A stretch of 64,000 bases of DNA from Xanthomarina spongicola (GTDB taxonomy: Bacteria > Bacteroidota > Bacteroidia > Flavobacteriales > Flavobacteriaceae), in assembly GCF_003148645.1 (NCBI RefSeq), contig NZ_QGGP01000003.1, positions 186,001 through 250,000 on the forward strand, given 5' to 3'. Under the pieces are notes generated by a model. That model was not told the origin of the DNA. It ran no database searches and saw only the letters and a list, made by a program, of their open reading frames with translations. Below, in pieces: positions 1-64,000 of this stretch (positions are counted from its first letter, which is position 1; every line of letters begins with the position of its first letter). A program made the position numbers and the translations under genes.

Positions 1-1029
1 AATGGGACAGATGAAGTAAATTCAACCACTTTAGATTATATAGCTATGTCTTTCCCAATTGGTAAATTTGGGCTTGGGCTTGGGCTTATTCCCTATACTT
101 CGGTTGGTTATAAACTAGAAACTTTAAATGATGATAGCGAACTCTACAGTCAATTTAGAGGAAAAGGTGGTGTAAATAAAGCTTATACGTCTTTAGGATA
201 TTTAGTAAACAATAAATTAAGCTTAGGTGTTGATTTTGGTTTTAACTTTGGTAATATTAAAAATAATACTATTCAGTATGTTTATACAAACGAAGGTGAT
301 TTAGCTCAATACCAAACTAGAGAAGATAATAATTCAGATTTAGCAGGTATAACATTAAATTTTGGAGCTATTTACAAAACAGTTTTAGCAAATGGTTTTG
401 AATTAACGTCAAGTTTAACTTATAGACCAAAAACGAATCTTACTTCTAAAAACTCAAGAACTTTCAACACAATTACAATTAATGCTTCTAATGGAGACGA
501 GTATGTTGTTAATTCAATAGAAGCAGATCTTGCTGCACAAAATTTAAAACAAACAGAGTTAGCTCTTCCAGCAAAACTTTCAGTTGGCACAGGAATAGGC
601 CAGCCTAACAGATGGTTTGTAGGATTAGAATATACGTTGTTAAATACAAGTCAATTTAAAAACGTTTTATACGAATCAAGCGATTCTGCAGGAAATGTAA
701 AATATACAAATGCATCTTCTTTTTCACTAGGTGGATTTTTTATACCAGATTATAATTCTTTTTCAAGCTATTTAAAAAGAGTTGTTTATAGAGCAGGAAT
801 AAGGTTCGAAGAAACTGGGTTAAATATTAATGACGAAGCTATAAATGAGTTTGGCATATCTTTTGGAGTAGGTTTACCAATAGGGAACGCATTCTCTAAT
901 GCAAATTTTGGAGTAGAGTTTGGAAAAAAAGGAACAACCAATCAAAATCTTATTCAAGAGAATTTTATAAAATTCCAACTTAGTTTGTCATTTAATGATA
1001 GATGGTTCCAAAAAAGAAAATTTAATTAA
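1..1029 (+). CDS. Outer membrane beta-barrel protein, 5' end cut by window
   Basis: The reading frame is open to base 1, so the true start lies upstream and the first ATG at 46 is probably internal. The visible 342 residues are rich in alternating hydrophobic and polar segments with Gly, Asn and Tyr/Phe, and end in a run of short strands closing near the C-terminus (a phenylalanine just before the basic tail), as in outer membrane barrels. It may resemble the OmpP1/FadL transporter group, but I see no diagnostic motif for that. It is followed after 17 bp by a TPR protein and then lptC, on the same strand, which suggests an envelope operon. The barrel nature is inferred from composition; the ligand is unknown. 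Confidence 0.7.
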   Translation, partial: NGTDEVNSTTLDYIAMSFPIGKFGLGLGLIPYTSVGYKLETLNDDSELYSQFRGKGGVNKAYTSLGYLVNNKLSLGVDFGFNFGNIKNNTIQYVYTNEGDLAQYQTREDNNSDLAGITLNFGAIYKTVLANGFELTSSLTYRPKTNLTSKNSRTFNTITINASNGDEYVVNSIEADLAAQNLKQTELALPAKLSVGTGIGQPNRWFVGLEYTLLNTSQFKNVLYESSDSAGNVKYTNASSFSLGGFFIPDYNSFSSYLKRVVYRAGIRFEETGLNINDEAINEFGISFGVGLPIGNAFSNANFGVEFGKKGTTNQNLIQENFIKFQLSLSFNDRWFQKRKFN

Positions 1030-1046
1030 ACAATAAACTTGATATT

Positions 1047-2429
1047 ATGAAAACAAAGATTACATTATTAGCTCTTATGCTGTTTTTAGGATTCAATGTT
1101 GTTAACGCACAACAAGACGAAGAATGTATGACTAATTTGTCTATATTCTCTGAATATGCAAAAGCAAAAAATTATGATGCTGCATTTGATACTTGGATGA
1201 AAGTTAGAACTAAATGTCCACAATTAAACAGAGCTATATATACTTATGGTGAGGATATTTTAGATTATAAAATTGAGAATACTACTGGGTCCGAAAAAGT
1301 TGCTTACTTAAACGATTTAATGAAACTATGGGAAGAGCGTAGTCAACATTTTGCTAGTAAAACTCCAACAGGTGAGTATGCTGCAAAAGCTTGTCAGTTA
1401 ATGTATGATAATAAAGAGTTGTTAAAGAAAACAGATGGAGAATTATATGCGTGTTTTGATGCAGCTTATAAATCAGATCCAGATACTTTTACTAATCCTA
1501 AATCTCTTTATACTTATTTTTCATTAATGGTAGATTTATATGATGCTGGAGAAAAATCTGCTTCAGAATTGTTTAATAAATATGATGATGTTGTAGAAAA
1601 AGTAGAACAAGAAGTAGGTAACTATTCTGAAAGTTTAAATGCGCTTATTGAAAAAGAAGATGCAGGTACAGCATTAACTAGTAAAGAGAAAAGTTATAAA
1701 AAATATTATGAAAGTTATTTAAAGGCTTACGATCAAATAGCCGGAAGTATTGATAGTAAATTAGGTTCAAGAGCTAATTGTGAAAACCTAATTCCATTAT
1801 ATACTAAAGATTTTGAAGCAAATAAATCAAATGCTGTTTGGTTACAAAGAGCTGCAGGTAATATGTCTGCTAAAGAATGTACAGACGATCCGTTATTCTT
1901 TAAATTAGTAAATGCATATCATAATTTAAGTCCTTCAGCTAATTCAGCTTATTACTTAGGAATCTTAAAAGACAAAGAAGGGAAAACTTCTGAAGCTATT
2001 AAGTTTTACGAACAAGCAATTAGTTTAGAATCTGATAGTTTCAAGAAAGCGAAGCTTTATGAAAAAATTGGAGATAAATTAAAAGCGAAAGGAAGTTATG
2101 GGCCTGCTAGAGGTTACTTTAGAAATGCTTTAAAGTTCAATCCATCAAATGGAAGACCACATTTAAAAATTGCAGATATGTATAATAGAAGCGCAAATAA
2201 CTGTGGAGATACAAACTTTAATAAAAGAGCTGTATTTTGGTTAGCAGCAGACGAAGCTGAAAAAGCAGGACGTGTAGATCCAACTTTAACAAGTGCAGCA
2301 GCGCAATCGGCAGCTAGTTATAGAGCTAAAGCGCCACAAAAATCTGAGATTTTTAGCGAAGGTAATGCTGGGCAAAAAATCAATATTGGATGTTGGATTG
2401 GAGCTAGTGTTACAGTACCTAGTTTATAA
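1047..2429 (+). CDS. Secreted TPR-repeat protein
   Basis: This 460-residue protein starts with a Sec signal peptide (hydrophobic stretch at residues 5-21 ending in an NAQQ cleavage-like site). Helical repeats of TPR character follow. The clearest are at roughly residues 290-380, with a typical small/aromatic pattern and an AIKFYEQAISL segment, followed by an ARGYFRNALKFNPSN segment. It is expected in the periplasm or bound to the outer membrane as a protein-protein scaffold. Its stop codon TAA shares one base with the ATG of lptC, so the two are probably co-transcribed. Such TPR proteins next to lptC and an outer membrane barrel gene occur in Flavobacteriaceae; no specific partner is known to me. 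Confidence 0.8.
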   Translation: MKTKITLLALMLFLGFNVVNAQQDEECMTNLSIFSEYAKAKNYDAAFDTWMKVRTKCPQLNRAIYTYGEDILDYKIENTTGSEKVAYLNDLMKLWEERSQHFASKTPTGEYAAKACQLMYDNKELLKKTDGELYACFDAAYKSDPDTFTNPKSLYTYFSLMVDLYDAGEKSASELFNKYDDVVEKVEQEVGNYSESLNALIEKEDAGTALTSKEKSYKKYYESYLKAYDQIAGSIDSKLGSRANCENLIPLYTKDFEANKSNAVWLQRAAGNMSAKECTDDPLFFKLVNAYHNLSPSANSAYYLGILKDKEGKTSEAIKFYEQAISLESDSFKKAKLYEKIGDKLKAKGSYGPARGYFRNALKFNPSNGRPHLKIADMYNRSANNCGDTNFNKRAVFWLAADEAEKAGRVDPTLTSAAAQSAASYRAKAPQKSEIFSEGNAGQKINIGCWIGASVTVPSL

Positions 2430-2983
2430 TGATTAAAACATTTTTACATAAAACTAATTACATAGTCACAGCAATTGCTGTGACTATGTTTTTTTCATGT
2501 AAAAACAACTTCGAAGAAGTTAAAAAAATAGGTATATCAGAAAACGAACCTATTGGTGTTGCAGAACATATAGATTTAAAATACACAGATTCTGGTCGTG
2601 TAACTGCCAATTTAAAAAGCCCTAAAATGTTAGATTATTCTAATAGAAATTTTGTTTTTAACGAATTTCCAGATGGCATAGATTTAGATTTATTCGACGA
2701 GCAAAACCAAAAAAGTAATGTCATTGCAGATTATGCCATTGTTTACGACAAAACAGGAATTATAGATTTACAAGGCAATGTGGTGCTTTCTTCAACAAAT
2801 AAAGACACCTTATTTGCAGAACAACTTTACTACGACCAAAACAGAGAATGGCTTTTTACCAACAAACCTGTAACCTTTAGAACAGGCCAAGATGTTATAA
2901 ATGGTAAAGGTTTCGATTCCGATGTAAAATTTACAAAAGCTGAAGTTTTAGAAATTGATGGTATCATTACACTTGACGAATAA
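2429..2983 (+). CDS. lptC: LPS export protein LptC (lipoprotein form)
   Basis: LptC links the LptB2FG transporter to the periplasmic LptA bridge that carries lipopolysaccharide to the outer membrane. The 184-residue protein has a hydrophobic N-terminus with a lipobox (FFSC, Cys at residue 24), so unlike the E. coli membrane-anchored form it is predicted to be a lipoprotein. The rest shows the OstA/LptC beta-rich pattern, including repeated strands around residues 90-150 (IVYDKTGIIDLQGNVVL and VTFRTGQDVINGKGF). The start ATG overlaps the TPR stop by one base. A perfect palindrome followed by seven Ts lies inside its signal-peptide codons (see the terminator entry), which could limit its expression. 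Confidence 0.88.
   Translation: MIKTFLHKTNYIVTAIAVTMFFSCKNNFEEVKKIGISENEPIGVAEHIDLKYTDSGRVTANLKSPKMLDYSNRNFVFNEFPDGIDLDLFDEQNQKSNVIADYAIVYDKTGIIDLQGNVVLSSTNKDTLFAEQLYYDQNREWLFTNKPVTFRTGQDVINGKGFDSDVKFTKAEVLEIDGIITLDE
2460..2495 (+). terminator. Terminator-like perfect palindrome inside the lptC start
   Basis: Bases 2460-2489 form a perfect 30-bp palindrome that can fold as a 13-bp stem with an AATT loop, followed by a T-tract (2489-2495). This is the same layout, including the AATT loop, as the clear intergenic terminator at 45921-45951. It begins 30 bases after the TPR gene stop but lies within codons 11-23 of lptC. It could end most transcripts of the upstream genes and attenuate lptC. Structure seen in the sequence; function inferred. 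Confidence 0.6.
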
Positions 2984-3021
2984 TTCAGTATCTTTACACA
3001 ATCATTTTTTAAACGATTCAA

Positions 3022-3216
3022 ATGAAAATATTTAAGTTTTTTCAATATGCCTATTTGCTGTTTGCAATTATCTTCTTGTATGATGTTATTTCAAAATATA
3101 TAGAATCTAGTACTATAGAATATACGTCTTTATTATTAGCAGGAGCAGCAGTTTTTATGTTTTTCTTTAGAAAGAGATTCAACAAAAAATTCGAAAATAA
3201 AGGAGATAATAAATAA
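3022..3216 (+). CDS. Small membrane protein, unknown function
   Basis: A 64-residue protein with two predicted membrane segments (about residues 8-24 and 35-50) and a basic C-terminal tail. I do not recognise a named family. It sits 38 bp after lptC and its TAA stop shares one base with the ATG of the next gene, so it is very likely a real translated gene coupled to the CNNM/CorC-type protein. Its location in an envelope gene cluster suggests a helper role at the inner membrane, but nothing in the sequence shows a mechanism. Confidence 0.7.
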   Translation: MKIFKFFQYAYLLFAIIFLYDVISKYIESSTIEYTSLLLAGAAVFMFFFRKRFNKKFENKGDNK

Positions 3217-4505
3217 TGAACCCAGATGTCATTATTATTATAGTATCATTAATCTTGTCTGCTTTTTTCTCAGGAATGGAGATTGCTTATGTGTCTTCAA
3301 ATAAAATTCACATAGAAATAGAAAAAAAGCAACAAGGCATTCTTGCAAAAGTACTAACCAAATTAACTGTTAGGCCATCTAAATTTATAGCAACTATGCT
3401 TATTGGAAACAATATTGCATTGGTTATTTATGGATTTTTTATGGGAGATTTATTAGTAGATTGGTTTCATACGTTTCTTCCTTCAAGTTCTCACGTTATT
3501 AATTTTTTACTGGTAGATTTTAGTCTTTTAACTCAAACTATTATTTCTACAATTATTATTTTAATTACTGCAGAATTTTTACCAAAAGTATTTTTTCAAA
3601 TTTATGCTAATTCATTTCTAAAACTATTAGCAATTCCTGCTTATGTGTTTTATGTGTTTTTTACTTTTATTTCAGATTTTGTTATTTGGATTTCAGATTT
3701 TGTTCTTAAAAAATTCTTTAAAACCGAAGGAGACCAGATACAGTTAGTTTTTTCAAAAATAGAACTAGTCAATTATATTAGTGAACAAATGGAGTCTGTA
3801 GAAGAACATGACGATATAGATACCGAAATTCAAATTTTTCAAAATGCCCTAGAGTTTTCAGAAGTAAAAGCAAGAGAGGTTATGATACCTCGAACTGAAA
3901 TTACTGCTGTAGATGTTACCGAATCATCAAAAAATTTAAATGGACTTTTTACAGAAACTGGGTTTTCTAAAATTTTAATATATAAAGAAACTATAGATGA
4001 TATATTGGGATATGTCCATTCTTTCGAGCTTTTTAAAAAACCAAAAAACCTTAAATCCATCTTGGTTCCAGTAGAATTTGTTCCAGAAACGATGCTAATT
4101 AAAGACATTTTAAGTATTTTAATTAAGAAGCGAAAAAGTATGGCTGTAGTTTTAGACGAATATGGTGGGACGTCTGGTATTTTAACCGTTGAAGATATTG
4201 TTGAAGAGCTTTTTGGTGAAATTGAAGATGAACACGATACAATTGTTTTAACAGAAGAAAAACTTGAAGACGATTTATATAAGTTTTCAGCAAGGCTGGA
4301 GGTTGATTACCTAAACGAAACCTTTAAGATAAATCTACCAGAAAGCGAAAACTACGAAACACTTGGAGGCTTAATAGTCGATTATACTGAGGAAATTCCT
4401 CAACAAAACGAAATTGTTAAAATAGATAGATTTCTTTTTACAATTCTCGAAGTTTCTAATACTAAAATCGATTTAGTAGAACTTAAAATATTAGACTCCG
4501 ACTAA
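3216..4505 (+). CDS. CNNM/CorC-type hemolysin-family transporter
   Basis: The 429-residue protein has the three-part layout of the CNNM/HlyC-CorC family: an N-terminal DUF21 membrane domain (residues 1-165, about four hydrophobic segments), paired CBS domains (about 205-330, with the typical AREVMIPRTEITAVD start) and a C-terminal CorC_HlyC domain (about 345-425, with NYETLGGLIVDYTEEIP). The segment VVLDEYGGTSGILTVEDIVEE is the usual end of the second CBS domain. Members are linked to Mg2+/Co2+ movement; in Flavobacteria a paralogue is the gliding protein GldE, but gldD is not next door here, so I do not call this GldE. It is translationally coupled to the small protein upstream. Confidence 0.88.
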   Translation: MNPDVIIIIVSLILSAFFSGMEIAYVSSNKIHIEIEKKQQGILAKVLTKLTVRPSKFIATMLIGNNIALVIYGFFMGDLLVDWFHTFLPSSSHVINFLLVDFSLLTQTIISTIIILITAEFLPKVFFQIYANSFLKLLAIPAYVFYVFFTFISDFVIWISDFVLKKFFKTEGDQIQLVFSKIELVNYISEQMESVEEHDDIDTEIQIFQNALEFSEVKAREVMIPRTEITAVDVTESSKNLNGLFTETGFSKILIYKETIDDILGYVHSFELFKKPKNLKSILVPVEFVPETMLIKDILSILIKKRKSMAVVLDEYGGTSGILTVEDIVEELFGEIEDEHDTIVLTEEKLEDDLYKFSARLEVDYLNETFKINLPESENYETLGGLIVDYTEEIPQQNEIVKIDRFLFTILEVSNTKIDLVELKILDSD

Positions 4506-4605
4506 ATTCCTAACCTTAATAGAATTAATGCGTCATTCTACTTTTATTATTAAATAGAAAATGGTATTTTCGCGCACGATAATTTATAATTTATAGAAAT
4601 AAAAA

Positions 4606-6732
4606 ATGGCAGTTTTAAATAAAATTAGACAACGTGGACTCTTCTTAATCATTGTGATTGCGTTAGCGTTATTCTCTTTTGTAATTGGAGATTTGTTTAG
4701 AAATACAGATGCATTAGTAGGAAAATCTCAAAACATTGTAGCTACTATCAACGGAAAAGACATTTCTCGTGAAGACTTTTTAGGAAAAGTAGAAGCAGCA
4801 CAAAGACAGCTTGGGCCAAATGGAACCAACATGCAAGCAATGAACAGAGTTTGGGATCAAGAAGTAAGACAAGCTGTGTTAGAAACACAATTCGAAGAAC
4901 TTGGTCTAACTGTTGAGAAAGATCAAATGAGAGATTTGTTAAGAACTAACTTAGCAAATAGTCCAGAATTTCAAAATGAAGCTGGTCTTTTTGATGAAAA
5001 TAAATTAAACGAATACATCGCTAATTTAAAAGAAACATCTGCAGTTGCATATAAGCAATGGATAGATTACGAAAATAGTATTGCAGTAAACTCTTTACAA
5101 CAAGACTATTTTAATATGGTTAAAGCTGGTATGTCTGGAACTTTAGCTGAAGGGAAATTAGAGCATACATTAGAAAATGAGACTGTTGACATTAAGTACG
5201 TTCAAATTCCATATACTTCTATAGAAGATAGTACAGTTTCTGTTTCTAAATCTGAAATCTCTACTTATATAAATAAGCATAAAAAACAATACGAAGTTGA
5301 AGCAACAAGAGACCTTCAATATGTAGAATTTAAAGAGGTTGCTACTGTTGAAGACGAGAATAACATTAAACAAGACTTAGTTAATTTGTTAAATGACCAA
5401 GTGGTTTATAACGAGGTAACTAAAAATAACGATACTGTTAAAGGTTTTGCGCATGTAAAGAATAATAAGACTTTTATCAATTCGAATTCAGATATTAAAT
5501 TTGAAGATCGTTTTGTATTTAAATCGGCTTTACCAGCTGCAATAGCTGACACAATTTTTAAAATGAATGTTGGTGAGGTATATGGTCCTTATAAAGACGG
5601 AACTCACTTTAAATTATCTAAAGTGGTTGCCGTTGTTCAAATGCCAGACTCTGTTAAAGCAAGACATATATTAATTCCTTATGTTGGAGCTGCAAGTGCT
5701 CAACCTGAAGTTACTCAAACCGAAGATCAAGCTAAAAAAACAGCAGATAGTTTATTAACTATTTTAAAATCAGATAAATCTAGATTTCCAGAATTTGTAA
5801 CAACTTACTCTTCAGACCAAGGAAGTATTGAAAAGGGAGGTAGTTATGATTACTTTACTTACCCAACAATGGTAGAAGAATTTAGAGATTTTGTTTTCGA
5901 AAATAATGTAGGAGATATGGATGTTGTAAAAACCATGTTTGGTTTTCACATTATAGAAATCGAAGGTCAAAAAAATCCACAACGTGCTATAAAAGTTGGG
6001 ACTATTGCTAGAATTATTGAGCCTTCTGAAGCAACCATTAATCAAGTATTTAGAGATGCTTCAAATTTTGAAATAGCAATCGATAAAGGAGATTTTCAAG
6101 AAGCTTCTAAAGAAAAAGATTATGTTGTACGTCCTGTAAATGGCGTTAAAGCTTTAGACGAAAATATACCTGGATTAAGTAACCAAAGATCTATTGTTCG
6201 TTGGGCATTTGAAGAAAACACAGAAGTAGGTGATACTAAACGTTTCAATTTAAATGGAGGTTACGCAATTGTACAAATTACAGCAAAATTTGCTGAAGGT
6301 TTAATGAATACAGAACAAGCATCTGTTACTGCATTGCCAGCAATTAGAAAGGAAAAGAAAGCTAAATTAATAAAAGACAGAATCTCTGCAACAACTTTAG
6401 AAGATGTAGCAGCTGCTGAAGGACAAACAGTAAAAACATCTCTAGCAATTAACATGAAAAACCCAACTATTTCAGGAGCTGGAAAAGAAGGTGTTGTTGT
6501 TGGAACTGCTTTTGGATTAAATGAAGGTGAAACTTCTAAATTAATTGAAGGTGAAAAAGGCGTTTACATGGTTCAAGTTACTAAAAAGACACCAGCTGCA
6601 GAATTAGATAACTATCAAGGTTTTGCTAACCAGGTTGGTACAGCTAAAATAAGCAATGTAAATACAAATCTATATAATGCATTAAAAGAGGCTTCAGAGA
6701 TTGAAGACAATAGAGCTAATACAGTTCAATAA
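4606..6732 (+). CDS. PpiD/SurA-like periplasmic peptidyl-prolyl isomerase
   Basis: A 708-residue chaperone anchored by one N-terminal membrane segment (residues 13-30). A SurA_N-like helical region follows (about 40-190), then a parvulin-type rotamase domain beginning near residue 350 with VKARHILIPYVG and ending with the GFHIIEI strand near 450. A second degenerate repeat precedes the C-terminus. This is the architecture of PpiD, which assists folding of outer membrane and secreted proteins at the periplasmic face. It follows the CNNM gene by 100 bp and closes the envelope gene run; a strong bidirectional terminator lies directly after it. Confidence 0.9.
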   Translation: MAVLNKIRQRGLFLIIVIALALFSFVIGDLFRNTDALVGKSQNIVATINGKDISREDFLGKVEAAQRQLGPNGTNMQAMNRVWDQEVRQAVLETQFEELGLTVEKDQMRDLLRTNLANSPEFQNEAGLFDENKLNEYIANLKETSAVAYKQWIDYENSIAVNSLQQDYFNMVKAGMSGTLAEGKLEHTLENETVDIKYVQIPYTSIEDSTVSVSKSEISTYINKHKKQYEVEATRDLQYVEFKEVATVEDENNIKQDLVNLLNDQVVYNEVTKNNDTVKGFAHVKNNKTFINSNSDIKFEDRFVFKSALPAAIADTIFKMNVGEVYGPYKDGTHFKLSKVVAVVQMPDSVKARHILIPYVGAASAQPEVTQTEDQAKKTADSLLTILKSDKSRFPEFVTTYSSDQGSIEKGGSYDYFTYPTMVEEFRDFVFENNVGDMDVVKTMFGFHIIEIEGQKNPQRAIKVGTIARIIEPSEATINQVFRDASNFEIAIDKGDFQEASKEKDYVVRPVNGVKALDENIPGLSNQRSIVRWAFEENTEVGDTKRFNLNGGYAIVQITAKFAEGLMNTEQASVTALPAIRKEKKAKLIKDRISATTLEDVAAAEGQTVKTSLAINMKNPTISGAGKEGVVVGTAFGLNEGETSKLIEGEKGVYMVQVTKKTPAAELDNYQGFANQVGTAKISNVNTNLYNALKEASEIEDNRANTVQ

Positions 6733-6750
6733 GCATTTAAGTATATTTAT

Positions 6751-6786
6751 AAAAAAAGCTTCACAAAATATGTGAAGCTTTTTTTT
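6751..6786. terminator. Bidirectional intrinsic terminator
   Basis: A 15-bp perfect stem (6751-6765 with 6771-6785) with an AAATA loop is flanked by an A-run on one side and a T-run on the other, so it can act on both strands. It separates the convergent ppiD-like and GHMP kinase genes; the kinase stop codon lies within it. Confidence 0.9.
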
Positions 6787-7705
6787 ATTTTATCATTTTG
6801 GAATAAGGAATAATAGTCCGATAACCTTTAGAATTAAAATAGTCTTTCGGATTTTCTTTAGAAGTAACCAATACAAAATCGCCTCCCCAAGCTCCAAGAC
6901 TTTTTATTGAACCATTAAAATCTGCAAACAATTTTTCTTTTACAGGAACTTGCTTAATAATGCTAGCAATAATGTTTTCGTGTTTATTTATTAGCATTTC
7001 AAATTCAGAAATTTTTGAGCAATTAATAAGTTTTAACGTTATGTCACTTATCTCTTTTATTGCTTCAGTTTTATTTAATGTACTGGCTTTGTAATGTGTA
7101 ATGCCATCTCTACTATTTTGTTTTTTGTTTAGATAAACAAAATAAAGCGACTCTTTAAAAGGTGGATTAAAATCAACTTTTTCAACACTCCTTTTGTTTT
7201 TATTAAATAATTTATAGGTTATTGGAAAATTATATTGAGCACAAGCAATATCGTAACCAGAACCACCAAAAGTTAGTTCTAGTAATTTGTAAGCATCTAC
7301 CTTAGACCAATTGGCAATGTTATTTATAAGAGTAGATGAAGAACCCAAACCCCAATTCTGTGGAAAGTCGAGCTTGCTAGTAACTTCAAAACCTAAATGA
7401 CTATTTAAAAATTCTGGATTTAGCTTTTTAGCTTCTTGAAGTATTCTCAACAGACGCTTTTCTTTGTCGTTGTCATTGCGAGGAGTAAGCGACGCAGTAA
7501 TCTTATTATTTTTAATATCAAATTCACTTTCAAACCAAACATGATTCTCAAAATCTAAACTCTTCCATGTTATCTTCGGTTTATCAATAGAAGTAACTTC
7601 TAAAAATTGCCCATAACTTGTTGGTATAGCTAAAGATAAAGCACCATCAAGAACCACATATTCTCCAGTGAGCAATAATTTTCCGTTACTATAGAATTCT
7701 TTCAC
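6785..7705 (-). CDS. GYDIA-family GHMP kinase (mevalonate pathway type)
   Basis: A 306-residue small-molecule kinase of the GHMP superfamily. It shows the N-terminal GEYVVLDGA motif, the ATP-binding segment NWGLGSSSTL (around residue 117) and the SGYDIACAQ motif (about 150) that names the Bacteroidota GYDIA family. It follows class II HMG-CoA reductase with a 2-bp gap, which points to phosphorylation of a mevalonate-pathway intermediate; the exact substrate is not known to me. Odd feature: residues 68-79 (KITASLTPRNDN) are encoded by a copy of a dispersed repeat normally found between genes, suggesting an in-frame insertion that the enzyme tolerates. Confidence 0.88.
   Translation of the reverse strand: MKEFYSNGKLLLTGEYVVLDGALSLAIPTSYGQFLEVTSIDKPKITWKSLDFENHVWFESEFDIKNNKITASLTPRNDNDKEKRLLRILQEAKKLNPEFLNSHLGFEVTSKLDFPQNWGLGSSSTLINNIANWSKVDAYKLLELTFGGSGYDIACAQYNFPITYKLFNKNKRSVEKVDFNPPFKESLYFVYLNKKQNSRDGITHYKASTLNKTEAIKEISDITLKLINCSKISEFEMLINKHENIIASIIKQVPVKEKLFADFNGSIKSLGAWGGDFVLVTSKENPKDYFNSKGYRTIIPYSKMIK
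7471..7504. repeat. Dispersed palindromic-type repeat inside a gene
   Basis: This stretch has the layout TGTCATTGCGAGG...CGACGCAGTAATCTT, a widely seen bacterial dispersed repeat type with a GTCAT...AATCT frame. It lies wholly inside the GHMP kinase gene and keeps the reading frame, adding about 12 residues between two beta-strand-like segments. Two relatives lie at 31753-31781 and 41509-41537, both between genes. Confidence 0.75.
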
Positions 7706-7707
7706 TT

Positions 7708-9030
7708 TTATTTATTTACTCTTAATTTTTTAATGGCATCCACAACAGAACTATGTGTAGCAGTATGTGTTTTAAAATAATCTATCAATGTCTTTTTTTC
7801 ATCATCAGTTGCATCAAACTGATTAAGTATATTCATTAAGTGCATTTTCATGTGTCCTTCTTGAATTCCGGTGGTTGTTAAAGAGCGTAAGGCAGCAAAA
7901 TTCTGAGCCAAACCTGCAACAGCAACTACTTGCATGAGTTCTTTTGCAGTAGGATTATGTAATAACTCTAAAGCTAGTTTTACCAATGGATGTAAGCTGG
8001 TTAAGCCACCAACTGTTCCAAGAGCTAAAGGTATTTCAATCCAAAAATAAAATCTATCGTTTTCAATTTTAGCATGAGTTAAACTACTATAACTACCATT
8101 TCTGGATGCATAAGCATGAACACCAGCTTCAACTGCTCTAAAGTCGTTTCCAGTTGCAAGAACAACAGCATCAATACCATTCATAATGCCTTTGTTATGT
8201 GTTACTGCTCTATATGGCTCTATTTCTGCAATTCTAACGGCTTGAATAAATTTCTTTGCAAATTCTTCAGGATTTATGGATGGGTTTTCAGTTAAATCCT
8301 TAACAGGACAACTAACTTCTGCACGAACTAAACAATCTGGAACATAATTTGAAAGGATGCTCATAACAATATCAATAGTCTTCTCATTTTCAGAAAAACC
8401 ATCATAATTTAGAGCTTCTTCTCTAAAGGTTTTGGCAAATTGCTCTAAACAAGAATTAATGAAATTAGCTCCCATGGCATCAAGCGTTTCAAAAGTTGCA
8501 TGAAGCTGAAAATAACCTTCAATGCTTTCTGTCTTATCACGAAGCTCAATATCTAGAATGCCACCACCACGTTTTTCCATATTTTTAGTAATATGTTTTG
8601 TGGCTTGAATAAGTTTGGGTTTAACAATTTTAAAATAAGTATTTAAAGTATTATAATTGCCATGAAACATAAAATGGACTTGACCAATTTTGGTTGTTGA
8701 TAACACTTCTGTTTTAAAACCACCTCTATCTAACCAGAACTTTGCAGCTTTACTAGCTGCTGCAACTACCGAACTTTCTTCAATTGCCATTGGAATAGCA
8801 TACATTTCTCCATTAATTAAGAAATTAGGAGCAACACCAAATGGCAAATAATAATTGGTAATGGTGTTTTCTATAAATTCGTCGTGTAATTGTTGTAGCT
8901 TAATATTAGTATTCCAATACTGTTTTATAATATGTTTAGCTTCAGCATTTTTCGAGAAATATGTTTCTACAATCCAATCAATTTTACTGGATTTTGATAA
9001 TTTGGAAAAGCCTGAAATAGTTTTACTCAT
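7708..9030 (-). CDS. mvaA: Hydroxymethylglutaryl-CoA reductase, class II
   Basis: The enzyme reduces HMG-CoA to mevalonate, the committed step of the mevalonate route to isoprenoids. The 440-residue length and the N-terminal GFSKLSKSSKIDWI pattern fit the class II (degradative-type, usually NADH-using) group. Recognisable motifs are the ENTITNYYLPFGVAPNFLING substrate segment, DAMGANFINSCLEQ (about residue 183) for cofactor binding, the THNKGIMNGIDAV segment with the catalytic Lys, and a late QEGHMKMHL with the catalytic His. It is the first gene of a two-gene operon with the GHMP kinase. A -7-like box lies 20 bp upstream. Confidence 0.93.
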   Translation of the reverse strand: MSKTISGFSKLSKSSKIDWIVETYFSKNAEAKHIIKQYWNTNIKLQQLHDEFIENTITNYYLPFGVAPNFLINGEMYAIPMAIEESSVVAAASKAAKFWLDRGGFKTEVLSTTKIGQVHFMFHGNYNTLNTYFKIVKPKLIQATKHITKNMEKRGGGILDIELRDKTESIEGYFQLHATFETLDAMGANFINSCLEQFAKTFREEALNYDGFSENEKTIDIVMSILSNYVPDCLVRAEVSCPVKDLTENPSINPEEFAKKFIQAVRIAEIEPYRAVTHNKGIMNGIDAVVLATGNDFRAVEAGVHAYASRNGSYSSLTHAKIENDRFYFWIEIPLALGTVGGLTSLHPLVKLALELLHNPTAKELMQVVAVAGLAQNFAALRSLTTTGIQEGHMKMHLMNILNQFDATDDEKKTLIDYFKTHTATHSSVVDAIKKLRVNK

Positions 9031-9049
9031 GAAAATAACATTGAAAACA

Positions 9050-9057
9050 CAAAGATA
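9050..9057 (-). promoter_or_regulatory. Bacteroidota -7 promoter element for mvaA
   Basis: On the minus strand this reads TATCTTTG, a full match to the TAnnTTTG -7 consensus, 20 bp before the start codon. No clear -33 TTTG lies 19 bp further out, so confidence is modest. A 10-bp perfect palindrome (9064-9073) lies between the expected -7 and -33 positions. Confidence 0.45.
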
Positions 9058-9179
9058 ATGTACTTAGTACTAATATTGTTTGAGTTAAGATACAAAAGCC
9101 TATTTAACTGTTAATATTTACTGTTTTTTGCTTATTTTTTAGTAAACTTGACATTATTTTATATTAAAAAAATATTTTA

Positions 9180-11411
9180 ATGAAATTGACAAAGCACCTT
9201 CTTCTTTTTTGTTTTTTAACAACTCTTTTTTCAACTGGACAAAATAAAGAAATCTCTTTAGAGGAAATATGGGATGGCACCTTTAGAACAGAACGCATGG
9301 ATGCCTTACATTCTATGAAAAATGGGCAACAATATTCAGTTCTTAATTTCGATCGAGAATCTGGTACAACCACCATAGATGTTTACGATTATAAAACTTT
9401 AGAAAAAGTAAAAACACTAGTTAACTCAAGTAATATTGAAGCCATAACTTATTTTACAGATTATACCTTTAGTAATGATGAAAACCAGATTCTTTTAGCT
9501 ACAGATGTAGAATCTATTTTTAGACGCTCTAGTTTAGGTAAATATTACATTTTCGATACTAAAACAAATCAGGTTACTTTAGTTGCTGAAGATAAAATTC
9601 AAGAACCTACATTTTCGCCAGATGGAAAGAAAATAGCTTATGGTTATAATAATAATTTATTTGTTAAAGATTTGAATTCTGGAAAAACAACTCAAATAAC
9701 ATTTGATGGTGAAAAGAATAAAATAATCAATGGTATTACAGACTGGGTTTACGAAGAAGAATTTGGTTTTGTTCGTGCATTCGAGTGGAATGCAGATAGT
9801 GATAAAATTGCCTTTATACGATTCGATGAAACCAACGTGCCTGAATTTTCAATGGATGTTTATGGTTCTGAATTATATCCAACAAAAGATACTTTTAAAT
9901 ACCCAAAAGCAGGTGAAACTAATGCTATAGTATCACTTCATTTATATAATTTAAAAAATGATAAAGCTTCAGAAATTAAAGTAAATAAAGACTATAACGA
10001 CTTCTATATTCCTAGAATTAAATGGACAAATAATCCAGATGTGTTAAGTGCTCATTACTTAAACAGACATCAAAACGAATTGGATTTATGGATGATTAAT
10101 GCCGAAAATAGTTCAGCTAAATTAGCTTTAGAAGAAAGAGATAAAGCTTATGTTGATGTTACAGACGATTTAACATTCTTAAAAGATAATAGTTTTATTT
10201 GGACTAGTGAAAAAGATGGTTACAACCATATTTATCATTATTCTAATGAAGGCGAGTTGCTTAATCAAGTAACTAAAGGGAATTGGGAAGTGACTAGCTA
10301 TTATGGCTACGACGAAAAAAACAATAAAATATTTTATCAATCTACTGAAAATGGATCTATAAATAGAGATGTTTATTCTGTTAAAATTAACGGAAGAGAT
10401 AAAGAGCGATTAACAAAAAGTGAAGGAAACAATAGAGCTTCATTTAGTGCAGATTTCTCATATTTTATCAATTCGTTTTCAAGTGCTTCAACACCACCAG
10501 AATACACCTTGAACGATTCGAAATCTGGAAACTTAATCAAAAGTATTAAGGATAATGACCAGCTTTCTGAAAAGCTGTTAGATTACAAGACCTCAAAAAA
10601 AGAGTTTAGTACAATTCATATTAATGGCAACGATTTAAACATGTGGATGATTAAACCAGCCAATTTTGATGAATCTAAACAGTATCCACTTTTTATGTAT
10701 CAATATTCTGGTCCAGGTTCTCAAAGTGTATCAAATAGTTGGGGTGGAGCAAATGATTATTGGTATCAATATTTAGCACAAAAAGGATATATTGTTGTTT
10801 GTGTAGATGGTAGAGGAACAGGTTATAAAGGAGCCGAATTTAAAAAAGTTACGCAAAAGGAATTAGGGAAATACGAAGTTGAGGACCAAATAGAAGCAGC
10901 AAGAAAATTAGGAAAATTACCATATATAGATGAAACTAGAATTGGAATTTGGGGTTGGAGTTATGGCGGATTTATGAGCAGTAATGCGCTTTTTAAAGGA
11001 AACGATGTCTTTAAAATGGCCATTGCAGTAGCTCCAGTAACAAGCTGGCGTTTTTACGATTCTGTTTATACAGAACGTTATATGACAACGCCTCAGGAAA
11101 ATCCATCTGGTTATGACGAAAACTCACCTTTAAGTCATGTCGATAAATTACAAGGTGATTTCTTATTAATTCATGGAACAGCAGACGATAATGTACATGT
11201 ACAGAATACCATGCGCATGGTTGAAGCATTAATCCAAGCTAATAAACAATTTGAATGGATGATATATCCAGATAAAAATCATGGAATCTATGGTGGAAAC
11301 ACACGCTTACATTTATTTACCAAGATGTCCAATTTTATTGATGATACTTTAGGTGATAAAAGAGATATGACCAAAGAGAATAAAGACGAGAAAGTAAAGA
11401 TTAAAGGATAA
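9180..11411 (+). CDS. Dipeptidyl peptidase IV, family S9B
   Basis: A secreted serine exopeptidase that removes X-Pro or X-Ala dipeptides from peptide N-termini. The 743-residue protein has a signal peptide (residues 1-20), an N-terminal beta-propeller (about 60-460, several WTSEKDGYNHIY-type blades) and a C-terminal alpha/beta hydrolase domain. The catalytic elements are GWSYGG with Ser594, the GTADDNVH segment with Asp669/670 and KNHGIYGG with His701. The DWVYEEEFGF motif (the double-Glu loop that binds the substrate amino terminus) is present near residue 188. It is followed within 20 bp by two peptide transporter genes, which fits a peptide scavenging unit. Confidence 0.95.
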   Translation: MKLTKHLLLFCFLTTLFSTGQNKEISLEEIWDGTFRTERMDALHSMKNGQQYSVLNFDRESGTTTIDVYDYKTLEKVKTLVNSSNIEAITYFTDYTFSNDENQILLATDVESIFRRSSLGKYYIFDTKTNQVTLVAEDKIQEPTFSPDGKKIAYGYNNNLFVKDLNSGKTTQITFDGEKNKIINGITDWVYEEEFGFVRAFEWNADSDKIAFIRFDETNVPEFSMDVYGSELYPTKDTFKYPKAGETNAIVSLHLYNLKNDKASEIKVNKDYNDFYIPRIKWTNNPDVLSAHYLNRHQNELDLWMINAENSSAKLALEERDKAYVDVTDDLTFLKDNSFIWTSEKDGYNHIYHYSNEGELLNQVTKGNWEVTSYYGYDEKNNKIFYQSTENGSINRDVYSVKINGRDKERLTKSEGNNRASFSADFSYFINSFSSASTPPEYTLNDSKSGNLIKSIKDNDQLSEKLLDYKTSKKEFSTIHINGNDLNMWMIKPANFDESKQYPLFMYQYSGPGSQSVSNSWGGANDYWYQYLAQKGYIVVCVDGRGTGYKGAEFKKVTQKELGKYEVEDQIEAARKLGKLPYIDETRIGIWGWSYGGFMSSNALFKGNDVFKMAIAVAPVTSWRFYDSVYTERYMTTPQENPSGYDENSPLSHVDKLQGDFLLIHGTADDNVHVQNTMRMVEALIQANKQFEWMIYPDKNHGIYGGNTRLHLFTKMSNFIDDTLGDKRDMTKENKDEKVKIKG

Positions 11412-11430
11412 TAAACGAACTATAAAACAA

Positions 11431-12948
11431 ATGCCTGATACTAACTTAGACAATTTAGAAGAACCACAACTTTTTGGTCATCCAAAAGGATTATTTTATT
11501 TATTTTTTGCAGAACTATGGGAACGATTTAGTTTTTATGGTATGAGAGCCCTACTAACTCTGTACATGGTTCAAGAGATTTTCAAGGCCTTGATTGATAA
11601 AGATGCAGCAACTGCAGTTGTTTATGCTTCTTATGGATCTTTAGTTTACGCATCAACTGTTATTGGAGGACAAGTATCCGATAAAATATTTGGAATGAGA
11701 AGTTCTATATTTTTAGGAGGGGTTTTAATGTCAATAGGGCATTTTGTTTTGGCAATTGAGAATAATATGGCATTTTTTATAGCCTTAGCGTTCATTGTTG
11801 TTGGTAATGGTTTTTTCAAGCCTAATATTTCAACCTTTGTTGGTTCTTTGTATGAAGATGGTGATGTTAGAAAAGATTCTGGTTTTACCATTTTTTACAT
11901 GGGTATTAATATTGGTGGCTTTGTAGCACCATTGCTTTGTGGATGGTTAGCTATCGAATACGGTTGGCACTATGGTTTTGGATTAGCAGGTGTTGGCATG
12001 TTAACTGGGCTTATTTTCTTTTGGAGTGGTATTAGAAAGAATGTTTTTGGAGATAGAGGATTACCACCAAATAATGAAATATATGAAAAGAAAGTTTTTG
12101 GGATTCCTCAAAAGGCGCTTATTCCAATTATTTCGTTTTTAGCAGTTCCAATTATAGCATATGTTTTATCACAATACAAAGCTATACTTGGTGAAGAAAC
12201 TATTGTAAGTATCATATTTAAAGTTATAGGTGTTGCTATATTGATTTATCTAATTCGAATCATGATGAAAGCCACTGTAGTAGAGAGAAAGAAATTAATC
12301 ATGGCAGTATTAATTACTTTCTTTATGACACTTTTTTGGGGATTCCATGAATTGTCTGGAAGTGTGATTACATTATTTGCTTCCAGAAATGTAGATTTAA
12401 CGCTAATTAATGCTAGTCAGACTAATGCATTAAACTCTATGTTTATCATTATTTTAGCTATTCCTATTTCATTACTTTGGGCTTATCTATCTAAGAAAAA
12501 TCTTAATCCTAGAACACCTTATAAATTTGGTTTAGGCTTGGTTTTAGCTGGTGCAAGTTTTTATATATTAGCTTTGAGTGCTGGTAGTGCTGATGAAAAT
12601 GGAATGGTGCCATTTGCATACCTATTTATTATGTATTTAGTTATTTCTATTGGAGAATTATTTATGTCTCCTGTAGGTTTATCTAAAATAACAGACTTAT
12701 CACCAAAAAGAATTGTTGCTTTTATGATGGGAATTTGGTTCTTATCATCTGCTTATGCTTTTCAAATAGTAGGTTTTATTTCAAAACAATTGGCTGTAGA
12801 AAGCACAGACGTTAATGTAGGTGGTTTACAAACATTAGCTATTTATACTGATGGTTTTGGATTAATTGCAAAATATGCACTAGGTGCAGGACTAGTTGTC
12901 TTAATATTTTCTCCATTAATGAAAAAGTTAATGGGTAACGTACACTAA
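11431..12948 (+). CDS. POT-family proton-dependent peptide transporter
   Basis: A 505-residue inner membrane carrier with about 12-14 hydrophobic segments. The PTR2 signature is clear: LWERFSFYGMRALL near the start (the E-x-x-E-R-F-x-Y-Y-like helix 1 motif) and FYMGINIGGFVAPLLCGWLA around residue 150. Members import di- and tripeptides with protons. It starts 19 bp after dipeptidyl peptidase IV, so the peptidase may generate its substrates. Immediately followed by a paralogue. Confidence 0.93.
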   Translation: MPDTNLDNLEEPQLFGHPKGLFYLFFAELWERFSFYGMRALLTLYMVQEIFKALIDKDAATAVVYASYGSLVYASTVIGGQVSDKIFGMRSSIFLGGVLMSIGHFVLAIENNMAFFIALAFIVVGNGFFKPNISTFVGSLYEDGDVRKDSGFTIFYMGINIGGFVAPLLCGWLAIEYGWHYGFGLAGVGMLTGLIFFWSGIRKNVFGDRGLPPNNEIYEKKVFGIPQKALIPIISFLAVPIIAYVLSQYKAILGEETIVSIIFKVIGVAILIYLIRIMMKATVVERKKLIMAVLITFFMTLFWGFHELSGSVITLFASRNVDLTLINASQTNALNSMFIIILAIPISLLWAYLSKKNLNPRTPYKFGLGLVLAGASFYILALSAGSADENGMVPFAYLFIMYLVISIGELFMSPVGLSKITDLSPKRIVAFMMGIWFLSSAYAFQIVGFISKQLAVESTDVNVGGLQTLAIYTDGFGLIAKYALGAGLVVLIFSPLMKKLMGNVH

Positions 12949-12974
12949 AAATATACTAACTAAATTAATTATAT

Positions 12975-14759
12975 ATGAATACAGATGTTGAAAATCTATT
13001 TAAAGACAAGGTAATTGGTCATCCAGCAGGACTATTTGTGTTGTTTTTTACAGAAATGTGGGAACGCTTTTCATTTTATGGAATGCGTATTTTATTGGTG
13101 TTATTTTTAACAGCTCCAATTCTAAGTGACAATCCAGGTTGGGATTGGCCTAGAGAGCATGCCTTAGCTTTAATAGGCACCTATGCATCGTTACTATACT
13201 TAACACCAATTGTTGGTGGGTGGATTGCAGATAAAATTACAGGTTATAGAGTTGCAGTAGTTATTGGTTGTTTAATTATGACTTTAGGTCATGCCTCTAT
13301 GGCTTTAGAAACTACTACAACCTTTTATATTGGTTTAGCTTTACTTGTCATTGGAACCGGTTTCTTTAAACCAAATATTACCTCGATTATTTCAGAAATG
13401 TATAAAGGTAAAGAGTCAAAAAAAGATGGCGCTTATACCATATTTTACATGGGAGTTAATGCAGGTGCTTTCTTCGGTATGATGCTTTGTGGATACTTAG
13501 CTGAAAATTTTGGTTGGTCCTGGGGCTTTGGTTTAGCTGGAATTTTCATGTTTTTAGGCATGTTGCAATTTTGGTTGGCTAAAGATTTATTTGGAAATGT
13601 AGGAGGAAAACCATCAATAAAACATGTGGTTGAAATTCCTCAGAATATCAATGAAGAGGCTCCTAAAGAACAAGAAGATGCTGGAGTTGAAGAAAAATTG
13701 AATCCATTTACAATGTTTGATAAAATATTAATTGTTTTATCGTCTGTTGGAGGTTTACTGTATCTGTTTAATGATCCTTTAGAAAAAATTGAAGGAACTA
13801 GTTTAATGCCTTTTGAAGTAGGTGGTTTAAGTGGCTCCAGTGTTATCGTGCTTTTAGCTTTAGTTTTATTCTTAATCTTATTAGTAACACGTATTGCTCG
13901 ATATTTACCCATAGTTAGAGATAGGATTATTGCTGTATCTATTTTTGGTGTTTTTACAGTATTTTTCTTTGCATTTTTTGAGCAATCATTAGGGTCTATG
14001 ACCTTATTTGCTAGAGATTATACAGATAGAACCTTAGTTGGAGATTCTGCCATGATATTTAAAATAGTAGATGCCTTATTAACAACAGTCCCTTTAATTA
14101 TCATTACATGGGTGCTAATTTTGTTGACTAAGAAAACTTTTAAAAAAATTGGACTATCTAACGTTGTTTTGGCAGTTGCATTTGCTGGAATCTGGTTTTT
14201 GGTTATTTTTAGATTAGTGAATAAATTTAACGAAACAGGACATGAAATTGAAGCTACTTGGTTTGGAATATTAAACTCTTTCTTTATTATTACATTGGCA
14301 CCATTATTTTCAAAATGGTGGGAGAGTAAATATAATCCAAGTGCAGCTATGAAATATGGTATAGGCTTAATTTTATTAGGGCTAGGTTTTGCTATTTTAT
14401 CTTATGGAGCATCAGGAATACCTTCAGGAGCTAAAACGGCATCTGTAAGTATTATTTTCTTAATATTGGCGTACTTATTGCACACTATGGGAGAATTATG
14501 TTTATCACCTGTAGGATTGTCTTATTTAAGCAAATTAGTTCCAGCAAGAATGATTGGTTTTATGTTTGGAGTTTGGTATTTAGCCATTGCTGTAGGACAA
14601 AAAGCTGCAGGAACTATGGGAGGAATGATAGATAAAATTTCTGAACAATACTCTCTAGGAACGTTCTTTTTAATATTTACCTTGATACCTATTGGTGTTG
14701 GTTTAATATCTATTTTATTAAATCCTTTACTTAAAAAATTAATGCATGGAGTTCGTTAA
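12975..14759 (+). CDS. POT-family proton-dependent peptide transporter, longer paralogue
   Basis: A 594-residue paralogue of the preceding transporter with the same MWERFSFYGMRILL and FYMGVNAGAFFGMMLCGYLA motifs. It is about 90 residues longer, mostly through a charged loop near residues 215-250 (rich in Glu/Pro) and extra membrane segments in the middle, as in the DtpA/DtpT-like group with added helices. The tandem pair probably arose by duplication and may divide peptide specificities. A simple terminator follows. Confidence 0.92.
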   Translation: MNTDVENLFKDKVIGHPAGLFVLFFTEMWERFSFYGMRILLVLFLTAPILSDNPGWDWPREHALALIGTYASLLYLTPIVGGWIADKITGYRVAVVIGCLIMTLGHASMALETTTTFYIGLALLVIGTGFFKPNITSIISEMYKGKESKKDGAYTIFYMGVNAGAFFGMMLCGYLAENFGWSWGFGLAGIFMFLGMLQFWLAKDLFGNVGGKPSIKHVVEIPQNINEEAPKEQEDAGVEEKLNPFTMFDKILIVLSSVGGLLYLFNDPLEKIEGTSLMPFEVGGLSGSSVIVLLALVLFLILLVTRIARYLPIVRDRIIAVSIFGVFTVFFFAFFEQSLGSMTLFARDYTDRTLVGDSAMIFKIVDALLTTVPLIIITWVLILLTKKTFKKIGLSNVVLAVAFAGIWFLVIFRLVNKFNETGHEIEATWFGILNSFFIITLAPLFSKWWESKYNPSAAMKYGIGLILLGLGFAILSYGASGIPSGAKTASVSIIFLILAYLLHTMGELCLSPVGLSYLSKLVPARMIGFMFGVWYLAIAVGQKAAGTMGGMIDKISEQYSLGTFFLIFTLIPIGVGLISILLNPLLKKLMHGVR

Positions 14760-14784
14760 TCGAATAAATAGTTAAAATAAATAG

Positions 14785-14812
14785 AAAACACTCCTAAATT
14801 GGAGTGTTTTTT
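14785..14812 (+). terminator. Intrinsic terminator after the peptide-use operon
   Basis: A perfect 10-bp stem (14785-14794 with 14801-14810) with a TAAATT loop is followed by Ts. It lies 25 bp after the second POT gene. Confidence 0.85.
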
Positions 14813-14877
14813 ATATTTTAGGAACAATTTTTGAAACCTACTAAACTTAATTATTAAGTTAGAAATTATAAATTACT

Positions 14878-15423
14878 ATGAAAAAAATATTATCTGTATT
14901 TACTATTTTTTTGTTTGTTGCAAATATTTCAGCACAAGAAATTAACTGGGTGACTTTAGAACAGGCTACAGAGCTTCAAAAGAAAAACCCAAAAAAAATA
15001 ATGATTGACGCCTACACCAATTGGTGTGGTCCATGTAAGCTTTTAGATAAAAATACTTTTAAAAATAAAGATGTTGCAGATTATGTAAACAAACATTATT
15101 ATGCTGTTAAGTTTAATGCTGAAGGGAACGAAACTATTAATTTTAAAGGGAATACCTTTACAAATCCAGGATATAATCCAGCAAATGCAAATAGACGTAA
15201 TTCAGCTCATCAATTATCTACATATTTTAGTGTAAGATCATACCCAACTATATTGTTTTTAGACGAAAAAGGAGAGTTTTTATCTCCAGTTATTGGTTAT
15301 AAAACACCACAACAGTTGGAATTATATTTAAAACTTTTTAAAAATAACGAACATGTTGATATGAAAACACAACAAGATTTTTCAGCTTATTACAGTTCAT
15401 TTACTCCAGAATTCTCAAATTAA
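14878..15423 (+). CDS. Secreted thioredoxin-like protein
   Basis: A 181-residue protein with a Sec signal peptide (residues 1-19, cleavage near SAQ) and a thioredoxin fold of the DUF255/Thioredoxin_7 type. The active-site motif is NWCGPCK at about residue 50, and a cis-proline segment SYPTILFLDEKG follows near 120. It is probably a periplasmic disulfide reductase or oxidoreductase. It stands alone after a terminator and converges on comEC with a gap of only 7 bp, without a visible terminator between. Confidence 0.88.
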   Translation: MKKILSVFTIFLFVANISAQEINWVTLEQATELQKKNPKKIMIDAYTNWCGPCKLLDKNTFKNKDVADYVNKHYYAVKFNAEGNETINFKGNTFTNPGYNPANANRRNSAHQLSTYFSVRSYPTILFLDEKGEFLSPVIGYKTPQQLELYLKLFKNNEHVDMKTQQDFSAYYSSFTPEFSN

Positions 15424-15430
15424 TAATAAG

Positions 15431-17470
15431 TTATTTTATTATAAAAGCTCCCTTTTTACTAGTTTGGTGAAAAGGGATTTTTTGTTCTTTACAAGTTTTT
15501 TCCCATCGTTTTAAATAAGATTTATAATTGCTTCCATCAGCAATAATAAGTTCAGGTTTTAAAGAGTCTAATACTCGTTTTAAGTTTATTCTAGGAGAAT
15601 TTCTTAAAAGAAGATAATCTGGCTTGAAACTAGTAACACGAAAAACACTTAAGCTATCAATCACTAGAATTTTCTTGTCAGATATTTTATAAACTGTTTG
15701 AACTAAATCTTCTTTAATATAAGAAATGTTATTTTTTATCGAATAGTTAGAAATAATATAATCTGTAGACTTATTAAACTTTTCTAGGTTATGATATAGA
15801 CTTAATGTCTTGCCTTCTTGTGCACCTATTAAAGTATACCTGTTTTTATGAAATATGATAAATCTATTATTGGTTTGATTTAGAAAAGTTGAATAAATCT
15901 GAACACTTTGGAATATTATAATAGCGATCAATACCAATACGCCATTTTTAAATGTTCTTAATTTATAAAACTGATAGAGCATTATTATAAAAATATAACT
16001 TGCAAAAACGTCAAGCAGGTTAAACGAAATTTCATTAAAATAAAATGCCTCTTGTTGTGCAATCCACTTAAAAAAGGTATTCATCCAATTAATGAGACTA
16101 CCATATATTAAAGCTAAAAAATCTGGCAATAAATTAATTAAAGCTAGTCCAATAACTACCAATCCATATCCCAAAATAATACCTAATAAAGGAACCACTA
16201 CTACATTGGAAATTATAAATAATCCAGGAAACTGATGAAAATAAAACAAACTAATTGGTAAAATGCCAAATTGAGCTACAATTGAAACAACAAATGCTTG
16301 CCAGAGCTTATCTGCAACCCAATATTTGGGTTTCCAAAAATTATAAAATATAGGATATAAAATGACTATGCTAAAAACAGCTAAATAACTTAATTGAAAA
16401 CCAACATCGAATAAAAATGAAGGTTTTATAATGAGTAATACAAAAGCAGAACACGCTAAAGTATTTATTGTGTTATTAGGACGTTTTAAATTCATCCCAA
16501 TTGCTACTAGACTAAACATGGTAACAGCCCTAGAAACAGAAGCAGATAGACCTGCGATTATAGCAAAACTCCAAAGACAAATAATAATTAGTAAGATCTT
16601 ATAAATATGGCCATATTTAAAATATTCTATGGGCTTAAAAATAAAATTTAGAAACAGTAAAATTATACCCACATGCAAACCCGAAACAGCTAATATATGA
16701 ATAGCTCCAGCTCTTTTATAATCCTCATAAATTTCATCGTTTATTTCTTTTTTTTGACCTAAAAGGAGTGCGTTAATAATTGCTAATTCATTTGCGCTAA
16801 ATTGGTAGTTTTTTAATTTTTCATTAATGTTAGAACGAAGAGCATCTGCAAAGCCAAAGAGCGTATGCTTTGTTTGGCTAACAATAAATATTGACTGATA
16901 GTCTGAATATATTTGAGAATAGATATTCTTATTTTCAAGAAATGCTTTATAGTTAAACTGACTAGGATTTAAAGGCTCAAATAATGGATTGAGTTTTGAT
17001 TGAATAATTAGAACATCATCTACACTAAAAGGTTTTGAAAGTGAATCAAGTTTTAAATTTAAAAGTGCTAATCCACTGGTGTTAATGCTATCAGTTTTTA
17101 GAATTTTTACGACATATCTATCATTATAACCATTAGATTTTAATAAGTCTATAATCTTTAATGTAAGGAATGAAGATGAATTTCTTTTATAGGAATCAAA
17201 GTTAGAATAATGATTTTCAAAGTTTTTGTGATTATGAACATTAACAACTAATATTCCAATTGAAACCATTGTTATATATGCAATAATACCAAACCAAATA
17301 TTCTTAAAATGTAATGGTTTTGAAATGAAGTATACAACAGTTAAACTAATAAATAGGCAGATTGTTATTATACTCGAATAAAATAAAGAAATGAGAAAGT
17401 AATTAGACAAAAGAATGCCTGCAATTAAGCATATAGTTAACTTAAGAATAACAAAGTCAAGTAGTTTCAC
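15431..17470 (-). CDS. comEC: ComEC/Rec2-family DNA uptake channel protein
   Basis: ComEC forms the inner membrane channel for single-stranded DNA during natural transformation. The 679-residue protein has two early membrane segments, an OB-like DUF4131 region (about 90-200), and the polytopic Competence domain (about 220-500) with the characteristic GAIHILAVSGLHVGII motif and the AGLSASVSRAVTM helix. The C-terminal 150 residues resemble the metallo-beta-lactamase fold in outline (LLLRNSPR, LIIADGSNY), but the HxHxDH metal motif is absent. Downstream-facing neighbours on the same strand are an NlpC/P60 lipoprotein and lpxB. Confidence 0.92.
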   Translation of the reverse strand: MKLLDFVILKLTICLIAGILLSNYFLISLFYSSIITICLFISLTVVYFISKPLHFKNIWFGIIAYITMVSIGILVVNVHNHKNFENHYSNFDSYKRNSSSFLTLKIIDLLKSNGYNDRYVVKILKTDSINTSGLALLNLKLDSLSKPFSVDDVLIIQSKLNPLFEPLNPSQFNYKAFLENKNIYSQIYSDYQSIFIVSQTKHTLFGFADALRSNINEKLKNYQFSANELAIINALLLGQKKEINDEIYEDYKRAGAIHILAVSGLHVGIILLFLNFIFKPIEYFKYGHIYKILLIIICLWSFAIIAGLSASVSRAVTMFSLVAIGMNLKRPNNTINTLACSAFVLLIIKPSFLFDVGFQLSYLAVFSIVILYPIFYNFWKPKYWVADKLWQAFVVSIVAQFGILPISLFYFHQFPGLFIISNVVVVPLLGIILGYGLVVIGLALINLLPDFLALIYGSLINWMNTFFKWIAQQEAFYFNEISFNLLDVFASYIFIIMLYQFYKLRTFKNGVLVLIAIIIFQSVQIYSTFLNQTNNRFIIFHKNRYTLIGAQEGKTLSLYHNLEKFNKSTDYIISNYSIKNNISYIKEDLVQTVYKISDKKILVIDSLSVFRVTSFKPDYLLLRNSPRINLKRVLDSLKPELIIADGSNYKSYLKRWEKTCKEQKIPFHQTSKKGAFIIK

Positions 17471-17491
17471 ATAAGTAAGATAGTAAAAATC

Positions 17492-18022
17492 TTACAATAT
17501 ACGACGTGCTTGAACAAAGGCAAAGTACCAATATTTCTCTGATAATTCTGAAGTAATTACACCACTACTTGTTGTAGAATGAATAAATTCAACAAAACCA
17601 GGTCTAGCTTCTGTAACTAATCCTACATGATTTATGTGTCGGCTGTTTTTTTTGGTGGCAAAAAATAATAAATCGCCTTTTTTAACTTCTTTTACATCTA
17701 CCCAATCTCCAGTTGTTGCTAAGTCTCCTGTAGTTCTAGGTAGAGAAATATTTTCACTGTTATAAGCAGTAGTAACAAGTCCGGAACAATCCATTCCTTT
17801 TTTAGTTGTACCTCCATATTTATAACGAACACCATTATATTCTTCTGCCGTTTTAATTATATTCTCTATGGTAGAATTATCGACAGTGTTTCTATGGTTA
17901 TTAGTGTTCTTTGAAACCGTTGAAGTATTTGTGCTTTTTCGACTATTACTTTTAGTGTTTTTTGTTGATTTACAGGCTGAAATTGTTAATAGAATAAATA
18001 GTAAATAGGTAATTTTTCTCAT
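17492..18022 (-). CDS. NlpC/P60 (C40) peptidoglycan endopeptidase lipoprotein
   Basis: A 176-residue lipoprotein: the signal segment ends in a lipobox (ISAC, Cys at residue 17), then a Ser/Thr/Asn-rich linker (about 18-55) and a C40 cysteine peptidase domain. The catalytic Cys is in GMDCSGLVTTAY (about residue 79) and the His in RHINHVGLV (about 131), with a further polar residue in the FIHSTT strand. Such enzymes cleave D-Glu-DAP bonds in peptidoglycan stems. It lies one base after the lpxB stop in the same transcription unit. Confidence 0.92.
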   Translation of the reverse strand: MRKITYLLFILLTISACKSTKNTKSNSRKSTNTSTVSKNTNNHRNTVDNSTIENIIKTAEEYNGVRYKYGGTTKKGMDCSGLVTTAYNSENISLPRTTGDLATTGDWVDVKEVKKGDLLFFATKKNSRHINHVGLVTEARPGFVEFIHSTTSSGVITSELSEKYWYFAFVQARRIL

Positions 18023-18023
18023 A

Positions 18024-19139
18024 CTAGTTCTTTATCGAATTGTAAATTAATTTAGCAGTTTTTTCACTGGCTCCTTTACCACCTAATTTCTTTTCTAGAT
18101 CGTAATAGTCTAAATAAAGTTTAGCGCGTTCATAAGGGTCTAGAATGTTATCCAGTTCTTTTTTTAATGTGTTTTTATTGAAATCATTCTGAATAAGTTC
18201 TGTAACCACTTTTTTATTCATTATTAAATTAACTAACGAAATATATTCTAAATTCACTACGCGTTTGCCAATTTGATAAGAAATCCAATTGCCTTTATAA
18301 CAAACTACTTGTGGGACTTTAAATAATGCTGTTTCTAAAGTTGCAGTTCCAGAGGTTACTAAAGCAGCAGTTGAAACTGAAAGCAAATCGTATGTTTTAT
18401 TAGATATAAAACGCACATTACTTTTCTTAATAAATTGTTTGTAAAAACTATAATCCTGACTTGGAGCTCCAGCAATTACAAATTGATAGTTTGGATAGTC
18501 TTTTGTAACAGATAGCATAACCGAGAGCATTTTTTTAATCTCTTGTTTTCTGCTTCCTGGTAAAATGGCAATTATCGGTTTTTCATTTAATTCATAATCT
18601 GCACGAAAAGTATATTCATTTACTTGTGTTCTATTTGCAATAGCATCTATGGTTGGATGGCCAACAAATTCAACAGGATAGTTGTGTTTTTTTTCGTAGA
18701 AATCTTTTTCGAAAGGTAGAATAACATACATTTTATCTACATCTCTTTTAATGGCTTTAATTCGGTTTTCTTTCCATGCCCAAATTTGGGGAGAAATATA
18801 GTAATGTGTTTTAAAACCTTTTTGTTTTGCCCATTTGGCAATTCTTAAATTGAAACCTGGATAATCTATAAAAATAATAACGTCAGGACTAAAAGCCTCA
18901 ATATCTTTTTTGCAGAATGAAAGATTTTTAGCTATTGTTCTTAAATTCATAATCACTTCAGCAAAACCCATAAATGCTAAATCACGATAATGTTTTACTA
19001 AAGTATTGCTAGTTTCACTCATTAAGTCGCCTCCCCAAAATCTAAAAGTTGCATTAACATCTTCTTGTTTGAGTGCTTTCATAAGGTTCGATCCATGTAG
19101 ATCTCCTGAGGCTTCTCCAGCAATTATATAGTATTTCAT
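18024..19139 (-). CDS. lpxB: Lipid-A-disaccharide synthase
   Basis: LpxB joins UDP-2,3-diacylglucosamine and lipid X to form the lipid A disaccharide (GT19). The start is set at the ATG at 19139, giving MKYYIIAGEASGDLHG, the conserved N-terminus; a longer in-frame reading from 19187 would add a hydrophobic leader unlike the family and overlap the upstream gene. Visible motifs include FIDYPGFNLRIAKWAK, YYISPQIWAWKENR and ILPGSRKQEI, plus the TSGTATLETAL segment near residue 265. The length of 371 residues is standard. The gene lies downstream of surE and a small membrane protein. Confidence 0.95.
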   Translation of the reverse strand: MKYYIIAGEASGDLHGSNLMKALKQEDVNATFRFWGGDLMSETSNTLVKHYRDLAFMGFAEVIMNLRTIAKNLSFCKKDIEAFSPDVIIFIDYPGFNLRIAKWAKQKGFKTHYYISPQIWAWKENRIKAIKRDVDKMYVILPFEKDFYEKKHNYPVEFVGHPTIDAIANRTQVNEYTFRADYELNEKPIIAILPGSRKQEIKKMLSVMLSVTKDYPNYQFVIAGAPSQDYSFYKQFIKKSNVRFISNKTYDLLSVSTAALVTSGTATLETALFKVPQVVCYKGNWISYQIGKRVVNLEYISLVNLIMNKKVVTELIQNDFNKNTLKKELDNILDPYERAKLYLDYYDLEKKLGGKGASEKTAKLIYNSIKN

Positions 19140-19149
19140 ATAAATATTT

Positions 19150-19434
19150 CTATATAAATTTAAAAACAAAAGTTGAAATAGCAACAATTACAGTTGCTAA
19201 AAGCACACCTCTTGCACGATAATCTTGTTTCTTTTTTATAAAAATAAAAAAAGCTGCCAGATTTAAAATGGCACCTAAACTAATAAGTTTACCCAGAATA
19301 CCTTCAGATGAAGCAGAGCTTAATACGTTTAAAAAATCGTCACCATTTCCAAAAATTAAAGCAGCAAAATAAAGCCCAATAGCATTTGCTATAATTCCTA
19401 TAATAAAACCTATAAATATTTCTTTTTTAATCAT
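19150..19434 (-). CDS. Small three-helix membrane protein between surE and lpxB
   Basis: A 94-residue hydrophobic protein with three likely membrane segments (about residues 8-27, 48-65 and 75-93) and a basic KKKQDYRARG loop that should face the cytoplasm. I do not recognise a functional family. It overlaps the end of surE by 8 bp and is 10 bp from lpxB, so it is almost certainly translated from the same mRNA. A role near the inner membrane is all that can be inferred. Confidence 0.75.
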   Translation of the reverse strand: MIKKEIFIGFIIGIIANAIGLYFAALIFGNGDDFLNVLSSASSEGILGKLISLGAILNLAAFFIFIKKKQDYRARGVLLATVIVAISTFVFKFI

Positions 19435-20203
19435 TAAAATTCCATGTATTTAAGTTGGATATGGCATGATGTGCTGTTAAATCGAATTGCACAGGGACCA
19501 CAGAAATATAACCGTTTTCCAAAGCCCATTCGTCTGTATCTTTTCCATTGTCCAAATTCACAAATTTTCCAGTTAACCAATAATAATCTTTTCCTTGTGG
19601 CGTTTGACGTTTATCAAATTCCTCTTCCCAATTTGCTTTAGCCTGACGGCATATTTTAATGCCTTTAAGTTCTTTTTCAGGCAAATTAGGGAAATTGACA
19701 TTTAGTACCACGTTTTTAGGAATTCCATTTTCTAATGCATTTTTGGCAATATTTTTTACATATTTTTTTGAAGCATTAAAATTGGCATTGTAGTTATAAT
19801 CTAATAGTGAAAATCCAATAGCAGGAATTCCTTCTATTCCAGCTTCTAGTGCAGCACTCATAGTTCCAGAATATATTACATTTATAGAAGAATTAGAACC
19901 ATGGTTTATACCAGAAACACATAAATCTGGCCTTCTGTCCAATATTTCTTTTACTGCAAGTTTTACACAATCTGCAGGAGTTCCAGAACAGCTATATTCC
20001 TTTTGTTTGCCATTGTCTATAAACACACGCTCTAAATGTAGCATAGAGTTTATTGTAATAGCATGTCCCATGCCACTTTGTGGACTATCTGGAGCAACAA
20101 CAACAACATCTCCAAGTTCTAACATAACCTCAATTAAAGCTCTAATTCCAGGAGCAGTAATGCCATCATCGTTAGTTACTAAAATAAGTGGTCTTTTAGC
20201 CAT
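19427..20203 (-). CDS. surE: 5'/3'-nucleotidase SurE
   Basis: SurE hydrolyses nucleoside monophosphates using a divalent metal. The 258-residue protein begins with the family signature LVTNDDGITAPGIRAL (metal ligands Asp10/Asp11 in the NDDG motif). It continues with VVAPDSPQSGMGHAIT and a VSGINHGSNSSINVIYSGTMSAALEG-like segment (residues about 97-120, read here as SINHGSNS and SGTMSAALE parts). It heads a minus-strand operon with a small membrane protein, lpxB, an NlpC/P60 lipoprotein and comEC. Confidence 0.95.
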   Translation of the reverse strand: MAKRPLILVTNDDGITAPGIRALIEVMLELGDVVVVAPDSPQSGMGHAITINSMLHLERVFIDNGKQKEYSCSGTPADCVKLAVKEILDRRPDLCVSGINHGSNSSINVIYSGTMSAALEAGIEGIPAIGFSLLDYNYNANFNASKKYVKNIAKNALENGIPKNVVLNVNFPNLPEKELKGIKICRQAKANWEEEFDKRQTPQGKDYYWLTGKFVNLDNGKDTDEWALENGYISVVPVQFDLTAHHAISNLNTWNFND

Positions 20204-20280
20204 AAATAAAAATTAAATTAACATTGCTAAAATACATAATTTCCTACGTAACCCATTAATTTATCTGGTTTAACAAAAAA

Positions 20281-20299
20281 TTAGTATCAATTGATATTA
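20281..20299. promoter_or_regulatory. Palindrome between surE and prc
   Basis: The intergenic region contains TTAGTATCAATTGATATTA, whose 12-bp core TATCAATTGATA (20285-20296) is a perfect palindrome. It lies between two divergent genes, 78 bp from surE and 122 bp from prc, where an operator could sit. No regulator is identified, and 12-bp AT-rich palindromes can arise by chance. Confidence 0.25.
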
Positions 20300-20420
20300 T
20301 TGGCATAGTTTTTTCTTTAATTTAGTAAAATAAATTGAAATACTTTTTGAATTGTAGTTGCGTTTTATGTATTATTATAGCTCAAATCAAATTACTTCTA
20401 CAATACATTAATAAATTAAC

Positions 20421-22550
20421 ATGATAAGATTTATGAAAAGGAATTATAAGATTTTAATGTTAGTGCTTTTATTGGCATTCGCATCCTGCAGTTTTACAAC
20501 CAAAACGTTCCAAGATCCAGATAAAGATAAATTGCTAATACAAGTAATAACTTATGTACTTCAACGAGGTCATTTCGATCCTAAAGAGATTAATGATGAT
20601 TTTTCTGCTGAAGTATATGCAGATTATCTAGATCAATTAGATCCATTAAAAAGATATTTTTATAAATCTGATATTGAAGAATTTGAGAATTTCAAATTTC
20701 TTATAGATGATCAATTAAAAGAATACGACATTTCTTTTTTTAATTTAACTCATGAAAGACTGGTTCAAAGAATTGAAGAATCTAAAGCAATCTATAAAGA
20801 AGTTTTAGATAAACCTTTCGATTATTCTGTTGATGAAGAATTTAATTCAGATTATGAGAATATGGATTATGTTAAGAATAAAAAACAAATGAAAGATCGT
20901 TGGAGACAACAATTAAAGTTCTCAAATTTGGTTAATTATGACGATTTGATGATTGAACAAGAAAAAAGTGAAGAAAAGAAACCTTTAACACAAATTGAAG
21001 AAGAAGCTCGTGCAGAAACGTTAAAATCAATCGATTTATATTATAATGATTACATAGGTGACCTTGAAAGAAAAGATTGGTTCTCTATGTACATTAATTC
21101 CATAGTTGAAGAATTTGATCCACACACCAATTATTTTGCACCAGAAGATAAAGAAAACTTCAATCAGCAAATGTCTGGTAAATTAGAAGGTATTGGAGCT
21201 AGACTGCAAAAGCGTATGGACAATACGAAAATTGTAGAACTTATTTCTGGAGGTCCAGCTTGGCGTGGAAATGAATTAGAAGTTGGAGATATTATCATGA
21301 AAGTGCGTCAGGAAAAAGAAGAAGAGCCAGTAAATATTGTTGGTATGCGCTTAGACGATGCAATTAAACTTATTAAAGGACCAAAAGGAACAACGGTTGT
21401 TTTAACTGTTAAAAAAGTAGACGGAACAATTGAAGATATTAGCATTACAAGAGATGTAGTTGAAATTGAAGAAACTTATGCTAAATCATCTATTGTGGTA
21501 AAAGACGATAAAAGTTTTGGAGTTATTAATTTACCAAAATTCTATGTAGATTTTGAAGATTATAAGAGTAGAAATGCAGCTTCAGATATTAAACAAGAAA
21601 TAGAGCGTTTAAAAGCTGAAGGCATGGAAGGTCTGGTTTTAGATTTAAGAAATAATGGTGGAGGCTCACTTCCAGTTGTTGTAGATATTGCTGGAATGTT
21701 TATTAAAGATGGCCCAATAGTGCAAGTTAGAGCAACAGGAGAGCCTAAAGAAGTATTAAAAGATAAAGACAAATCTATTGTTTGGGATGGTCCTCTAGTA
21801 ATTTTAGTAAACGAATTATCTGCTTCAGCTTCAGAAATTTTAGCAGCTGCTATGCAAGATTACAAACGTGCCATTGTTATAGGTAGTAAACAAACTTATG
21901 GAAAAGGAACTGTTCAAAACTTTTTAGATTTGAACAATATGGTTCGTAATAATAAAAATGGCGATTTAGGAGCTTTAAAGTTAACAACTCAAAAATTTTA
22001 TAGAATTAATGGTGGCTCAACCCAATTAGAAGGTGTAAAGAGCGATGTTGTTGTTTTAGATAGATATAGTTTTATAGATATTGGCGAAAAAGATCAGGAA
22101 AATCCATTACCATGGGATAAAATAGAGGCTGTAGATTACACATTCTGGGATGGTTATTTTGATTATAATGAAACCATTGAAAACAGTACAAAAAGAATGA
22201 GTGATAATGAGCAATTAAAACTCATTGGTGAAAATGCGAAATGGATTAAAACAAAAATGGACGAAAATATTCATTCCTTAAATTATAATAAATATAAAGC
22301 TCAGTTAGATTTAAATGAAGAAGAAGCAAAACGTTTCGAAAAAATCTCTGATTATCAAACTAATCTAACTTTCAAGTCTTTACCTTATGAAGAAGAAATG
22401 TTTTTATCAGACACCATTTTAAAAGAAAAGAGAGATAGATGGCATAAAAGTTTAAGTCAGGATGTATATATTGAAGAAGCTATTAATGTGCTTGAAGATT
22501 TAAAAATGTCTTATTCCATTAAAAAAGTTGCTACTACAATCAAAGAATAA
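20421..22550 (+). CDS. prc: Tail-specific carboxy-terminal processing protease (S41)
   Basis: A 709-residue Prc/Tsp-type protease that degrades proteins from their C-termini in the periplasm. The N-terminus carries a lipobox (FASC, Cys near residue 23), so it is predicted to be a lipoprotein. A DUF3340-like helical region comes first. A PDZ domain lies at about 255-345 (GIGARLQ start, PAWRGNELEVGDII), then the S41 domain with FGVINLPKFY, LDLRNNGGGSLP, and the catalytic Ser and Lys in ELSASASEILAAAMQDYKRA and SKQTYGKGTVQ. A second ATG at 20433 would remove four residues and is equally plausible as start. The ABC permease gene follows after 6 bp. Confidence 0.93.
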   Translation: MIRFMKRNYKILMLVLLLAFASCSFTTKTFQDPDKDKLLIQVITYVLQRGHFDPKEINDDFSAEVYADYLDQLDPLKRYFYKSDIEEFENFKFLIDDQLKEYDISFFNLTHERLVQRIEESKAIYKEVLDKPFDYSVDEEFNSDYENMDYVKNKKQMKDRWRQQLKFSNLVNYDDLMIEQEKSEEKKPLTQIEEEARAETLKSIDLYYNDYIGDLERKDWFSMYINSIVEEFDPHTNYFAPEDKENFNQQMSGKLEGIGARLQKRMDNTKIVELISGGPAWRGNELEVGDIIMKVRQEKEEEPVNIVGMRLDDAIKLIKGPKGTTVVLTVKKVDGTIEDISITRDVVEIEETYAKSSIVVKDDKSFGVINLPKFYVDFEDYKSRNAASDIKQEIERLKAEGMEGLVLDLRNNGGGSLPVVVDIAGMFIKDGPIVQVRATGEPKEVLKDKDKSIVWDGPLVILVNELSASASEILAAAMQDYKRAIVIGSKQTYGKGTVQNFLDLNNMVRNNKNGDLGALKLTTQKFYRINGGSTQLEGVKSDVVVLDRYSFIDIGEKDQENPLPWDKIEAVDYTFWDGYFDYNETIENSTKRMSDNEQLKLIGENAKWIKTKMDENIHSLNYNKYKAQLDLNEEEAKRFEKISDYQTNLTFKSLPYEEEMFLSDTILKEKRDRWHKSLSQDVYIEEAINVLEDLKMSYSIKKVATTIKE

Positions 22551-22556
22551 TAATAA

Positions 22557-23651
22557 ATGAGTCAAAACTCAAGCTCATTAAGTCAATTAGCGCTCCAAAA
22601 ATTCAAACAAGATTTTTTGGGCGTTTTTAGCTTTTGGTTTATTGTTTTAGTAGGCGTCATTTCAGTTTTTGCATATGCATTTGCTCCAGATAATTCGCAG
22701 CATGCCAATCAGATGCATTTAGCCATTCATTCTAAAAAGCCAGGATTTAAAGTGCAAATGTTAATTTTGCCATCTTCCATAGAAAACAATCAAAGTTTTA
22801 TTGATAAGCTGTTTTTTGGAAAAAAAAATACAGAAACCGAAATTCCAATCTCAACTTATCAAATTACAGGTGAAACTTTATTTTATACCGAATATGCTTC
22901 AGATGGTCTTGAAGGAGCTGAAAAATCAATACATTTATCCAATTTTCAAGGAGTTAATGCAAGTTCTTTAATTCAAGAAAAAACATTCCTTTTCGGAACA
23001 GATAAATATGGACGCGATTTATTAAGTAGAATATTGGTTGGAGCAAGAATATCCTTTTTTATAGGTTTTGTTGCTGTTTTTATTTCTCTTGTCATTGGCA
23101 TTTTTATGGGAAGTATTGCTGGATATTTTGGTGGAAAAGTAGATGCTTTTATTATGTGGATTATTAATGTAACCTGGTCTATTCCAACATTATTACTAGT
23201 AATAGCAATTACTTTAGCTTTAGGCAAAGGTTTTTGGCAAGTGTTTATTGCAGTAGGTTTAACTATGTGGGTTGAAGTGGCCAGAGTTGTTCGAGGTCAA
23301 ATTATTAGCGTCAAAGAAATGCAATATGTAACAGCAGCAAGAGCTCTAGGGTTTAATGATTTTAGAATAATAACCAAACACATATTGCCAAATATTATGG
23401 CGCCAGTTATAGTTATTTCGGCAGCTAATTTTGCAGCAGCCATTTTAATTGAAAGTGGGCTTAGCTTTTTAGGAATAGGAGCTCAGCCACCAATGGCAAG
23501 TTGGGGAGCCATGATTAAAGATCATTATAATTATATTATTCTAGGAAAACCTTATTTAGCTTTAATTCCAGGGTTGTGTATTATGAGTTTGGTTATGGCA
23601 TTTATGCTTATTGGTAACGCCTTGCGTGATGCTTTAGATGTGAAGAGTTAA
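22557..23651 (+). CDS. ABC transporter permease, oligopeptide (OppC) type
   Basis: A 364-residue inner membrane subunit of a peptide/nickel-type ABC importer. It has an N-terminal segment (residues 22-45) and a periplasmic insert (about 46-150). The binding-protein-dependent permease domain starts near [17 protein letters not shown], a hallmark of OppC-like proteins. The EAA-type coupling loop is [22 protein letters not shown] at about 255-276. No ATPase, partner permease or binding protein gene is next to it, so its partners must be elsewhere, as is common in Flavobacteriia. Its stop codon overlaps that of convergent engB in a shared TTAA. Confidence 0.9.
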
Positions 23652-24253
23652 TTAATCTTCATATTATTATTTAAATCATCAATGTATTTTAAAACATTCT
23701 CTTTGCCAATATCTTTTGAAGAAGATGTAATAAAATAATTAGGCATCTCTTCCCAAGTTTCTAGAAGGATATTCTTATAATCTTCAATATGATTTTCTAT
23801 AGCTTTCGGTCTTAATTTATCTGCTTTTGTAAAAATGATTGAAAACGGAATGCCATTTTCGCCTAGCCATTGCATAAATTCTAAATCTATTGGTTGAGGT
23901 TTATGCCTTATATCTACTAAAACAAAAGCAGAAACTAATTGTTCTCGAAAACTAAAATATTGTGTGATAAATTTTTGAAATGTCTTTTTAGCACTTTTCG
24001 AAACTTTTGCGTAACCATAGCCAGGTAAATCTACCAAATACCAGCTATTATTTATAAGAAAATGATTAATAAGCTGTGTTTTTCCAGGTCTTCCAGACGT
24101 TTTAGCAAGACTTTTTCTGCTTGTAAGCATGTTTATAAGTGAAGACTTGCCAACATTACTTCTGCCAATAAATGCATATTCAGGAATAAGATTTTTTGGA
24201 CATTTAGCAACATCAGAATTGCTCATTACAAATTCTGCCGATTTTATTTCCAT
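23648..24253 (-). CDS. engB: Ribosome biogenesis GTPase EngB (YihA/YsxC)
   Basis: A 201-residue GTPase needed for assembly of the large ribosomal subunit. The GTP-binding motifs are complete: G1 [10 protein letters not shown] (about residue 31), the switch I segment RPGKTQ, G3 DLPGYGYA (about 76), G4 TKADK (about 142) and G5 TSSSKDIG. Length is standard. It is transcribed convergently to the ABC permease gene with a 4-bp overlap at the stops; the alpha/beta hydrolase gene lies 48 bp upstream on the same strand. Confidence 0.95.
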
Positions 24254-24301
24254 AATAAATTTCTATGAAGGTTGGAATCTCTTTTTAAGGATTTTACTAT
24301 T

Positions 24302-25066
24302 TTAGAAACCTTTCTTATTAAGCCAGTTACTTAAAATTTCATTAAATTCGTCTGGATGTTCCATCATAGCTGCATGGCCACATTTGTCAATCCAAAACAA
24401 TTCAGAATCTGGTAATAATTCATTAAATTCTTCTGCTACTTCAGGAGGAGTAACAGTGTCATTTTTCCCCCAAATAATACAAGTAGGAGTTTTCATTTTA
24501 GGTAAATCTTTTGCCATATTGTGTCTAATAGCACTTTTAGCAATGGCAAGAGTTTTTATAAGTTTATTTCTATCGTTTACAGTTTCGTAAACTTCATCAA
24601 CAATCTCTTTTGTAGCTACTTCAGGATTGTAAAAAACATCTTGAGCTTTCTTTTTTATTACTTCGTAATCGCTTCGTTTCGTGTAACCTCCACCCATAGC
24701 ACTCTCATACAATCCTGAGCTTCCAGTTATTATTAAAGCTTTTACTTTTTTTGGATATTGTTTTGTATGGTATAACCCAATATGTCCACCTAAAGAATTT
24801 CCTAATAAAATAACTTCATCAAACCCTTTAAACTCTATAAATTCATGTAAATATTTAGCAAAACTTTTAACATTTGTCTTAAGTAAAGACATCGTGTAAA
24901 TAGGTAATTCAGGAATAATTACTTTGTAACCAATAGAGCTAAAGTGCTTAGTAACAGATTCAAAATTACTCAATCCACCCATTAATCCATGCAACACAAT
25001 TATTGGTGTGCCTTCTCCAACTTCAATATATCTATAATCTTTTTCCTTTTTTAATCTATGCGCCAT
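24302..25066 (-). CDS. Alpha/beta hydrolase
   Basis: A 254-residue cytoplasmic hydrolase with the canonical fold: oxyanion segment LHGLMGGLSNF (about residue 26), nucleophile elbow LLGNSLGGH (Ser near 93), acid in IIWGKNDTVTP (about 201) and His in KCGHAAMMEHP (about 230). The substrate cannot be told from sequence. Similar genes often lie next to mraZ and engB in Flavobacteriaceae. A full TATATTTG -7 box stands 27 bp upstream. Confidence 0.9.
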   Translation of the reverse strand: MAHRLKKEKDYRYIEVGEGTPIIVLHGLMGGLSNFESVTKHFSSIGYKVIIPELPIYTMSLLKTNVKSFAKYLHEFIEFKGFDEVILLGNSLGGHIGLYHTKQYPKKVKALIITGSSGLYESAMGGGYTKRSDYEVIKKKAQDVFYNPEVATKEIVDEVYETVNDRNKLIKTLAIAKSAIRHNMAKDLPKMKTPTCIIWGKNDTVTPPEVAEEFNELLPDSELFWIDKCGHAAMMEHPDEFNEILSNWLNKKGF

Positions 25067-25092
25067 TAATTGTTATGTCTTTACAATAAAAA

Positions 25093-25100
25093 CAAATATA
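25093..25100 (-). promoter_or_regulatory. -7 promoter element for the alpha/beta hydrolase gene
   Basis: The minus strand reads TATATTTG, an exact TAnnTTTG match, ending 27 bp before the ATG. The -33 region (about 25120) has no clear TTTG. Confidence 0.45.
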
Positions 25101-25282
25101 GTCAAATCATTCATAATATATCCATATTAATTTATTGGTGTTAGAAAGCTTTATTAATGAGATATCAACATTAGGTAAATAAGTTTATTTAAAAGTTATA
25201 ATCAATTGGTATTGAGTTTTTAGAGGCCTTAAATGTTATATAAAATCGAATTTAACATGCTGTTAATCGAAAATTTATCAAC

Positions 25283-25309
25283 AAAGTGGTAAAATGTGGT
25301 AAAATGTGG
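25283..25309 (+). promoter_or_regulatory. MraZ operator: three direct repeats
   Basis: Three heptamers, AAAGTGG, AATGTGG and AATGTGG, are separated by TAA each time, giving an exact 10-bp period. This matches the known MraZ operator layout (AAAGTG[T/G] with 3-base spacers, described in mollicutes, and 10-bp-spaced TGGG-type repeats in E. coli). The site ends 12 bp before a perfect -7 box and therefore covers the expected -33 region, as for a repressor acting on its own operon. Confidence 0.85.
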
Positions 25310-25321
25310 TATATTTTTCAA

Positions 25322-25329
25322 TATATTTG
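25322..25329 (+). promoter_or_regulatory. -7 promoter element of the dcw cluster
   Basis: TATATTTG matches TAnnTTTG exactly and lies 33 bp before the mraZ TTG start. The -33 position falls in the third MraZ repeat (GTGG in place of TTTG). Confidence 0.6.
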
Positions 25330-25361
25330 AAACTTAAACACAAAATTGAAAACCAAACCCT

Positions 25362-25829
25362 TTGAACTCATTAATAGGAACATACGAATGTAAAGTAGAT
25401 GCTAAAGGAAGGCTTATGCTTCCTGCTGCGTTAAAAAAGCAATTGTCTCCTGTTTTGCAAAATGGGTTTGTAATAAAACGAGCAGTTTTTCAGCCATGTT
25501 TGGAGTTGTATCCAATGGCGGAATGGGAAGCTTTGATGCAGAATGTTAATAAGCTTAATCGTTTTAAGAAAAAGAACAACGATTTTATTAGACGTTTTAC
25601 AGCAGGAGTTAAAGTTGTAGAGGTAGACGCTACAGGTCGATTATTAGTTCCAAAAGATTTAGTGGTTTTTGCAGATATCTCAAAAGAGATTGTGGTTTCG
25701 GCTGCAATTAACATTGTAGAGATTTGGGATAAAGATAAGTACGAACAAGCTATAGATGATGCAACAGGAGACTTTGCAGATTTAGCTGAAGATGTTATGG
25801 GACAAGACGATGAGCATGGAATATCATAA
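25362..25829 (+). CDS. mraZ: Division and cell wall cluster regulator MraZ
   Basis: MraZ is a DNA-binding protein with two AbrB-like swapped-hairpin domains that represses the dcw cluster. The 155-residue protein shows both DxKGR-type motifs: CKVDAKGRLMLP (about residue 10) and VVEVDATGRLLVPKDL (about 87). The start codon is TTG, chosen because NSLIGTYECK is the usual N-terminus and no in-frame ATG precedes the first domain. The operator repeats upstream support self-regulation. Its end overlaps rsmH. Confidence 0.93.
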   Translation: MNSLIGTYECKVDAKGRLMLPAALKKQLSPVLQNGFVIKRAVFQPCLELYPMAEWEALMQNVNKLNRFKKKNNDFIRRFTAGVKVVEVDATGRLLVPKDLVVFADISKEIVVSAAINIVEIWDKDKYEQAIDDATGDFADLAEDVMGQDDEHGIS

Positions 25830-26712
25830 TCCAGTTTTATTAAAAGAATCTGTTGATGGTTTAAATATTGTTGAAGATGGCGTGTATGTCGATGTCACCT
25901 TTGGTGGAGGAGGACATAGCAAAGAAATTTTGAAGAGGCTTGGAGATAAAGGAAGATTATTTGCGTTCGATCAAGATTCAGATGCTTTAGAAAACAAAAT
26001 TGAAGATGAACGATTTACCCTAATCCATGAAAATTTCAGATTTACAAAAAGGTTCTTAAGGTTTTATGGAATTAAAGAAGTTGATGGCATTTTAGCCGAT
26101 TTTGGAGTCTCTTCTCATCAATTCGATGTTGCTGAAAGGGGTTTCTCTACAAGGTTTGAAGCAGATTTAGATATGCGAATGAATCAACAAAGCAAACTGT
26201 CTGCATACCATGTGGTTAATGATTATGATGAAGAACAGCTTAAAAATGTGTTGTTGCAATATGGCGAATTAAGATCTGCACCTGCAATGGCAAGTGTTAT
26301 TGTTGCTAATCGAGAAGTAGAGCCAATAAAAACAAGTGATCAATTAAAAAAAGTATTAAGAAAATTTTTGCCACCAAAACACGAAAATAAAGTGTTGGCA
26401 CAAATATATCAAGCTATAAGAATTGAAGTAAATCAAGAAATAGAAGTTCTAAAAGAATTTCTGTTGCAAACACCAGACTTATTAAAAAAAGGAGGAAGAT
26501 TAAGTGTTATTTCTTATCACTCTCTAGAAGATAGACTGGTTAAAAGATTTATAAGAAATGGCATGTTTGAAGGAGAGCCAGAAAGAGATGTTTTTGGAAA
26601 TTTCGAAGTGCCATTAAAAAAAGTAGGTGGATTAATAGTGCCTAGTAAAGAAGAAATTAAAATAAATAATAGAGCAAGAAGTGCCAAATTAAGAATAGCA
26701 GAAAAGTTATAA
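25810..26712 (+). CDS. rsmH: 16S rRNA (cytosine-1402-N4)-methyltransferase RsmH
   Basis: RsmH methylates C1402 in the decoding centre of 16S rRNA. I set the start at the ATG at 25810 (M-S-M-E-Y-H-N-P-V); another ATG at 25816 is also possible, while 25792 would add six unrelated residues. The roughly 300-residue length is standard. Motifs include the SAM-binding VDVTFGGGGHSKEIL, DGILADFGVSSHQFD, and SYHSLEDRLVKRF near the C-terminus. The start lies inside the end of mraZ, so translation is coupled; ftsL begins directly after the stop with no gap. Confidence 0.95.
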   Translation: MSMEYHNPVLLKESVDGLNIVEDGVYVDVTFGGGGHSKEILKRLGDKGRLFAFDQDSDALENKIEDERFTLIHENFRFTKRFLRFYGIKEVDGILADFGVSSHQFDVAERGFSTRFEADLDMRMNQQSKLSAYHVVNDYDEEQLKNVLLQYGELRSAPAMASVIVANREVEPIKTSDQLKKVLRKFLPPKHENKVLAQIYQAIRIEVNQEIEVLKEFLLQTPDLLKKGGRLSVISYHSLEDRLVKRFIRNGMFEGEPERDVFGNFEVPLKKVGGLIVPSKEEIKINNRARSAKLRIAEKL

Positions 26713-27030
26713 ATGAAGAAAGGGATTTTAAACATATTAAAAGGAACATTTCTAGTTAATGATGATGCATTTAAGAATTGGCGCATGATTCTTTTTGTTT
26801 CTTCATTGGCATTTGTAATGATTGCTAGTTCGCATAGTGCAGATAAAAAAGTACATAAAATAGCCAGATTAAATAACGAAGCTAAAGAATTGCGTTCAGC
26901 ATTTGTAGATGGCAGGAAAAAACTCATGGAGCTCAAAAAAGAGTCAATGGTAGAACTGAAAATGAAAGAAAAAGGATTGGCCATTTCAGAGATACCACCA
27001 ACAAAAATTAAAGTTAAATCTCAAAATTAG
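26713..27030 (+). CDS. ftsL: FtsL-like division protein
   Basis: A 105-residue protein with a short cytoplasmic N-terminus, one membrane segment (about residues 30-47) and a periplasmic helix with heptad-like leucines and many charges, the layout of FtsL. In E. coli FtsL bridges FtsQ/FtsB to FtsW/FtsI. Sequence identity within this family is low, so the call rests on size, topology and its fixed place between rsmH and ftsI. Confidence 0.82.
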   Translation: MKKGILNILKGTFLVNDDAFKNWRMILFVSSLAFVMIASSHSADKKVHKIARLNNEAKELRSAFVDGRKKLMELKKESMVELKMKEKGLAISEIPPTKIKVKSQN

Positions 27031-27036
27031 TTCAGC

Positions 27037-29043
27037 TTGGCAGTAAACGAGAAGAACATATTAAACCGATTGTATTTTATAGCAGGATGTATGTTCATCT
27101 TCGCTCTAGCAGTTGTGTTTAAACTTTTGAGTATTCAGTTTGTTCAAGGAGATAAGTACAGAGAATTAGCAGATGAACGCACTATTAAAAACGTAGTGAT
27201 TCCTGCAAACAGAGGAAATGTGTATTCAATAAATGGAAATTTATTGGCAACATCCATTCCAAAATACGATATAAGAATCGATGCAATTACTCCTTCTACA
27301 GCAAGATTCGAAAAATACTTAAAGCCTTTATCAGATTCACTTTCAAAATATTCAGGAAAACCATCGTCTTATTATCAGAAAGAAATTAGAAAAGCTAGAG
27401 CTAATAAAAACAGATACTATCTTTTAGCAAGAGATATTGGCTATTCTGATTATATAAGAATTAGAAATTTCCCATTATTAAATCTTGGTGCTTATAAAGG
27501 AGGGCTTATTGTAGAGCAAACAACAAAAAGAGAGCATCCAATGGGAGGCGTTGCAGAACGTACCATTGGATATGAGCGATTCGATGAAGATGGAAATGTA
27601 ACCAGACCAGGAATTGATGGTGCTTATGGTATAAAGTACTTAAGAGGAACTGATGGTTTAAGGTTGAAACAGAAAATTGGTAAAGGACAATGGAAACCAA
27701 TTGCAGATTACAACCAAGTTGAACCAAGAGATGGATATGATTTATACACAACCATTAGTGTTAATATTCAAGATATAGCACATCATGCATTATTACAGCA
27801 GTTAGAGTATTATGAAGCTGATCATGGTTGTGTGGTAGTTATGGAAGTTGCTACTGGAGAAATTAGAGCAATTTCTAATTTAGGAAGAACAGAGAAAGGT
27901 AACTATTACGAGAAATTAAATTATGCTGTTGGTGAGTCTCACGAACCAGGATCTACGTTTAAAGTCATGGCGTTAATGGCTGCTTTAGAAGACAAGGTGG
28001 TAGATACATCTACCATAATAGACACAAGAAATGGTCGTAAAACATTTTATGGACGCGTTATAAACGATTCAAAACATGGAGGCTATGGTAAAATTTCAGC
28101 AGCAAGAACACTTGAAGTGTCTTCAAATATTGGATTGGCAACTATAATTGATGAGGCTTATTCTGAAAACCCAAAAAAATTCATTAATCGAATAAAAGGT
28201 TGGTCTTTAAACCAGCCACTTGGACTTCCAATTTTAGGTGAAGGTCAGCCAGTAATTCCAGAGCCTGGGCATAAATTATGGAGTAAAAATGCGTTGCCTT
28301 CAATGGCATATGGTTATAATTTAAGATTAACACCATTGCAAACATTAACGTTTTATAATGCCATAGCAAATAATGGCGTCATGGTAAAACCAACATTTAT
28401 TAAAGAAGTACGAGAATTAAATAAGCAGATAGAAACTTTTGATAGAGCGATTATTAATAATAAAATTTGTTCAGATAAAACTATAAAGGAAACACAAGAG
28501 ATTCTTAAAAATGTTGTAGTTCGTGGTACAGGAAGATCGTTGTACTCACCTTATTTCTCAATGTCTGGAAAAACTGGAACTGCAAAAACAGAATATTGGA
28601 TGGACGATTGGGAAGAAAATCCACGATATGTATCATCTTTTGCTGGTTATTTTCCAGCCGAAAACCCTAAATATTCTTGTATTGTAATTATTCATAAACC
28701 TAGTACTAAAAAAGGATATTATGGAGCAGATGTTTCTGGTCCTGTTTTTAAGCGAATTGCACAAAAAATATTTACAGACACACCAATTATAGATGAAGTT
28801 CAATCTTTAAAGGTAAAAGATGTAGAGGTTGAAGAAGAGTTTGATAGTTATTTTAAAACAGCCCAAACATATAAAACCATTATGCCAAATGTAGTTGGTT
28901 TGCCACTTATGGATGCATTAGCGCTTTTAGAAAACATGGGTTTAAAAGTACAATCTCAAGGTGTTGGAACAGTAAAGTCTCAATCTCTTGATAAAGGATT
29001 AAAAATAAAAAAGAATCAAACAGTTGTTATCCAAGCATCATGA
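27037..29043 (+). CDS. ftsI: Penicillin-binding protein FtsI with C-terminal PASTA domain
   Basis: The septal transpeptidase. The 668-residue protein has one N-terminal membrane segment (about 12-30), a PBP dimer domain (about 50-215) and a transpeptidase domain. Its active-site motifs are GSTFK (Ser306), SSN (about residue 366) and SGKTGTAK (Lys512). A PASTA domain occupies the last 57 residues (MPNVVGLPLMDAL onward), as in Bacteroidota and Gram-positive division PBPs but not in E. coli FtsI. The start is a TTG at 27037; the next ATG is inside the membrane segment. It overlaps murE by 4 bp. Confidence 0.95.
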   Translation: MAVNEKNILNRLYFIAGCMFIFALAVVFKLLSIQFVQGDKYRELADERTIKNVVIPANRGNVYSINGNLLATSIPKYDIRIDAITPSTARFEKYLKPLSDSLSKYSGKPSSYYQKEIRKARANKNRYYLLARDIGYSDYIRIRNFPLLNLGAYKGGLIVEQTTKREHPMGGVAERTIGYERFDEDGNVTRPGIDGAYGIKYLRGTDGLRLKQKIGKGQWKPIADYNQVEPRDGYDLYTTISVNIQDIAHHALLQQLEYYEADHGCVVVMEVATGEIRAISNLGRTEKGNYYEKLNYAVGESHEPGSTFKVMALMAALEDKVVDTSTIIDTRNGRKTFYGRVINDSKHGGYGKISAARTLEVSSNIGLATIIDEAYSENPKKFINRIKGWSLNQPLGLPILGEGQPVIPEPGHKLWSKNALPSMAYGYNLRLTPLQTLTFYNAIANNGVMVKPTFIKEVRELNKQIETFDRAIINNKICSDKTIKETQEILKNVVVRGTGRSLYSPYFSMSGKTGTAKTEYWMDDWEENPRYVSSFAGYFPAENPKYSCIVIIHKPSTKKGYYGADVSGPVFKRIAQKIFTDTPIIDEVQSLKVKDVEVEEEFDSYFKTAQTYKTIMPNVVGLPLMDALALLENMGLKVQSQGVGTVKSQSLDKGLKIKKNQTVVIQAS

Positions 29044-30503
29044 TGACATTAAAAGACATATTATATAAGGTAACCCTCAATGCAGTTGTTGGTAGTACTA
29101 GTGTGTCTATAAAGCATATTGATTTTGATTCTAGAAATATTTCTAATAAGGATGCATTTGTAGCTATTAAAGGAACCGTTTCAAATGGTCATGAATTTAT
29201 TGATAAAGCAATTAGTCAAGGAGCTGTTGCAATTATTTGTGAAGAATTACCAGATAATATTAAAGAAGGAATTACTTATATAGAAGTAGATAGTTCTTCA
29301 CGAGCGTTAGCTATTATGGCTTCCAACTATTACCAGAACCCTTCTACAAATTTAAAGCTTGTTGGTGTTACAGGAACAAATGGAAAAACAACCATAGCTT
29401 CATTGTTATATCAGTTATTTAAAAAAGCTGGTTTTAAAGTCGGTTTGCTATCAACTGTAAAAATTATGGTTGATAATAAAGAATACAGAGCCACGCATAC
29501 AACACCAGATTCTTTAACAATTAATAAATATTTAAAGAAAATGAATGATGAAGGAGTAGCTTATTGTTTTATGGAAGTAAGCTCTCATGGTATTCATCAA
29601 AATAGAACTGAAGGTTTACATTTTGAAGGAGGAATATTCACAAACTTATCTCACGATCATTTAGATTATCACGACACATTTTCAGAATATAGAGATGTCA
29701 AAAAATCATTTTTCGATAACCTACCTGCTTCAGCATTTGCTTTAGTAAATGTAGATGACAAAAATGGTTTGGTTATGCTTCAAAATACAAAAGCGAAAAA
29801 AATTACATACGCTTTAAAAGGCTATGCAGATTATAGAGCACAAATTTTAGAAAATCAGTTAAATGGCTTGTTGCTTAAAATAAATGAAAGTGAAGTATGG
29901 ACTAGATTAATTGGGAATTTCAATGCTTATAATGTACTGGCTATTTATGCAGCTGCTGAATTATTAGGTCTTGAGAAAGTAGAAAACTTAAGAATTATAA
30001 GTGAATTAGAAAGTGTAGATGGAAGATTTCAATATTTCATTTCAGATGAAAAAATTACGGCTATAGTTGATTATGCACATACACCTGATGCTTTAAAAAA
30101 TGTATTAGAAACCATAAATAGTATTCGTACTAAAAACGAAGAATTAATTACTGTTTTTGGTTGTGGTGGAAATAGAGATAAAACAAAACGTCCTAAAATG
30201 GGACACATTGCTTCTGCTTTAAGTACCAAAGTAATCATTACAAGCGATAACCCTAGAAACGAAGTTCCAGAAACCATTATTGATGAAATTGAAAAAGGCA
30301 TAGAGCCACAAAATTTCAAAAAAATAGTTTCGATAACAGATAGAAAACAAGCTATAAAAACGGCTTGCCAGATGGCAAATCCAAACGATATTATTCTAAT
30401 TGCAGGTAAAGGTCATGAAACGTATCAAGAAATTAAAGGAGAGAGATTTGACTTCGACGATTATAAAATAGTACAAGAATTTTTAAAACAATTACAAAAA
30501 TAA
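29040..30503 (+). CDS. murE: UDP-MurNAc-tripeptide synthetase MurE (meso-DAP type)
   Basis: MurE adds the third residue to the UDP-MurNAc dipeptide. The 487-residue protein contains the Mur ligase ATP motif [14 protein letters not shown] (about residue 112), the SSHGI and [10 protein letters not shown] segments, and the specificity motif DNPR (in [10 protein letters not shown], about residue 403), which is diagnostic for meso-diaminopimelate rather than lysine. A second ATG directly follows the first. The gene overlaps ftsI and is 2 bp from mraY. Confidence 0.96.
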
Positions 30504-30505
30504 CT

Positions 30506-31747
30506 ATGCTGTATTACCTATTCGAATATTTAGAAAAGCAATTTCAGATTCCTGGAGCATCACTCTTTGGTTTTATAACTTTTAGAGCTGCTATGGCAAT
30601 AATTCTCTCATTGCTTATTTCTACAATATTTGGTAAACGGATTATTAGATTTTTGCAAAAACAACAAGTTGGAGAAACCATAAGAGATCTTGGTTTAGAA
30701 GGCCAAGTAGAAAAAGCTGGTACTCCAACTATGGGAGGAATCATCATTATTCTCGCGACACTTATACCAGTATTATTATTAGCGAAACTGGAAAATATAT
30801 ATATAATCCTATTAATAGTAACAACACTATGGATGGGAACCATTGGGTTTATTGATGATTATATTAAAAAATTTAAAAAAGATAAAGAAGGATTAAAAGG
30901 ACGTTTTAAAGTGCTTGGTCAAGTTGGATTAGGAATAATAGTTGGTACAACACTATACTTCCATCCAGATGTAACACTTAAAGAAAAGTTGCCAATAGAG
31001 CAACAGCAAGTAATATTAGCTGCTGATGCGAATGTGTCTCCTTCAAAGCTTTTCGAAGCTGAAGAACGCTCAACCAAAACAACCATTCCTTTTGTAAAAT
31101 CTAATGAGTTTGATTATGCTGATATTATTTCTTGGGTCAATCCAGCTTGGGCAAAATATGCTTGGATTATTTTTATTCCAATTGTCATTTTTATAATAAC
31201 TGCAGTTTCAAATGGAGCCAATTTAACCGATGGAATCGATGGCCTCGCAGCAGGAACATCAGCAATAATAGTACTTACATTAGGCATCTTTGCTTGGGTT
31301 TCAGGTAACATCATTTTTTCAGACTATCTCAATATTATGTATATCCCGAGAGTTGAGGAAATTACCATATATATAGCAGCTTTTGTTGGTGCTTTAATTG
31401 GATTTTTATGGTACAATACCTATCCAGCACAAGTGTTTATGGGAGATACTGGAAGTTTGACTATTGGAGGGATTATAGCTGTAATTGCTATTGCAGTTAG
31501 AAAAGAATGGCTTATACCTGTGTTGTGTGGTATTTTCTTAGCTGAAAATTTATCAGTGGTTATGCAAGTAAGTTGGTTTAAATATACCAGAAAGAAATAT
31601 GGTGAAGGAAGACGCATTTTTAAAATGTCTCCTTTACATCATCACTATCAAAAATCAGGATATCATGAAAGTAAAATAGTTACTAGGTTTTGGATTGTTG
31701 GAATCTTGTTAGCTATTATTTCAATTGTGACCTTGAAGATTAGATAG
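30506..31747 (+). CDS. mraY: Phospho-MurNAc-pentapeptide transferase MraY
   Basis: MraY transfers phospho-MurNAc-pentapeptide to undecaprenyl phosphate to make lipid I. The 413-residue protein has about ten membrane helices, the catalytic aspartates in [10 protein letters not shown] (about residue 116) and [13 protein letters not shown] (about 240), the FMGDTGSL motif (about 312) and the SPLHHHYQ loop (about 373). A loop of some 45 residues at 155-200 makes it longer than the 360-residue E. coli enzyme, as seen in other Bacteroidota. A dispersed repeat separates it from murD. Confidence 0.96.
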
Positions 31748-31752
31748 AGTTT

Positions 31753-31781
31753 TGTCATGCTGAGCTTGTCGAAGCATCTCA
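31753..31781. repeat. Dispersed short repeat between mraY and murD
   Basis: The sequence TGTCATGCTGAGC...GTCGAAGCATCTCA is an imperfect inverted repeat of a type scattered through Flavobacteriaceae genomes. It fills most of the 46-bp gap within the dcw cluster. It is related to the elements at 7471-7504 and 41509-41537. Confidence 0.75.
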
Positions 31782-31793
31782 AAATATAAAAAA

Positions 31794-33131
31794 ATGAAAA
31801 AACAAAGATTAGTCATATTAGGTGGAGGAGAAAGTGGTGTTGGAACAGCGCTTTTAGGAAAAGCAAAAGGCTTTGAAATTTTTGTTTCAGATAAAGGAAT
31901 AATAAAAGAGAAATATAAAGAAGTTCTTATACATAATGAGATTGAATGGGAAGAAGAAACCCATACAGAATCAAAGATTCTGAATGCAGATGTGGTAATG
32001 AAAAGTCCAGGAATTCCAGATAAAGCGCCTTTGGTAAAACAAATTCGAGAAAATGGCATTCAAGTAGTTTCAGAAATTGAATTTGCAGCTAAATATACCA
32101 ATGCAACAATTGTTGGAATTACTGGAAGTAATGGTAAAACAACTACAGCTTCATTAACGCATCATATTCTAACTCAAGAATTAGAAGTTGGTTTGGCTGG
32201 TAATATTGGAGACAGTTTTGCAAAACAAATTTTAGAAAAAAATTACCCAAACTATGTGTTAGAAATTAGCAGTTTTCAGTTAGATGATATTGTTGATTTT
32301 AAACCATATATAGCAGTAATTACAAATATTACTCCAGACCATTTAGATAGATATAATTATGAATTTGAAAACTATATCGCTTCAAAATTTAGAATCGCTT
32401 TAAATCAAACAAAAGAAGATTATCTGATTTACGATGCAGACGATCAAGTCATTTTAGATTGGTTAGATAAACACCCAGTTCAATCCACATTATTACCATT
32501 TTCATTAGTGAAAAAAATTGAAAATGGCGCGTATTTAGAAAATGATAATATTAAAATAACAATAGATAACAACCAAATAGACATGTCAACAAAGGACTTA
32601 GCGTTACAAGGAACACACAATATTAAAAATGCCATGGCTGCTTCAACAGTCGCACATTTATTAAGAATTAGAAAACAAACAATTAGAGAGAGTTTAGAGA
32701 ATTTTCATGGAGTTGAACACAGATTAGAAAATGTATTGAAAATCAATAAAGTTCAGTATATAAACGACTCGAAAGCAACTAATGTAAATGCAACATATTA
32801 CGCATTGGAAAGTATGGATGCGCCAACAGTTTGGATAGTTGGAGGTCAAGATAAAGGAAATAATTATCAAGAATTATATCCTTTTGTTAACGAAAAAGTA
32901 AAAGCTATTATTTGTCTTGGTGTGGATAACGAAAAGCTATTGGAAAATTTTAGCTCTATGGTAGATGTTATTATTGAAACTCAATATATGAGTGAAGCAG
33001 TAAAAATAGCTTATAAGTTAGCTGAAGCAGGCGATAATGTGTTGTTGTCTCCAGCTTGTGCAAGCTTCGATTTATTCGAAAATTATGAAGATAGAGGAAG
33101 ACAATTTAAAGATGCAGTAAGAAATTTATAA
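31794..33131 (+). CDS. murD: UDP-MurNAc-L-alanine:D-glutamate ligase MurD
   Basis: MurD adds D-glutamate to UDP-MurNAc-Ala. The 445-residue protein has the N-terminal Rossmann motif ILGGGESGVGTALLG, the ATP-binding GITGSNGKTTTASL (about residue 107), the VLEISSFQLDD segment and the NITPDHLDRY motif (about 180), all MurD features. Its start follows the dispersed repeat by 12 bp, and it is the only dcw gene here separated from its neighbour by such an element. Confidence 0.96.
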   Translation: MKKQRLVILGGGESGVGTALLGKAKGFEIFVSDKGIIKEKYKEVLIHNEIEWEEETHTESKILNADVVMKSPGIPDKAPLVKQIRENGIQVVSEIEFAAKYTNATIVGITGSNGKTTTASLTHHILTQELEVGLAGNIGDSFAKQILEKNYPNYVLEISSFQLDDIVDFKPYIAVITNITPDHLDRYNYEFENYIASKFRIALNQTKEDYLIYDADDQVILDWLDKHPVQSTLLPFSLVKKIENGAYLENDNIKITIDNNQIDMSTKDLALQGTHNIKNAMAASTVAHLLRIRKQTIRESLENFHGVEHRLENVLKINKVQYINDSKATNVNATYYALESMDAPTVWIVGGQDKGNNYQELYPFVNEKVKAIICLGVDNEKLLENFSSMVDVIIETQYMSEAVKIAYKLAEAGDNVLLSPACASFDLFENYEDRGRQFKDAVRNL

Positions 33132-33163
33132 AAACAAAATAATAGAATTAATGTCCTAAAAGG

Positions 33164-34357
33164 ATGAAAGGTATTTTCAATAACATAAAAGGTGATAGAT
33201 TAATTTGGGCAATTGCAGCATTGCTAGCAATTTTCTCGTTCCTACCTGTTTATAGTGCAGCAAGTAATCTAGCTTATGTTGGTGAAAGTGGAAATACCTT
33301 TTCTTTTTTCTTAAAACACCTTATGCATTTATTTCTTGGCTTTACTATTATGTATGGTGTTCATAAAATACCATATCGATATTTTAGAGGTTTGTCTATA
33401 GTATTAATTCCTGTTGTTTTAGTGTTATTGGTAATTACTATGTTACAAGGCACTACTATAGAAGGTGCAAATGCAAGTAGATGGATACAAATTCCATTAG
33501 TAAACATGTCGTTCCAAACGTCAACATTTGCTTTTGTTGTTTTAATGGTCTTTGTGGCAAGATATATGTCTAAAATAAAAGATAAAGAAATTACTTTTAA
33601 AGAATCTATTTTACCACTTTGGATACCAGTGTTTCTTGTTTTAATCCTTATTCTTCCAGCTAATTTTTCAACAGCTGCAATCATGTTTTTAATGGTTGTT
33701 ATGTTAGTTTTTTTAGGTGGATATCCAATAAAATATTTAGCAGTTATTATTGGAACTGGTATAGTAGCGCTTCTGTTTTTTGTTTTAATAGCAAAAGCAT
33801 TTCCAGATGTCATGCCAAATAGAGTTGATACTTGGATGAGTAGAATTGAAAATTTCTCAGATGGAGGAGATACAGAAGCAGATTATCAAATTGAAAAAGC
33901 TAAAATTGCTATAGCTTCTGGAGGCATTCAAGGTGTTGGGCCAGGAAAAAGTATACAGAAGAATTTTTTACCTCAATCCTCTTCAGATTTTATTTACGCT
34001 ATTATAGTTGAAGAATATGGCTTAATTGGAGGTTTTGTATTAATGATATTTTATCTGTGGTTGCTATTTAGAATTGTAATTGTATCGCAAAAAGCAGATA
34101 CCATTTTCGGTAAGCTATTAGTGCTAGGTGTTGGTTTGCCTATTGTATTTCAAGCATTAATAAATATGGCAGTTGCCGTAGAATTGTTTCCAGTAACTGG
34201 ACAAACCTTACCCTTAATAAGTAGTGGAGGAACATCAATTTGGATGACCTGCTTAGCATTAGGAATTATTTTAAGTGTAAGTGCAAAAAGAGAAGAAATA
34301 AAAGAACAAGAAGATAAAGAAGACAATCCGTTAGAAATTCTTTCGGAAGCTTTATAA
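33164..34357 (+). CDS. ftsW: Septal peptidoglycan polymerase FtsW
   Basis: A SEDS-family glycosyltransferase that polymerises lipid II at the septum with FtsI. The 397-residue protein has about nine to ten membrane helices and the SEDS pattern: a [11 protein letters not shown] loop (about 101), the RVDTWMSRI segment with [21 protein letters not shown] (about 222-266), and [17 protein letters not shown] (about 345). The C-terminal tail is acidic (Glu/Asp/Lys). Position between murD and murG is canonical. Confidence 0.95.
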
Positions 34358-34374
34358 AATATAAAAGATTAAAA

Positions 34375-35478
34375 GTGTCAAATAAAAAGGAATATAGAAT
34401 TATTTTATCAGGAGGAGGAACTGGGGGACACATCTATCCAGCCATTGCTATTGCTAATGAAATTAAGCAACGTTATCCTGATGCCGAATTTTTATTTGTA
34501 GGTTCTAAAGATAGAATGGAAATGGATAAAGTGCCTCAAGCTGGTTATCAGATTGAAGGTCTTTGGATCTCTGGAATTCAACGAAAATTTACTATAAAGA
34601 ATTTAAGCTTTCCTTTTAAACTTATAAATAGTTTGTTTAAAGCAAGAAAAATTATCAAAAGGTTTAAACCAAATGTAGTTATTGGAACTGGAGGATTTGC
34701 AAGTGGTCCATTGTTGCAAGTGGCTACTTCAAAAGGAATTCCTAGTTTGATACAAGAGCAGAATTCTTTTCCTGGAATAACAAATAAGCTATTATCTAAA
34801 AAGGCCAGTAAAATTTGTGTGGCTTATGATGGTTTAGAGCGTTTCTTTCCAGAAAGCAAAATTATTAAAACTGGAAATCCAGTAAGACAAGGCTTATTAG
34901 ATATCGATTCTAAAAGAGATGAAGCTAAAAAAGTATTCGCTCTTGAAAAAGATAAAAAAACACTTTTTGTTTTAGGAGGAAGTTTAGGAGCTAGACGCAT
35001 TAACGAGTTAATTGAAAAAGAACTCGACTTTATACTAAGTCTCAATATACAAGTAATCTGGCAATGTGGAAAGTTGTATTACGATAAGTATAAAATATAT
35101 AATAATACCAAACACGTTCAGGTTCATGAATTTATAAATAACATGGATTTTGCTTATGCAGCTTCAGATATTATTATTTCAAGAGCTGGAGCAAGTTCGG
35201 TTTCAGAATTATGTATAGTTGGTAAGCCGGTTATTTTTATTCCTTCACCAAATGTGGCTGAAGACCATCAAACAAAAAACGCCATGGCTATTGTTAATGA
35301 AAATGCTGCGTTATTAATAAAAGAAGCCGATTTAGAAGTTGATTTCGAAAATAAGTTTTCGCAATTAATATTATCTGTTGAAAAGCAAAACGAATTAAGT
35401 GAAAATATAAAAAAGTTAGCATTAGTAAATGCTACAAAACAAATAGTGGACGAAATAGAAAAGCTATTAAAGAATTAA
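34375..35478 (+). CDS. murG: UDP-GlcNAc:lipid I N-acetylglucosaminyltransferase MurG
   Basis: MurG converts lipid I to lipid II at the cytoplasmic face. The 367-residue GT28 enzyme starts with GTG; residues 8-27 contain the [18 protein letters not shown] donor/acceptor loop. [11 protein letters not shown] (about 101), [10 protein letters not shown] (about 128), [11 protein letters not shown] and the C-terminal [11 protein letters not shown] motif (about 265) are all present. The TAA stop shares one base with the murC ATG. Confidence 0.96.
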
Positions 35479-36833
35479 TGAATTTAGACAATATACATAA
35501 CGTTTATTTTATTGGAATTGGTGGCATTGGCATGAGCGCTTTGGCCAGATATTTTCATGCAAAAAATAAACGTGTTGCAGGATACGATAAAACCCAAACA
35601 GATATTACTGATGGTTTAGAATCTATAGGTATTCAAGTTCATTTTAAAGATTCTGTAGCTAATATTCCTGATGCATTTTTAAATTACGATACCACTTTGG
35701 TGGTTTACACACCTGCAATTCCAAAAGATAATATGGAGTTGGTTTATTTTAAAAACGAACCAAGTTTTACAGTCTTAAAACGGTCTCAAATTTTAGGAAT
35801 AATTACCGAAAACACATACTGTTTAGCTGTAGCTGGAACTCATGGAAAGACTACTACCACAAGTATTTTAGGACATCTGCTTAACGAATGCAACGTTCCT
35901 GTAACAGCTTTTCTAGGAGGTATCAGCGAAAATTACAATTCAAATTTAATATTAAATGGAACAGAAGTTTCTGTAGTAGAAGCAGATGAATTTGATAGAT
36001 CATTCTTAACTCTTTCGCCAGATTTAGCTTGCATTACTTCAATGGATGCAGATCATTTAGATATTTATGGTGATGCTTCAGAATTAGTAAAATCTTTTGA
36101 AGATTTTTCAAAAAGAGTTAAGGAAAACGGTAAACTGTTTGTTAAAAACGGATTGCCTTTAAAAGGAATTACTTATGGAATTGAAGATAGTTCAGACTAT
36201 GCAATTCAAAATATAAAAATAGAAAAAGGTGCCTATGTTTTTGATGTAAATACACCAAAAACAACACTTGAAAATTTACAATTTAACCTACCTGGTAGAC
36301 ATAATCTGTCGAATGCATTAATAGCCTTGGCGATGGCTGTAGAGTATGGTTGCCCTCACCAGCAGCTCGCCAAAGCTTTAGCATCTTACAAAGGAGTTAA
36401 GCGTAGATTTTCTTATCATATTAAAACAGAAGATTTAGTTTTTATTGATGATTATGCACATCATCCAGAAGAAATAAATGCTGTACATCAGGCTGTTCGA
36501 GAAATGTATCCTGAAAAGCAAGTTTTAGCAATTTTTCAGCCACATTTATTTAGTAGAACCAGAGATTTTGCAGACGATTTTGCTAAAAGTCTTTCAAAGT
36601 TCGATAACATCTTATTATTAGAAATCTATCCAGCTAGAGAGCTACCAATAGAAGGTGTCAGCTCGAAATGGTTATTAGATAAAATTGAAAACAATAACAA
36701 ACAGTTAATAAATAAATCTGAGATTATTTCAAAAATAAAAGAAAGCAAAGCACAAATAATATTGACAATTGGTGCTGGAGATATTGGAGAAGAAGTTAAA
36801 CATATAAAACAAGCTTTAAGTGTTGCGAGTTAA
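35478..36833 (+). CDS. murC: UDP-MurNAc:L-alanine ligase MurC
   Basis: MurC starts the stem peptide by adding L-alanine. The 451-residue protein has the nucleotide-sugar binding GIGGIGMSALARYF motif, the ATP loop GTHGKTTTTSILG (about residue 120), EADEFDRSFL, and DDYAHHPEEI with the conserved His pair (about 325). The end overlaps the ftsQ start. Confidence 0.96.
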   Translation: MNLDNIHNVYFIGIGGIGMSALARYFHAKNKRVAGYDKTQTDITDGLESIGIQVHFKDSVANIPDAFLNYDTTLVVYTPAIPKDNMELVYFKNEPSFTVLKRSQILGIITENTYCLAVAGTHGKTTTTSILGHLLNECNVPVTAFLGGISENYNSNLILNGTEVSVVEADEFDRSFLTLSPDLACITSMDADHLDIYGDASELVKSFEDFSKRVKENGKLFVKNGLPLKGITYGIEDSSDYAIQNIKIEKGAYVFDVNTPKTTLENLQFNLPGRHNLSNALIALAMAVEYGCPHQQLAKALASYKGVKRRFSYHIKTEDLVFIDDYAHHPEEINAVHQAVREMYPEKQVLAIFQPHLFSRTRDFADDFAKSLSKFDNILLLEIYPARELPIEGVSSKWLLDKIENNNKQLINKSEIISKIKESKAQIILTIGAGDIGEEVKHIKQALSVAS

Positions 36834-37542
36834 TTGGAACTACATAAAAATGATTGGTTTACTAGGAATAGTAATATTTCTATATGCTTTTTCAACAGTA
36901 AAAAATATTGAAAGAAAAGTGTCTGAACCTGTTATTAAATTCAAAGGAGATAACAACCTTTTCTTAACACATGAGAATGTTAGTAAATTGTTAATACAAA
37001 AAAATCAAAGTGCTAAAAATAAGTCGAAAGAAACTTTAGATTTGAATGAATTAGAAACTGCCCTGAATTCTAATCAAATGGTTAAGTCGGCTCAAGTGCA
37101 TTTATCAGTAAATGGGATACTTACAGCCGAAATTGAACAGAAAAAACCTATAGCAAGAGTACGTACAAATGCATCATATTATATCGATGATCAGGGAACT
37201 TATATGCCTTTGTCATCAAATTATACTGCTAGAGTGCCTCTTGTAACTGGACAAATTGAAAAAAATAATTTAGCAAATGTTTTTAAAATAGCACAGAAAG
37301 TAAATGAAGATGAATTTTTAAAAAAACATGTTATTGAAATTCATCAAACAGAAAAAAATACAATTTTTTTAAAATTTAGACAATACAATTTTACAGTTCA
37401 ACTAGGAAGTTTGAAAAATTTAGACAAGAAAATCATGAATCTAAAAGCATTCTATAATAAAGCGTTAAAAGAGAAATCTCTTAATAATTATGCGAATGTA
37501 AACTTACAGTTTGAAAGTCAGGTTGTGTGTACTAAAATATAA
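36820..37542 (+). CDS. ftsQ: Division protein FtsQ
   Basis: A 240-residue bitopic protein with a short basic cytoplasmic start, one membrane segment (about residues 11-27) and a periplasmic part holding a POTRA-like segment (about 40-110) and the FtsQ domain. It scaffolds the divisome. The start is uncertain: GTG at 36820 or TTG at 36823, the latter giving M-R-V-N-W, close to related proteins; both lie within the end of murC. The call rests on topology, size and the murC-ftsQ-ftsA order. Confidence 0.88.
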   Translation: MLRVNWNYIKMIGLLGIVIFLYAFSTVKNIERKVSEPVIKFKGDNNLFLTHENVSKLLIQKNQSAKNKSKETLDLNELETALNSNQMVKSAQVHLSVNGILTAEIEQKKPIARVRTNASYYIDDQGTYMPLSSNYTARVPLVTGQIEKNNLANVFKIAQKVNEDEFLKKHVIEIHQTEKNTIFLKFRQYNFTVQLGSLKNLDKKIMNLKAFYNKALKEKSLNNYANVNLQFESQVVCTKI

Positions 37543-37545
37543 ACT

Positions 37546-38853
37546 ATGGAAAACAATATAGCAGTAGGATTAGACATAGGAACCACAAAAATTGTGGCCA
37601 TGATTGGTCGTAAAAATGAATATGGAAAAGTAGAGATTTTAGGTATAGGAAAATCTAAAAGTCTTGGTGTCCATCGAGGTGTAGTTAATAACATTACACA
37701 AACAATTCAGTCCATACAACTTGCTGCTCAAGAAGCAGAAGCAGCTTCTGAATTTAAAATTGAAGATGTTACTGTTGGAATAGCAGGTCAACATATTAGA
37801 AGTTTACAACATAGCGACTATATAACCAGACCAAATTCTGAATTAGTTATAGATGAAGAAGATATTGAGAGATTAATAAATCAAGTACATAAACTGGTTA
37901 TGCTTCCTGGAGAAGAGATAATCCATGTATTACCACAAGAATATAAAGTAGATGGTCAAGCCGAAGTTAAAGAGCCAATTGGTATGTATGGAGGCAGATT
38001 AGAGGCAAATTTCCATGTGGTAGTTGGACAAGTGTCATCTATTAGAAATGTTGGACGTTGTATTAAAAGTGCTGGATTAAATTTAGAAGGCATTACACTT
38101 GAGCCACTAGCTTCAGCTAATGCTGTTTTAAGTCAGGAAGAAAAAGAAGCTGGTGTAGCTCTTATTGATATAGGAGGTGGAACTACAGATTTAGCAGTAT
38201 TTAAAGATGGCATAATTCGTCATACAGCTGTTATACCTTTTGGTGGAAATGTTATTACAGAAGACATAAAAGAAGGTTGTTCAATAATTGAAAAACAAGC
38301 CGAATTATTAAAAATAAAATTTGGTTCTGCATGGCCAGGAGAAAATAAAGAAAACGAAATTGTATCTATTCCTGGTTTAAGAGGTAGAGATCCAAAAGAA
38401 ATAACTCTTAAAAATCTATCAAAAATTATTCATGCTAGAGTAGTAGAAATAGTTGAGCAAGTATACGTAGAAATAAAAAATTACGGTCACGAAGAGCAGA
38501 AGAAGAAACTTATTGCTGGAATTGTACTAACTGGAGGTGGAGCTCAATTAAAGCATTTAAAACAACTAGTAGAATATATAACTGGTATGGATACCAGAAT
38601 TGGTTTCCCAAACGAGCATTTGGCTGGAGATAGTGACGATGAAATTACAAGCCCTCTCTATGCCACAGCAGTTGGACTAGTTATGGATGGTTTAAAAAGA
38701 CAAGAAAGAAGAAGAGCAGAAAAGGTAGAAGAAGAGGTTATTGAAGATATAGTAAATGAAGTTGAAGAAGAACCAAAGCAAAAACCAGAAAGACGTTCTT
38801 TCTTAGATAAATTAACAGAAAGAGTGAAAGATTTTTTAGATAACGCAGAGTAA
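37546..38853 (+). CDS. ftsA: Cell division protein FtsA
   Basis: FtsA is the actin-like protein that tethers FtsZ to the membrane. The 435-residue protein has the phosphate-1 motif GLDIGTTKIVAMIG at the start, the SHS2 (1C) domain insert after about residue 85, the phosphate-2 motif ALIDIGGGTTDLAVF (about 206) and the adenosine motif VLTGGGAQLKHL (about 326). A long charged linker leads to the C-terminal amphipathic membrane-targeting helix (RRSFLDKLTERVKDFLDN). Confidence 0.96.
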   Translation: MENNIAVGLDIGTTKIVAMIGRKNEYGKVEILGIGKSKSLGVHRGVVNNITQTIQSIQLAAQEAEAASEFKIEDVTVGIAGQHIRSLQHSDYITRPNSELVIDEEDIERLINQVHKLVMLPGEEIIHVLPQEYKVDGQAEVKEPIGMYGGRLEANFHVVVGQVSSIRNVGRCIKSAGLNLEGITLEPLASANAVLSQEEKEAGVALIDIGGGTTDLAVFKDGIIRHTAVIPFGGNVITEDIKEGCSIIEKQAELLKIKFGSAWPGENKENEIVSIPGLRGRDPKEITLKNLSKIIHARVVEIVEQVYVEIKNYGHEEQKKKLIAGIVLTGGGAQLKHLKQLVEYITGMDTRIGFPNEHLAGDSDDEITSPLYATAVGLVMDGLKRQERRRAEKVEEEVIEDIVNEVEEEPKQKPERRSFLDKLTERVKDFLDNAE

Positions 38854-38944
38854 TTCTAAAAATCAAAAAAAAAGTATATAAAATTAATCCAAATAGATAT
38901 TTATAATATCTCAAAAAGTAATAGATCATTAAAACCCGAAATTC

Positions 38945-40891
38945 ATGAGCAGCAACAAAGAATTCGAAAGTAGTATTTCATTTGATTTACCTAAAAATCA
39001 ATCAAATGTCATCAAAGTTATTGGTGTTGGAGGTGGAGGTAGCAACGCTATCAATCACATGTTCCAGCAAGGAATAAAAGGAGTAGATTTTGTAATCTGT
39101 AATACAGATGCACAAGCACTTCAAAATAGTGGTGTCCCAAACAAAATTCAATTAGGCTTAAATTTAACCGAAGGTTTAGGTGCAGGTGCAAATCCAGATA
39201 TTGGAGAGAAATCTGCTGTAGAAAGTTTCGAGGACATTCAACGTATGTTAGATTCAAATACCAAAATGGTGTTTATTACTGCAGGAATGGGAGGAGGAAC
39301 TGGTACAGGAGCTGCTCCAATAATTGCTAAAATGGCTAAAGACTTAGACATATTAACTGTTGGAATAGTTACAATGCCATTTCAGTTTGAAGGAAAAATG
39401 CGTATTCAACAAGCACAAATTGGTGTAGAAAAATTAAGAGATGTTGTAGATTCTCTTGTAGTTATAAATAATAACAAACTTCGCGAAGTATATGGGAATT
39501 TAGGTTTTAAGGCTGGTTTCTCTAAAGCAGACGAAGTGCTATCTACTGCTGCTCGTGGTATTGCAGAAGTTATTACACATCACTATACACAAAATATCGA
39601 TTTACGCGATGCTAAAACAGTATTAAGCAATAGTGGAACAGCTATAATGGGTTCTGCAATGTCTTCTGGACAAAATAGAGCTCATGAGGCTATTTCTAAA
39701 GCATTAGATTCACCTTTATTAAACGATAATAAAATAACTGGAGCCAAAAATGTATTGCTGCTAATTGTCTCTGGTTCTCAAGAAATTACTATTGATGAAA
39801 TAGGTGAAATAAACGACCATATTCAAAACGAAGCAGGTCATGGAGCTAACATTATTATGGGTGTTGGTGAAGACGAATCGTTAGAAGAGTCTATTGCTGT
39901 TACAATTATTGCAACGGGTTTTAATATCGATCAGCAAGACGAAATATCTAATACAGAAGCAAAAAAAGTAATTCATGCTTTAGAAGAAGACAAGCCTTTT
40001 GAACAAGATTTATCAAAAAAGGAACAAGCTCCAGCTATTATAACTCCAAATATCGAGTTAGAAGAAAAAAATGAAACACCTATTGTTAAACATACTTTAG
40101 ATTTAACAGAACTAGATGAATTTACTAATCAGAAAAATATTTCAAATGAAAATGAATTAATTCCTACTTCAGAATTAATAAGAAATATTAATGTTGTTTA
40201 TGATGAAGTTCTGGATTCTGTAAAAGAGGAAGATTTTATTATTACTGAAATTCAATCTGAAACAAAAAAGGAAGAACCATTAGAATTAGATGAAGAAGAA
40301 CAACAAATAACTCTAACTTTCGATATGCCTATAAGCGAATCAACTATCGAAAATAAAGATGATGATTTTGTAGTACATGATTTAGAGGAAAACATTAAAA
40401 AAATTCCTGTAAACGACTATGTAGAGCTAATACCTGTTACAGAAACTAACGAACATGGAGAAACCAGATATGCACTTGACGATTATATTGAAATAGAATC
40501 TGGAATTAATAAAAAGCAAAAGCAGGAACAGACTCTAGAAATTGCAGAAGAATTGGACAAGGAAATAGTATTCGAAAAGAAAACTATTAATCAAGAAGAG
40601 TCTGAAGCAGCAACTGAAGAAATAGACCCAATGAATACGCCTATTTCAGAATTGCTAAAAGATAGAGCTGAAGAGCGTAGACGTAAGATGAAAGATTTTA
40701 ATTATAAATTCAATAATTCAAAAATTGACGATATAGAAAAAATTCCAGCTTATAAACGCCAAGGAATCAATCTAGACGAAACACAGCATTCATCTGAATC
40801 TAGTATGTCTGGAACAAGTATTAGTACAGATGATAACGACGATTTACAATTTAGAAGTAATAATTCGTTTTTACACGATAACGTAGATTAA
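38945..40891 (+). CDS. ftsZ: Cell division GTPase FtsZ with long acidic linker
   Basis: FtsZ forms the division ring. The 648-residue protein is much longer than E. coli FtsZ (383). The GTPase core (about residues 15-330) has GVGGGGSNAINHM, the tubulin signature GMGGGTGTGAAPI (about 114) and the KADEVL T7-loop region. A linker of about 265 residues follows, very rich in Glu and Asp. The conserved C-terminal peptide KIPAYKRQGINLD begins near 599, and a 37-residue tail ends in NSFLHDNVD, typical for this group. The gene follows ftsA by 91 bp and ends the dcw cluster at a strong terminator. Confidence 0.96.
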   Translation: MSSNKEFESSISFDLPKNQSNVIKVIGVGGGGSNAINHMFQQGIKGVDFVICNTDAQALQNSGVPNKIQLGLNLTEGLGAGANPDIGEKSAVESFEDIQRMLDSNTKMVFITAGMGGGTGTGAAPIIAKMAKDLDILTVGIVTMPFQFEGKMRIQQAQIGVEKLRDVVDSLVVINNNKLREVYGNLGFKAGFSKADEVLSTAARGIAEVITHHYTQNIDLRDAKTVLSNSGTAIMGSAMSSGQNRAHEAISKALDSPLLNDNKITGAKNVLLLIVSGSQEITIDEIGEINDHIQNEAGHGANIIMGVGEDESLEESIAVTIIATGFNIDQQDEISNTEAKKVIHALEEDKPFEQDLSKKEQAPAIITPNIELEEKNETPIVKHTLDLTELDEFTNQKNISNENELIPTSELIRNINVVYDEVLDSVKEEDFIITEIQSETKKEEPLELDEEEQQITLTFDMPISESTIENKDDDFVVHDLEENIKKIPVNDYVELIPVTETNEHGETRYALDDYIEIESGINKKQKQEQTLEIAEELDKEIVFEKKTINQEESEAATEEIDPMNTPISELLKDRAEERRRKMKDFNYKFNNSKIDDIEKIPAYKRQGINLDETQHSSESSMSGTSISTDDNDDLQFRSNNSFLHDNVD

Positions 40892-40925
40892 TTAATAGCG
40901 ATCAAGTTTAGTGTTTAAGCTTCTT

Positions 40926-40966
40926 GAAAACCTCAAATTATCACTTTGATAATTTTGAGGTTTTCT
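40926..40966 (+). terminator. Intrinsic terminator of the dcw cluster
   Basis: A long hairpin (about 18 bp with one bulged A; arms 40926-40943 and 40947-40965) includes GAAAACCTC and GAGGTTTTC and is followed by a T-rich tract. It lies 34 bp after the ftsZ stop. Confidence 0.88.
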
Positions 40967-41038
40967 AATTTTTAAAACTCACTTAAAAGAAGAATCTTTT
41001 TTTTCTTAGTATCTTCGTGCTTTCCAAAAAATATAAAA

Positions 41039-41488
41039 ATGAGTTTACAACAAGAGGTTATGGCTGCTTTAAAAGAAGCCATGAAAGCTAAAGATCAAAC
41101 AGCATTAACAGCATTAAGAGCTGTAAAATCTGCTATATTATTAGCTCAAACAGAAAGTGGAGCTAAAGAAGAATTAACTGAAGAGCAAGAGCTTAAAATA
41201 TTACAGAAACAAGTAAAACAGCGTAAGGATAGTGCTGCTATATATTTAAAACAAGGTCGTGAAGATTTAGCAGCTCCAGAATTAGCTGAAGCAGAAGTTA
41301 TCAATCAATTTTTACCTGAAGCACTAACGGAAGAAGAAATAGAAAAAGTAGTTGTTATGACTATTGAAAGTGTTGGGGCAGAAGGCATGAAAGATATGGG
41401 AAAAGTTATGGGGATAGTAAGTCAGGAATTAGCTGGTAAAGCAGATGGGAAGACCATTTCTAATATTGTTAGAGGGAAGCTATCTTAA
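41039..41488 (+). CDS. GatB/YqeY domain protein
   Basis: A 149-residue soluble helical protein of the YqeY family, which is related to the C-terminal tRNA-binding part of GatB amidotransferase subunits. Visible are an N-terminal LKEAMKAKDQTALTALRAVKSA helix and the later KADGKTISNIVRGKL end, which is the usual tail. It usually stands alone after ftsZ in Flavobacteriaceae, as here. The molecular role is unproven in this group; a link to tRNA charging is a guess from homology. Confidence 0.9.
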   Translation: MSLQQEVMAALKEAMKAKDQTALTALRAVKSAILLAQTESGAKEELTEEQELKILQKQVKQRKDSAAIYLKQGREDLAAPELAEAEVINQFLPEALTEEEIEKVVVMTIESVGAEGMKDMGKVMGIVSQELAGKADGKTISNIVRGKLS

Positions 41489-41508
41489 TTTCCTAATATA
41501 ATAATTTG

Positions 41509-41537
41509 TGTCACCTTGAACGCAGTCGAAAGGTCAC
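41509..41537. repeat. Dispersed short repeat at the edge of a gene remnant
   Basis: The sequence TGTCACCTTGAACGCAGTCG...AAGGTCAC, with ACCTT/AAGGT arms, is another member of the dispersed family seen at 7471 and 31753. Its right end coincides with the point where the GIY-YIG reading frame is broken off. Confidence 0.7.
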
Positions 41538-41726
41538 GCCGACGATGTTGAAAAGCGTTTAAAAGAACATAATGCAGGAAAAACTAAATCTACAAAAGGG
41601 TATTTACCTTGGAAATTAGTTTACTTTGAAACTTTTAAAACAAAACCAGAAGCAATTCTTCGTGAAAAGTATTTTAAAACTGGAAGTGGGAGAGAGTTTT
41701 TGAATGGAAAAATAATTAGTTATTAA
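41532..41726 (+). pseudogene. Truncated GIY-YIG nuclease remnant
   Basis: Translation of 41532-41726 gives 64 residues that read like the C-terminal two thirds of a small single-domain GIY-YIG (UvrC-like URI) nuclease: DDVEKRLKEHN with the conserved Arg, the KSTKGYLPWKLVYFE segment, and AILREKYFKTGSGREFL with the catalytic-type Glu. The GIY...YIG start is missing, an in-frame TGA lies just upstream at the repeat, and no start codon is available. I call it a decayed gene. It ends one base before tRNA-Arg; small GIY-YIG genes are commonly found beside tRNA genes in Flavobacteriaceae. Confidence 0.82.
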
Positions 41727-41727
41727 T

Positions 41728-41801
41728 GGCCTCGTAGTTCAACTGGATAGAATATCAGATTTCGGCTCTGAGGGTTGGAGGTTCGAATCCTCTCGAGGTC
41801 A
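41728..41801 (+). tRNA. tRNA-Arg(TCG)
   Basis: A full cloverleaf can be drawn: acceptor GGCCTCG with CGAGGTC (one G-U), D-stem GTTC with GAAT, anticodon stem TCAGA with TCTGA around loop TTTCGGC (anticodon TCG), variable GGGTT, T-stem GGAGG with CCTCT around TTCGAAT, and discriminator A. CCA is not encoded. It reads the arginine codon CGA. It lies directly after the GIY-YIG remnant and is followed by a terminator-like hairpin. Confidence 0.95.
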
Positions 41802-41810
41802 CGAATAAAC

Positions 41811-41868
41811 AAAATTCCTAATCGTCAAATCAAGCTCACTTGAATTTGTAAGTTTAGGAATTTTTTTT
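41811..41868 (+). terminator. Terminator-like hairpin after tRNA-Arg
   Basis: AAAATTCCTAA (41811-41821) pairs with TTAGGAATTTT (41854-41864) and a run of Ts follows. The 32-base loop contains its own small stem (CAAG/CTTG). Bases 41869-42015 hold no gene I can support, only a second copy of a 15-base motif from this loop. Confidence 0.7.
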
Positions 41869-41954
41869 CTAAGCCTAGCTTTAAAGGGTCAACTGGTAAA
41901 GCGAAGTTAATTCTAAATATCGCTATGTAAGTAAATTCGCTTGAATTTGTAAGT
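41839..41954 (+). repeat. Pair of 15-bp direct repeats downstream of the tRNA
   Basis: CTTGAATTTGTAAGT occurs at 41839-41853, inside the terminator loop, and again at 41940-41954, 101 bp further on. The flanking bases are also similar (CTCACTTG versus TTCGCTTG). This could mark a duplicated tRNA 3' flank or a former insertion edge. Confidence 0.45.
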
Positions 41955-42015
41955 GCCGTTTTTTCTTTTTTTCAATTTATTTTTTTCTATTATTGTATGA
42001 TTAGAATTTCGTACC

Positions 42016-42885
42016 ATGCTTTTAATTGCCCCAGAACAAGATTATTATATAGGACTATTTATTTTAGTTGTACTGCTTGGGTTTTTACTTGTTATTGTTT
42101 CAATATGGTTGAGACAAATAGCTGTGAGTGTTTTCGATGGTATTGAAATGGGCTCTATATTTATAACAAAACGTCCTGTATTTATTTATTTCTACCCCTT
42201 TTTAAACAAGTTATCGCCAAAGCAAGAAAGCATATTAAAACAACAATTTACCTTTTATAATAGATTGAATAAAAGAAAAAGAGCTTATTTTAAACACAGG
42301 GTAGCTGCTTTTATCAAACAGAAACAATTTGTGGGTAACGATGGGTTTTTAATTACAGATGAAGTAAAAGTGTTGATTTCTGCAACTGCTGTTATGCTTA
42401 CCTTTGGTTTTAGGGATTATATTATTAAATCCATAAAAACAATAATAGTTTATCCAACCCAATATTATTCAACCGTAAATGATGATTATCACAAAGGGGA
42501 ATTCCATGTGAATCTAAAAACATTGGTGTTGTCTTGGGATAATTTTATGGATGGATTTAGAATAGAAGACGATAAATTAAATCTGGCTATTCATGAGTTT
42601 GCACATGCCATTCATTTTAACAGTATATACCAAAACGATATAAATTCGGTTATATTTTTGGATACCTTCAACGAACTGAGAGAATTACTTTCAAATAACG
42701 ATAGCTTGAGGTCTCGTTTGGTTCACTCCGAATATTTAAGAAATTATGCATTTACTAACGACTTTGAGTTGCTAGCCGTTATTTTAGAAACCTTTATTGA
42801 ATCTCCTAATGAATTTAAAAAGTATTTTCCTAAAATTTATGGTCTGGTAAAACAAATGCTAAATTTCAATTTCTCTGGATATTAA
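42016..42885 (+). CDS. Membrane-anchored MtfA-like zinc peptidase (M90)
   Basis: A 289-residue protein with a hydrophobic N-terminal segment (residues 11-32) followed by a domain like the E. coli Mlc-titration factor MtfA, a zinc aminopeptidase. The zinc motif HEFAH is at 193-197, preceded by LNLAI, and the third-ligand helix FELLAVILETFIESP (Glu251/Glu258) follows about 55 residues later, as in M90. E. coli MtfA is soluble, so the membrane anchor is a group-specific addition. It converges on the glycosyltransferase gene with a gap of 21 bp; no functional link to it is evident. Confidence 0.85.
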   Translation: MLLIAPEQDYYIGLFILVVLLGFLLVIVSIWLRQIAVSVFDGIEMGSIFITKRPVFIYFYPFLNKLSPKQESILKQQFTFYNRLNKRKRAYFKHRVAAFIKQKQFVGNDGFLITDEVKVLISATAVMLTFGFRDYIIKSIKTIIVYPTQYYSTVNDDYHKGEFHVNLKTLVLSWDNFMDGFRIEDDKLNLAIHEFAHAIHFNSIYQNDINSVIFLDTFNELRELLSNNDSLRSRLVHSEYLRNYAFTNDFELLAVILETFIESPNEFKKYFPKIYGLVKQMLNFNFSGY

Positions 42886-42906
42886 TTGAAATATTTAGTG
42901 TTTCTA

Positions 42907-45003
42907 TTATATTTCTTGACAACATACGTTATTGTGATTTTTGAAATTAGGAATAATAAAAATAATGTGTTGTTGTTTTAAAACGTCCAACACTAATTTT
43001 ATGTTTTCATCATTTGTATCTATTAACTCCTCATCTTTCAATAGTGTTTCAACTTGAGACTTCATGTTTTTGTTATGATATTCCAATAAAAATTCGTTGT
43101 CGTAAAGTTTTATCAAACAATCGTTTTTGCCAAAATCCAGTGTAGCTTGTGGGTTTGTTTTTAAAATAGATTCTTCATTAGAATAGGCTTTTTGTAACAC
43201 TTTGTAAAGAGCTTCAAGAACCCTGTTGATAGTTACGGAATTTAAACAAATTTTATGTTCGCAATTCAAGATAACATCGTAATTACATCTAATGTTGCAC
43301 ACACCTTTTTTGCCCCATATCAATTCGTTGTATTGGGCAAAGCTTCCCCAACTTCCAGGACCAGTTGGGCCATAAATACCTACTGTAGGAATATTATAGG
43401 CTCCAGCAACATGTGTAATTCCAGCATCATTACCAATGTGGAACAATGCACCAGATAAAGCTTCTCCAACGTCATCCATTCCACCAGTAATATAACTAAC
43501 ATGTGTCATGGGTTTAGTGAAGTAAGATTTAATTTCAGGATCATTAGGTCCCATTATTATCTTACAATCTAAATGTGGATATATAATGGCTAATCTTTCA
43601 ATTAGTTGTGCATATTTTTCAGTTGGCCATATTTTTAATAAAAATCCTGCACCATGATGAACTACAAAATGCTTCTTAGTTATTGTTTTTGTTTTTGCAA
43701 AATATGGAAAACCATAATATTCACTACTTATCTCAATATGCAGCTTTGCAACTGTATCTATATAATGTTGTATAGCATGTTGCTTTACTTTTTTGTGGGT
43801 TGGGTATTTTAGTGCATGAGGCAAATCAAAACCTCTAAAAGCTGGGTAATTACCTAATTCATATATGTTGTCAAATATATTTTCTTGCTTCTTTGCATCC
43901 TCTTCGTTTATAACTAATATGTTTTTTAGGTGTTTAGAAAAAAAAGGCACTAATCTTGGTGCAACAGCAAAACTTAAACTATCTGAAACATTGGCTAATT
44001 TATTTATTGCTGGAATTGCAAAGAATATATCGCCTAAACCACCATAGCTTTTATAAACCAAAACTTTTCCTAATGACTTACTTTTGTTCTGTTTTTTGTT
44101 ATTTAATATAGTGTCAATTTCTTTCCAAAAATCAACTAATACAGCTTTCATTTCATCAATGGCTTTTGCTTTGTTGTCTGGGTAAAAATCAAATGAAAAA
44201 GTTCCTATCTTATCGTTAGAAATAATTTTGCAACCAGAAAGGAAAGCTTCTGCTGCTAATCTACCAGATGGTTCAGGCCAAACAGGTTGGCAAAAAAAAG
44301 TTTTTGTTCGACCTAGAATATTTAATACTTCATTATTAGAAATCGGTTCATGAAACTCAACATTATTAGGAATTATTTGTCTTAAATAATTTTTGCCATA
44401 AACAGGAAATTTTTTTTCTGGATGCTTTTCTGCAAATTCTATGTATGCTTTTCCTCCTTTCAAATAATTTAAATCTCCAAAAAATGGAATGACATCATCA
44501 ATTTTGTTTTTACTGATATTTAGATTATCGACATCTACTGTTGGAGGATATGTTTTATAGTTTTTTATAGCTTCACCATAAAAATCATAGTGAGCTTCAT
44601 AATGTTTTGGAGATTGAAAAATGTTAAGTATTGCATTAGCAAATAACTTTCTGTATATATGAAACTTATCGGGATTACAACAACTCTTTATTGATCTGTC
44701 TACTGTACAAAGGATATTTCTTCTAATACAAAAATTATAGTCAAATTCTATTTTTATGTATGGTATAGATAATGATAATATAAAGTCAATCAATTCTAAT
44801 TCAAAAGGGCATCTAGATGTACTATTAACTACTAATAAATTAGATTTTAAAATATTTTTCTTCGTGATTTCGAAATCCTTGAGATTTTCTGTAAGAATAT
44901 TGTAGTTTAAATTTGAGCCAGTTGAGATTAATTGATTTATAGTAAGTTCTGCACCTCTTGGAGTATTTAAAGAGGTGTCGTGTAAAAAAAGAATGTTATT
45001 CAA
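42907..45003 (-). CDS. Two-domain glycosyltransferase (GT4-like plus GT9-like fusion)
   Basis: A 698-residue protein with no signal peptide. Residues 1-305 look like a GT-B enzyme of GT4 type: RGAELTINQL near the start, a FFGDLNYLKGGKAY strand, and the E-x7-E motif in WPEPSGRLAAEAFLSG (Glu244/Glu252). Residues 312-605 are a GT9 heptosyltransferase-like domain (VYKSYGGLGDIFFAIPAI, HHGAGFLLKIWP at 449, HIGNDAGITHVAGAY at 522) with a CX3CX7CX4C cluster (569, 573, 581, 586), comparable to the metal-binding cysteines of protein O-heptosyltransferases and to cysteines in other GT9 enzymes. The last 90 residues match nothing I know and end in a Cys-Cys pair. The start is TTG. It lies 58 bp behind the DGYYX-repeat lipoprotein on the same strand, so glycosylation of that protein is a reasonable but unproven role. 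Confidence 0.82.
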   Translation of the reverse strand: MNNILFLHDTSLNTPRGAELTINQLISTGSNLNYNILTENLKDFEITKKNILKSNLLVVNSTSRCPFELELIDFILSLSIPYIKIEFDYNFCIRRNILCTVDRSIKSCCNPDKFHIYRKLFANAILNIFQSPKHYEAHYDFYGEAIKNYKTYPPTVDVDNLNISKNKIDDVIPFFGDLNYLKGGKAYIEFAEKHPEKKFPVYGKNYLRQIIPNNVEFHEPISNNEVLNILGRTKTFFCQPVWPEPSGRLAAEAFLSGCKIISNDKIGTFSFDFYPDNKAKAIDEMKAVLVDFWKEIDTILNNKKQNKSKSLGKVLVYKSYGGLGDIFFAIPAINKLANVSDSLSFAVAPRLVPFFSKHLKNILVINEEDAKKQENIFDNIYELGNYPAFRGFDLPHALKYPTHKKVKQHAIQHYIDTVAKLHIEISSEYYGFPYFAKTKTITKKHFVVHHGAGFLLKIWPTEKYAQLIERLAIIYPHLDCKIIMGPNDPEIKSYFTKPMTHVSYITGGMDDVGEALSGALFHIGNDAGITHVAGAYNIPTVGIYGPTGPGSWGSFAQYNELIWGKKGVCNIRCNYDVILNCEHKICLNSVTINRVLEALYKVLQKAYSNEESILKTNPQATLDFGKNDCLIKLYDNEFLLEYHNKNMKSQVETLLKDEELIDTNDENIKLVLDVLKQQHIIFIIPNFKNHNNVCCQEI

Positions 45004-45061
45004 GGCATAAGTAATTTAGACTCAAGAGTAAGAGTCAGTTTAATCAATTCAACAATTCTCC

Positions 45062-45325
45062 TTAATAACCATCACAATAGTATCCATCGTCATAGTAACC
45101 ATCACAATAGTATCCATCATCATAATATCCATCGTCATAATATCCATCATCATAATAACCATCATCGTAGTATCCATCATCATAATACCCATCTCCATAA
45201 TAGCCGTCGTTAAAGGAATCATCATCATCACTGCTGCAAGAAGTAGCAATAGAAGCTGTAATTGAAATAGCAGAAATAGCTAATAATGCCTTTCCTGATT
45301 TTTTTAAAAAATGCCTCCTATTCAT
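45062..45325 (-). CDS. Tat-type surface lipoprotein with DGYYX pentapeptide repeats
   Basis: An 87-residue protein. Residues 1-30 form a twin-arginine-like signal (NRRHFLKKSGK, then a hydrophobic stretch) ending in a lipobox with Cys30. CSSDDDD follows, resembling the Ser/Asp-rich lipoprotein export signal that sends Bacteroidota lipoproteins to the cell surface. Residues 40-87 are nine DGYYX pentapeptides plus a final DGY; X is Gly, then Asp five times, then Cys, Asp, Cys. No family is known to me. A good promoter stands upstream and a two-domain glycosyltransferase gene follows 58 bp downstream. The reading frame is supported by the perfect signal sequence, codon-level variation that keeps the amino acids, and the promoter. 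Tyrosines or cysteines could be modified; function unknown. Confidence 0.82.
   Translation of the reverse strand: MNRRHFLKKSGKALLAISAISITASIATSCSSDDDDSFNDGYYGDGYYDDGYYDDGYYDDGYYDDGYYDDGYYCDGYYDDGYYCDGY
45065..45208 (-). repeat. 15-bp tandem repeat array coding for DGYYX
   Basis: Nine full units plus nine bases of a 15-bp repeat (minus-strand type GATGGATAYTAYGAT, with third-base changes) encode the pentapeptide array. Units differ mainly at synonymous positions. Such arrays can change length by slippage while keeping the frame. Confidence 0.92.
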
Positions 45326-45343
45326 AACAAAATGATTTGTTAA

Positions 45344-45374
45344 CTAAGTTAGAAAAAAATTCAATAAACACAAA
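45344..45374 (-). promoter_or_regulatory. Promoter of the repeat lipoprotein-glycosyltransferase unit
   Basis: On the minus strand a -33 TTTG (45374-45371) is followed, after exactly 19 bp, by TAACTTAG (45351-45344), which matches the TAnnTTTG -7 consensus in all but one base. The start codon lies 18 bp downstream. Spacing and boxes are as in established Bacteroidota promoters. Confidence 0.7.
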
Positions 45375-45486
45375 ATGTTTTTTTTGTAACGAAAAATGTA
45401 GAAAATTAGTATTAACACTGACATTTATCATGGTTTTTAAGGGTTCCAATTCATAACTTTATTACTGAATTTAAAACCAAGATAAG

Positions 45487-45906
45487 ATGAAACGTAGAAC
45501 ACCAATTTCAGACATAATGACCAAAGAAGTCATTACATTAAATCATACAGACGATTTAGAAACTGCAGAGCGTATATTTAAAACTAAAAAAATTAGACAT
45601 ATACCTGTAGTGAGTGGCGAAAAAATTATTGGCATGCTAAGCTATACAGATTTGTTACGTATTAGTTTTGCCGATGCTATAGATGAAGATGAAGATTCTG
45701 TAGATACTGTAGTATATAATATGTTTACTATAGAACAGGTAATGGCAAAAAATTTAGTAAGTGTAACATCAACAACATTAATTAAAGAAGTGGCTGAAAT
45801 TTTATCAAAAAGAGAATTTCATGCTCTACCAGTTGTAGATAATGATAAGTTAGTAGGTATTGTTACTACAACAGATTTAATTAACTATCTTATAGAACAA
45901 TTCTAA
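45487..45906 (+). CDS. CBS-domain pair protein
   Basis: A 139-residue protein made of two CBS domains (about 8-60 and 77-135), with the usual ISDIMTKEVITL and VMAKNLVSVTS starts and two TTDLINYL-like ends. Stand-alone CBS pairs bind adenine nucleotides and act as energy or redox sensors for partners. No partner is evident. A bidirectional terminator separates it from convergent rpe. Confidence 0.9.
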   Translation: MKRRTPISDIMTKEVITLNHTDDLETAERIFKTKKIRHIPVVSGEKIIGMLSYTDLLRISFADAIDEDEDSVDTVVYNMFTIEQVMAKNLVSVTSTTLIKEVAEILSKREFHALPVVDNDKLVGIVTTTDLINYLIEQF

Positions 45907-45920
45907 CTAATTAATAGTTA

Positions 45921-45951
45921 AAAAAAAAGACTCCAATTGGAGTCTTTTTTT
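45921..45951. terminator. Bidirectional intrinsic terminator
   Basis: AAAAAAAAGACTCC, loop AATT, GGAGTCTTTTTTT: a strong stem flanked by A- and T-runs between convergent CBS and rpe genes. The rpe stop codon lies in its T-run. Confidence 0.92.
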
Positions 45952-46612
45952 ATGAATTTATAAGCCTTTTTAAATCTTTAATTGTTTCTGGTTGATTGCT
46001 ACTTTTAAATATATAACTTCCAGCAACTAAGACATCTGCTCCAGCATCTATTAATGCTTTAGCATTTTTATCTGTAACTCCACCATCAATCTCTATTCTG
46101 GTTTTTAAACCTTGATCGTTGGCCATTTTTCTTAGCTTCTTAATTTTATTATAGGTCATTTCTTCAAATTTCTGTCCTCCAAAACCAGGATTGATAGACA
46201 TAAGTAATACCATGTAACATTTTGGTAAAATATCTTCTAAAACAGAAACAGGAGTTGTTAAGTTTAATACTACTCCAGCTTTGCATCCTGCATCTTCTAT
46301 TTGAGTTAGGGTTCTATGTAAATGAACAGTAGATTCGTAATGAACAGTAATAATATCTGCCCCAACTTTAGCGAATTCCTCAATATAGCGTTCAGGTTTT
46401 TCAATCATTAAATGCACGTCTAAAGGTTTAGTTGCATGCTTTTTAATAGCTTGAATTACTGGCATACCATAAGAGATGTTTGGAACAAAATGTCCATCCA
46501 TTACATCTATATGAAACCAGTCTGCTTCACTGTTATTAACCATTTCAACATCACGTTGAAGGTTGCCAAAATCTGCTGCTAAAATTGAAGGTGCTATTAA
46601 TTTAGAGTTCAT
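45950..46612 (-). CDS. rpe: Ribulose-phosphate 3-epimerase
   Basis: Rpe interconverts ribulose 5-phosphate and xylulose 5-phosphate in the pentose phosphate pathway. With the start at 46612 it is 220 residues, beginning MNSKLIAPSILAADFGNLQ; nine extra residues from 46639 look unrelated. Family motifs include WFHIDVMDGHFVPNIS (metal-binding His/Asp), the LDVHLMIEKPE strand, MSINPGFGGQKF and IEIDGGV near residue 175. It lies downstream of a terminator after rpoD. Confidence 0.95.
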   Translation of the reverse strand: MNSKLIAPSILAADFGNLQRDVEMVNNSEADWFHIDVMDGHFVPNISYGMPVIQAIKKHATKPLDVHLMIEKPERYIEEFAKVGADIITVHYESTVHLHRTLTQIEDAGCKAGVVLNLTTPVSVLEDILPKCYMVLLMSINPGFGGQKFEEMTYNKIKKLRKMANDQGLKTRIEIDGGVTDKNAKALIDAGADVLVAGSYIFKSSNQPETIKDLKRLINS

Positions 46613-46648
46613 TGTAGAGTTGTTGTTTTGTTTTCGCAAAAATAGGCA

Positions 46649-46690
46649 AAAAAATGAAGCCAGAGTAATCAGCTCTGGCTTCTTTCATCA
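46649..46690 (-). terminator. Intrinsic terminator after rpoD
   Basis: GAAGCCAGAG (46656-46665) pairs with CTCTGGCTTC (46673-46682). On the minus strand the second arm is followed by ATTTTTTT, as for a terminator of rpoD. Confidence 0.85.
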
Positions 46691-46755
46691 ATCAAAAAAC
46701 GAACAGTTATTTTGTAACTGTTTGTTACTGCAATTTAGTTGTAATTATAAAATTA

Positions 46756-47619
46756 CTATCCTAAATATGTTTTTAATATTTTACTTCTAGACGTATGTTT
46801 TAATCTACGAATAGCTTTTTCTTTAATTTGTCTAACACGTTCTCTGGTTAGGTCGAAGGTTTCACCAATTTCTTCTAAAGTCATTGGGTGTTGATTTCCT
46901 AAACCAAAGTATAAACGAATTACATCTGCTTCACGAGGTGTTAAAGTTTCAAGCGCTCTTTCAATTTCAGTACGTAAAGACTCATGTAACAGGTCTCTAT
47001 CTGGATTTGGAGATTCACCTGAATTTAATACATCGTATAGGTTAGAATCTTCACCTTCAACTAAAGGAGCATCCATACTTACATGACGGCCAGAATTTTT
47101 CATAGACTCTTTAACATCGTTAATAGTCATGTCTAATTCTTTGGCAATTTCTTCAGCACTTGGTGGACGCTCATGAGCTTGTTCTAAAAACGCAAAAGTT
47201 TTATTAATTTTATTAATAGAACCAATTTTGTTTAAAGGTAAACGTACAATACGCGATTGTTCTGCCAAGGCTTGTAGAATAGATTGTCTAATCCACCATA
47301 CAGCATAAGAAATAAATTTAAAACCACGAGTTTCATCGAAACGTTGCGCAGCTTTAATAAGCCCTAAATTTCCTTCATTAATTAAATCAGGTAAAGTTAG
47401 ACCTTGATTTTGATATTGCTTAGCTACCGAAACAACGAAACGTAAATTAGCCTTTGTCAATTTTTCTAAAGCAAGTTGATCTCCTGCTTTAATACGTTGT
47501 GCTAATTCTACTTCCTCGTCTGCTGTAATTAAGTCAACTTTTCCAATTTCTTGAAGATATTTGTCTAACGAAGCAGTTTCTCTATTGGTAACCTGCTTGG
47601 TAATTTTAAGTTGTCTCAT
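46756..47619 (-). CDS. rpoD: Primary sigma factor, short Bacteroidota type
   Basis: At 287 residues this is the short primary sigma factor of Bacteroidota, lacking the region 1.1 and non-conserved insert of E. coli sigma-70. Region 1.2 is at the start ([20 protein letters not shown]). Region 2 follows with [17 protein letters not shown], the [18 protein letters not shown] core-binding part and the [15 protein letters not shown] -10 recognition helix. Regions 3 and 4 carry [16 protein letters not shown] and the [22 protein letters not shown] helix-turn-helix. It would read the TTTG/TAnnTTTG promoters marked in this window. Confidence 0.96.
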
Positions 47620-47786
47620 CTAATGAATGCCTATAAATAAGTTAAGTGTTTATATAATATGTTATAATTATACGTAGAAACTATATTATTTGTTACAGAA
47701 AGTTCTATTTATTTTTTTTGAAAGTATTTTATAAAACAAAATAAATAGAATAGTAGTATATTGAACCAACATTAAAAATTAACAAT

Positions 47787-48182
47787 ATGAAAAAAGTATT
47801 ATTTTTATTTTTTGCATGTAGTATGATGCAAATATCTGCACAAGACTTGTCTTCTATGACGAAAAGTAACTCTTCGTCAAGTAGTTCCATGATTGAAAAT
47901 TTGGCAGCTGACCAAGTAAAGAGTTTAACAAAAAAACTGAATTTGAACGACGCACAACAAGAGCAAGTTTCAGGATTGGTAGTTAGCCAATTAAAAAGTG
48001 AAAAGTTTCAAAAAATGCTAGGAAGTTTTGGGGCTAGTAAAACAATGAAATCTGAAGGGGATTCTGACCAAACGGATAAAATACAATCAACTTTGTTAAG
48101 TGATGAAAGCTTTCAAAACGGGATGATCCCTATATTAGATGAAATTCAGATGATAAAGATGAAAACTTATATTCCTAAATAA
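47787..48182 (+). CDS. Small secreted helical protein, unknown function
   Basis: A 131-residue protein with a signal peptide (residues 1-18, SAQ at the cut), a Ser-rich stretch (about 22-36, six serines in a row) and a helical region with LTKKLNLNDAQQEQVSGLVVSQL, a pattern seen in small periplasmic helical proteins. I recognise no characterised family. It is a single-gene unit ending in a clear terminator. The Ser run may be a flexible linker. Confidence 0.75.
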   Translation: MKKVLFLFFACSMMQISAQDLSSMTKSNSSSSSSMIENLAADQVKSLTKKLNLNDAQQEQVSGLVVSQLKSEKFQKMLGSFGASKTMKSEGDSDQTDKIQSTLLSDESFQNGMIPILDEIQMIKMKTYIPK

Positions 48183-48203
48183 AGAAGTGTTTATAAAAAA
48201 AAT

Positions 48204-48237
48204 AAAAGCCCATTAAAATAATTTAATGGGCTTTTTT
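48204..48237. terminator. Bidirectional intrinsic terminator
   Basis: AAAAGCCCATTAAA (48204-48217) pairs perfectly with TTTAATGGGCTTTT (48222-48235) around an ATAA loop, followed by more Ts, between the secreted protein gene and pnp. Confidence 0.9.
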
Positions 48238-48255
48238 AGTGTTAAAAAAAAGAAC

Positions 48256-50484
48256 TTAATCTTTCTTATCTTCTCTTGGTTTTCTATCGTCACGTTTGTT
48301 GTCACGTCCACGATTGTTACCTCTGTTGTCTCTATTGTTATCTCTTGGAGGTCTTTCTTTAAAACCTTCTGGTTTTGGCAAAATAGCTTTTCTAGACACT
48401 TTTTCTTTTCTAGTTCTAGAATCTACACCAAAGTACTTAACATCAAAAACGTCTCCCATGTTTACCACATCAGATACATTTTCTGTACGTTCCCAGGCTA
48501 ATTCACTTACGTGTAATAAAACTTCATTTCCAGGCGCTTCTGTATATTCTACAACAGCTCCAAAATCTAACATTTTAATAACTTTTACTTCGTAAATACT
48601 ACCAACTTCAGGCTTAAATAAAATGGCATCAATTTTTGCCATTACAGCATCAATACCTTTTTTACCAACACCTAAAATTTCTACTATGCCTTCTTCAGTA
48701 ACTGGATCTTCGTTAATAACAATTGTAGTCTCAGTTTCTTTTTGCATTTCCTGAATAACTTTTCCACCCGGACCAATTAAGGCTCCAATAAATTCATTAG
48801 GAATACGTCTTGTTATCATTGTAGGAGCATGCTCCTTAACATCTACATTAGGTGTAGGAATAGTTTCAACCAATTTATCTAAAATGTGTAAACGACCATC
48901 ACGAGCTTGTTTTAGTGCATTTACTAAAATCTCGTAACTCAATCCCTTTACTTTAATATCCATTTGGCAAGCTGTAATACCATCTGCAGTACCAGTTACT
49001 TTAAAATCCATATCACCCAAATGATCTTCATCACCTAAAATATCAGATAATACAGCGTATTTGTCACCTTGTGAAATTAATCCCATGGCAATACCAGAAA
49101 CTGGTTTCTTAAGTTGAACACCAGCATCCATTAATGCCATTGTACCAGCACAAACTGTTGCCATAGAAGACGAACCATTAGATTCTAAGACTTCAGATAC
49201 AACTCTTACTGTATACGGACATTCATCTGGAACCATACCTTTTAAAGCACGTTGTGCTAAGTTTCCATGACCAACTTCTCTACGTGATGTCCCTCGAATT
49301 GGTCTAGCCTCACCAGTAGAAAATGGTGGGAAGTTGTAATGTAAATAGAAACGCTCTTCACCTTCTTGAGATGGCATATCTATTTGATTAGCATCTCTAG
49401 ATGTACCTAGAGTTACAGTTGCTAATGCTTGAGTTTCTCCACGTGTAAAGATAGACGAACCATGTGTAGATGGTAAGTAATCTACTTCACACCAAATTGG
49501 TCTAATTTCGTCAGTTTTTCTTCCGTCTAAACGTAACCCTTCATTTAAGGTTAAATCTCTAATTGCAGCTTTTTCAGCTTTGTAATAATATTTAGAAATT
49601 AAATCGCCAAAATCTTCTAATTCTTCTTCAGAAAAAGTGGCTTTTATTTCTTCTTTTATAGCATCAAATGCAGCGCTTCTTTCATGTTTAGCAGATCCAG
49701 CTTTTGCTATGGTATACACTTTATCGTAAGCCATATCATGAACTTTCTTCGCTAAATCTTCATCTTCTCTTTCTGGTTCATATTCACGAACTTCTTTCTT
49801 ACCAAATGCTTCAGCTAATCTTACTTGCGCTGCACACTGTACTTTAATAGCTTCGTGTGCAAATTTAATGGCTTCAGCCATTTCTTCTTCAGAAATCTCA
49901 TCCATCTCACCTTCAACCATCATTACTGAGTCGGCTGAGGCACCAATCATCATATCTATATCAGATTCTGCCAATTGAGATAATGTTGGATTGATTACAA
50001 ATTCACCGTTGATTCGACCAACTCTTGCTTCAGAGATTGGGCACTCAAAAGGGAAATCTGATAATTGAATAGCAGCAGATGCAGCTAATCCTGCCATAGC
50101 ATCAGGCATAACATCGTCATCATGAGACATTAATTGAATCATTACCTGAGTTTCAGAATGGTAGTCTTTTGGGAATAATGGACGTAAAACTCTGTCTACT
50201 AAACGCATTGTTAACACTTCGCCATCACTTGGTCTTGCTTCTCTTTTAAAGAAACCTCCTGGATAACGTCCTGCAGCAGCAAATTTCTCTCTGTAATCTA
50301 CAGTTAATGGTAAAAAGTCTACTGGACTTTGTTTGTAATTGGAAACTACTGTACATAATAACATACATTTTCCAGATTGAACAACAACAGAACCATGTGC
50401 CTGCTTTGCTAATTTTCCGGTTTCGATAGAAATTTCTCTACCATCACCAAGGTCTATGACCTCTCTAAAAACTTTTGGAATCAT
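48256..50484 (-). CDS. pnp: Polyribonucleotide nucleotidyltransferase
   Basis: PNPase degrades RNA from the 3' end with phosphate. The 742-residue protein has two RNase PH domains (about 10-145 and 325-460), with an intervening helical domain, then a KH domain with the GxxG loop in [15 protein letters not shown] (about 575) and an S1 domain (about 635-700). The tail after residue 705 is a low-complexity Arg/Asp/Asn/Gly stretch ([15 protein letters not shown]), more basic than in E. coli and possibly RNA-binding. It lies downstream of rpsO, the classic rpsO-pnp order, although a terminator stands between them. Confidence 0.97.
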
Positions 50485-50610
50485 AAATTTTTTAATTCTA
50501 ATTAAACAATGGTCGTTGTGTTGTAGTAGTAGTTGTGTGTGACCAATGAAAAACTGTAATTAGCTTCTTATTACGAATGTTAAACTCTTACGTATGAGTT
50601 ATATTAAAAC

Positions 50611-50633
50611 AAAAAAGAGGCTCTAAGCCTCTT
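50611..50633 (-). terminator. Intrinsic terminator after rpsO
   Basis: AAGAGGCT, loop CTA, AGCCTCTT (50615-50633). On the minus strand it is followed by TTTT from the adjoining A-run (50611-50616). It separates rpsO from pnp. Confidence 0.8.
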
Positions 50634-50645
50634 AATTTGTAATTA

Positions 50646-50915
50646 TTATTTTCTTAATCCTAATTCTTTAACAATTGCACGATATCTTAAGATATCTTTT
50701 TTAGTTAAGTAGTCAAGTAAAGCACGACGCTTACCAACTAACTTTACTAATGAACGCTCTGTATTAAAATCTTTACGATTGTTTTTTAAGTGTTCTGTTA
50801 AGTGGTTAATTCTGTAGGTAAACAAAGCAATTTGCCCTTCTGCAGTACCAGTGTCTTTTGCGTCTTTACCATGCTTTTTAAAGATGGCTTCTTTTTCTTT
50901 TTGATCTAAATACAT
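50646..50915 (-). CDS. rpsO: 30S ribosomal protein S15
   Basis: The 89-residue protein has the S15 helical pattern, with the 16S rRNA-binding segment GTAEGQIALFTYRINHLTEHLKNNRKDF (in two parts around residues 23-50) and the C-terminal KRRALLDYLTKKDILRYRAIV. The length is standard. A -7 box lies 55 bp upstream. Confidence 0.97.
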   Translation of the reverse strand: MYLDQKEKEAIFKKHGKDAKDTGTAEGQIALFTYRINHLTEHLKNNRKDFNTERSLVKLVGKRRALLDYLTKKDILRYRAIVKELGLRK

Positions 50916-50969
50916 TCCAATATTATTTTAAATGATTTTTATGTATATGAAAGTTTTTCTTTCAAGCTG

Positions 50970-50977
50970 CAAATATA
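50970..50977 (-). promoter_or_regulatory. -7 promoter element of rpsO
   Basis: The minus strand reads TATATTTG, an exact TAnnTTTG match, 54 bp before the rpsO ATG. The expected -33 box is not clear. Confidence 0.5.
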
Positions 50978-51097
50978 CTACTTTTTCATAAACTGTAATC
51001 CATTGTTAAATATTATTTTTTATGAAAAAGGTAATTTTTTTTAAACCTTCTCGTTATATCATAGTCTTAACATTATATTAACAAAAACAAATTGATT

Positions 51098-51943
51098 ATG
51101 AAAACAATGAAATTAAAAACAAAAGTAGTATTTGCCCTAATGGCTTTTGGGCTTTTAATTACTGGATGTACAGAAAACGAATCTACAGAGCCTGTAACTG
51201 AAGATCAAGAGTTAACCGAAGTTGTACAATCTTCAGAGATGGATGTTATGTCAGCTTCTTTAGAAGATTTTATTATTGAAGTTTACGAAGATCAAGAAAA
51301 TGCAGAAGCAAAGGGAATGGTTAGTTCTAAAGCGTCTTTTCCAAATTGTGTGACTGTTACTTTAGTAATGGAAGAAAACTTTAGAGAATTAACTGTTGAT
51401 TTTGCTGATGGTGGCTGTGTTATTAGAGGTCATTTATATGAAGGACAAGTTGTAATTACATACGAACGTAATCCTATTGAACATCAAGTTTTCTTGGGTT
51501 ATGTGTTAAACGATTTTTATTTTGATAATAAGCATGTAATTGGAAGTAACTCTATATTAAGAGAGCTGTCTAACGATAATGGGAACCCTCAATTTACACA
51601 TACTGTAGATTTAACGGTTGTATGGCCTTCTGGTATGCAAGCATCTAGAGAAGGACAAATAATTAGAGAATGGATTGAAGGTTTTGATTCAGGTGTTTTT
51701 ACTGATAATGTTTTTGAAATTACTGGATATTGGAATGCTACATTTGTAAATGGAGGTACACATAGTTATGAAATTGTTTTACCATTACGTCGTGAAGTAA
51801 CTTGCTACCATTTTGTAGCTGGATCTATAGATGTTGAACGCACCTTTTTTGGAGGTATACTTGATTATGGTGATGGAGCTTGCGATAATCTAGCAACGTT
51901 TACCTTTACAGATGGGACTGTAATAGATATTATTTTAAACTAA
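51098..51943 (+). CDS. Lipoprotein of unknown function
   Basis: A 281-residue predicted lipoprotein. I start it at the ATG at 51098 rather than a TTG two codons earlier. The signal segment ends in a lipobox (ITGC), followed by TENEST, an acidic stretch that may serve as a surface-export signal. The remainder is beta-rich with many aromatic residues and conserved-looking glycines (FADGGC, YGDGACDN), including several cysteines that could form disulfides. I recognise no named domain. It is a single-gene unit between rpsO and accD ending at a bidirectional terminator. Confidence 0.75.
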   Translation: MKTMKLKTKVVFALMAFGLLITGCTENESTEPVTEDQELTEVVQSSEMDVMSASLEDFIIEVYEDQENAEAKGMVSSKASFPNCVTVTLVMEENFRELTVDFADGGCVIRGHLYEGQVVITYERNPIEHQVFLGYVLNDFYFDNKHVIGSNSILRELSNDNGNPQFTHTVDLTVVWPSGMQASREGQIIREWIEGFDSGVFTDNVFEITGYWNATFVNGGTHSYEIVLPLRREVTCYHFVAGSIDVERTFFGGILDYGDGACDNLATFTFTDGTVIDIILN

Positions 51944-51960
51944 ATATGATTAAGAAATAA

Positions 51961-51987
51961 AAAAAGCGACCATTTGGTCGCTTTTTT
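51961..51987. terminator. Bidirectional intrinsic terminator
   Basis: AAAAAGCGACCA pairs with TGGTCGCTTTTT around a TT centre (51961-51986), between convergent lipoprotein and accD genes. Confidence 0.88.
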
Positions 51988-51989
51988 TA

Positions 51990-52847
51990 TTATTCTCTTA
52001 TCGGTTGATTGGTAATTAAATCGATGTACAAATTGACTTTGTTTTTTAGATGTTTTCTATGAGTAATAAAATCTAAGAAACCATGCTCTAATAAAAACTC
52101 AGACGTTTGGAATCCTTCTGGTAATTCCTGCCCTGTAGTGTCTTTTACAACACGAGGTCCAGCAAACCCAATTAAGGCTCCAGGTTCGCTAATATTAATA
52201 TCTCCTAACATAGCAAAAGAGGCAGTTGTTCCTCCAGTTGTTGGATCTGTACACAACGAAATATATGGAATGCCTGCATCTGCTAATTGCGCTAATTTTA
52301 CTGAAGTTTTAGCTAATTGCATTAGAGATAAGGCAGCTTCCATCATTCTTGCACCTCCAGATTTGGAGATAATCATGAAAGGTAATTTCTTTTTTAAGGC
52401 ATAATCTGCTGCACGTGCAATTTTTTCACCTACTACAGAGCCCATAGAACCACCAATAAAATTAAAATCCATACAAGCTACAACTAAATCTTTGCCTTTA
52501 GATTTACCTACTGCAGTACGAACAGCATCTTTAAGCTTCGTTTTTTCTTGAGCAGCTTTTAAACGGTCTGGATATTTTTTAGTGTCTTCAAACTTTAATG
52601 GGTCTTTAGATTCTAGTTTAATATCTAATTCTTTAAATTTATTGTCGTCGAAAAGGATTTCGAAATATTCTTTACTTCCAATTCTTACATGGTAACCATC
52701 TTCTGGACTCACATAGAAATTTTGTTCTAATTCTTTTGTGTCTACTATTTTTCCAGTAGGAGATTTATACCACAACCCTTTAGGAGTATCCTTTTTTTGT
52801 TCTGTGGAAGTTTGAATTCCTTTTTCTTTTCTTTTAAACCAAGACAT
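51990..52847 (-). CDS. accD: Acetyl-CoA carboxylase carboxyltransferase beta subunit
   Basis: AccD, with AccA, transfers the carboxyl group from carboxybiotin to acetyl-CoA in fatty acid synthesis. The 285-residue protein has the crotonase-type core with [42 protein letters not shown] and [20 protein letters not shown]. Where most AccD proteins have a four-cysteine zinc ribbon (about residues 25-50), this one reads [12 protein letters not shown]...[12 protein letters not shown] with no cysteine, so the zinc site is lost although the surrounding residues align. The gene stands between a lipoprotein and fbaA. Confidence 0.95.
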
Positions 52848-52869
52848 ATTGTTATGTTGTTTAATTAGC

Positions 52870-52963
52870 GTTAAGGATTGAGCAACTTGTTTGAGCTCTT
52901 TTCTTTTTGGTTATAGGCTTTTAATTATCTCAAGATAGCAAAAAGAAAAAGCGAGTTGCGAAA
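52870..52963. promoter_or_regulatory. Imperfect long inverted repeat upstream of accD
   Basis: GAGCAACTTG...CTCTTTTCTTTTTGG (about 52879-52910) is roughly mirrored by GCAAAAAGAAAAAGCGAGTTGC (about 52938-52959). The arms differ by an inserted stretch, so pairing is incomplete. The element lies in the 172-bp gap between fbaA and accD and could form an RNA structure in the accD leader. Confidence 0.35.
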
Positions 52964-52969
52964 GCCAGA

Positions 52970-53003
52970 CCACAAAATTAAAGTTTTGTTTTTAATTTTG
53001 TGG
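52970..53003 (-). terminator. Hairpin after fbaA, possible terminator
   Basis: A perfect 13-bp stem, CCACAAAATTAAA with TTTAATTTTGTGG, with an 8-base loop, lies 17 bp after the fbaA stop. There is no T-run after it on the minus strand, so termination is uncertain. Confidence 0.5.
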
Positions 53004-53019
53004 AAACGCCCAAGTTATT

Positions 53020-54087
53020 TTATAAAGTATTTACATTATTTAAGTCTTCGAACGCCTTTTTTAAACGTTCTACAAAGGTGTTTTCTCCTTTACGTAACCA
53101 AACTCTTGGGTCGTAATATTTTTTATTTGGAACATCTTCTCCATCAGGATTACCAATTTGCGATTGTAAATATGCTTCTTTTTCTTTCATATAATCTCGA
53201 ACACCAGATGTAAATGCGTATTGCATATCTGTATCGATATTCATTTTTATAACACCATAACCAATGGCTTCACGAATTTCTTGAACCGTTGATCCAGAGC
53301 CTCCATGAAATACAAAATCGATGTGATTATGACCTACACCAAATTTCTTTGACACGTATTCTTGAGAGTTTTTAAGAATTTTAGGTGTTAATTTTACATT
53401 TCCAGGTTTGTAAACACCGTGAACATTTCCAAAAGCTGCAGCAATAGTAAATTGAGAGCTTATTTTACTTAATTCTTCAAAAGCATAAGCAACTTCTTCT
53501 GGTTGAGTGTAAAGTTTAGAATCGTCCACATCTGTATTATCCACGCCATCTTCTTCTCCTCCAGTAATTCCAAGTTCGATTTCTAAAGTCATGCCCATTT
53601 TACTCATTCTGGAAAGATATTCTTTACAGATGGCAATATTCTCTTCAATAGGTTCTTCACTTAAATCAATCATGTGAGAGCTATATAAAGGTTTTCCTGT
53701 TTCTTTATAATGTTGTTCGCTGGCATCTAGTAAGCCATCTATCCAAGGTAATAATTTTTTTGCACAATGATCTGTGTGCAAAATAACAGGAACTCCATAG
53801 GCTTCTGCTAATAAATGTATGTGCTTTGCTCCAGCTATAGAACCAGCAATAGCTGCTTTTTGGTTTTCGTTGCTTAAACCTTTTCCAGCATTAAAAACGC
53901 CACCACCATTTGAAAATTGAATAATTACAGGTGCATTTAAATCTCTGGCAGTTTCTAAAACGCCATTAATACTGTTTGAACCAACTACGTTAACAGCAGG
54001 AAGAGCAAATCCTTTTTCTTTTGCGAGTTTAAAAATTTTTTGAACTTCAAGTCCTGTAGCAACTCCAGGTTTTATATTATGTGCCAT
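53020..54087 (-). CDS. fbaA: Class II fructose-bisphosphate aldolase
   Basis: This zinc enzyme splits fructose 1,6-bisphosphate in glycolysis and works in reverse in gluconeogenesis. The 355-residue length and motifs fit the class IIA (E. coli FbaA) group: VPVILHTDHCAKKLLPWIDGLL with the catalytic Asp and zinc His (about residue 108), EIELGITGGEEDGVDN, FGNVHGVYKPGNVKL and the FVFHGGSGSTVQEI phosphate loop. It follows tamL on the same strand by 51 bp; a -7-like TATTTTTG stands at 54116-54123. Confidence 0.97.
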   Translation of the reverse strand: MAHNIKPGVATGLEVQKIFKLAKEKGFALPAVNVVGSNSINGVLETARDLNAPVIIQFSNGGGVFNAGKGLSNENQKAAIAGSIAGAKHIHLLAEAYGVPVILHTDHCAKKLLPWIDGLLDASEQHYKETGKPLYSSHMIDLSEEPIEENIAICKEYLSRMSKMGMTLEIELGITGGEEDGVDNTDVDDSKLYTQPEEVAYAFEELSKISSQFTIAAAFGNVHGVYKPGNVKLTPKILKNSQEYVSKKFGVGHNHIDFVFHGGSGSTVQEIREAIGYGVIKMNIDTDMQYAFTSGVRDYMKEKEAYLQSQIGNPDGEDVPNKKYYDPRVWLRKGENTFVERLKKAFEDLNNVNTL

Positions 54088-54138
54088 AAAAAGAATATTA
54101 AATAGTTAGAAACAACAAAAATAAGAAAATTAAATAGC

Positions 54139-56667
54139 TTAGAAAGGGTAATTGATACCTATGTTATAAACAGCGTTTGCAAAATTATAGTCTTTAAACC
54201 ATCTGTCGCCAGATGGATAGGATGGATCGTATGTTTTAAAGCCTATATCGAAACGAAAAACGGCAAAACCAAAATCGTATCTCAATCCAAAACCAGAGCC
54301 AATGGCAATGTCTCCTAATGAAGAGAAATTAGTAAATGTGGCACGATTATCTGTAACATCGTCAAACACATTCCAGATGTTTCCAGTATCTATAAAAAGA
54401 GCTCCATTAAATTTTTCGAAGATGTTAAATCTATGCTCAATATTAAAAGCTAATTTAAGGTTGGCTTCATTAAACTCGTCGTTACTATCAAGACTTCCTG
54501 GTCCAAGACTATATGCTGTCCAGGCTCGATTGTCGTTTGTACCACCAGCAAAGAAACTTTTAGAGAAGGGAATGTTTGTTGAGTTTCCGTAAGGGATAGC
54601 AATACCTACAAAACTTCTAATAGCCAAAACATTCTTCCTGCTTAAATCCCAGTGTTTTATATAATCAAATTCTGTTTTAACATATTGCGAATAAGCAACG
54701 TTAAGAATTTCGTATTGACCTGCATCATTTTTCTGAAGATTTCCAATTTTTGAGATTGCTGAAAATAAGTTTCCTGCTAATTCTACTTTAAATCTAAAGA
54801 TGGAGAAGGTTTCATCGTATAAATTTTCTCGATTGTCTCTGGTGTAATTAAAGTTTGAAGCAAAAATTAAATTATTTTCTGTAAGTCTAATTTTTCTTTC
54901 ATTTATGTTTGAAACTGTATCGTAATCTGGATCTTCTGGCTCTAATGATGTGTTTCCAGATAAAACATCGTTAATAAACATATCTGTTTGGTCTGGATAC
55001 GTTAAATCTTCGCCATTGTTATAATCTATTTCTTGAGAAATTTCGTTTAATGAATCGTATGAATTACCATAGACACCAAAATAATTATCTGGATTTAAAT
55101 TTCTTATATATTGAATATTAAATAAATCTAATCTATTGGTCACTAATTTTGAAGCATACCATTTGTAATTAAAGATTGCAGAAACCGTTTGTTTATCTAA
55201 ACCAACATTGGTTTGACTAGATGTAGCAATAGAAATTCTTGTGCTAGGGAACATGGTTTTTGGAATAACTCTTTCTGTATTAAAAGGAAAAAATAACCTT
55301 GGAATAGTTAGTTTTAAATCGACACCAAGTTCATTAATATCAAAAAACGGATCGCTTTCATCTCCACCATCTTTTGAGGCACCTATTAAACCAAAAGCAG
55401 ATAACTCTAACGTTTCGGCTCCTCTAAAAACATTTCTCATTAACAGGCTTGGATTAAATGAAAGACCTACAGATTGAATGTTGCTTTGTGATACTTCTGC
55501 GCTAAAATTCAGGCCAAACTTTTTTAATGGTGTTAATAAAACATTTGCTGTTAATGTTGTGTCTGGATTTTCTATATACTCAATACTAGGATGCTTAAAA
55601 GTTTGTAAGTTATTTATGTGTCTAAATGTATTTGACCTGTCTTTGTCTCTAAAAACTTTATTTGGTGTTATAAAAATAGCATCAGTAAGTGCTTTGGGTT
55701 TAAAACGCATTTTTCCAATACTATATAAATTAAAGCCTTTATACACTAAAGAATCTGATGAGTCTGTGTTTCTGTTTTCATAAGAATAGTCTGTAATAAT
55801 ATTAACCTCTTTTACTTTGTATATATTAAATGGTTGCCTTAAAACAGTATCTTCTGTTCTAATAGCTCTATTTAGTATTTGTAATTCGACATTAACTTTT
55901 TTATTAGTTTTTACTGTATCCATTTCAAAATAAATATAGTCTTGACTGAAATGATAAACTCCAGAATTTCTTAATTCTGAGGTAATACGTTCTTTTTCTA
56001 AGTTAAAAGTTTGTGTTCTGTATTGTTTGTTAGGTTTTATAAAAGATTTGTTTTCAGTAAATTTATAAAGAGAATCTACTACTGGAGACGCTATTTTAGT
56101 AGAAATAGAATCAATTATATATGGCTCGCCAGTTTCTACATAATAATCGATTGTAGCCGTTTTGTTATCTAATTTATTTGTTTTTGATGAGGTTTTAACA
56201 TTAAACCAACCATTGTTAAAATAATATTTTTCTAATTGGTTTTCAGACTTCTGAGTTTTTACGTCTTTAACAATAATAGGAGCTTCACCTGTTTTCTTTA
56301 ACCAATTGTTAAAGCCAACTCGAGCTTGAATATACCTTTCTAATTGTTTTTTAGATAAAAAGCTTTCAACTCTATTTCTACGTTTAGACTTGGAGTCTAA
56401 TTTTCCGTTAATTATTGAGTCTATATTTGGTCTTGCTGTATTATAAATGTAAAGTCTTAAAGGAATTGAAACTGCTTTTTTATTTCTTTGCTGAAAAAGG
56501 AGATTGTTTATTCGTTCTGATTTGTTTTTTTTATCATTTACGTAAATGGTATTTTCAACAAGTAAATGTTCGTTTTCAGGAACTCTTTTTACAGAATTAC
56601 AAGAATATAAAAAACCTGTAAATACAATAATTAATACTATTTTTGAGAAATGTAGTTTCAAATACAA
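54139..56667 (-). CDS. tamL: TamL, BamA-family outer membrane lipoprotein
   Basis: An 842-residue outer membrane assembly protein of the BamA/TamA superfamily. It begins with a lipoprotein signal (YSCNSVKRVPENEHLL), the mark of Bacteroidota TamL, which unlike proteobacterial TamA is lipidated. POTRA-like modules span about residues 40-400, and the C-terminal bacterial surface antigen barrel (about 400-842) contains SKSFFAGGTNDNRAW near 690, the family's lid-lock segment, and ends in an aromatic (YPF). It is expected to work with a TamB partner encoded elsewhere. Confidence 0.92.
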   Translation of the reverse strand: MYLKLHFSKIVLIIVFTGFLYSCNSVKRVPENEHLLVENTIYVNDKKNKSERINNLLFQQRNKKAVSIPLRLYIYNTARPNIDSIINGKLDSKSKRRNRVESFLSKKQLERYIQARVGFNNWLKKTGEAPIIVKDVKTQKSENQLEKYYFNNGWFNVKTSSKTNKLDNKTATIDYYVETGEPYIIDSISTKIASPVVDSLYKFTENKSFIKPNKQYRTQTFNLEKERITSELRNSGVYHFSQDYIYFEMDTVKTNKKVNVELQILNRAIRTEDTVLRQPFNIYKVKEVNIITDYSYENRNTDSSDSLVYKGFNLYSIGKMRFKPKALTDAIFITPNKVFRDKDRSNTFRHINNLQTFKHPSIEYIENPDTTLTANVLLTPLKKFGLNFSAEVSQSNIQSVGLSFNPSLLMRNVFRGAETLELSAFGLIGASKDGGDESDPFFDINELGVDLKLTIPRLFFPFNTERVIPKTMFPSTRISIATSSQTNVGLDKQTVSAIFNYKWYASKLVTNRLDLFNIQYIRNLNPDNYFGVYGNSYDSLNEISQEIDYNNGEDLTYPDQTDMFINDVLSGNTSLEPEDPDYDTVSNINERKIRLTENNLIFASNFNYTRDNRENLYDETFSIFRFKVELAGNLFSAISKIGNLQKNDAGQYEILNVAYSQYVKTEFDYIKHWDLSRKNVLAIRSFVGIAIPYGNSTNIPFSKSFFAGGTNDNRAWTAYSLGPGSLDSNDEFNEANLKLAFNIEHRFNIFEKFNGALFIDTGNIWNVFDDVTDNRATFTNFSSLGDIAIGSGFGLRYDFGFAVFRFDIGFKTYDPSYPSGDRWFKDYNFANAVYNIGINYPF

Positions 56668-56796
56668 ATAAAATTAACTAGTAATAAAAGAGTTGTTGTT
56701 TGTAAATAGTAATTAATGCTTTATATTTTATTAATTACTTCATTTAAACTCAAAAATACACTATTTCCGTTGAAAAATATATTTAAATAAGTTTGA

Positions 56797-57516
56797 ATGT
56801 TATCTAAAAATCAAATAAAATTAATAAGTAGTTTAAAACAAAAAAAATATAGACTTCAACATAATTTATTTGTTGTTGAAGGTGTTAAAACTATTAATGA
56901 ATTAATAGTTTCTAAATTTAATTTACATCAACTATTTACTATTGAGTCATTCAAAATTGATGCCAATCTTGAAACAATAATTACAGAAGCAGAATTAAAA
57001 AAGATTAGCTTTTTATCAACGCCTAATAAGGCTTTGGCGCTTTTTAAAATACCAGAATCTAAACAAATACAATTTAATCAATTAATAGTTGCTTTAGATA
57101 ATGTTCGCGATCCAGGAAATTTAGGAACTATTATAAGGCTTTGCGATTGGTTTGGAATTAAAGACTTGGTTTGTAATATAGAGACTGTAGATTGTTATAA
57201 TCCTAAAGTTATACAAGCTACAATGGGTTCTATAAGTAGAGTAAATATTACTTATTTAGATTTGAAAGGATTTATTAAAGATGCAAATACTAGATCTTTT
57301 GGAACATTTATGGATGGAGAAAATGTATATAAAATGAAACTACCTTCTGAGGGTATTTTAATTTTAGGCAATGAAGCTAATGGTATTTCAAAAGATATAG
57401 AAAAACTAGTTTCCAAAAAAATTGCTATTCCACGTTTTGGAAATGTTCAAGCAACAGAAAGCTTAAATGTAGCAACTGCAACAGCTATATTGTTAAGTGA
57501 ATTCCGTAGGAGTTAG
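56797..57516 (+). CDS. TrmH/SpoU-family RNA 2'-O-methyltransferase
   Basis: A 239-residue SPOUT-class enzyme. The N-terminal substrate-binding part (about 1-90; QKKYRLQHNLFVVEG) is followed by the knotted catalytic domain with the three SpoU motifs: DNVRDPGNLGTIIRLCDWFG (about 107), LILGNEANGIS (about 188) and IPRFGNVQATESLNVATATAILL (about 210). The target (rRNA or tRNA) cannot be read from the sequence. It is a single gene facing porT. Confidence 0.93.
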   Translation: MLSKNQIKLISSLKQKKYRLQHNLFVVEGVKTINELIVSKFNLHQLFTIESFKIDANLETIITEAELKKISFLSTPNKALALFKIPESKQIQFNQLIVALDNVRDPGNLGTIIRLCDWFGIKDLVCNIETVDCYNPKVIQATMGSISRVNITYLDLKGFIKDANTRSFGTFMDGENVYKMKLPSEGILILGNEANGISKDIEKLVSKKIAIPRFGNVQATESLNVATATAILLSEFRRS

Positions 57517-57547
57517 TTGTAATGTGTTGTTCGTTGTAAAGTTGTTT

Positions 57548-57594
57548 GTTGTTAAGTCGTGTCAAATCAACTTAACGACCCACAACTACACGAC
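57548..57594. repeat. Nested inverted repeat between RNA methyltransferase and porT
   Basis: GTTGTTAAGT (57548-57557) can pair with ACTTAACGAC (57570-57579), and overlapping it GTCGTGT (57556-57562) can pair with ACACGAC (57588-57594). The surrounding 85 bp are rich in GTTGT/ACGAC units. It may be a terminator-like or dispersed element; no T-run follows. Confidence 0.45.
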
Positions 57595-57600
57595 ATACAG

Positions 57601-58314
57601 TTATTGAAACGTTAAGTTAATAAACACACCTCGAGATTTCATTGTGTCTATATTTCCAGTCCATGGACTGTTTGGGTCTGCATCTCTAACAAGTTCATCG
57701 TTTAAAGCAAATACACCTCTAATAGATGGTGTAAACTTAAAATAGTATAAGTAAAAATCTATACCAAACCCAAGTTCATAGAAATACATGCTTTTCTTTG
57801 TTCTAAATTGCCCAGCGCTATTATCATCAGGATTGTCCTGATTACTAGATAAATTTAAAGCAGTAGATAATCCACCAACAATAAAAGGTTTAAAATTGTT
57901 TAACCTTTTAGTAGAAAATTTTAGCAATAATGGAACATAGATATAAGTCGATTTAACTTCTCTTTCTAAATCTGAACTAGTATATTCCATTCCCTGAAAA
58001 TAACTTTCGTCGTATTCAAGATTTCTGGTTGTAATAGATAAACCAGGTTCTAGTCTTAAGTCTAAGTAATCGTTTATACGCATATTTCCAACTAGACCGA
58101 CATTAAATCCAGTTGTTTTTTTAACTAGTATATCTGGTTTGTCTTTCAAATAATCAAAATTATAATCCCAACTATTAAACCCTATATAGTAGCCATAACT
58201 TAAAAAAGTTTTATCAACATTTTCATCATTTAACACTTTTTCTTTACTAAACAGTTGAGCAGATGCAGGCTGATAAATAAATAAAAAAGCTATTAGAAAA
58301 AAAAGGTTCTTCAT
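57601..58314 (-). CDS. porT: Type IX secretion system protein PorT
   Basis: PorT (SprT in gliding species) is an outer membrane barrel-like protein needed for type IX secretion, through which Bacteroidota export adhesins and enzymes. The start is the ATG at 58314, giving MKNLFFLIAFLF and a Sec signal peptide cut near SAQ; an upstream ATG at 58353 would overlap ubiE and lacks a signal. The 237-residue protein is rich in beta strands (YVPLLLKFSTKR, PFIVGGLSTALN, FELGFGIDFYLYY-like) and ends in Phe-Gln. The ubiE-porT order is common in Flavobacteriaceae and supports the call. Confidence 0.85.
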   Translation of the reverse strand: MKNLFFLIAFLFIYQPASAQLFSKEKVLNDENVDKTFLSYGYYIGFNSWDYNFDYLKDKPDILVKKTTGFNVGLVGNMRINDYLDLRLEPGLSITTRNLEYDESYFQGMEYTSSDLEREVKSTYIYVPLLLKFSTKRLNNFKPFIVGGLSTALNLSSNQDNPDDNSAGQFRTKKSMYFYELGFGIDFYLYYFKFTPSIRGVFALNDELVRDADPNSPWTGNIDTMKSRGVFINLTFQ

Positions 58315-58318
58315 ATTA

Positions 58319-59044
58319 TTATTTTGATGAGGTATATATGGTTGCCACTCCAAATGTTTGTGGTTTGTTTATAACATTTATAAACCCAGTTTTACGTAAA
58401 ATATTGTTTAAATTTTCTCCATAAGGAAAAACTGAAGCCGAATCGCTTAAATACTTATAAGCACTTCGGTCTTTTGAAAATAGTTTTCCAATTACAGGTA
58501 AGATATGTCTTGAATACAAATTATAACCTTGTTTAAAGGGAGTTTTTGTTGGAACCGAAGTTTCTAAAATTACAAAAACACCATTTGGTTTTAGAACACG
58601 ATGTATTTCTGATAATCCTTTTTCTAGAGTTTCAAAATTTCTAATACCAAAACCAACTGTAATAGCATCGAAAGAGTTGTTTTCAAAAGGTAAATTTTCA
58701 GAATCACCTACTACCATTTCAATTCTGTTTTGTAGTCCTTTTTTTAAAACTTTTTGTTTCCCAACATTTAGCATGCCTTCACTAATGTCTAAGCCTACAA
58801 TTTTTTCAGCATTTGTTTCAGCCAAATTTATGGCCATATCTCCAGTTCCAGTAGCAATATCAAGAATGACTTTAGATTGAGAGTTAGCAACAATTTCTAC
58901 AACTTTTTTTCTCCATTTAACATCTATACCAAAAGAAATTACACGATTTAATCCATCGTATTCTTTAGAAATAGCATCAAACATTTTGGTTACTTGCTCC
59001 TTCTTTCCTAAATCACTATTTTTATAAGGCTTTACTTTTGTCAA
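58319..59044 (-). CDS. ubiE: Demethylmenaquinone methyltransferase UbiE/MenG
   Basis: This SAM-dependent enzyme carries out the last step of menaquinone synthesis; Flavobacteria use menaquinone, so the MenG role is the likely one. The 241-residue protein has [25 protein letters not shown] at the start (in two segments), the SAM motif [12 protein letters not shown] (about 60) and the [25 protein letters not shown] segment (about 130, family signature). porT begins 4 bp after its stop. Confidence 0.95.
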
Positions 59045-59058
59045 GGTAATTTTTTTGC

Positions 59059-59066
59059 CAAATATA
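59059..59066 (-). promoter_or_regulatory. -7 promoter element of ubiE-porT
   Basis: The minus strand reads TATATTTG, 14 bp before the ubiE ATG, giving a very short leader. It faces the trkA promoter at 59146-59153 in a 133-bp divergent region. Confidence 0.5.
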
Positions 59067-59145
59067 AACTTTTATAGGAGCATTTAATAACTTCAAATCA
59101 AATAATTATAATTCTAGAAATTTTACTAATCTATCAATTTTGCAG

Positions 59146-59153
59146 TATATTTG
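59146..59153 (+). promoter_or_regulatory. -7 promoter element of trkA-trkH
   Basis: TATATTTG, an exact TAnnTTTG match, ends 24 bp before the trkA ATG. The -33 region reads TTTTAC, a weak match. Confidence 0.5.
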
Positions 59154-59177
59154 CCTTACTTTATTATTAAATAACAC

Positions 59178-60527
59178 ATGAAAATAATTATTGCTGGAGC
59201 TGGTGAAGTTGGATTTCATTTAGCAAAATTATTGTCTTACGAGTCTCAAGAAATTACCTTAATAGATACAAATAAAGATAGTTTAACTTATGCAGACAAT
59301 CATTTAGATATAAAAGTTATTAAAGGAGATGCAACTTCTATAGCTATATTAAAAGAAGCTAAAATAGAAACGAGTGATTTGTTAATTGCAGTTACATCAT
59401 CCGAAACAACAAACATTACAGTTTGTGTATTATCTAAACAACTAGGTGCAAATAGAACTATAGCCAGGATTTCTAATACAGAATTAATAACTCATAAAGA
59501 CGAATTAGGTTTTACTAAATTAGGTATCGATGAGCTTATTTCACCTGAATCTTTAGCTGCTTCAGAAATTGAACTTTTACTTAATCAATCTGCTTTTAAT
59601 GATAGCTACGAATTTGAAGGTGGTGCTTTAACAATGGTTAGTTTGAGTCTTTCAAGAACTGCTTTATTTGTAGGTAAAACAGTAAAAGAAGCTGCAAAAA
59701 TATTCCCAGAAATACATTTTGTACCAATTGCTATTCAACGTTTTGGAACGCAATATACCATTATCCCAAGAGGCGACACGCAATTTAAAGAAGGTGACAA
59801 TGTGGTTTTTATAACTTCTGAAGGTGGAGGACAAGAGCTTTGTACACTTACGGGAAAAATAAACACTGAAATTAGAAACGTCATGATTCTTGGTGGAAGT
59901 AAAATTGGGTATAAAACTGCTCGAGATTTAAGTAAGGTTTACTCTAACATTAAACTTATTGAAAAAGATAAAGAACGAGCTTTTGATTTAGCAGACGAGC
60001 TATCTGATGTTCTAGTAATAAATGGGGATGGTAGGAATGTGGATTTACTAGATGAAGAGAACTTAACAGAAATGGACGCTTTTATTGCAGTAACTGGAAA
60101 TTCTGAAACTAATATAATGTCCTGTCTAGTAGCAAAATCTAAAGGTGTTAGAAAAACCATTGCTTTAGTAGAGAATATGGATTATTTTGAACTCTCACAT
60201 TCTATAGGTATTGACACTTTAATTAATAAAAAACTTTTAGCAGCAAATAATATATTTAGATATATACGAAAAGGTGAAGTTATTGCCATGACAAGGCTAA
60301 ATAACATGAATGCCGAGTTGTTAGAATTCCAAGTAAAACCAACATCTAAAATTTGTAATAAATTAATTAAGGATGTCGATTTTCCTAGATCTGCCATTAT
60401 TGGAGGTGTAATTAGAAATGGAAATGGGCATACTGCACTTGGAGATTTTAAAATTAGTGTTGCAGATAAAGTTGTTGTCTGTTGTTTACCAAGATCTATA
60501 AAGCAAGTAGAAAAATTATTTCTATAA
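59178..60527 (+). CDS. trkA: Trk potassium uptake regulatory subunit TrkA
   Basis: TrkA is the cytoplasmic NAD(H)-binding gate of the Trk K+ transporter. The 449-residue protein is a duplication of two RCK units: RCK-N at 1-120 with IIAGAGEVGFHLAKLL, RCK-C (TrkA_C) at about 140-220, then a second RCK-N from about 232 with MILGGSKIGYKTARDL and a second TrkA_C ending at 449. Acidic residues ending the second strands (LIDTNKD and LIEKDKE) suggest NAD-type binding. trkH starts 9 bp downstream. Confidence 0.95.
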   Translation: MKIIIAGAGEVGFHLAKLLSYESQEITLIDTNKDSLTYADNHLDIKVIKGDATSIAILKEAKIETSDLLIAVTSSETTNITVCVLSKQLGANRTIARISNTELITHKDELGFTKLGIDELISPESLAASEIELLLNQSAFNDSYEFEGGALTMVSLSLSRTALFVGKTVKEAAKIFPEIHFVPIAIQRFGTQYTIIPRGDTQFKEGDNVVFITSEGGGQELCTLTGKINTEIRNVMILGGSKIGYKTARDLSKVYSNIKLIEKDKERAFDLADELSDVLVINGDGRNVDLLDEENLTEMDAFIAVTGNSETNIMSCLVAKSKGVRKTIALVENMDYFELSHSIGIDTLINKKLLAANNIFRYIRKGEVIAMTRLNNMNAELLEFQVKPTSKICNKLIKDVDFPRSAIIGGVIRNGNGHTALGDFKISVADKVVVCCLPRSIKQVEKLFL

Positions 60528-60536
60528 TTCTAAACT

Positions 60537-62030
60537 GTGAAACTTAACTATAAAATAATCTTTCATTTTTTAGGACTACTATTATTATTTAATGGTGGTT
60601 TTATGTTGCTCTCATCTTTAATCAGTTTTATTTATAAAGATGGGGTTACATCTAATCTTTTTATTTCAGGAGGTATAACTATTTTGATTGGTCTTTTAAT
60701 GATGTTTAACACCAAAGACCACAACAAAGAAATGAATAAGCGTGAAGGTTACATTGTAGTAGCTTTTGGGTGGATTATTATGGCGTTGTCAGGAACCATT
60801 CCTTATTTATTAACAGGAAGTATCACCAATTTTACAGATGCTTTTTTCGAGACCATGTCAGGTTTTACAACTACAGGTTCTTCTATTTTAAACGATATAG
60901 AAGCACTTCCAGAAGGTGTTCTGTTCTGGAGAAGTTTAACGCATTGGATTGGTGGAATGGGTATTATAGTTTTAGCTATTGCCATTTTACCTTTATTAGG
61001 TATTGGTGGTATGCAAATGTTTGCTGCCGAAGCTCCAGGTCCTAGTGCAGATAAATTGCATCCAAGAATAACAGATACAGCTAAGCGTTTATGGTTAATT
61101 TATTTTGGATATACTGTTGCAGAAACCATTTTATTAAAAGTAGCAGGTATGTCTTTTTTCGATGCTATTAATCATTCGTTGTGTACATTATCTACAGGAG
61201 GTTTTTCAACTAAAAACGCTAGTATTGCTTATTGGAATGGACAACCAATTATACAATACATTATTATTGTATTTATGTTTTTGGCTGGAACAAACTTTGT
61301 ACTTAGTTATTTTGCTTTTAAAGGAAAGGTTCAAAAAATAATAAGAGACGAAGAGTTTAAACTTTACTTTAAATTTATTGCTATTTTCACAATCATAGCA
61401 GCATTAATAATATATTTTAAAGCAGATGTTTCTGCATCTTCTATAGAGCATCCTATGGTTTGGGGGAAAGCTGAAAGTGCTTTTAGACATTCCTTATTTC
61501 AAGTTCTAGCTATTGTAACAACAACAGGATTTGTAACTGCAGATTATACCATGTGGACACCATTTTTAATGGTTTTCTTTTTTGGATTGATGTTTTTAGG
61601 AGGCTCTGCTGGAAGTACATCTGGAAGTGTTAAAGTAGTTAGGCATTTATTACTTATTAAAAATGGTTTTTTAGAATTTAAAAGAGCTTTGCATCCAAAT
61701 GCTATCTTACCAGTTAGATATAATAATAAAGCTGTAACTGGAGATATTGTATTTAATATTCTAGCCTTTTTTATATTATATATGTTATCTTTTATTGTTG
61801 GCGCCTTAGTGTTTTCTATGATGAATGTTGATTTTGAATCATCTATTGGTCTGGCTGCTTCTAGTCTTGGAAACGTTGGTCCTGCACTTGGAGATTTTGG
61901 ACCAGTTAATAATTATGCATCTCTACCAACTTTAGGGAAATGGTGGGCTTCTTTTTTAATGCTTATTGGACGATTGGAATTATTTACAGTACTCATTTTA
62001 TTAACGCCTTTCTTTTGGAGGAATAGATAA
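60537..62030 (+). CDS. trkH: Trk potassium transporter membrane subunit TrkH
   Basis: The K+-conducting membrane subunit paired with TrkA. The 497-residue protein has four pore-like repeats, each with a selectivity Gly region; MSGFTTTGSSIL (about 106), CTLSTGGFSTKNASI (about 218), TTTGFVTADY (about 325) and SSLGNVGPALG (about 440) are visible. LTHWIGGMGIIVLAIAILPLLG is the intracellular-gate region of the TrkH group (about 136-157). The start is GTG. The genes form an operon with trkA. Confidence 0.95.
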   Translation: MKLNYKIIFHFLGLLLLFNGGFMLLSSLISFIYKDGVTSNLFISGGITILIGLLMMFNTKDHNKEMNKREGYIVVAFGWIIMALSGTIPYLLTGSITNFTDAFFETMSGFTTTGSSILNDIEALPEGVLFWRSLTHWIGGMGIIVLAIAILPLLGIGGMQMFAAEAPGPSADKLHPRITDTAKRLWLIYFGYTVAETILLKVAGMSFFDAINHSLCTLSTGGFSTKNASIAYWNGQPIIQYIIIVFMFLAGTNFVLSYFAFKGKVQKIIRDEEFKLYFKFIAIFTIIAALIIYFKADVSASSIEHPMVWGKAESAFRHSLFQVLAIVTTTGFVTADYTMWTPFLMVFFFGLMFLGGSAGSTSGSVKVVRHLLLIKNGFLEFKRALHPNAILPVRYNNKAVTGDIVFNILAFFILYMLSFIVGALVFSMMNVDFESSIGLAASSLGNVGPALGDFGPVNNYASLPTLGKWWASFLMLIGRLELFTVLILLTPFFWRNR

Positions 62031-62216
62031 AATCAATTTTAAAACTGTAACATTTTGTAAGTTTTTTCGACTTATAATTAAAGCGCTTTTATAGATCGTT
62101 AACTGATGTTCTTTGAGTGTGACCTTAATACAAACTATCTTTTATATTTTATAGAATCATCATCATGAATATGATTTGTTGTACTATTTTACTCGTTTCA
62201 TTTTAAAACAATTATT

Positions 62217-62480
62217 ATGGGTGGAGAAGGATCAATGATGCATATGATACATACTTTGAGAAACAATAAAAGTATGTTGAATAAGAGAAAAGACCGTCGT
62301 GTAATTAATGGAAGTTTTTCTGGTGAAAAACTTGAATTTCAAAACACAGCAACTCATGAAGATTTAATAAAAATAAGATTAAAACTTCAAAAAGAGAGAA
62401 AGCAGAAGCTATTAAAAACAATAGTTATTTTTAGCATTTTTATGATTACATTTTTAAGTGTAATTATTTACTTCTTTTAA
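62217..62480 (+). CDS. Small tail-anchored protein, unknown function
   Basis: An 87-residue protein with a Gly/Met-rich start (MGGEGSMMHMIHTLRNNKSML), a basic middle and one hydrophobic segment at the very C-terminus (about 66-87), preceded by KLQKERKQKLLK. This is the layout of a tail-anchored inner membrane protein with its bulk in the cytoplasm. The N-terminal motif looks conserved-type, but I recognise no function. It stands alone 186 bp after trkH and ends in a terminator. Confidence 0.7.
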   Translation: MGGEGSMMHMIHTLRNNKSMLNKRKDRRVINGSFSGEKLEFQNTATHEDLIKIRLKLQKERKQKLLKTIVIFSIFMITFLSVIIYFF

Positions 62481-62486
62481 TCAAAA

Positions 62487-62510
62487 AAATCCACTAGAAA
62501 TAGTGGATTT
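62487..62510. terminator. Bidirectional intrinsic terminator
   Basis: AAATCCACTA pairs with TAGTGGATTT around a GAAA tetraloop, with an A-run before the stem, between the small protein gene and the convergent aminotransferase gene. Confidence 0.85.
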
Positions 62511-62536
62511 ATGATTTATATATAATTAGTTAAGTT

Positions 62537-63724
62537 TTAGCTAACTGCTTCCTTAATTCGTTTTATAGCTTCAATAATTTGTTCCTGACTTGCAGCATAA
62601 CTTAAGCGAATACAATTAGGATCTCCAAAGGCATCACCTGTAACTGTAGCCACAAGTGCTTCTTCTAAAAGATATAGGGAAAAATCTGTAGCGTTATTAA
62701 TGATGTTTCCTCTTAGAGTTTTTCCGAAGTAATAAGAAATATCTGGAAATACGTAAAAAGCACCTTCTGGAGTGTTGGTTTTAAAACCGTCAACTTCCGA
62801 GAGTAAATTTAATACCAAATCTCTACGAATATTAAATTCATCAATCATGAATTTTACACGACTCGGAGGTTCATTTAAAGCAGTAATAGTTGCACGTTGC
62901 GCAATACAATTAGCACCACTTGTAATTTGTCCTTGCATTTTGTTACAAGCACGTGCAATTACTTCAGGAGCTCCAATATAACCAATTCTCCAGCCTGTCA
63001 TAGCAAATGCTTTAGAGACACCATTTACAGTAACAGTTCTATCGAACATGTCATCAAATTGTGCCATACTTGCATGACCATTTTCAGTAAAGTTTATATG
63101 TTCATAAATTTCATCTGAAACCACATAGATATTTGGATATTTTTGAAGCACATCTGCCAAAGCACGTAATTCCTCAGTACTATACAATGAACCACTTGGA
63201 TTGCATGGAGAACTGTACCAAATCATTTTAGTTTTTGGTGTAATGGCAGCTTCCAGTTGTTCTGGAGTCATTTTAAAATCGTTTTCAATAGACGTTTTTA
63301 CTTCTACTGGAACACCTTCAAAAAGTTCAACAATATCTGCATAGCTTACCCAATATGGGCAAGGTAAAATAACTTCGTCTCCTTTGTTAATCATAACCGA
63401 AGCGACATTTGCTAAAGCTTGTTTGGCTCCAGTTGAAACAACAATTTGAGGTAAGGTATATGTTAGATTGTTGTCACGCTTAAATTTGGTAATAATTGCT
63501 TCTTTTAGCTCAACATAACCATCAACTGGAGAATACGAATTGTAGTTTTCATTTATGGCTTGAATAGCTGCATCTTTTATATAATCTGGTGTGTTAAAAT
63601 CTGGTTCACCCAGACTTAAGCCTATTATATCTTTTCCTTGTGCTTTAAGTTCTCTTGTCTTTGCAGCCATTGCTAATGTAGCAGAAGTAGACATGTTTAA
63701 AACTCTTTCCGAAAGTAAACTCAT
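62537..63724 (-). CDS. Aspartate-type aminotransferase, PLP-dependent class I
   Basis: A 395-residue fold-type I aminotransferase of the group often annotated as aspartate aminotransferase (Igamma subgroup). Evident are the GLSLGEPDFNTPDYI start, VSTGAKQALANV, the YSSPCNPSGSLYS segment with the PLP-binding Asn, SDEIYEHINF with the Asp that holds the pyridine nitrogen, and VNGVSKAFAMTGWRIGYIG with the Schiff-base Lys (about residue 238). The exact amino donor is not provable from sequence; aspartate or prephenate are both reported for relatives. Confidence 0.93.
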   Translation of the reverse strand: MSLLSERVLNMSTSATLAMAAKTRELKAQGKDIIGLSLGEPDFNTPDYIKDAAIQAINENYNSYSPVDGYVELKEAIITKFKRDNNLTYTLPQIVVSTGAKQALANVASVMINKGDEVILPCPYWVSYADIVELFEGVPVEVKTSIENDFKMTPEQLEAAITPKTKMIWYSSPCNPSGSLYSTEELRALADVLQKYPNIYVVSDEIYEHINFTENGHASMAQFDDMFDRTVTVNGVSKAFAMTGWRIGYIGAPEVIARACNKMQGQITSGANCIAQRATITALNEPPSRVKFMIDEFNIRRDLVLNLLSEVDGFKTNTPEGAFYVFPDISYYFGKTLRGNIINNATDFSLYLLEEALVATVTGDAFGDPNCIRLSYAASQEQIIEAIKRIKEAVS

Positions 63725-63756
63725 TGTAAAATGTTGTTAGTAGTGCTAAAATTAAA

Positions 63757-64000
63757 TTAAGCTAAGCTAGGTTTTTTACCCAATACTTTTAATTGCTGAT
63801 AGTGTTCTGCAATAGCTTTCCAAATGGAGTTGTATTCGTTATATGGTAAACTAAATTCTTGAGCAGTTTCTTTAACAATTTTAGCTATGTTTTTATAATG
63901 CACATGACTAATATTAGAAAATAAATGATGCTCCACTTGTCTGTTTAAACCACCTGTATAGAATTCTACCAACCAACTTTTAGGCGAAAAATTAGAAGTA
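63757..64000 (-). CDS. Fatty acid desaturase, N-terminal part outside window
   Basis: The frame is open to base 64000, so only the last 80 residues are seen. They contain GGLNRQVEHHLFSNISHVHY, the third histidine box (QVEHH) with following His residues of front-end type acyl-lipid or acyl-CoA desaturases, which are di-iron membrane enzymes. The end (YNEYNSIWKAIAEHYQQLKVLG) is typical of Bacteroidota members. A TTG at 63972 is internal and not a start. The aminotransferase gene lies 32 bp downstream on the same strand. Confidence 0.88.
   Translation of the reverse strand, partial: TSNFSPKSWLVEFYTGGLNRQVEHHLFSNISHVHYKNIAKIVKETAQEFSLPYNEYNSIWKAIAEHYQQLKVLGKKPSLA

Follow-up and report, generated by a model that had tools for sequence, protein, structure and literature searches.

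The locus examined in this study raises the question of what a very short lipoprotein built of tyrosine-rich repeats could be for, and which neighboring gene it might work with. It lies in a window of 64,000 nucleotides from Xanthomarina spongicola, the window being the whole stretch of DNA that was analyzed. A preliminary description of this DNA had reported an open reading frame with a twin-arginine signal, a lipobox Cys30, an acidic run and nine DGYYX units followed by DGY. All of these matched the sequence when it was read again and the coordinates were correct, and the strand, absent from that description, is the minus strand. The features of the gene are as follows.

45062..45325, minus strand: gene for the DGYY-repeat Tat-type lipoprotein, 87 aa, ATG start, TAA stop (stop codon included in the span)
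45239..45325, minus strand: signal peptide, residues 1-29, with RRHFLKK at residues 3-9
45236..45238, minus strand: codon of the lipobox Cys30, invariant in 27 of 27 aligned sequences
45218..45235, minus strand: SSDDDD, residues 31-36, a surface-export-like signal
45065..45208, minus strand: DGYYX array, residues 40-87, nine units plus DGY
45004..45061, minus strand: 58-bp gap between the lipoprotein gene and a glycosyltransferase gene

The X residues of the window array are, in order, G, D, D, D, D, D, C, D and C, and the array is also a strong tandem repeat as DNA (Tandem Repeats Finder scores of 161-185 at periods of 15, 30 and 45). The family assembled here comprises 42 distinct proteins, counting the one in the window, and every member comes from Flavobacteriaceae or from an unplaced Bacteroidota bin; they were chosen by the RR start motif and at least three repeats, and so cannot be used to test those features. 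They carry between 3 and 18 repeats each and 362 units in all, of which 359 have Tyr at repeat position 3 and 354 have it at position 4. When neighboring units were compared across the 42 proteins, the two Tyr codons showed 325 synonymous and 8 non-synonymous differences (164 and 161 synonymous versus 5 and 3 non-synonymous for the individual codons), while position X showed 109 synonymous and 89 non-synonymous. Since change at the Tyr codons is mostly synonymous, it is the amino acids, and not the DNA repeat alone, that are maintained. The lipoprotein is a real gene under selection, and the strongest selection in the repeats falls on Tyr.

A scan of one genome per species with the lipoprotein gave at least 33 loci, of which at least 26 are orthologues that share the signal peptide, the Cys and the DGYY array; seven matches (L014, L022, L023, L025, L026, L031 and L032) were set aside as other proteins before counting. 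Among the matches listed, the orthologous loci come from Formosa, Hanstruepera, Subsaxibacter, Meridianimaribacter, Aequorivita, Altibacter, Planktosalinus and Flavobacterium as well as unplaced Bacteroidota bins. The preliminary description had proposed a check of homologues and of the frame in relatives, and the same architecture was indeed found in related genomes with the frame kept. The best-scoring locus among the matches listed is that of Formosa maritima, where one neighboring protein, which we take to be sigma-factor-like, is 100% identical to its window counterpart over 287 residues. One of the proteins set aside, from a Ruminococcus bin (L014:905-1879), is lipoprotein-like with a short DGYYDN-type linker ahead of a domain that, we assume, resembles a metallo-beta-lactamase fold. 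The likeness of this linker to the flavobacterial array is probably convergent.

The signal peptide was considered next to the claim that this is a Tat-type lipoprotein. The twin-Arg pattern RRxF[LI]K is present, and R3, R4, F6, K8, G11 and C30 are invariant across 27 aligned sequences. TatC is encoded in the genome (228 bits, cut-off 25.1). However, the NCBIfam Tat model TIGR01409 scores 11.8 bits, below its cut-off of 16.7. A special role of the signal peptide in leader recognition was also considered and is unsupported because its conservation (0.79) is no higher than that of a matched Sec signal from the same five genomes (0.77). After the lipid Cys, at least two of the first six residues are acidic in all 42 proteins. 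This resembles SDDDD and SDDFE, two signals that led to surface display in Capnocytophaga (PMC5080379), and agrees with the surface-export signal proposed in the preliminary description, which would place the protein on the cell surface.

That description had also suggested listing the neighbors. Doing so revealed a partner that it had not mentioned, a glycosyltransferase gene that adjoins the lipoprotein gene and whose features are given below.

42907..45003, minus strand: partner gene, a 698-aa fused GT4-GT9 glycosyltransferase with a C-terminal tail, TTG start
44095..45003, minus strand: GT4-fold half, residues 1-303, with an E-x7-E motif (E244, E252)
43180..44070, minus strand: GT9-fold half, residues 312-608
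43246..43299, minus strand: four-cysteine loop C569-x3-C573-x7-C581-x4-C586, found in 17 of 17 sequences
42910..43170, minus strand: C-terminal tail domain, residues 612-698, for which the structure model gives strands, two helices and a strand

The TTG start codon of the partner gene is the one supported by alignment. A terminator-like site was looked for on the minus strand of the 58-bp intergenic gap and none was found, and a promoter scan returned 17 sites against a mean of 17.0 in shuffles, which is no excess.

The pairing of the two genes was found in nearly every locus. Among the matches listed, an enzyme homologue lies directly downstream on the same strand in 25 of the 26 loci that were found via the lipoprotein only, and the pairing is kept even where the outer gene order differs. 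In the exception (L018) the place of the fused enzyme is taken by a tail-domain gene of its own and a GT2-type gene. When all 42 proteins are considered the figure is 40 of 42, which is partly conditioned as L035-L054 were fetched by the enzyme; the missing two are L018 and L001, the latter being a short excerpt of the window gene, for which the partner is seen in the window itself. Across 299 family genomes the enzyme occurs in 24, the lipoprotein in 23 (E <1e-20) and both in 23, and in all 23 the genes are adjacent on the same contig and strand (hypergeometric 1.7e-33, kinship ignored). In the 24th genome (G347) the enzyme gene extends to the end of its contig, beyond which the upstream neighbor would lie. 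G260 and G473 gave weak lipoprotein matches (E 1.7e-5 and 9.9e-5, in frames of 420 and 383 aa), which were taken as non-members by E-value and frame length only. The lipoprotein-glycosyltransferase pairing is thus well supported. The gene pair is also uncommon. In an order-level draw the enzyme was found in 2 of 246 genomes (E up to 1e-20), and a class-level search of 395 genomes with a GT9-tail profile (E up to 1e-15) gave a full-length match in the genome of X. spongicola only, together with five weaker matches from two other families, mainly over the GT9 core. A genome of the same genus (G492) lacks the pair, and the flanking CBS-domain protein gives weak matches there.

Other neighbors are far less constant. 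Clustering of 270 ORFs of at least 80 aa from the 26 loci among the matches listed gave the enzyme/tail cluster as the sole neighbor family in 26 of 26, L018 being counted by its tail gene; the flanks ranged from 70 to about 6,000 bases upstream and up to about 6 kb per side, so rarer neighbors can be missed. The next cluster, presumably a nitroreductase-like gene, is found in 10 of these 26 loci, and two further clusters, which we take to be regulator-like genes, in 7 each. In the window an M90-type metallopeptidase gene (42016-42885, opposite strand; Pfam 122.5 bits) adjoins the pair, and among the matches listed a homologue is found near the pair in 7 of the 26 loci, in some of them on the other side.

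The constancy of the enzyme bears on the suggestion in the preliminary description that the protein is a polymer of Tyr and Asp that serves in metal binding or forms cross-links at Tyr or Cys, in which case the glycosyltransferase would be incidental. The repeats do contain much Asp and Tyr, two Cys are present in the window copy, the protein of L072/L076 has one Cys at either end of its array, and the presumed nitroreductase-like gene of the 10 loci could be read in the same way. However, Cys within the array is found only in the window protein, 1 of 42, and cross-linking through Cys is unsupported as a general function. The second acid is also dispensable, since X is G through most of the array of L041 and V, M, E or N in that of L072/L076, where DGYY is unchanged. 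Near-perfect co-occurrence with the enzyme, and the fact that no redox gene is common to all loci listed, argue further against the polymer, to which we give a slim chance. The two in-array Cys of the window protein, both at position X, are missing there in its nearest relative (L047/L085).

The enzyme itself was assigned from its two halves. The GT9 half matches Pfam PF01075 at 50.7 bits, over the curated cut-off of 22, and is predicted to take a WaaC-type fold with catalytic-type Asp, Lys, Asp and His. The GT4 half has a predicted GT-B fold of the GT4 type plus the E-x7-E motif, while its Pfam Glycos_transf_1 score of 19.1 bits is below the cut-off of 26.4. Confidence of the structure model drops below 50 at residues 568-584, within the Cys loop region. 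A fold comparison of the whole enzyme gave WaaC and WaaG among its matches, mostly over residues 1-303 and with none over the tail; TibC was not among the best 50 entries, which excludes nothing. GT4 and GT9 enzymes commonly make LPS cores. It is therefore conceivable, from these folds and from the possibility that acidic, aromatic DGYY repeats bind sugars, that the enzyme builds a surface glycan such as LPS or exopolysaccharide and that the lipoprotein is a binding or anchoring partner and not a substrate. The neighborhoods do not favor this. No second neighbor occurs in more than 10 of the 26 loci among the matches listed, no polysaccharide gene was recognized by eye in clusters of at least three loci (Pfam was run on some only), and the enzyme swaps partner domains while the repeat protein stays linked to it. 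We consider this explanation unlikely, though it retains appreciable weight.

These domain swaps were found in several forms. In three loci (L027, L075 and L077) the GT9-tail part is a protein on its own, and a DUF5672-GT2 protein comes after it (Pfam assignments), and in L076 the N-terminal half of the enzyme is shortened and a convergent GT2-type gene is present. In L074 (4530-6053), at a contig end, the GT9-tail part is fused to a different N-terminal domain that we assumed to be GT25-like; a Pfam scan of this enzyme gave GT9 only, leaving GT25 unsupported. In L018/L078 the GT9 is missing beside the lipoprotein, and the tail is kept as its own gene with a GT2-type gene alongside. The L018 tail gene (6245-6481) encodes 79 aa, is the tail domain only, lies beside the DGYY lipoprotein and is 41% identical over 68 residues to the tail of L077; the same strain carries a full pair elsewhere (L005; G461). 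A GT9-tail tree of 38 rows, which left out L051-L054 on account of the start motif and in which L072 and L076 are one genome, groups broadly by taxon, with L074 as a long branch inside the GT4-GT9 clade. The GT9-tail core is kept while its partner varies between a GT4 fusion, a DUF5672-GT2 gene and another N-terminal domain. Taken across the loci, the swaps leave the DGYY protein and the tail as the constant parts, nearly always with GT9.

The tail domain, of about 85 aa, matched no known family by sequence and no recognition-element family, and its reading as an RRE- or PqqD-like module, likewise without a sequence match, is a guess. Recognition domains of peptide-modifying enzymes can stand alone, as the tail does in L018. 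With a short precursor, a dedicated enzyme and the M90-type gene that accompanies the pair both in the window and, among the matches listed, in 7 of the 26 loci, this would fit a glycosylated RiPP-like product, in which the modified DGYY peptide would be released by cleavage and secreted as a small glycopeptide. However, the M90 gene lies on the opposite strand and is absent from the 19 other loci within the available flanks, the invariant lipobox Cys argues for anchoring, the tail is without a recognition-element match, and an extra C-terminal domain follows the array in 12 of the 42 proteins. The chance of such a product appears very slim. The C-terminal domain of the L008 protein has a sub-threshold DUF4847 match, and no DUF4847 match was found when a piece from L019 was scanned. 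The latter locus (6001-6708 and a second upstream gene) has two tandem DGYY lipoproteins with one enzyme, and only one of the two has the C-terminal domain.

The reading that best accounts for these data is that the two genes probably form a dedicated protein-glycosylation pair, in which the repeats are glycosylated in the cytoplasm and the protein is then exported by Tat, lipidated and displayed on the surface. In this model the lipoprotein precursor would be made in the cytoplasm, and the fused GT4-GT9 enzyme would there add and extend short glycans on the DGYY repeats, most likely on Tyr hydroxyls. The modified protein would then leave via Tat and be lipidated at Cys30, and the Ser/Asp export signal would take it to the outer face of the outer membrane. 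The end product would be a short, acidic, glycan-bearing surface brush, or, in relatives with the C-terminal domain, a glycosylated stalk. The sequences themselves show the gene pair with its conservation and co-occurrence, the folds and motifs, and the selection on the repeats; the action of the enzyme on the lipoprotein, the choice of Tyr as acceptor, modification ahead of export and the surface location are inferred from them. Modification in the cytoplasm is suggested by the tight linkage of a two-fold transferase of cytosolic type to a repeat protein. Tyr is the most likely acceptor on the repeats and Asp a less likely one, since the repeats are without Ser/Thr in 39 of 42 proteins and without Lys/Arg in all 42; the Ser residues near Cys30 could serve as alternative acceptors. 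Further points against the model are the sub-threshold Tat score, the ordinary conservation of the signal peptide, the lack of a family match for the tail, a GT9 half of heptosyltransferase type in genomes with no heptose pathway found, the lipoprotein of L018 with no adjoining GT9, and the M90-type gene in 7 of the 26 loci among the matches listed, which would fit processing. Of the three options in the preliminary description, glycosylation is the best supported because of the paired glycosyltransferase, with the modification itself still putative.

The GT9 half resembles heptosyltransferases, and ADP-heptose was considered as the donor. HldE domain II had no match in the genome of X. spongicola at E 0.001, and a search there for GmhA was also negative. 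Of 298 family genomes, 61 were listed with a match to HldE domain II, 2 of which exceed the cut-off; the 24 genomes that bear the enzyme all fall outside these 61. ADP-heptose was judged unlikely since these searches did not find the heptose pathway.

A more far-reaching form of the model is that each array Tyr primes a glycan chain built by alternating GT4 and GT9 additions, as two-domain polymerases do, with synthesis wholly in the cytoplasm and export by Tat. We regard this as decidedly unlikely. If true, the product would be a lipid-anchored glycopolymer that is primed by protein and linked through Tyr, a bacterial equivalent of mucin or of priming by glycogenin, and lineage-specific swaps of the second transferase would alter the sugar of the coat while leaving the DGYY primer unchanged.

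If the glycosylation-pair model is correct, some flavobacteria have an undescribed system that decorates Tyr with sugars ahead of export. Among repeat proteins, those with Ser-rich repeats and the autotransporters are known to be glycosylated directly in the cytoplasm, and general O-glycosylation in Bacteroidota uses other motifs and takes place after export. Surface lipoproteins that carry Tyr-rich repeats and leave via Tat would be a new arrangement. Because the pair is minimal, with two genes and 57 acceptor residues beyond the Cys, it would be a compact test case for Tyr-O-glycosylation. The pair also bears on the use of Tat by modified, possibly unfolded proteins and on how a conserved GT9-tail core takes interchangeable partner transferases.

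The preliminary description knew of no family with the DGYYX repeat, and the searches made here found none either. No description of the repeat or of the gene pair was found among the papers listed from open full texts, a scope that leaves outside most subscription papers and all preprints. Searches of the same texts for GT9 with Tat, repeats and flavobacteria, and for DUF5672 with glycosylation, returned nothing.

Several known systems nevertheless resemble parts of the pair. The gene of an autotransporter heptosyltransferase (BAHT) adjoins the gene of its substrate, an arrangement similar to that of the pair described here. TibC and Aah (PMC4358343) share with the window enzyme a WaaC-like GT-B fold, a repetitive surface-protein partner and four Cys in the C-lobe. 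However, the iron-finger Cys of TibC are residues 339, 342, 358 and 370 in that account, with gaps of 2, 15 and 11, whereas the gaps in the four-cysteine loop of the window enzyme family are 3, 7 and 4 (17 of 17), and BAHT membership was dropped because of this spacing. It also fails on the NCBIfam model TIGR04414, which the window enzyme did not match up to E 1 and against which L027 scored 11 bits (cut-off 200), and on the donor: BAHT enzymes use ADP-heptose on a beta-helical autotransporter, whereas here no heptose pathway was found and the partner is a DGYY lipoprotein.

Known Bacteroidota surface lipoproteins have ordinary signal peptides, while the window lipoprotein has a Tat-type signal and a repeat body. 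It shares with them the Cys followed by Ser/Asp, in the examples taken from PMC5080379. SdgA and SdgB, which act on staphylococcal Ser-Asp repeat proteins (PMC3794999; see also PMC8561734), offer a working likeness, namely the glycosylation of a repeat protein, which is putative here. In that system the acceptor is Ser on cell-wall-anchored Gram-positive proteins, whereas here it would be Tyr repeats on a Tat-type lipoprotein served by a fused GT4-GT9-tail enzyme; the GT4 fold match of that enzyme is general and not specific to SdgB. A precedent for Tyr-O-glycosylation is found in Gram-positive S-layers such as that of Paenibacillus alvei (PMC2943079). These are likewise bacterial surface proteins, and in that review finished glycans are expected to be moved by an O-OTase to at least two Tyr. 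Here, in contrast, the Tyr linkage is a proposed one, two Tyr are present in every five residues of a Gram-negative lipoprotein, and the putative enzyme would act on them directly in the cytoplasm.
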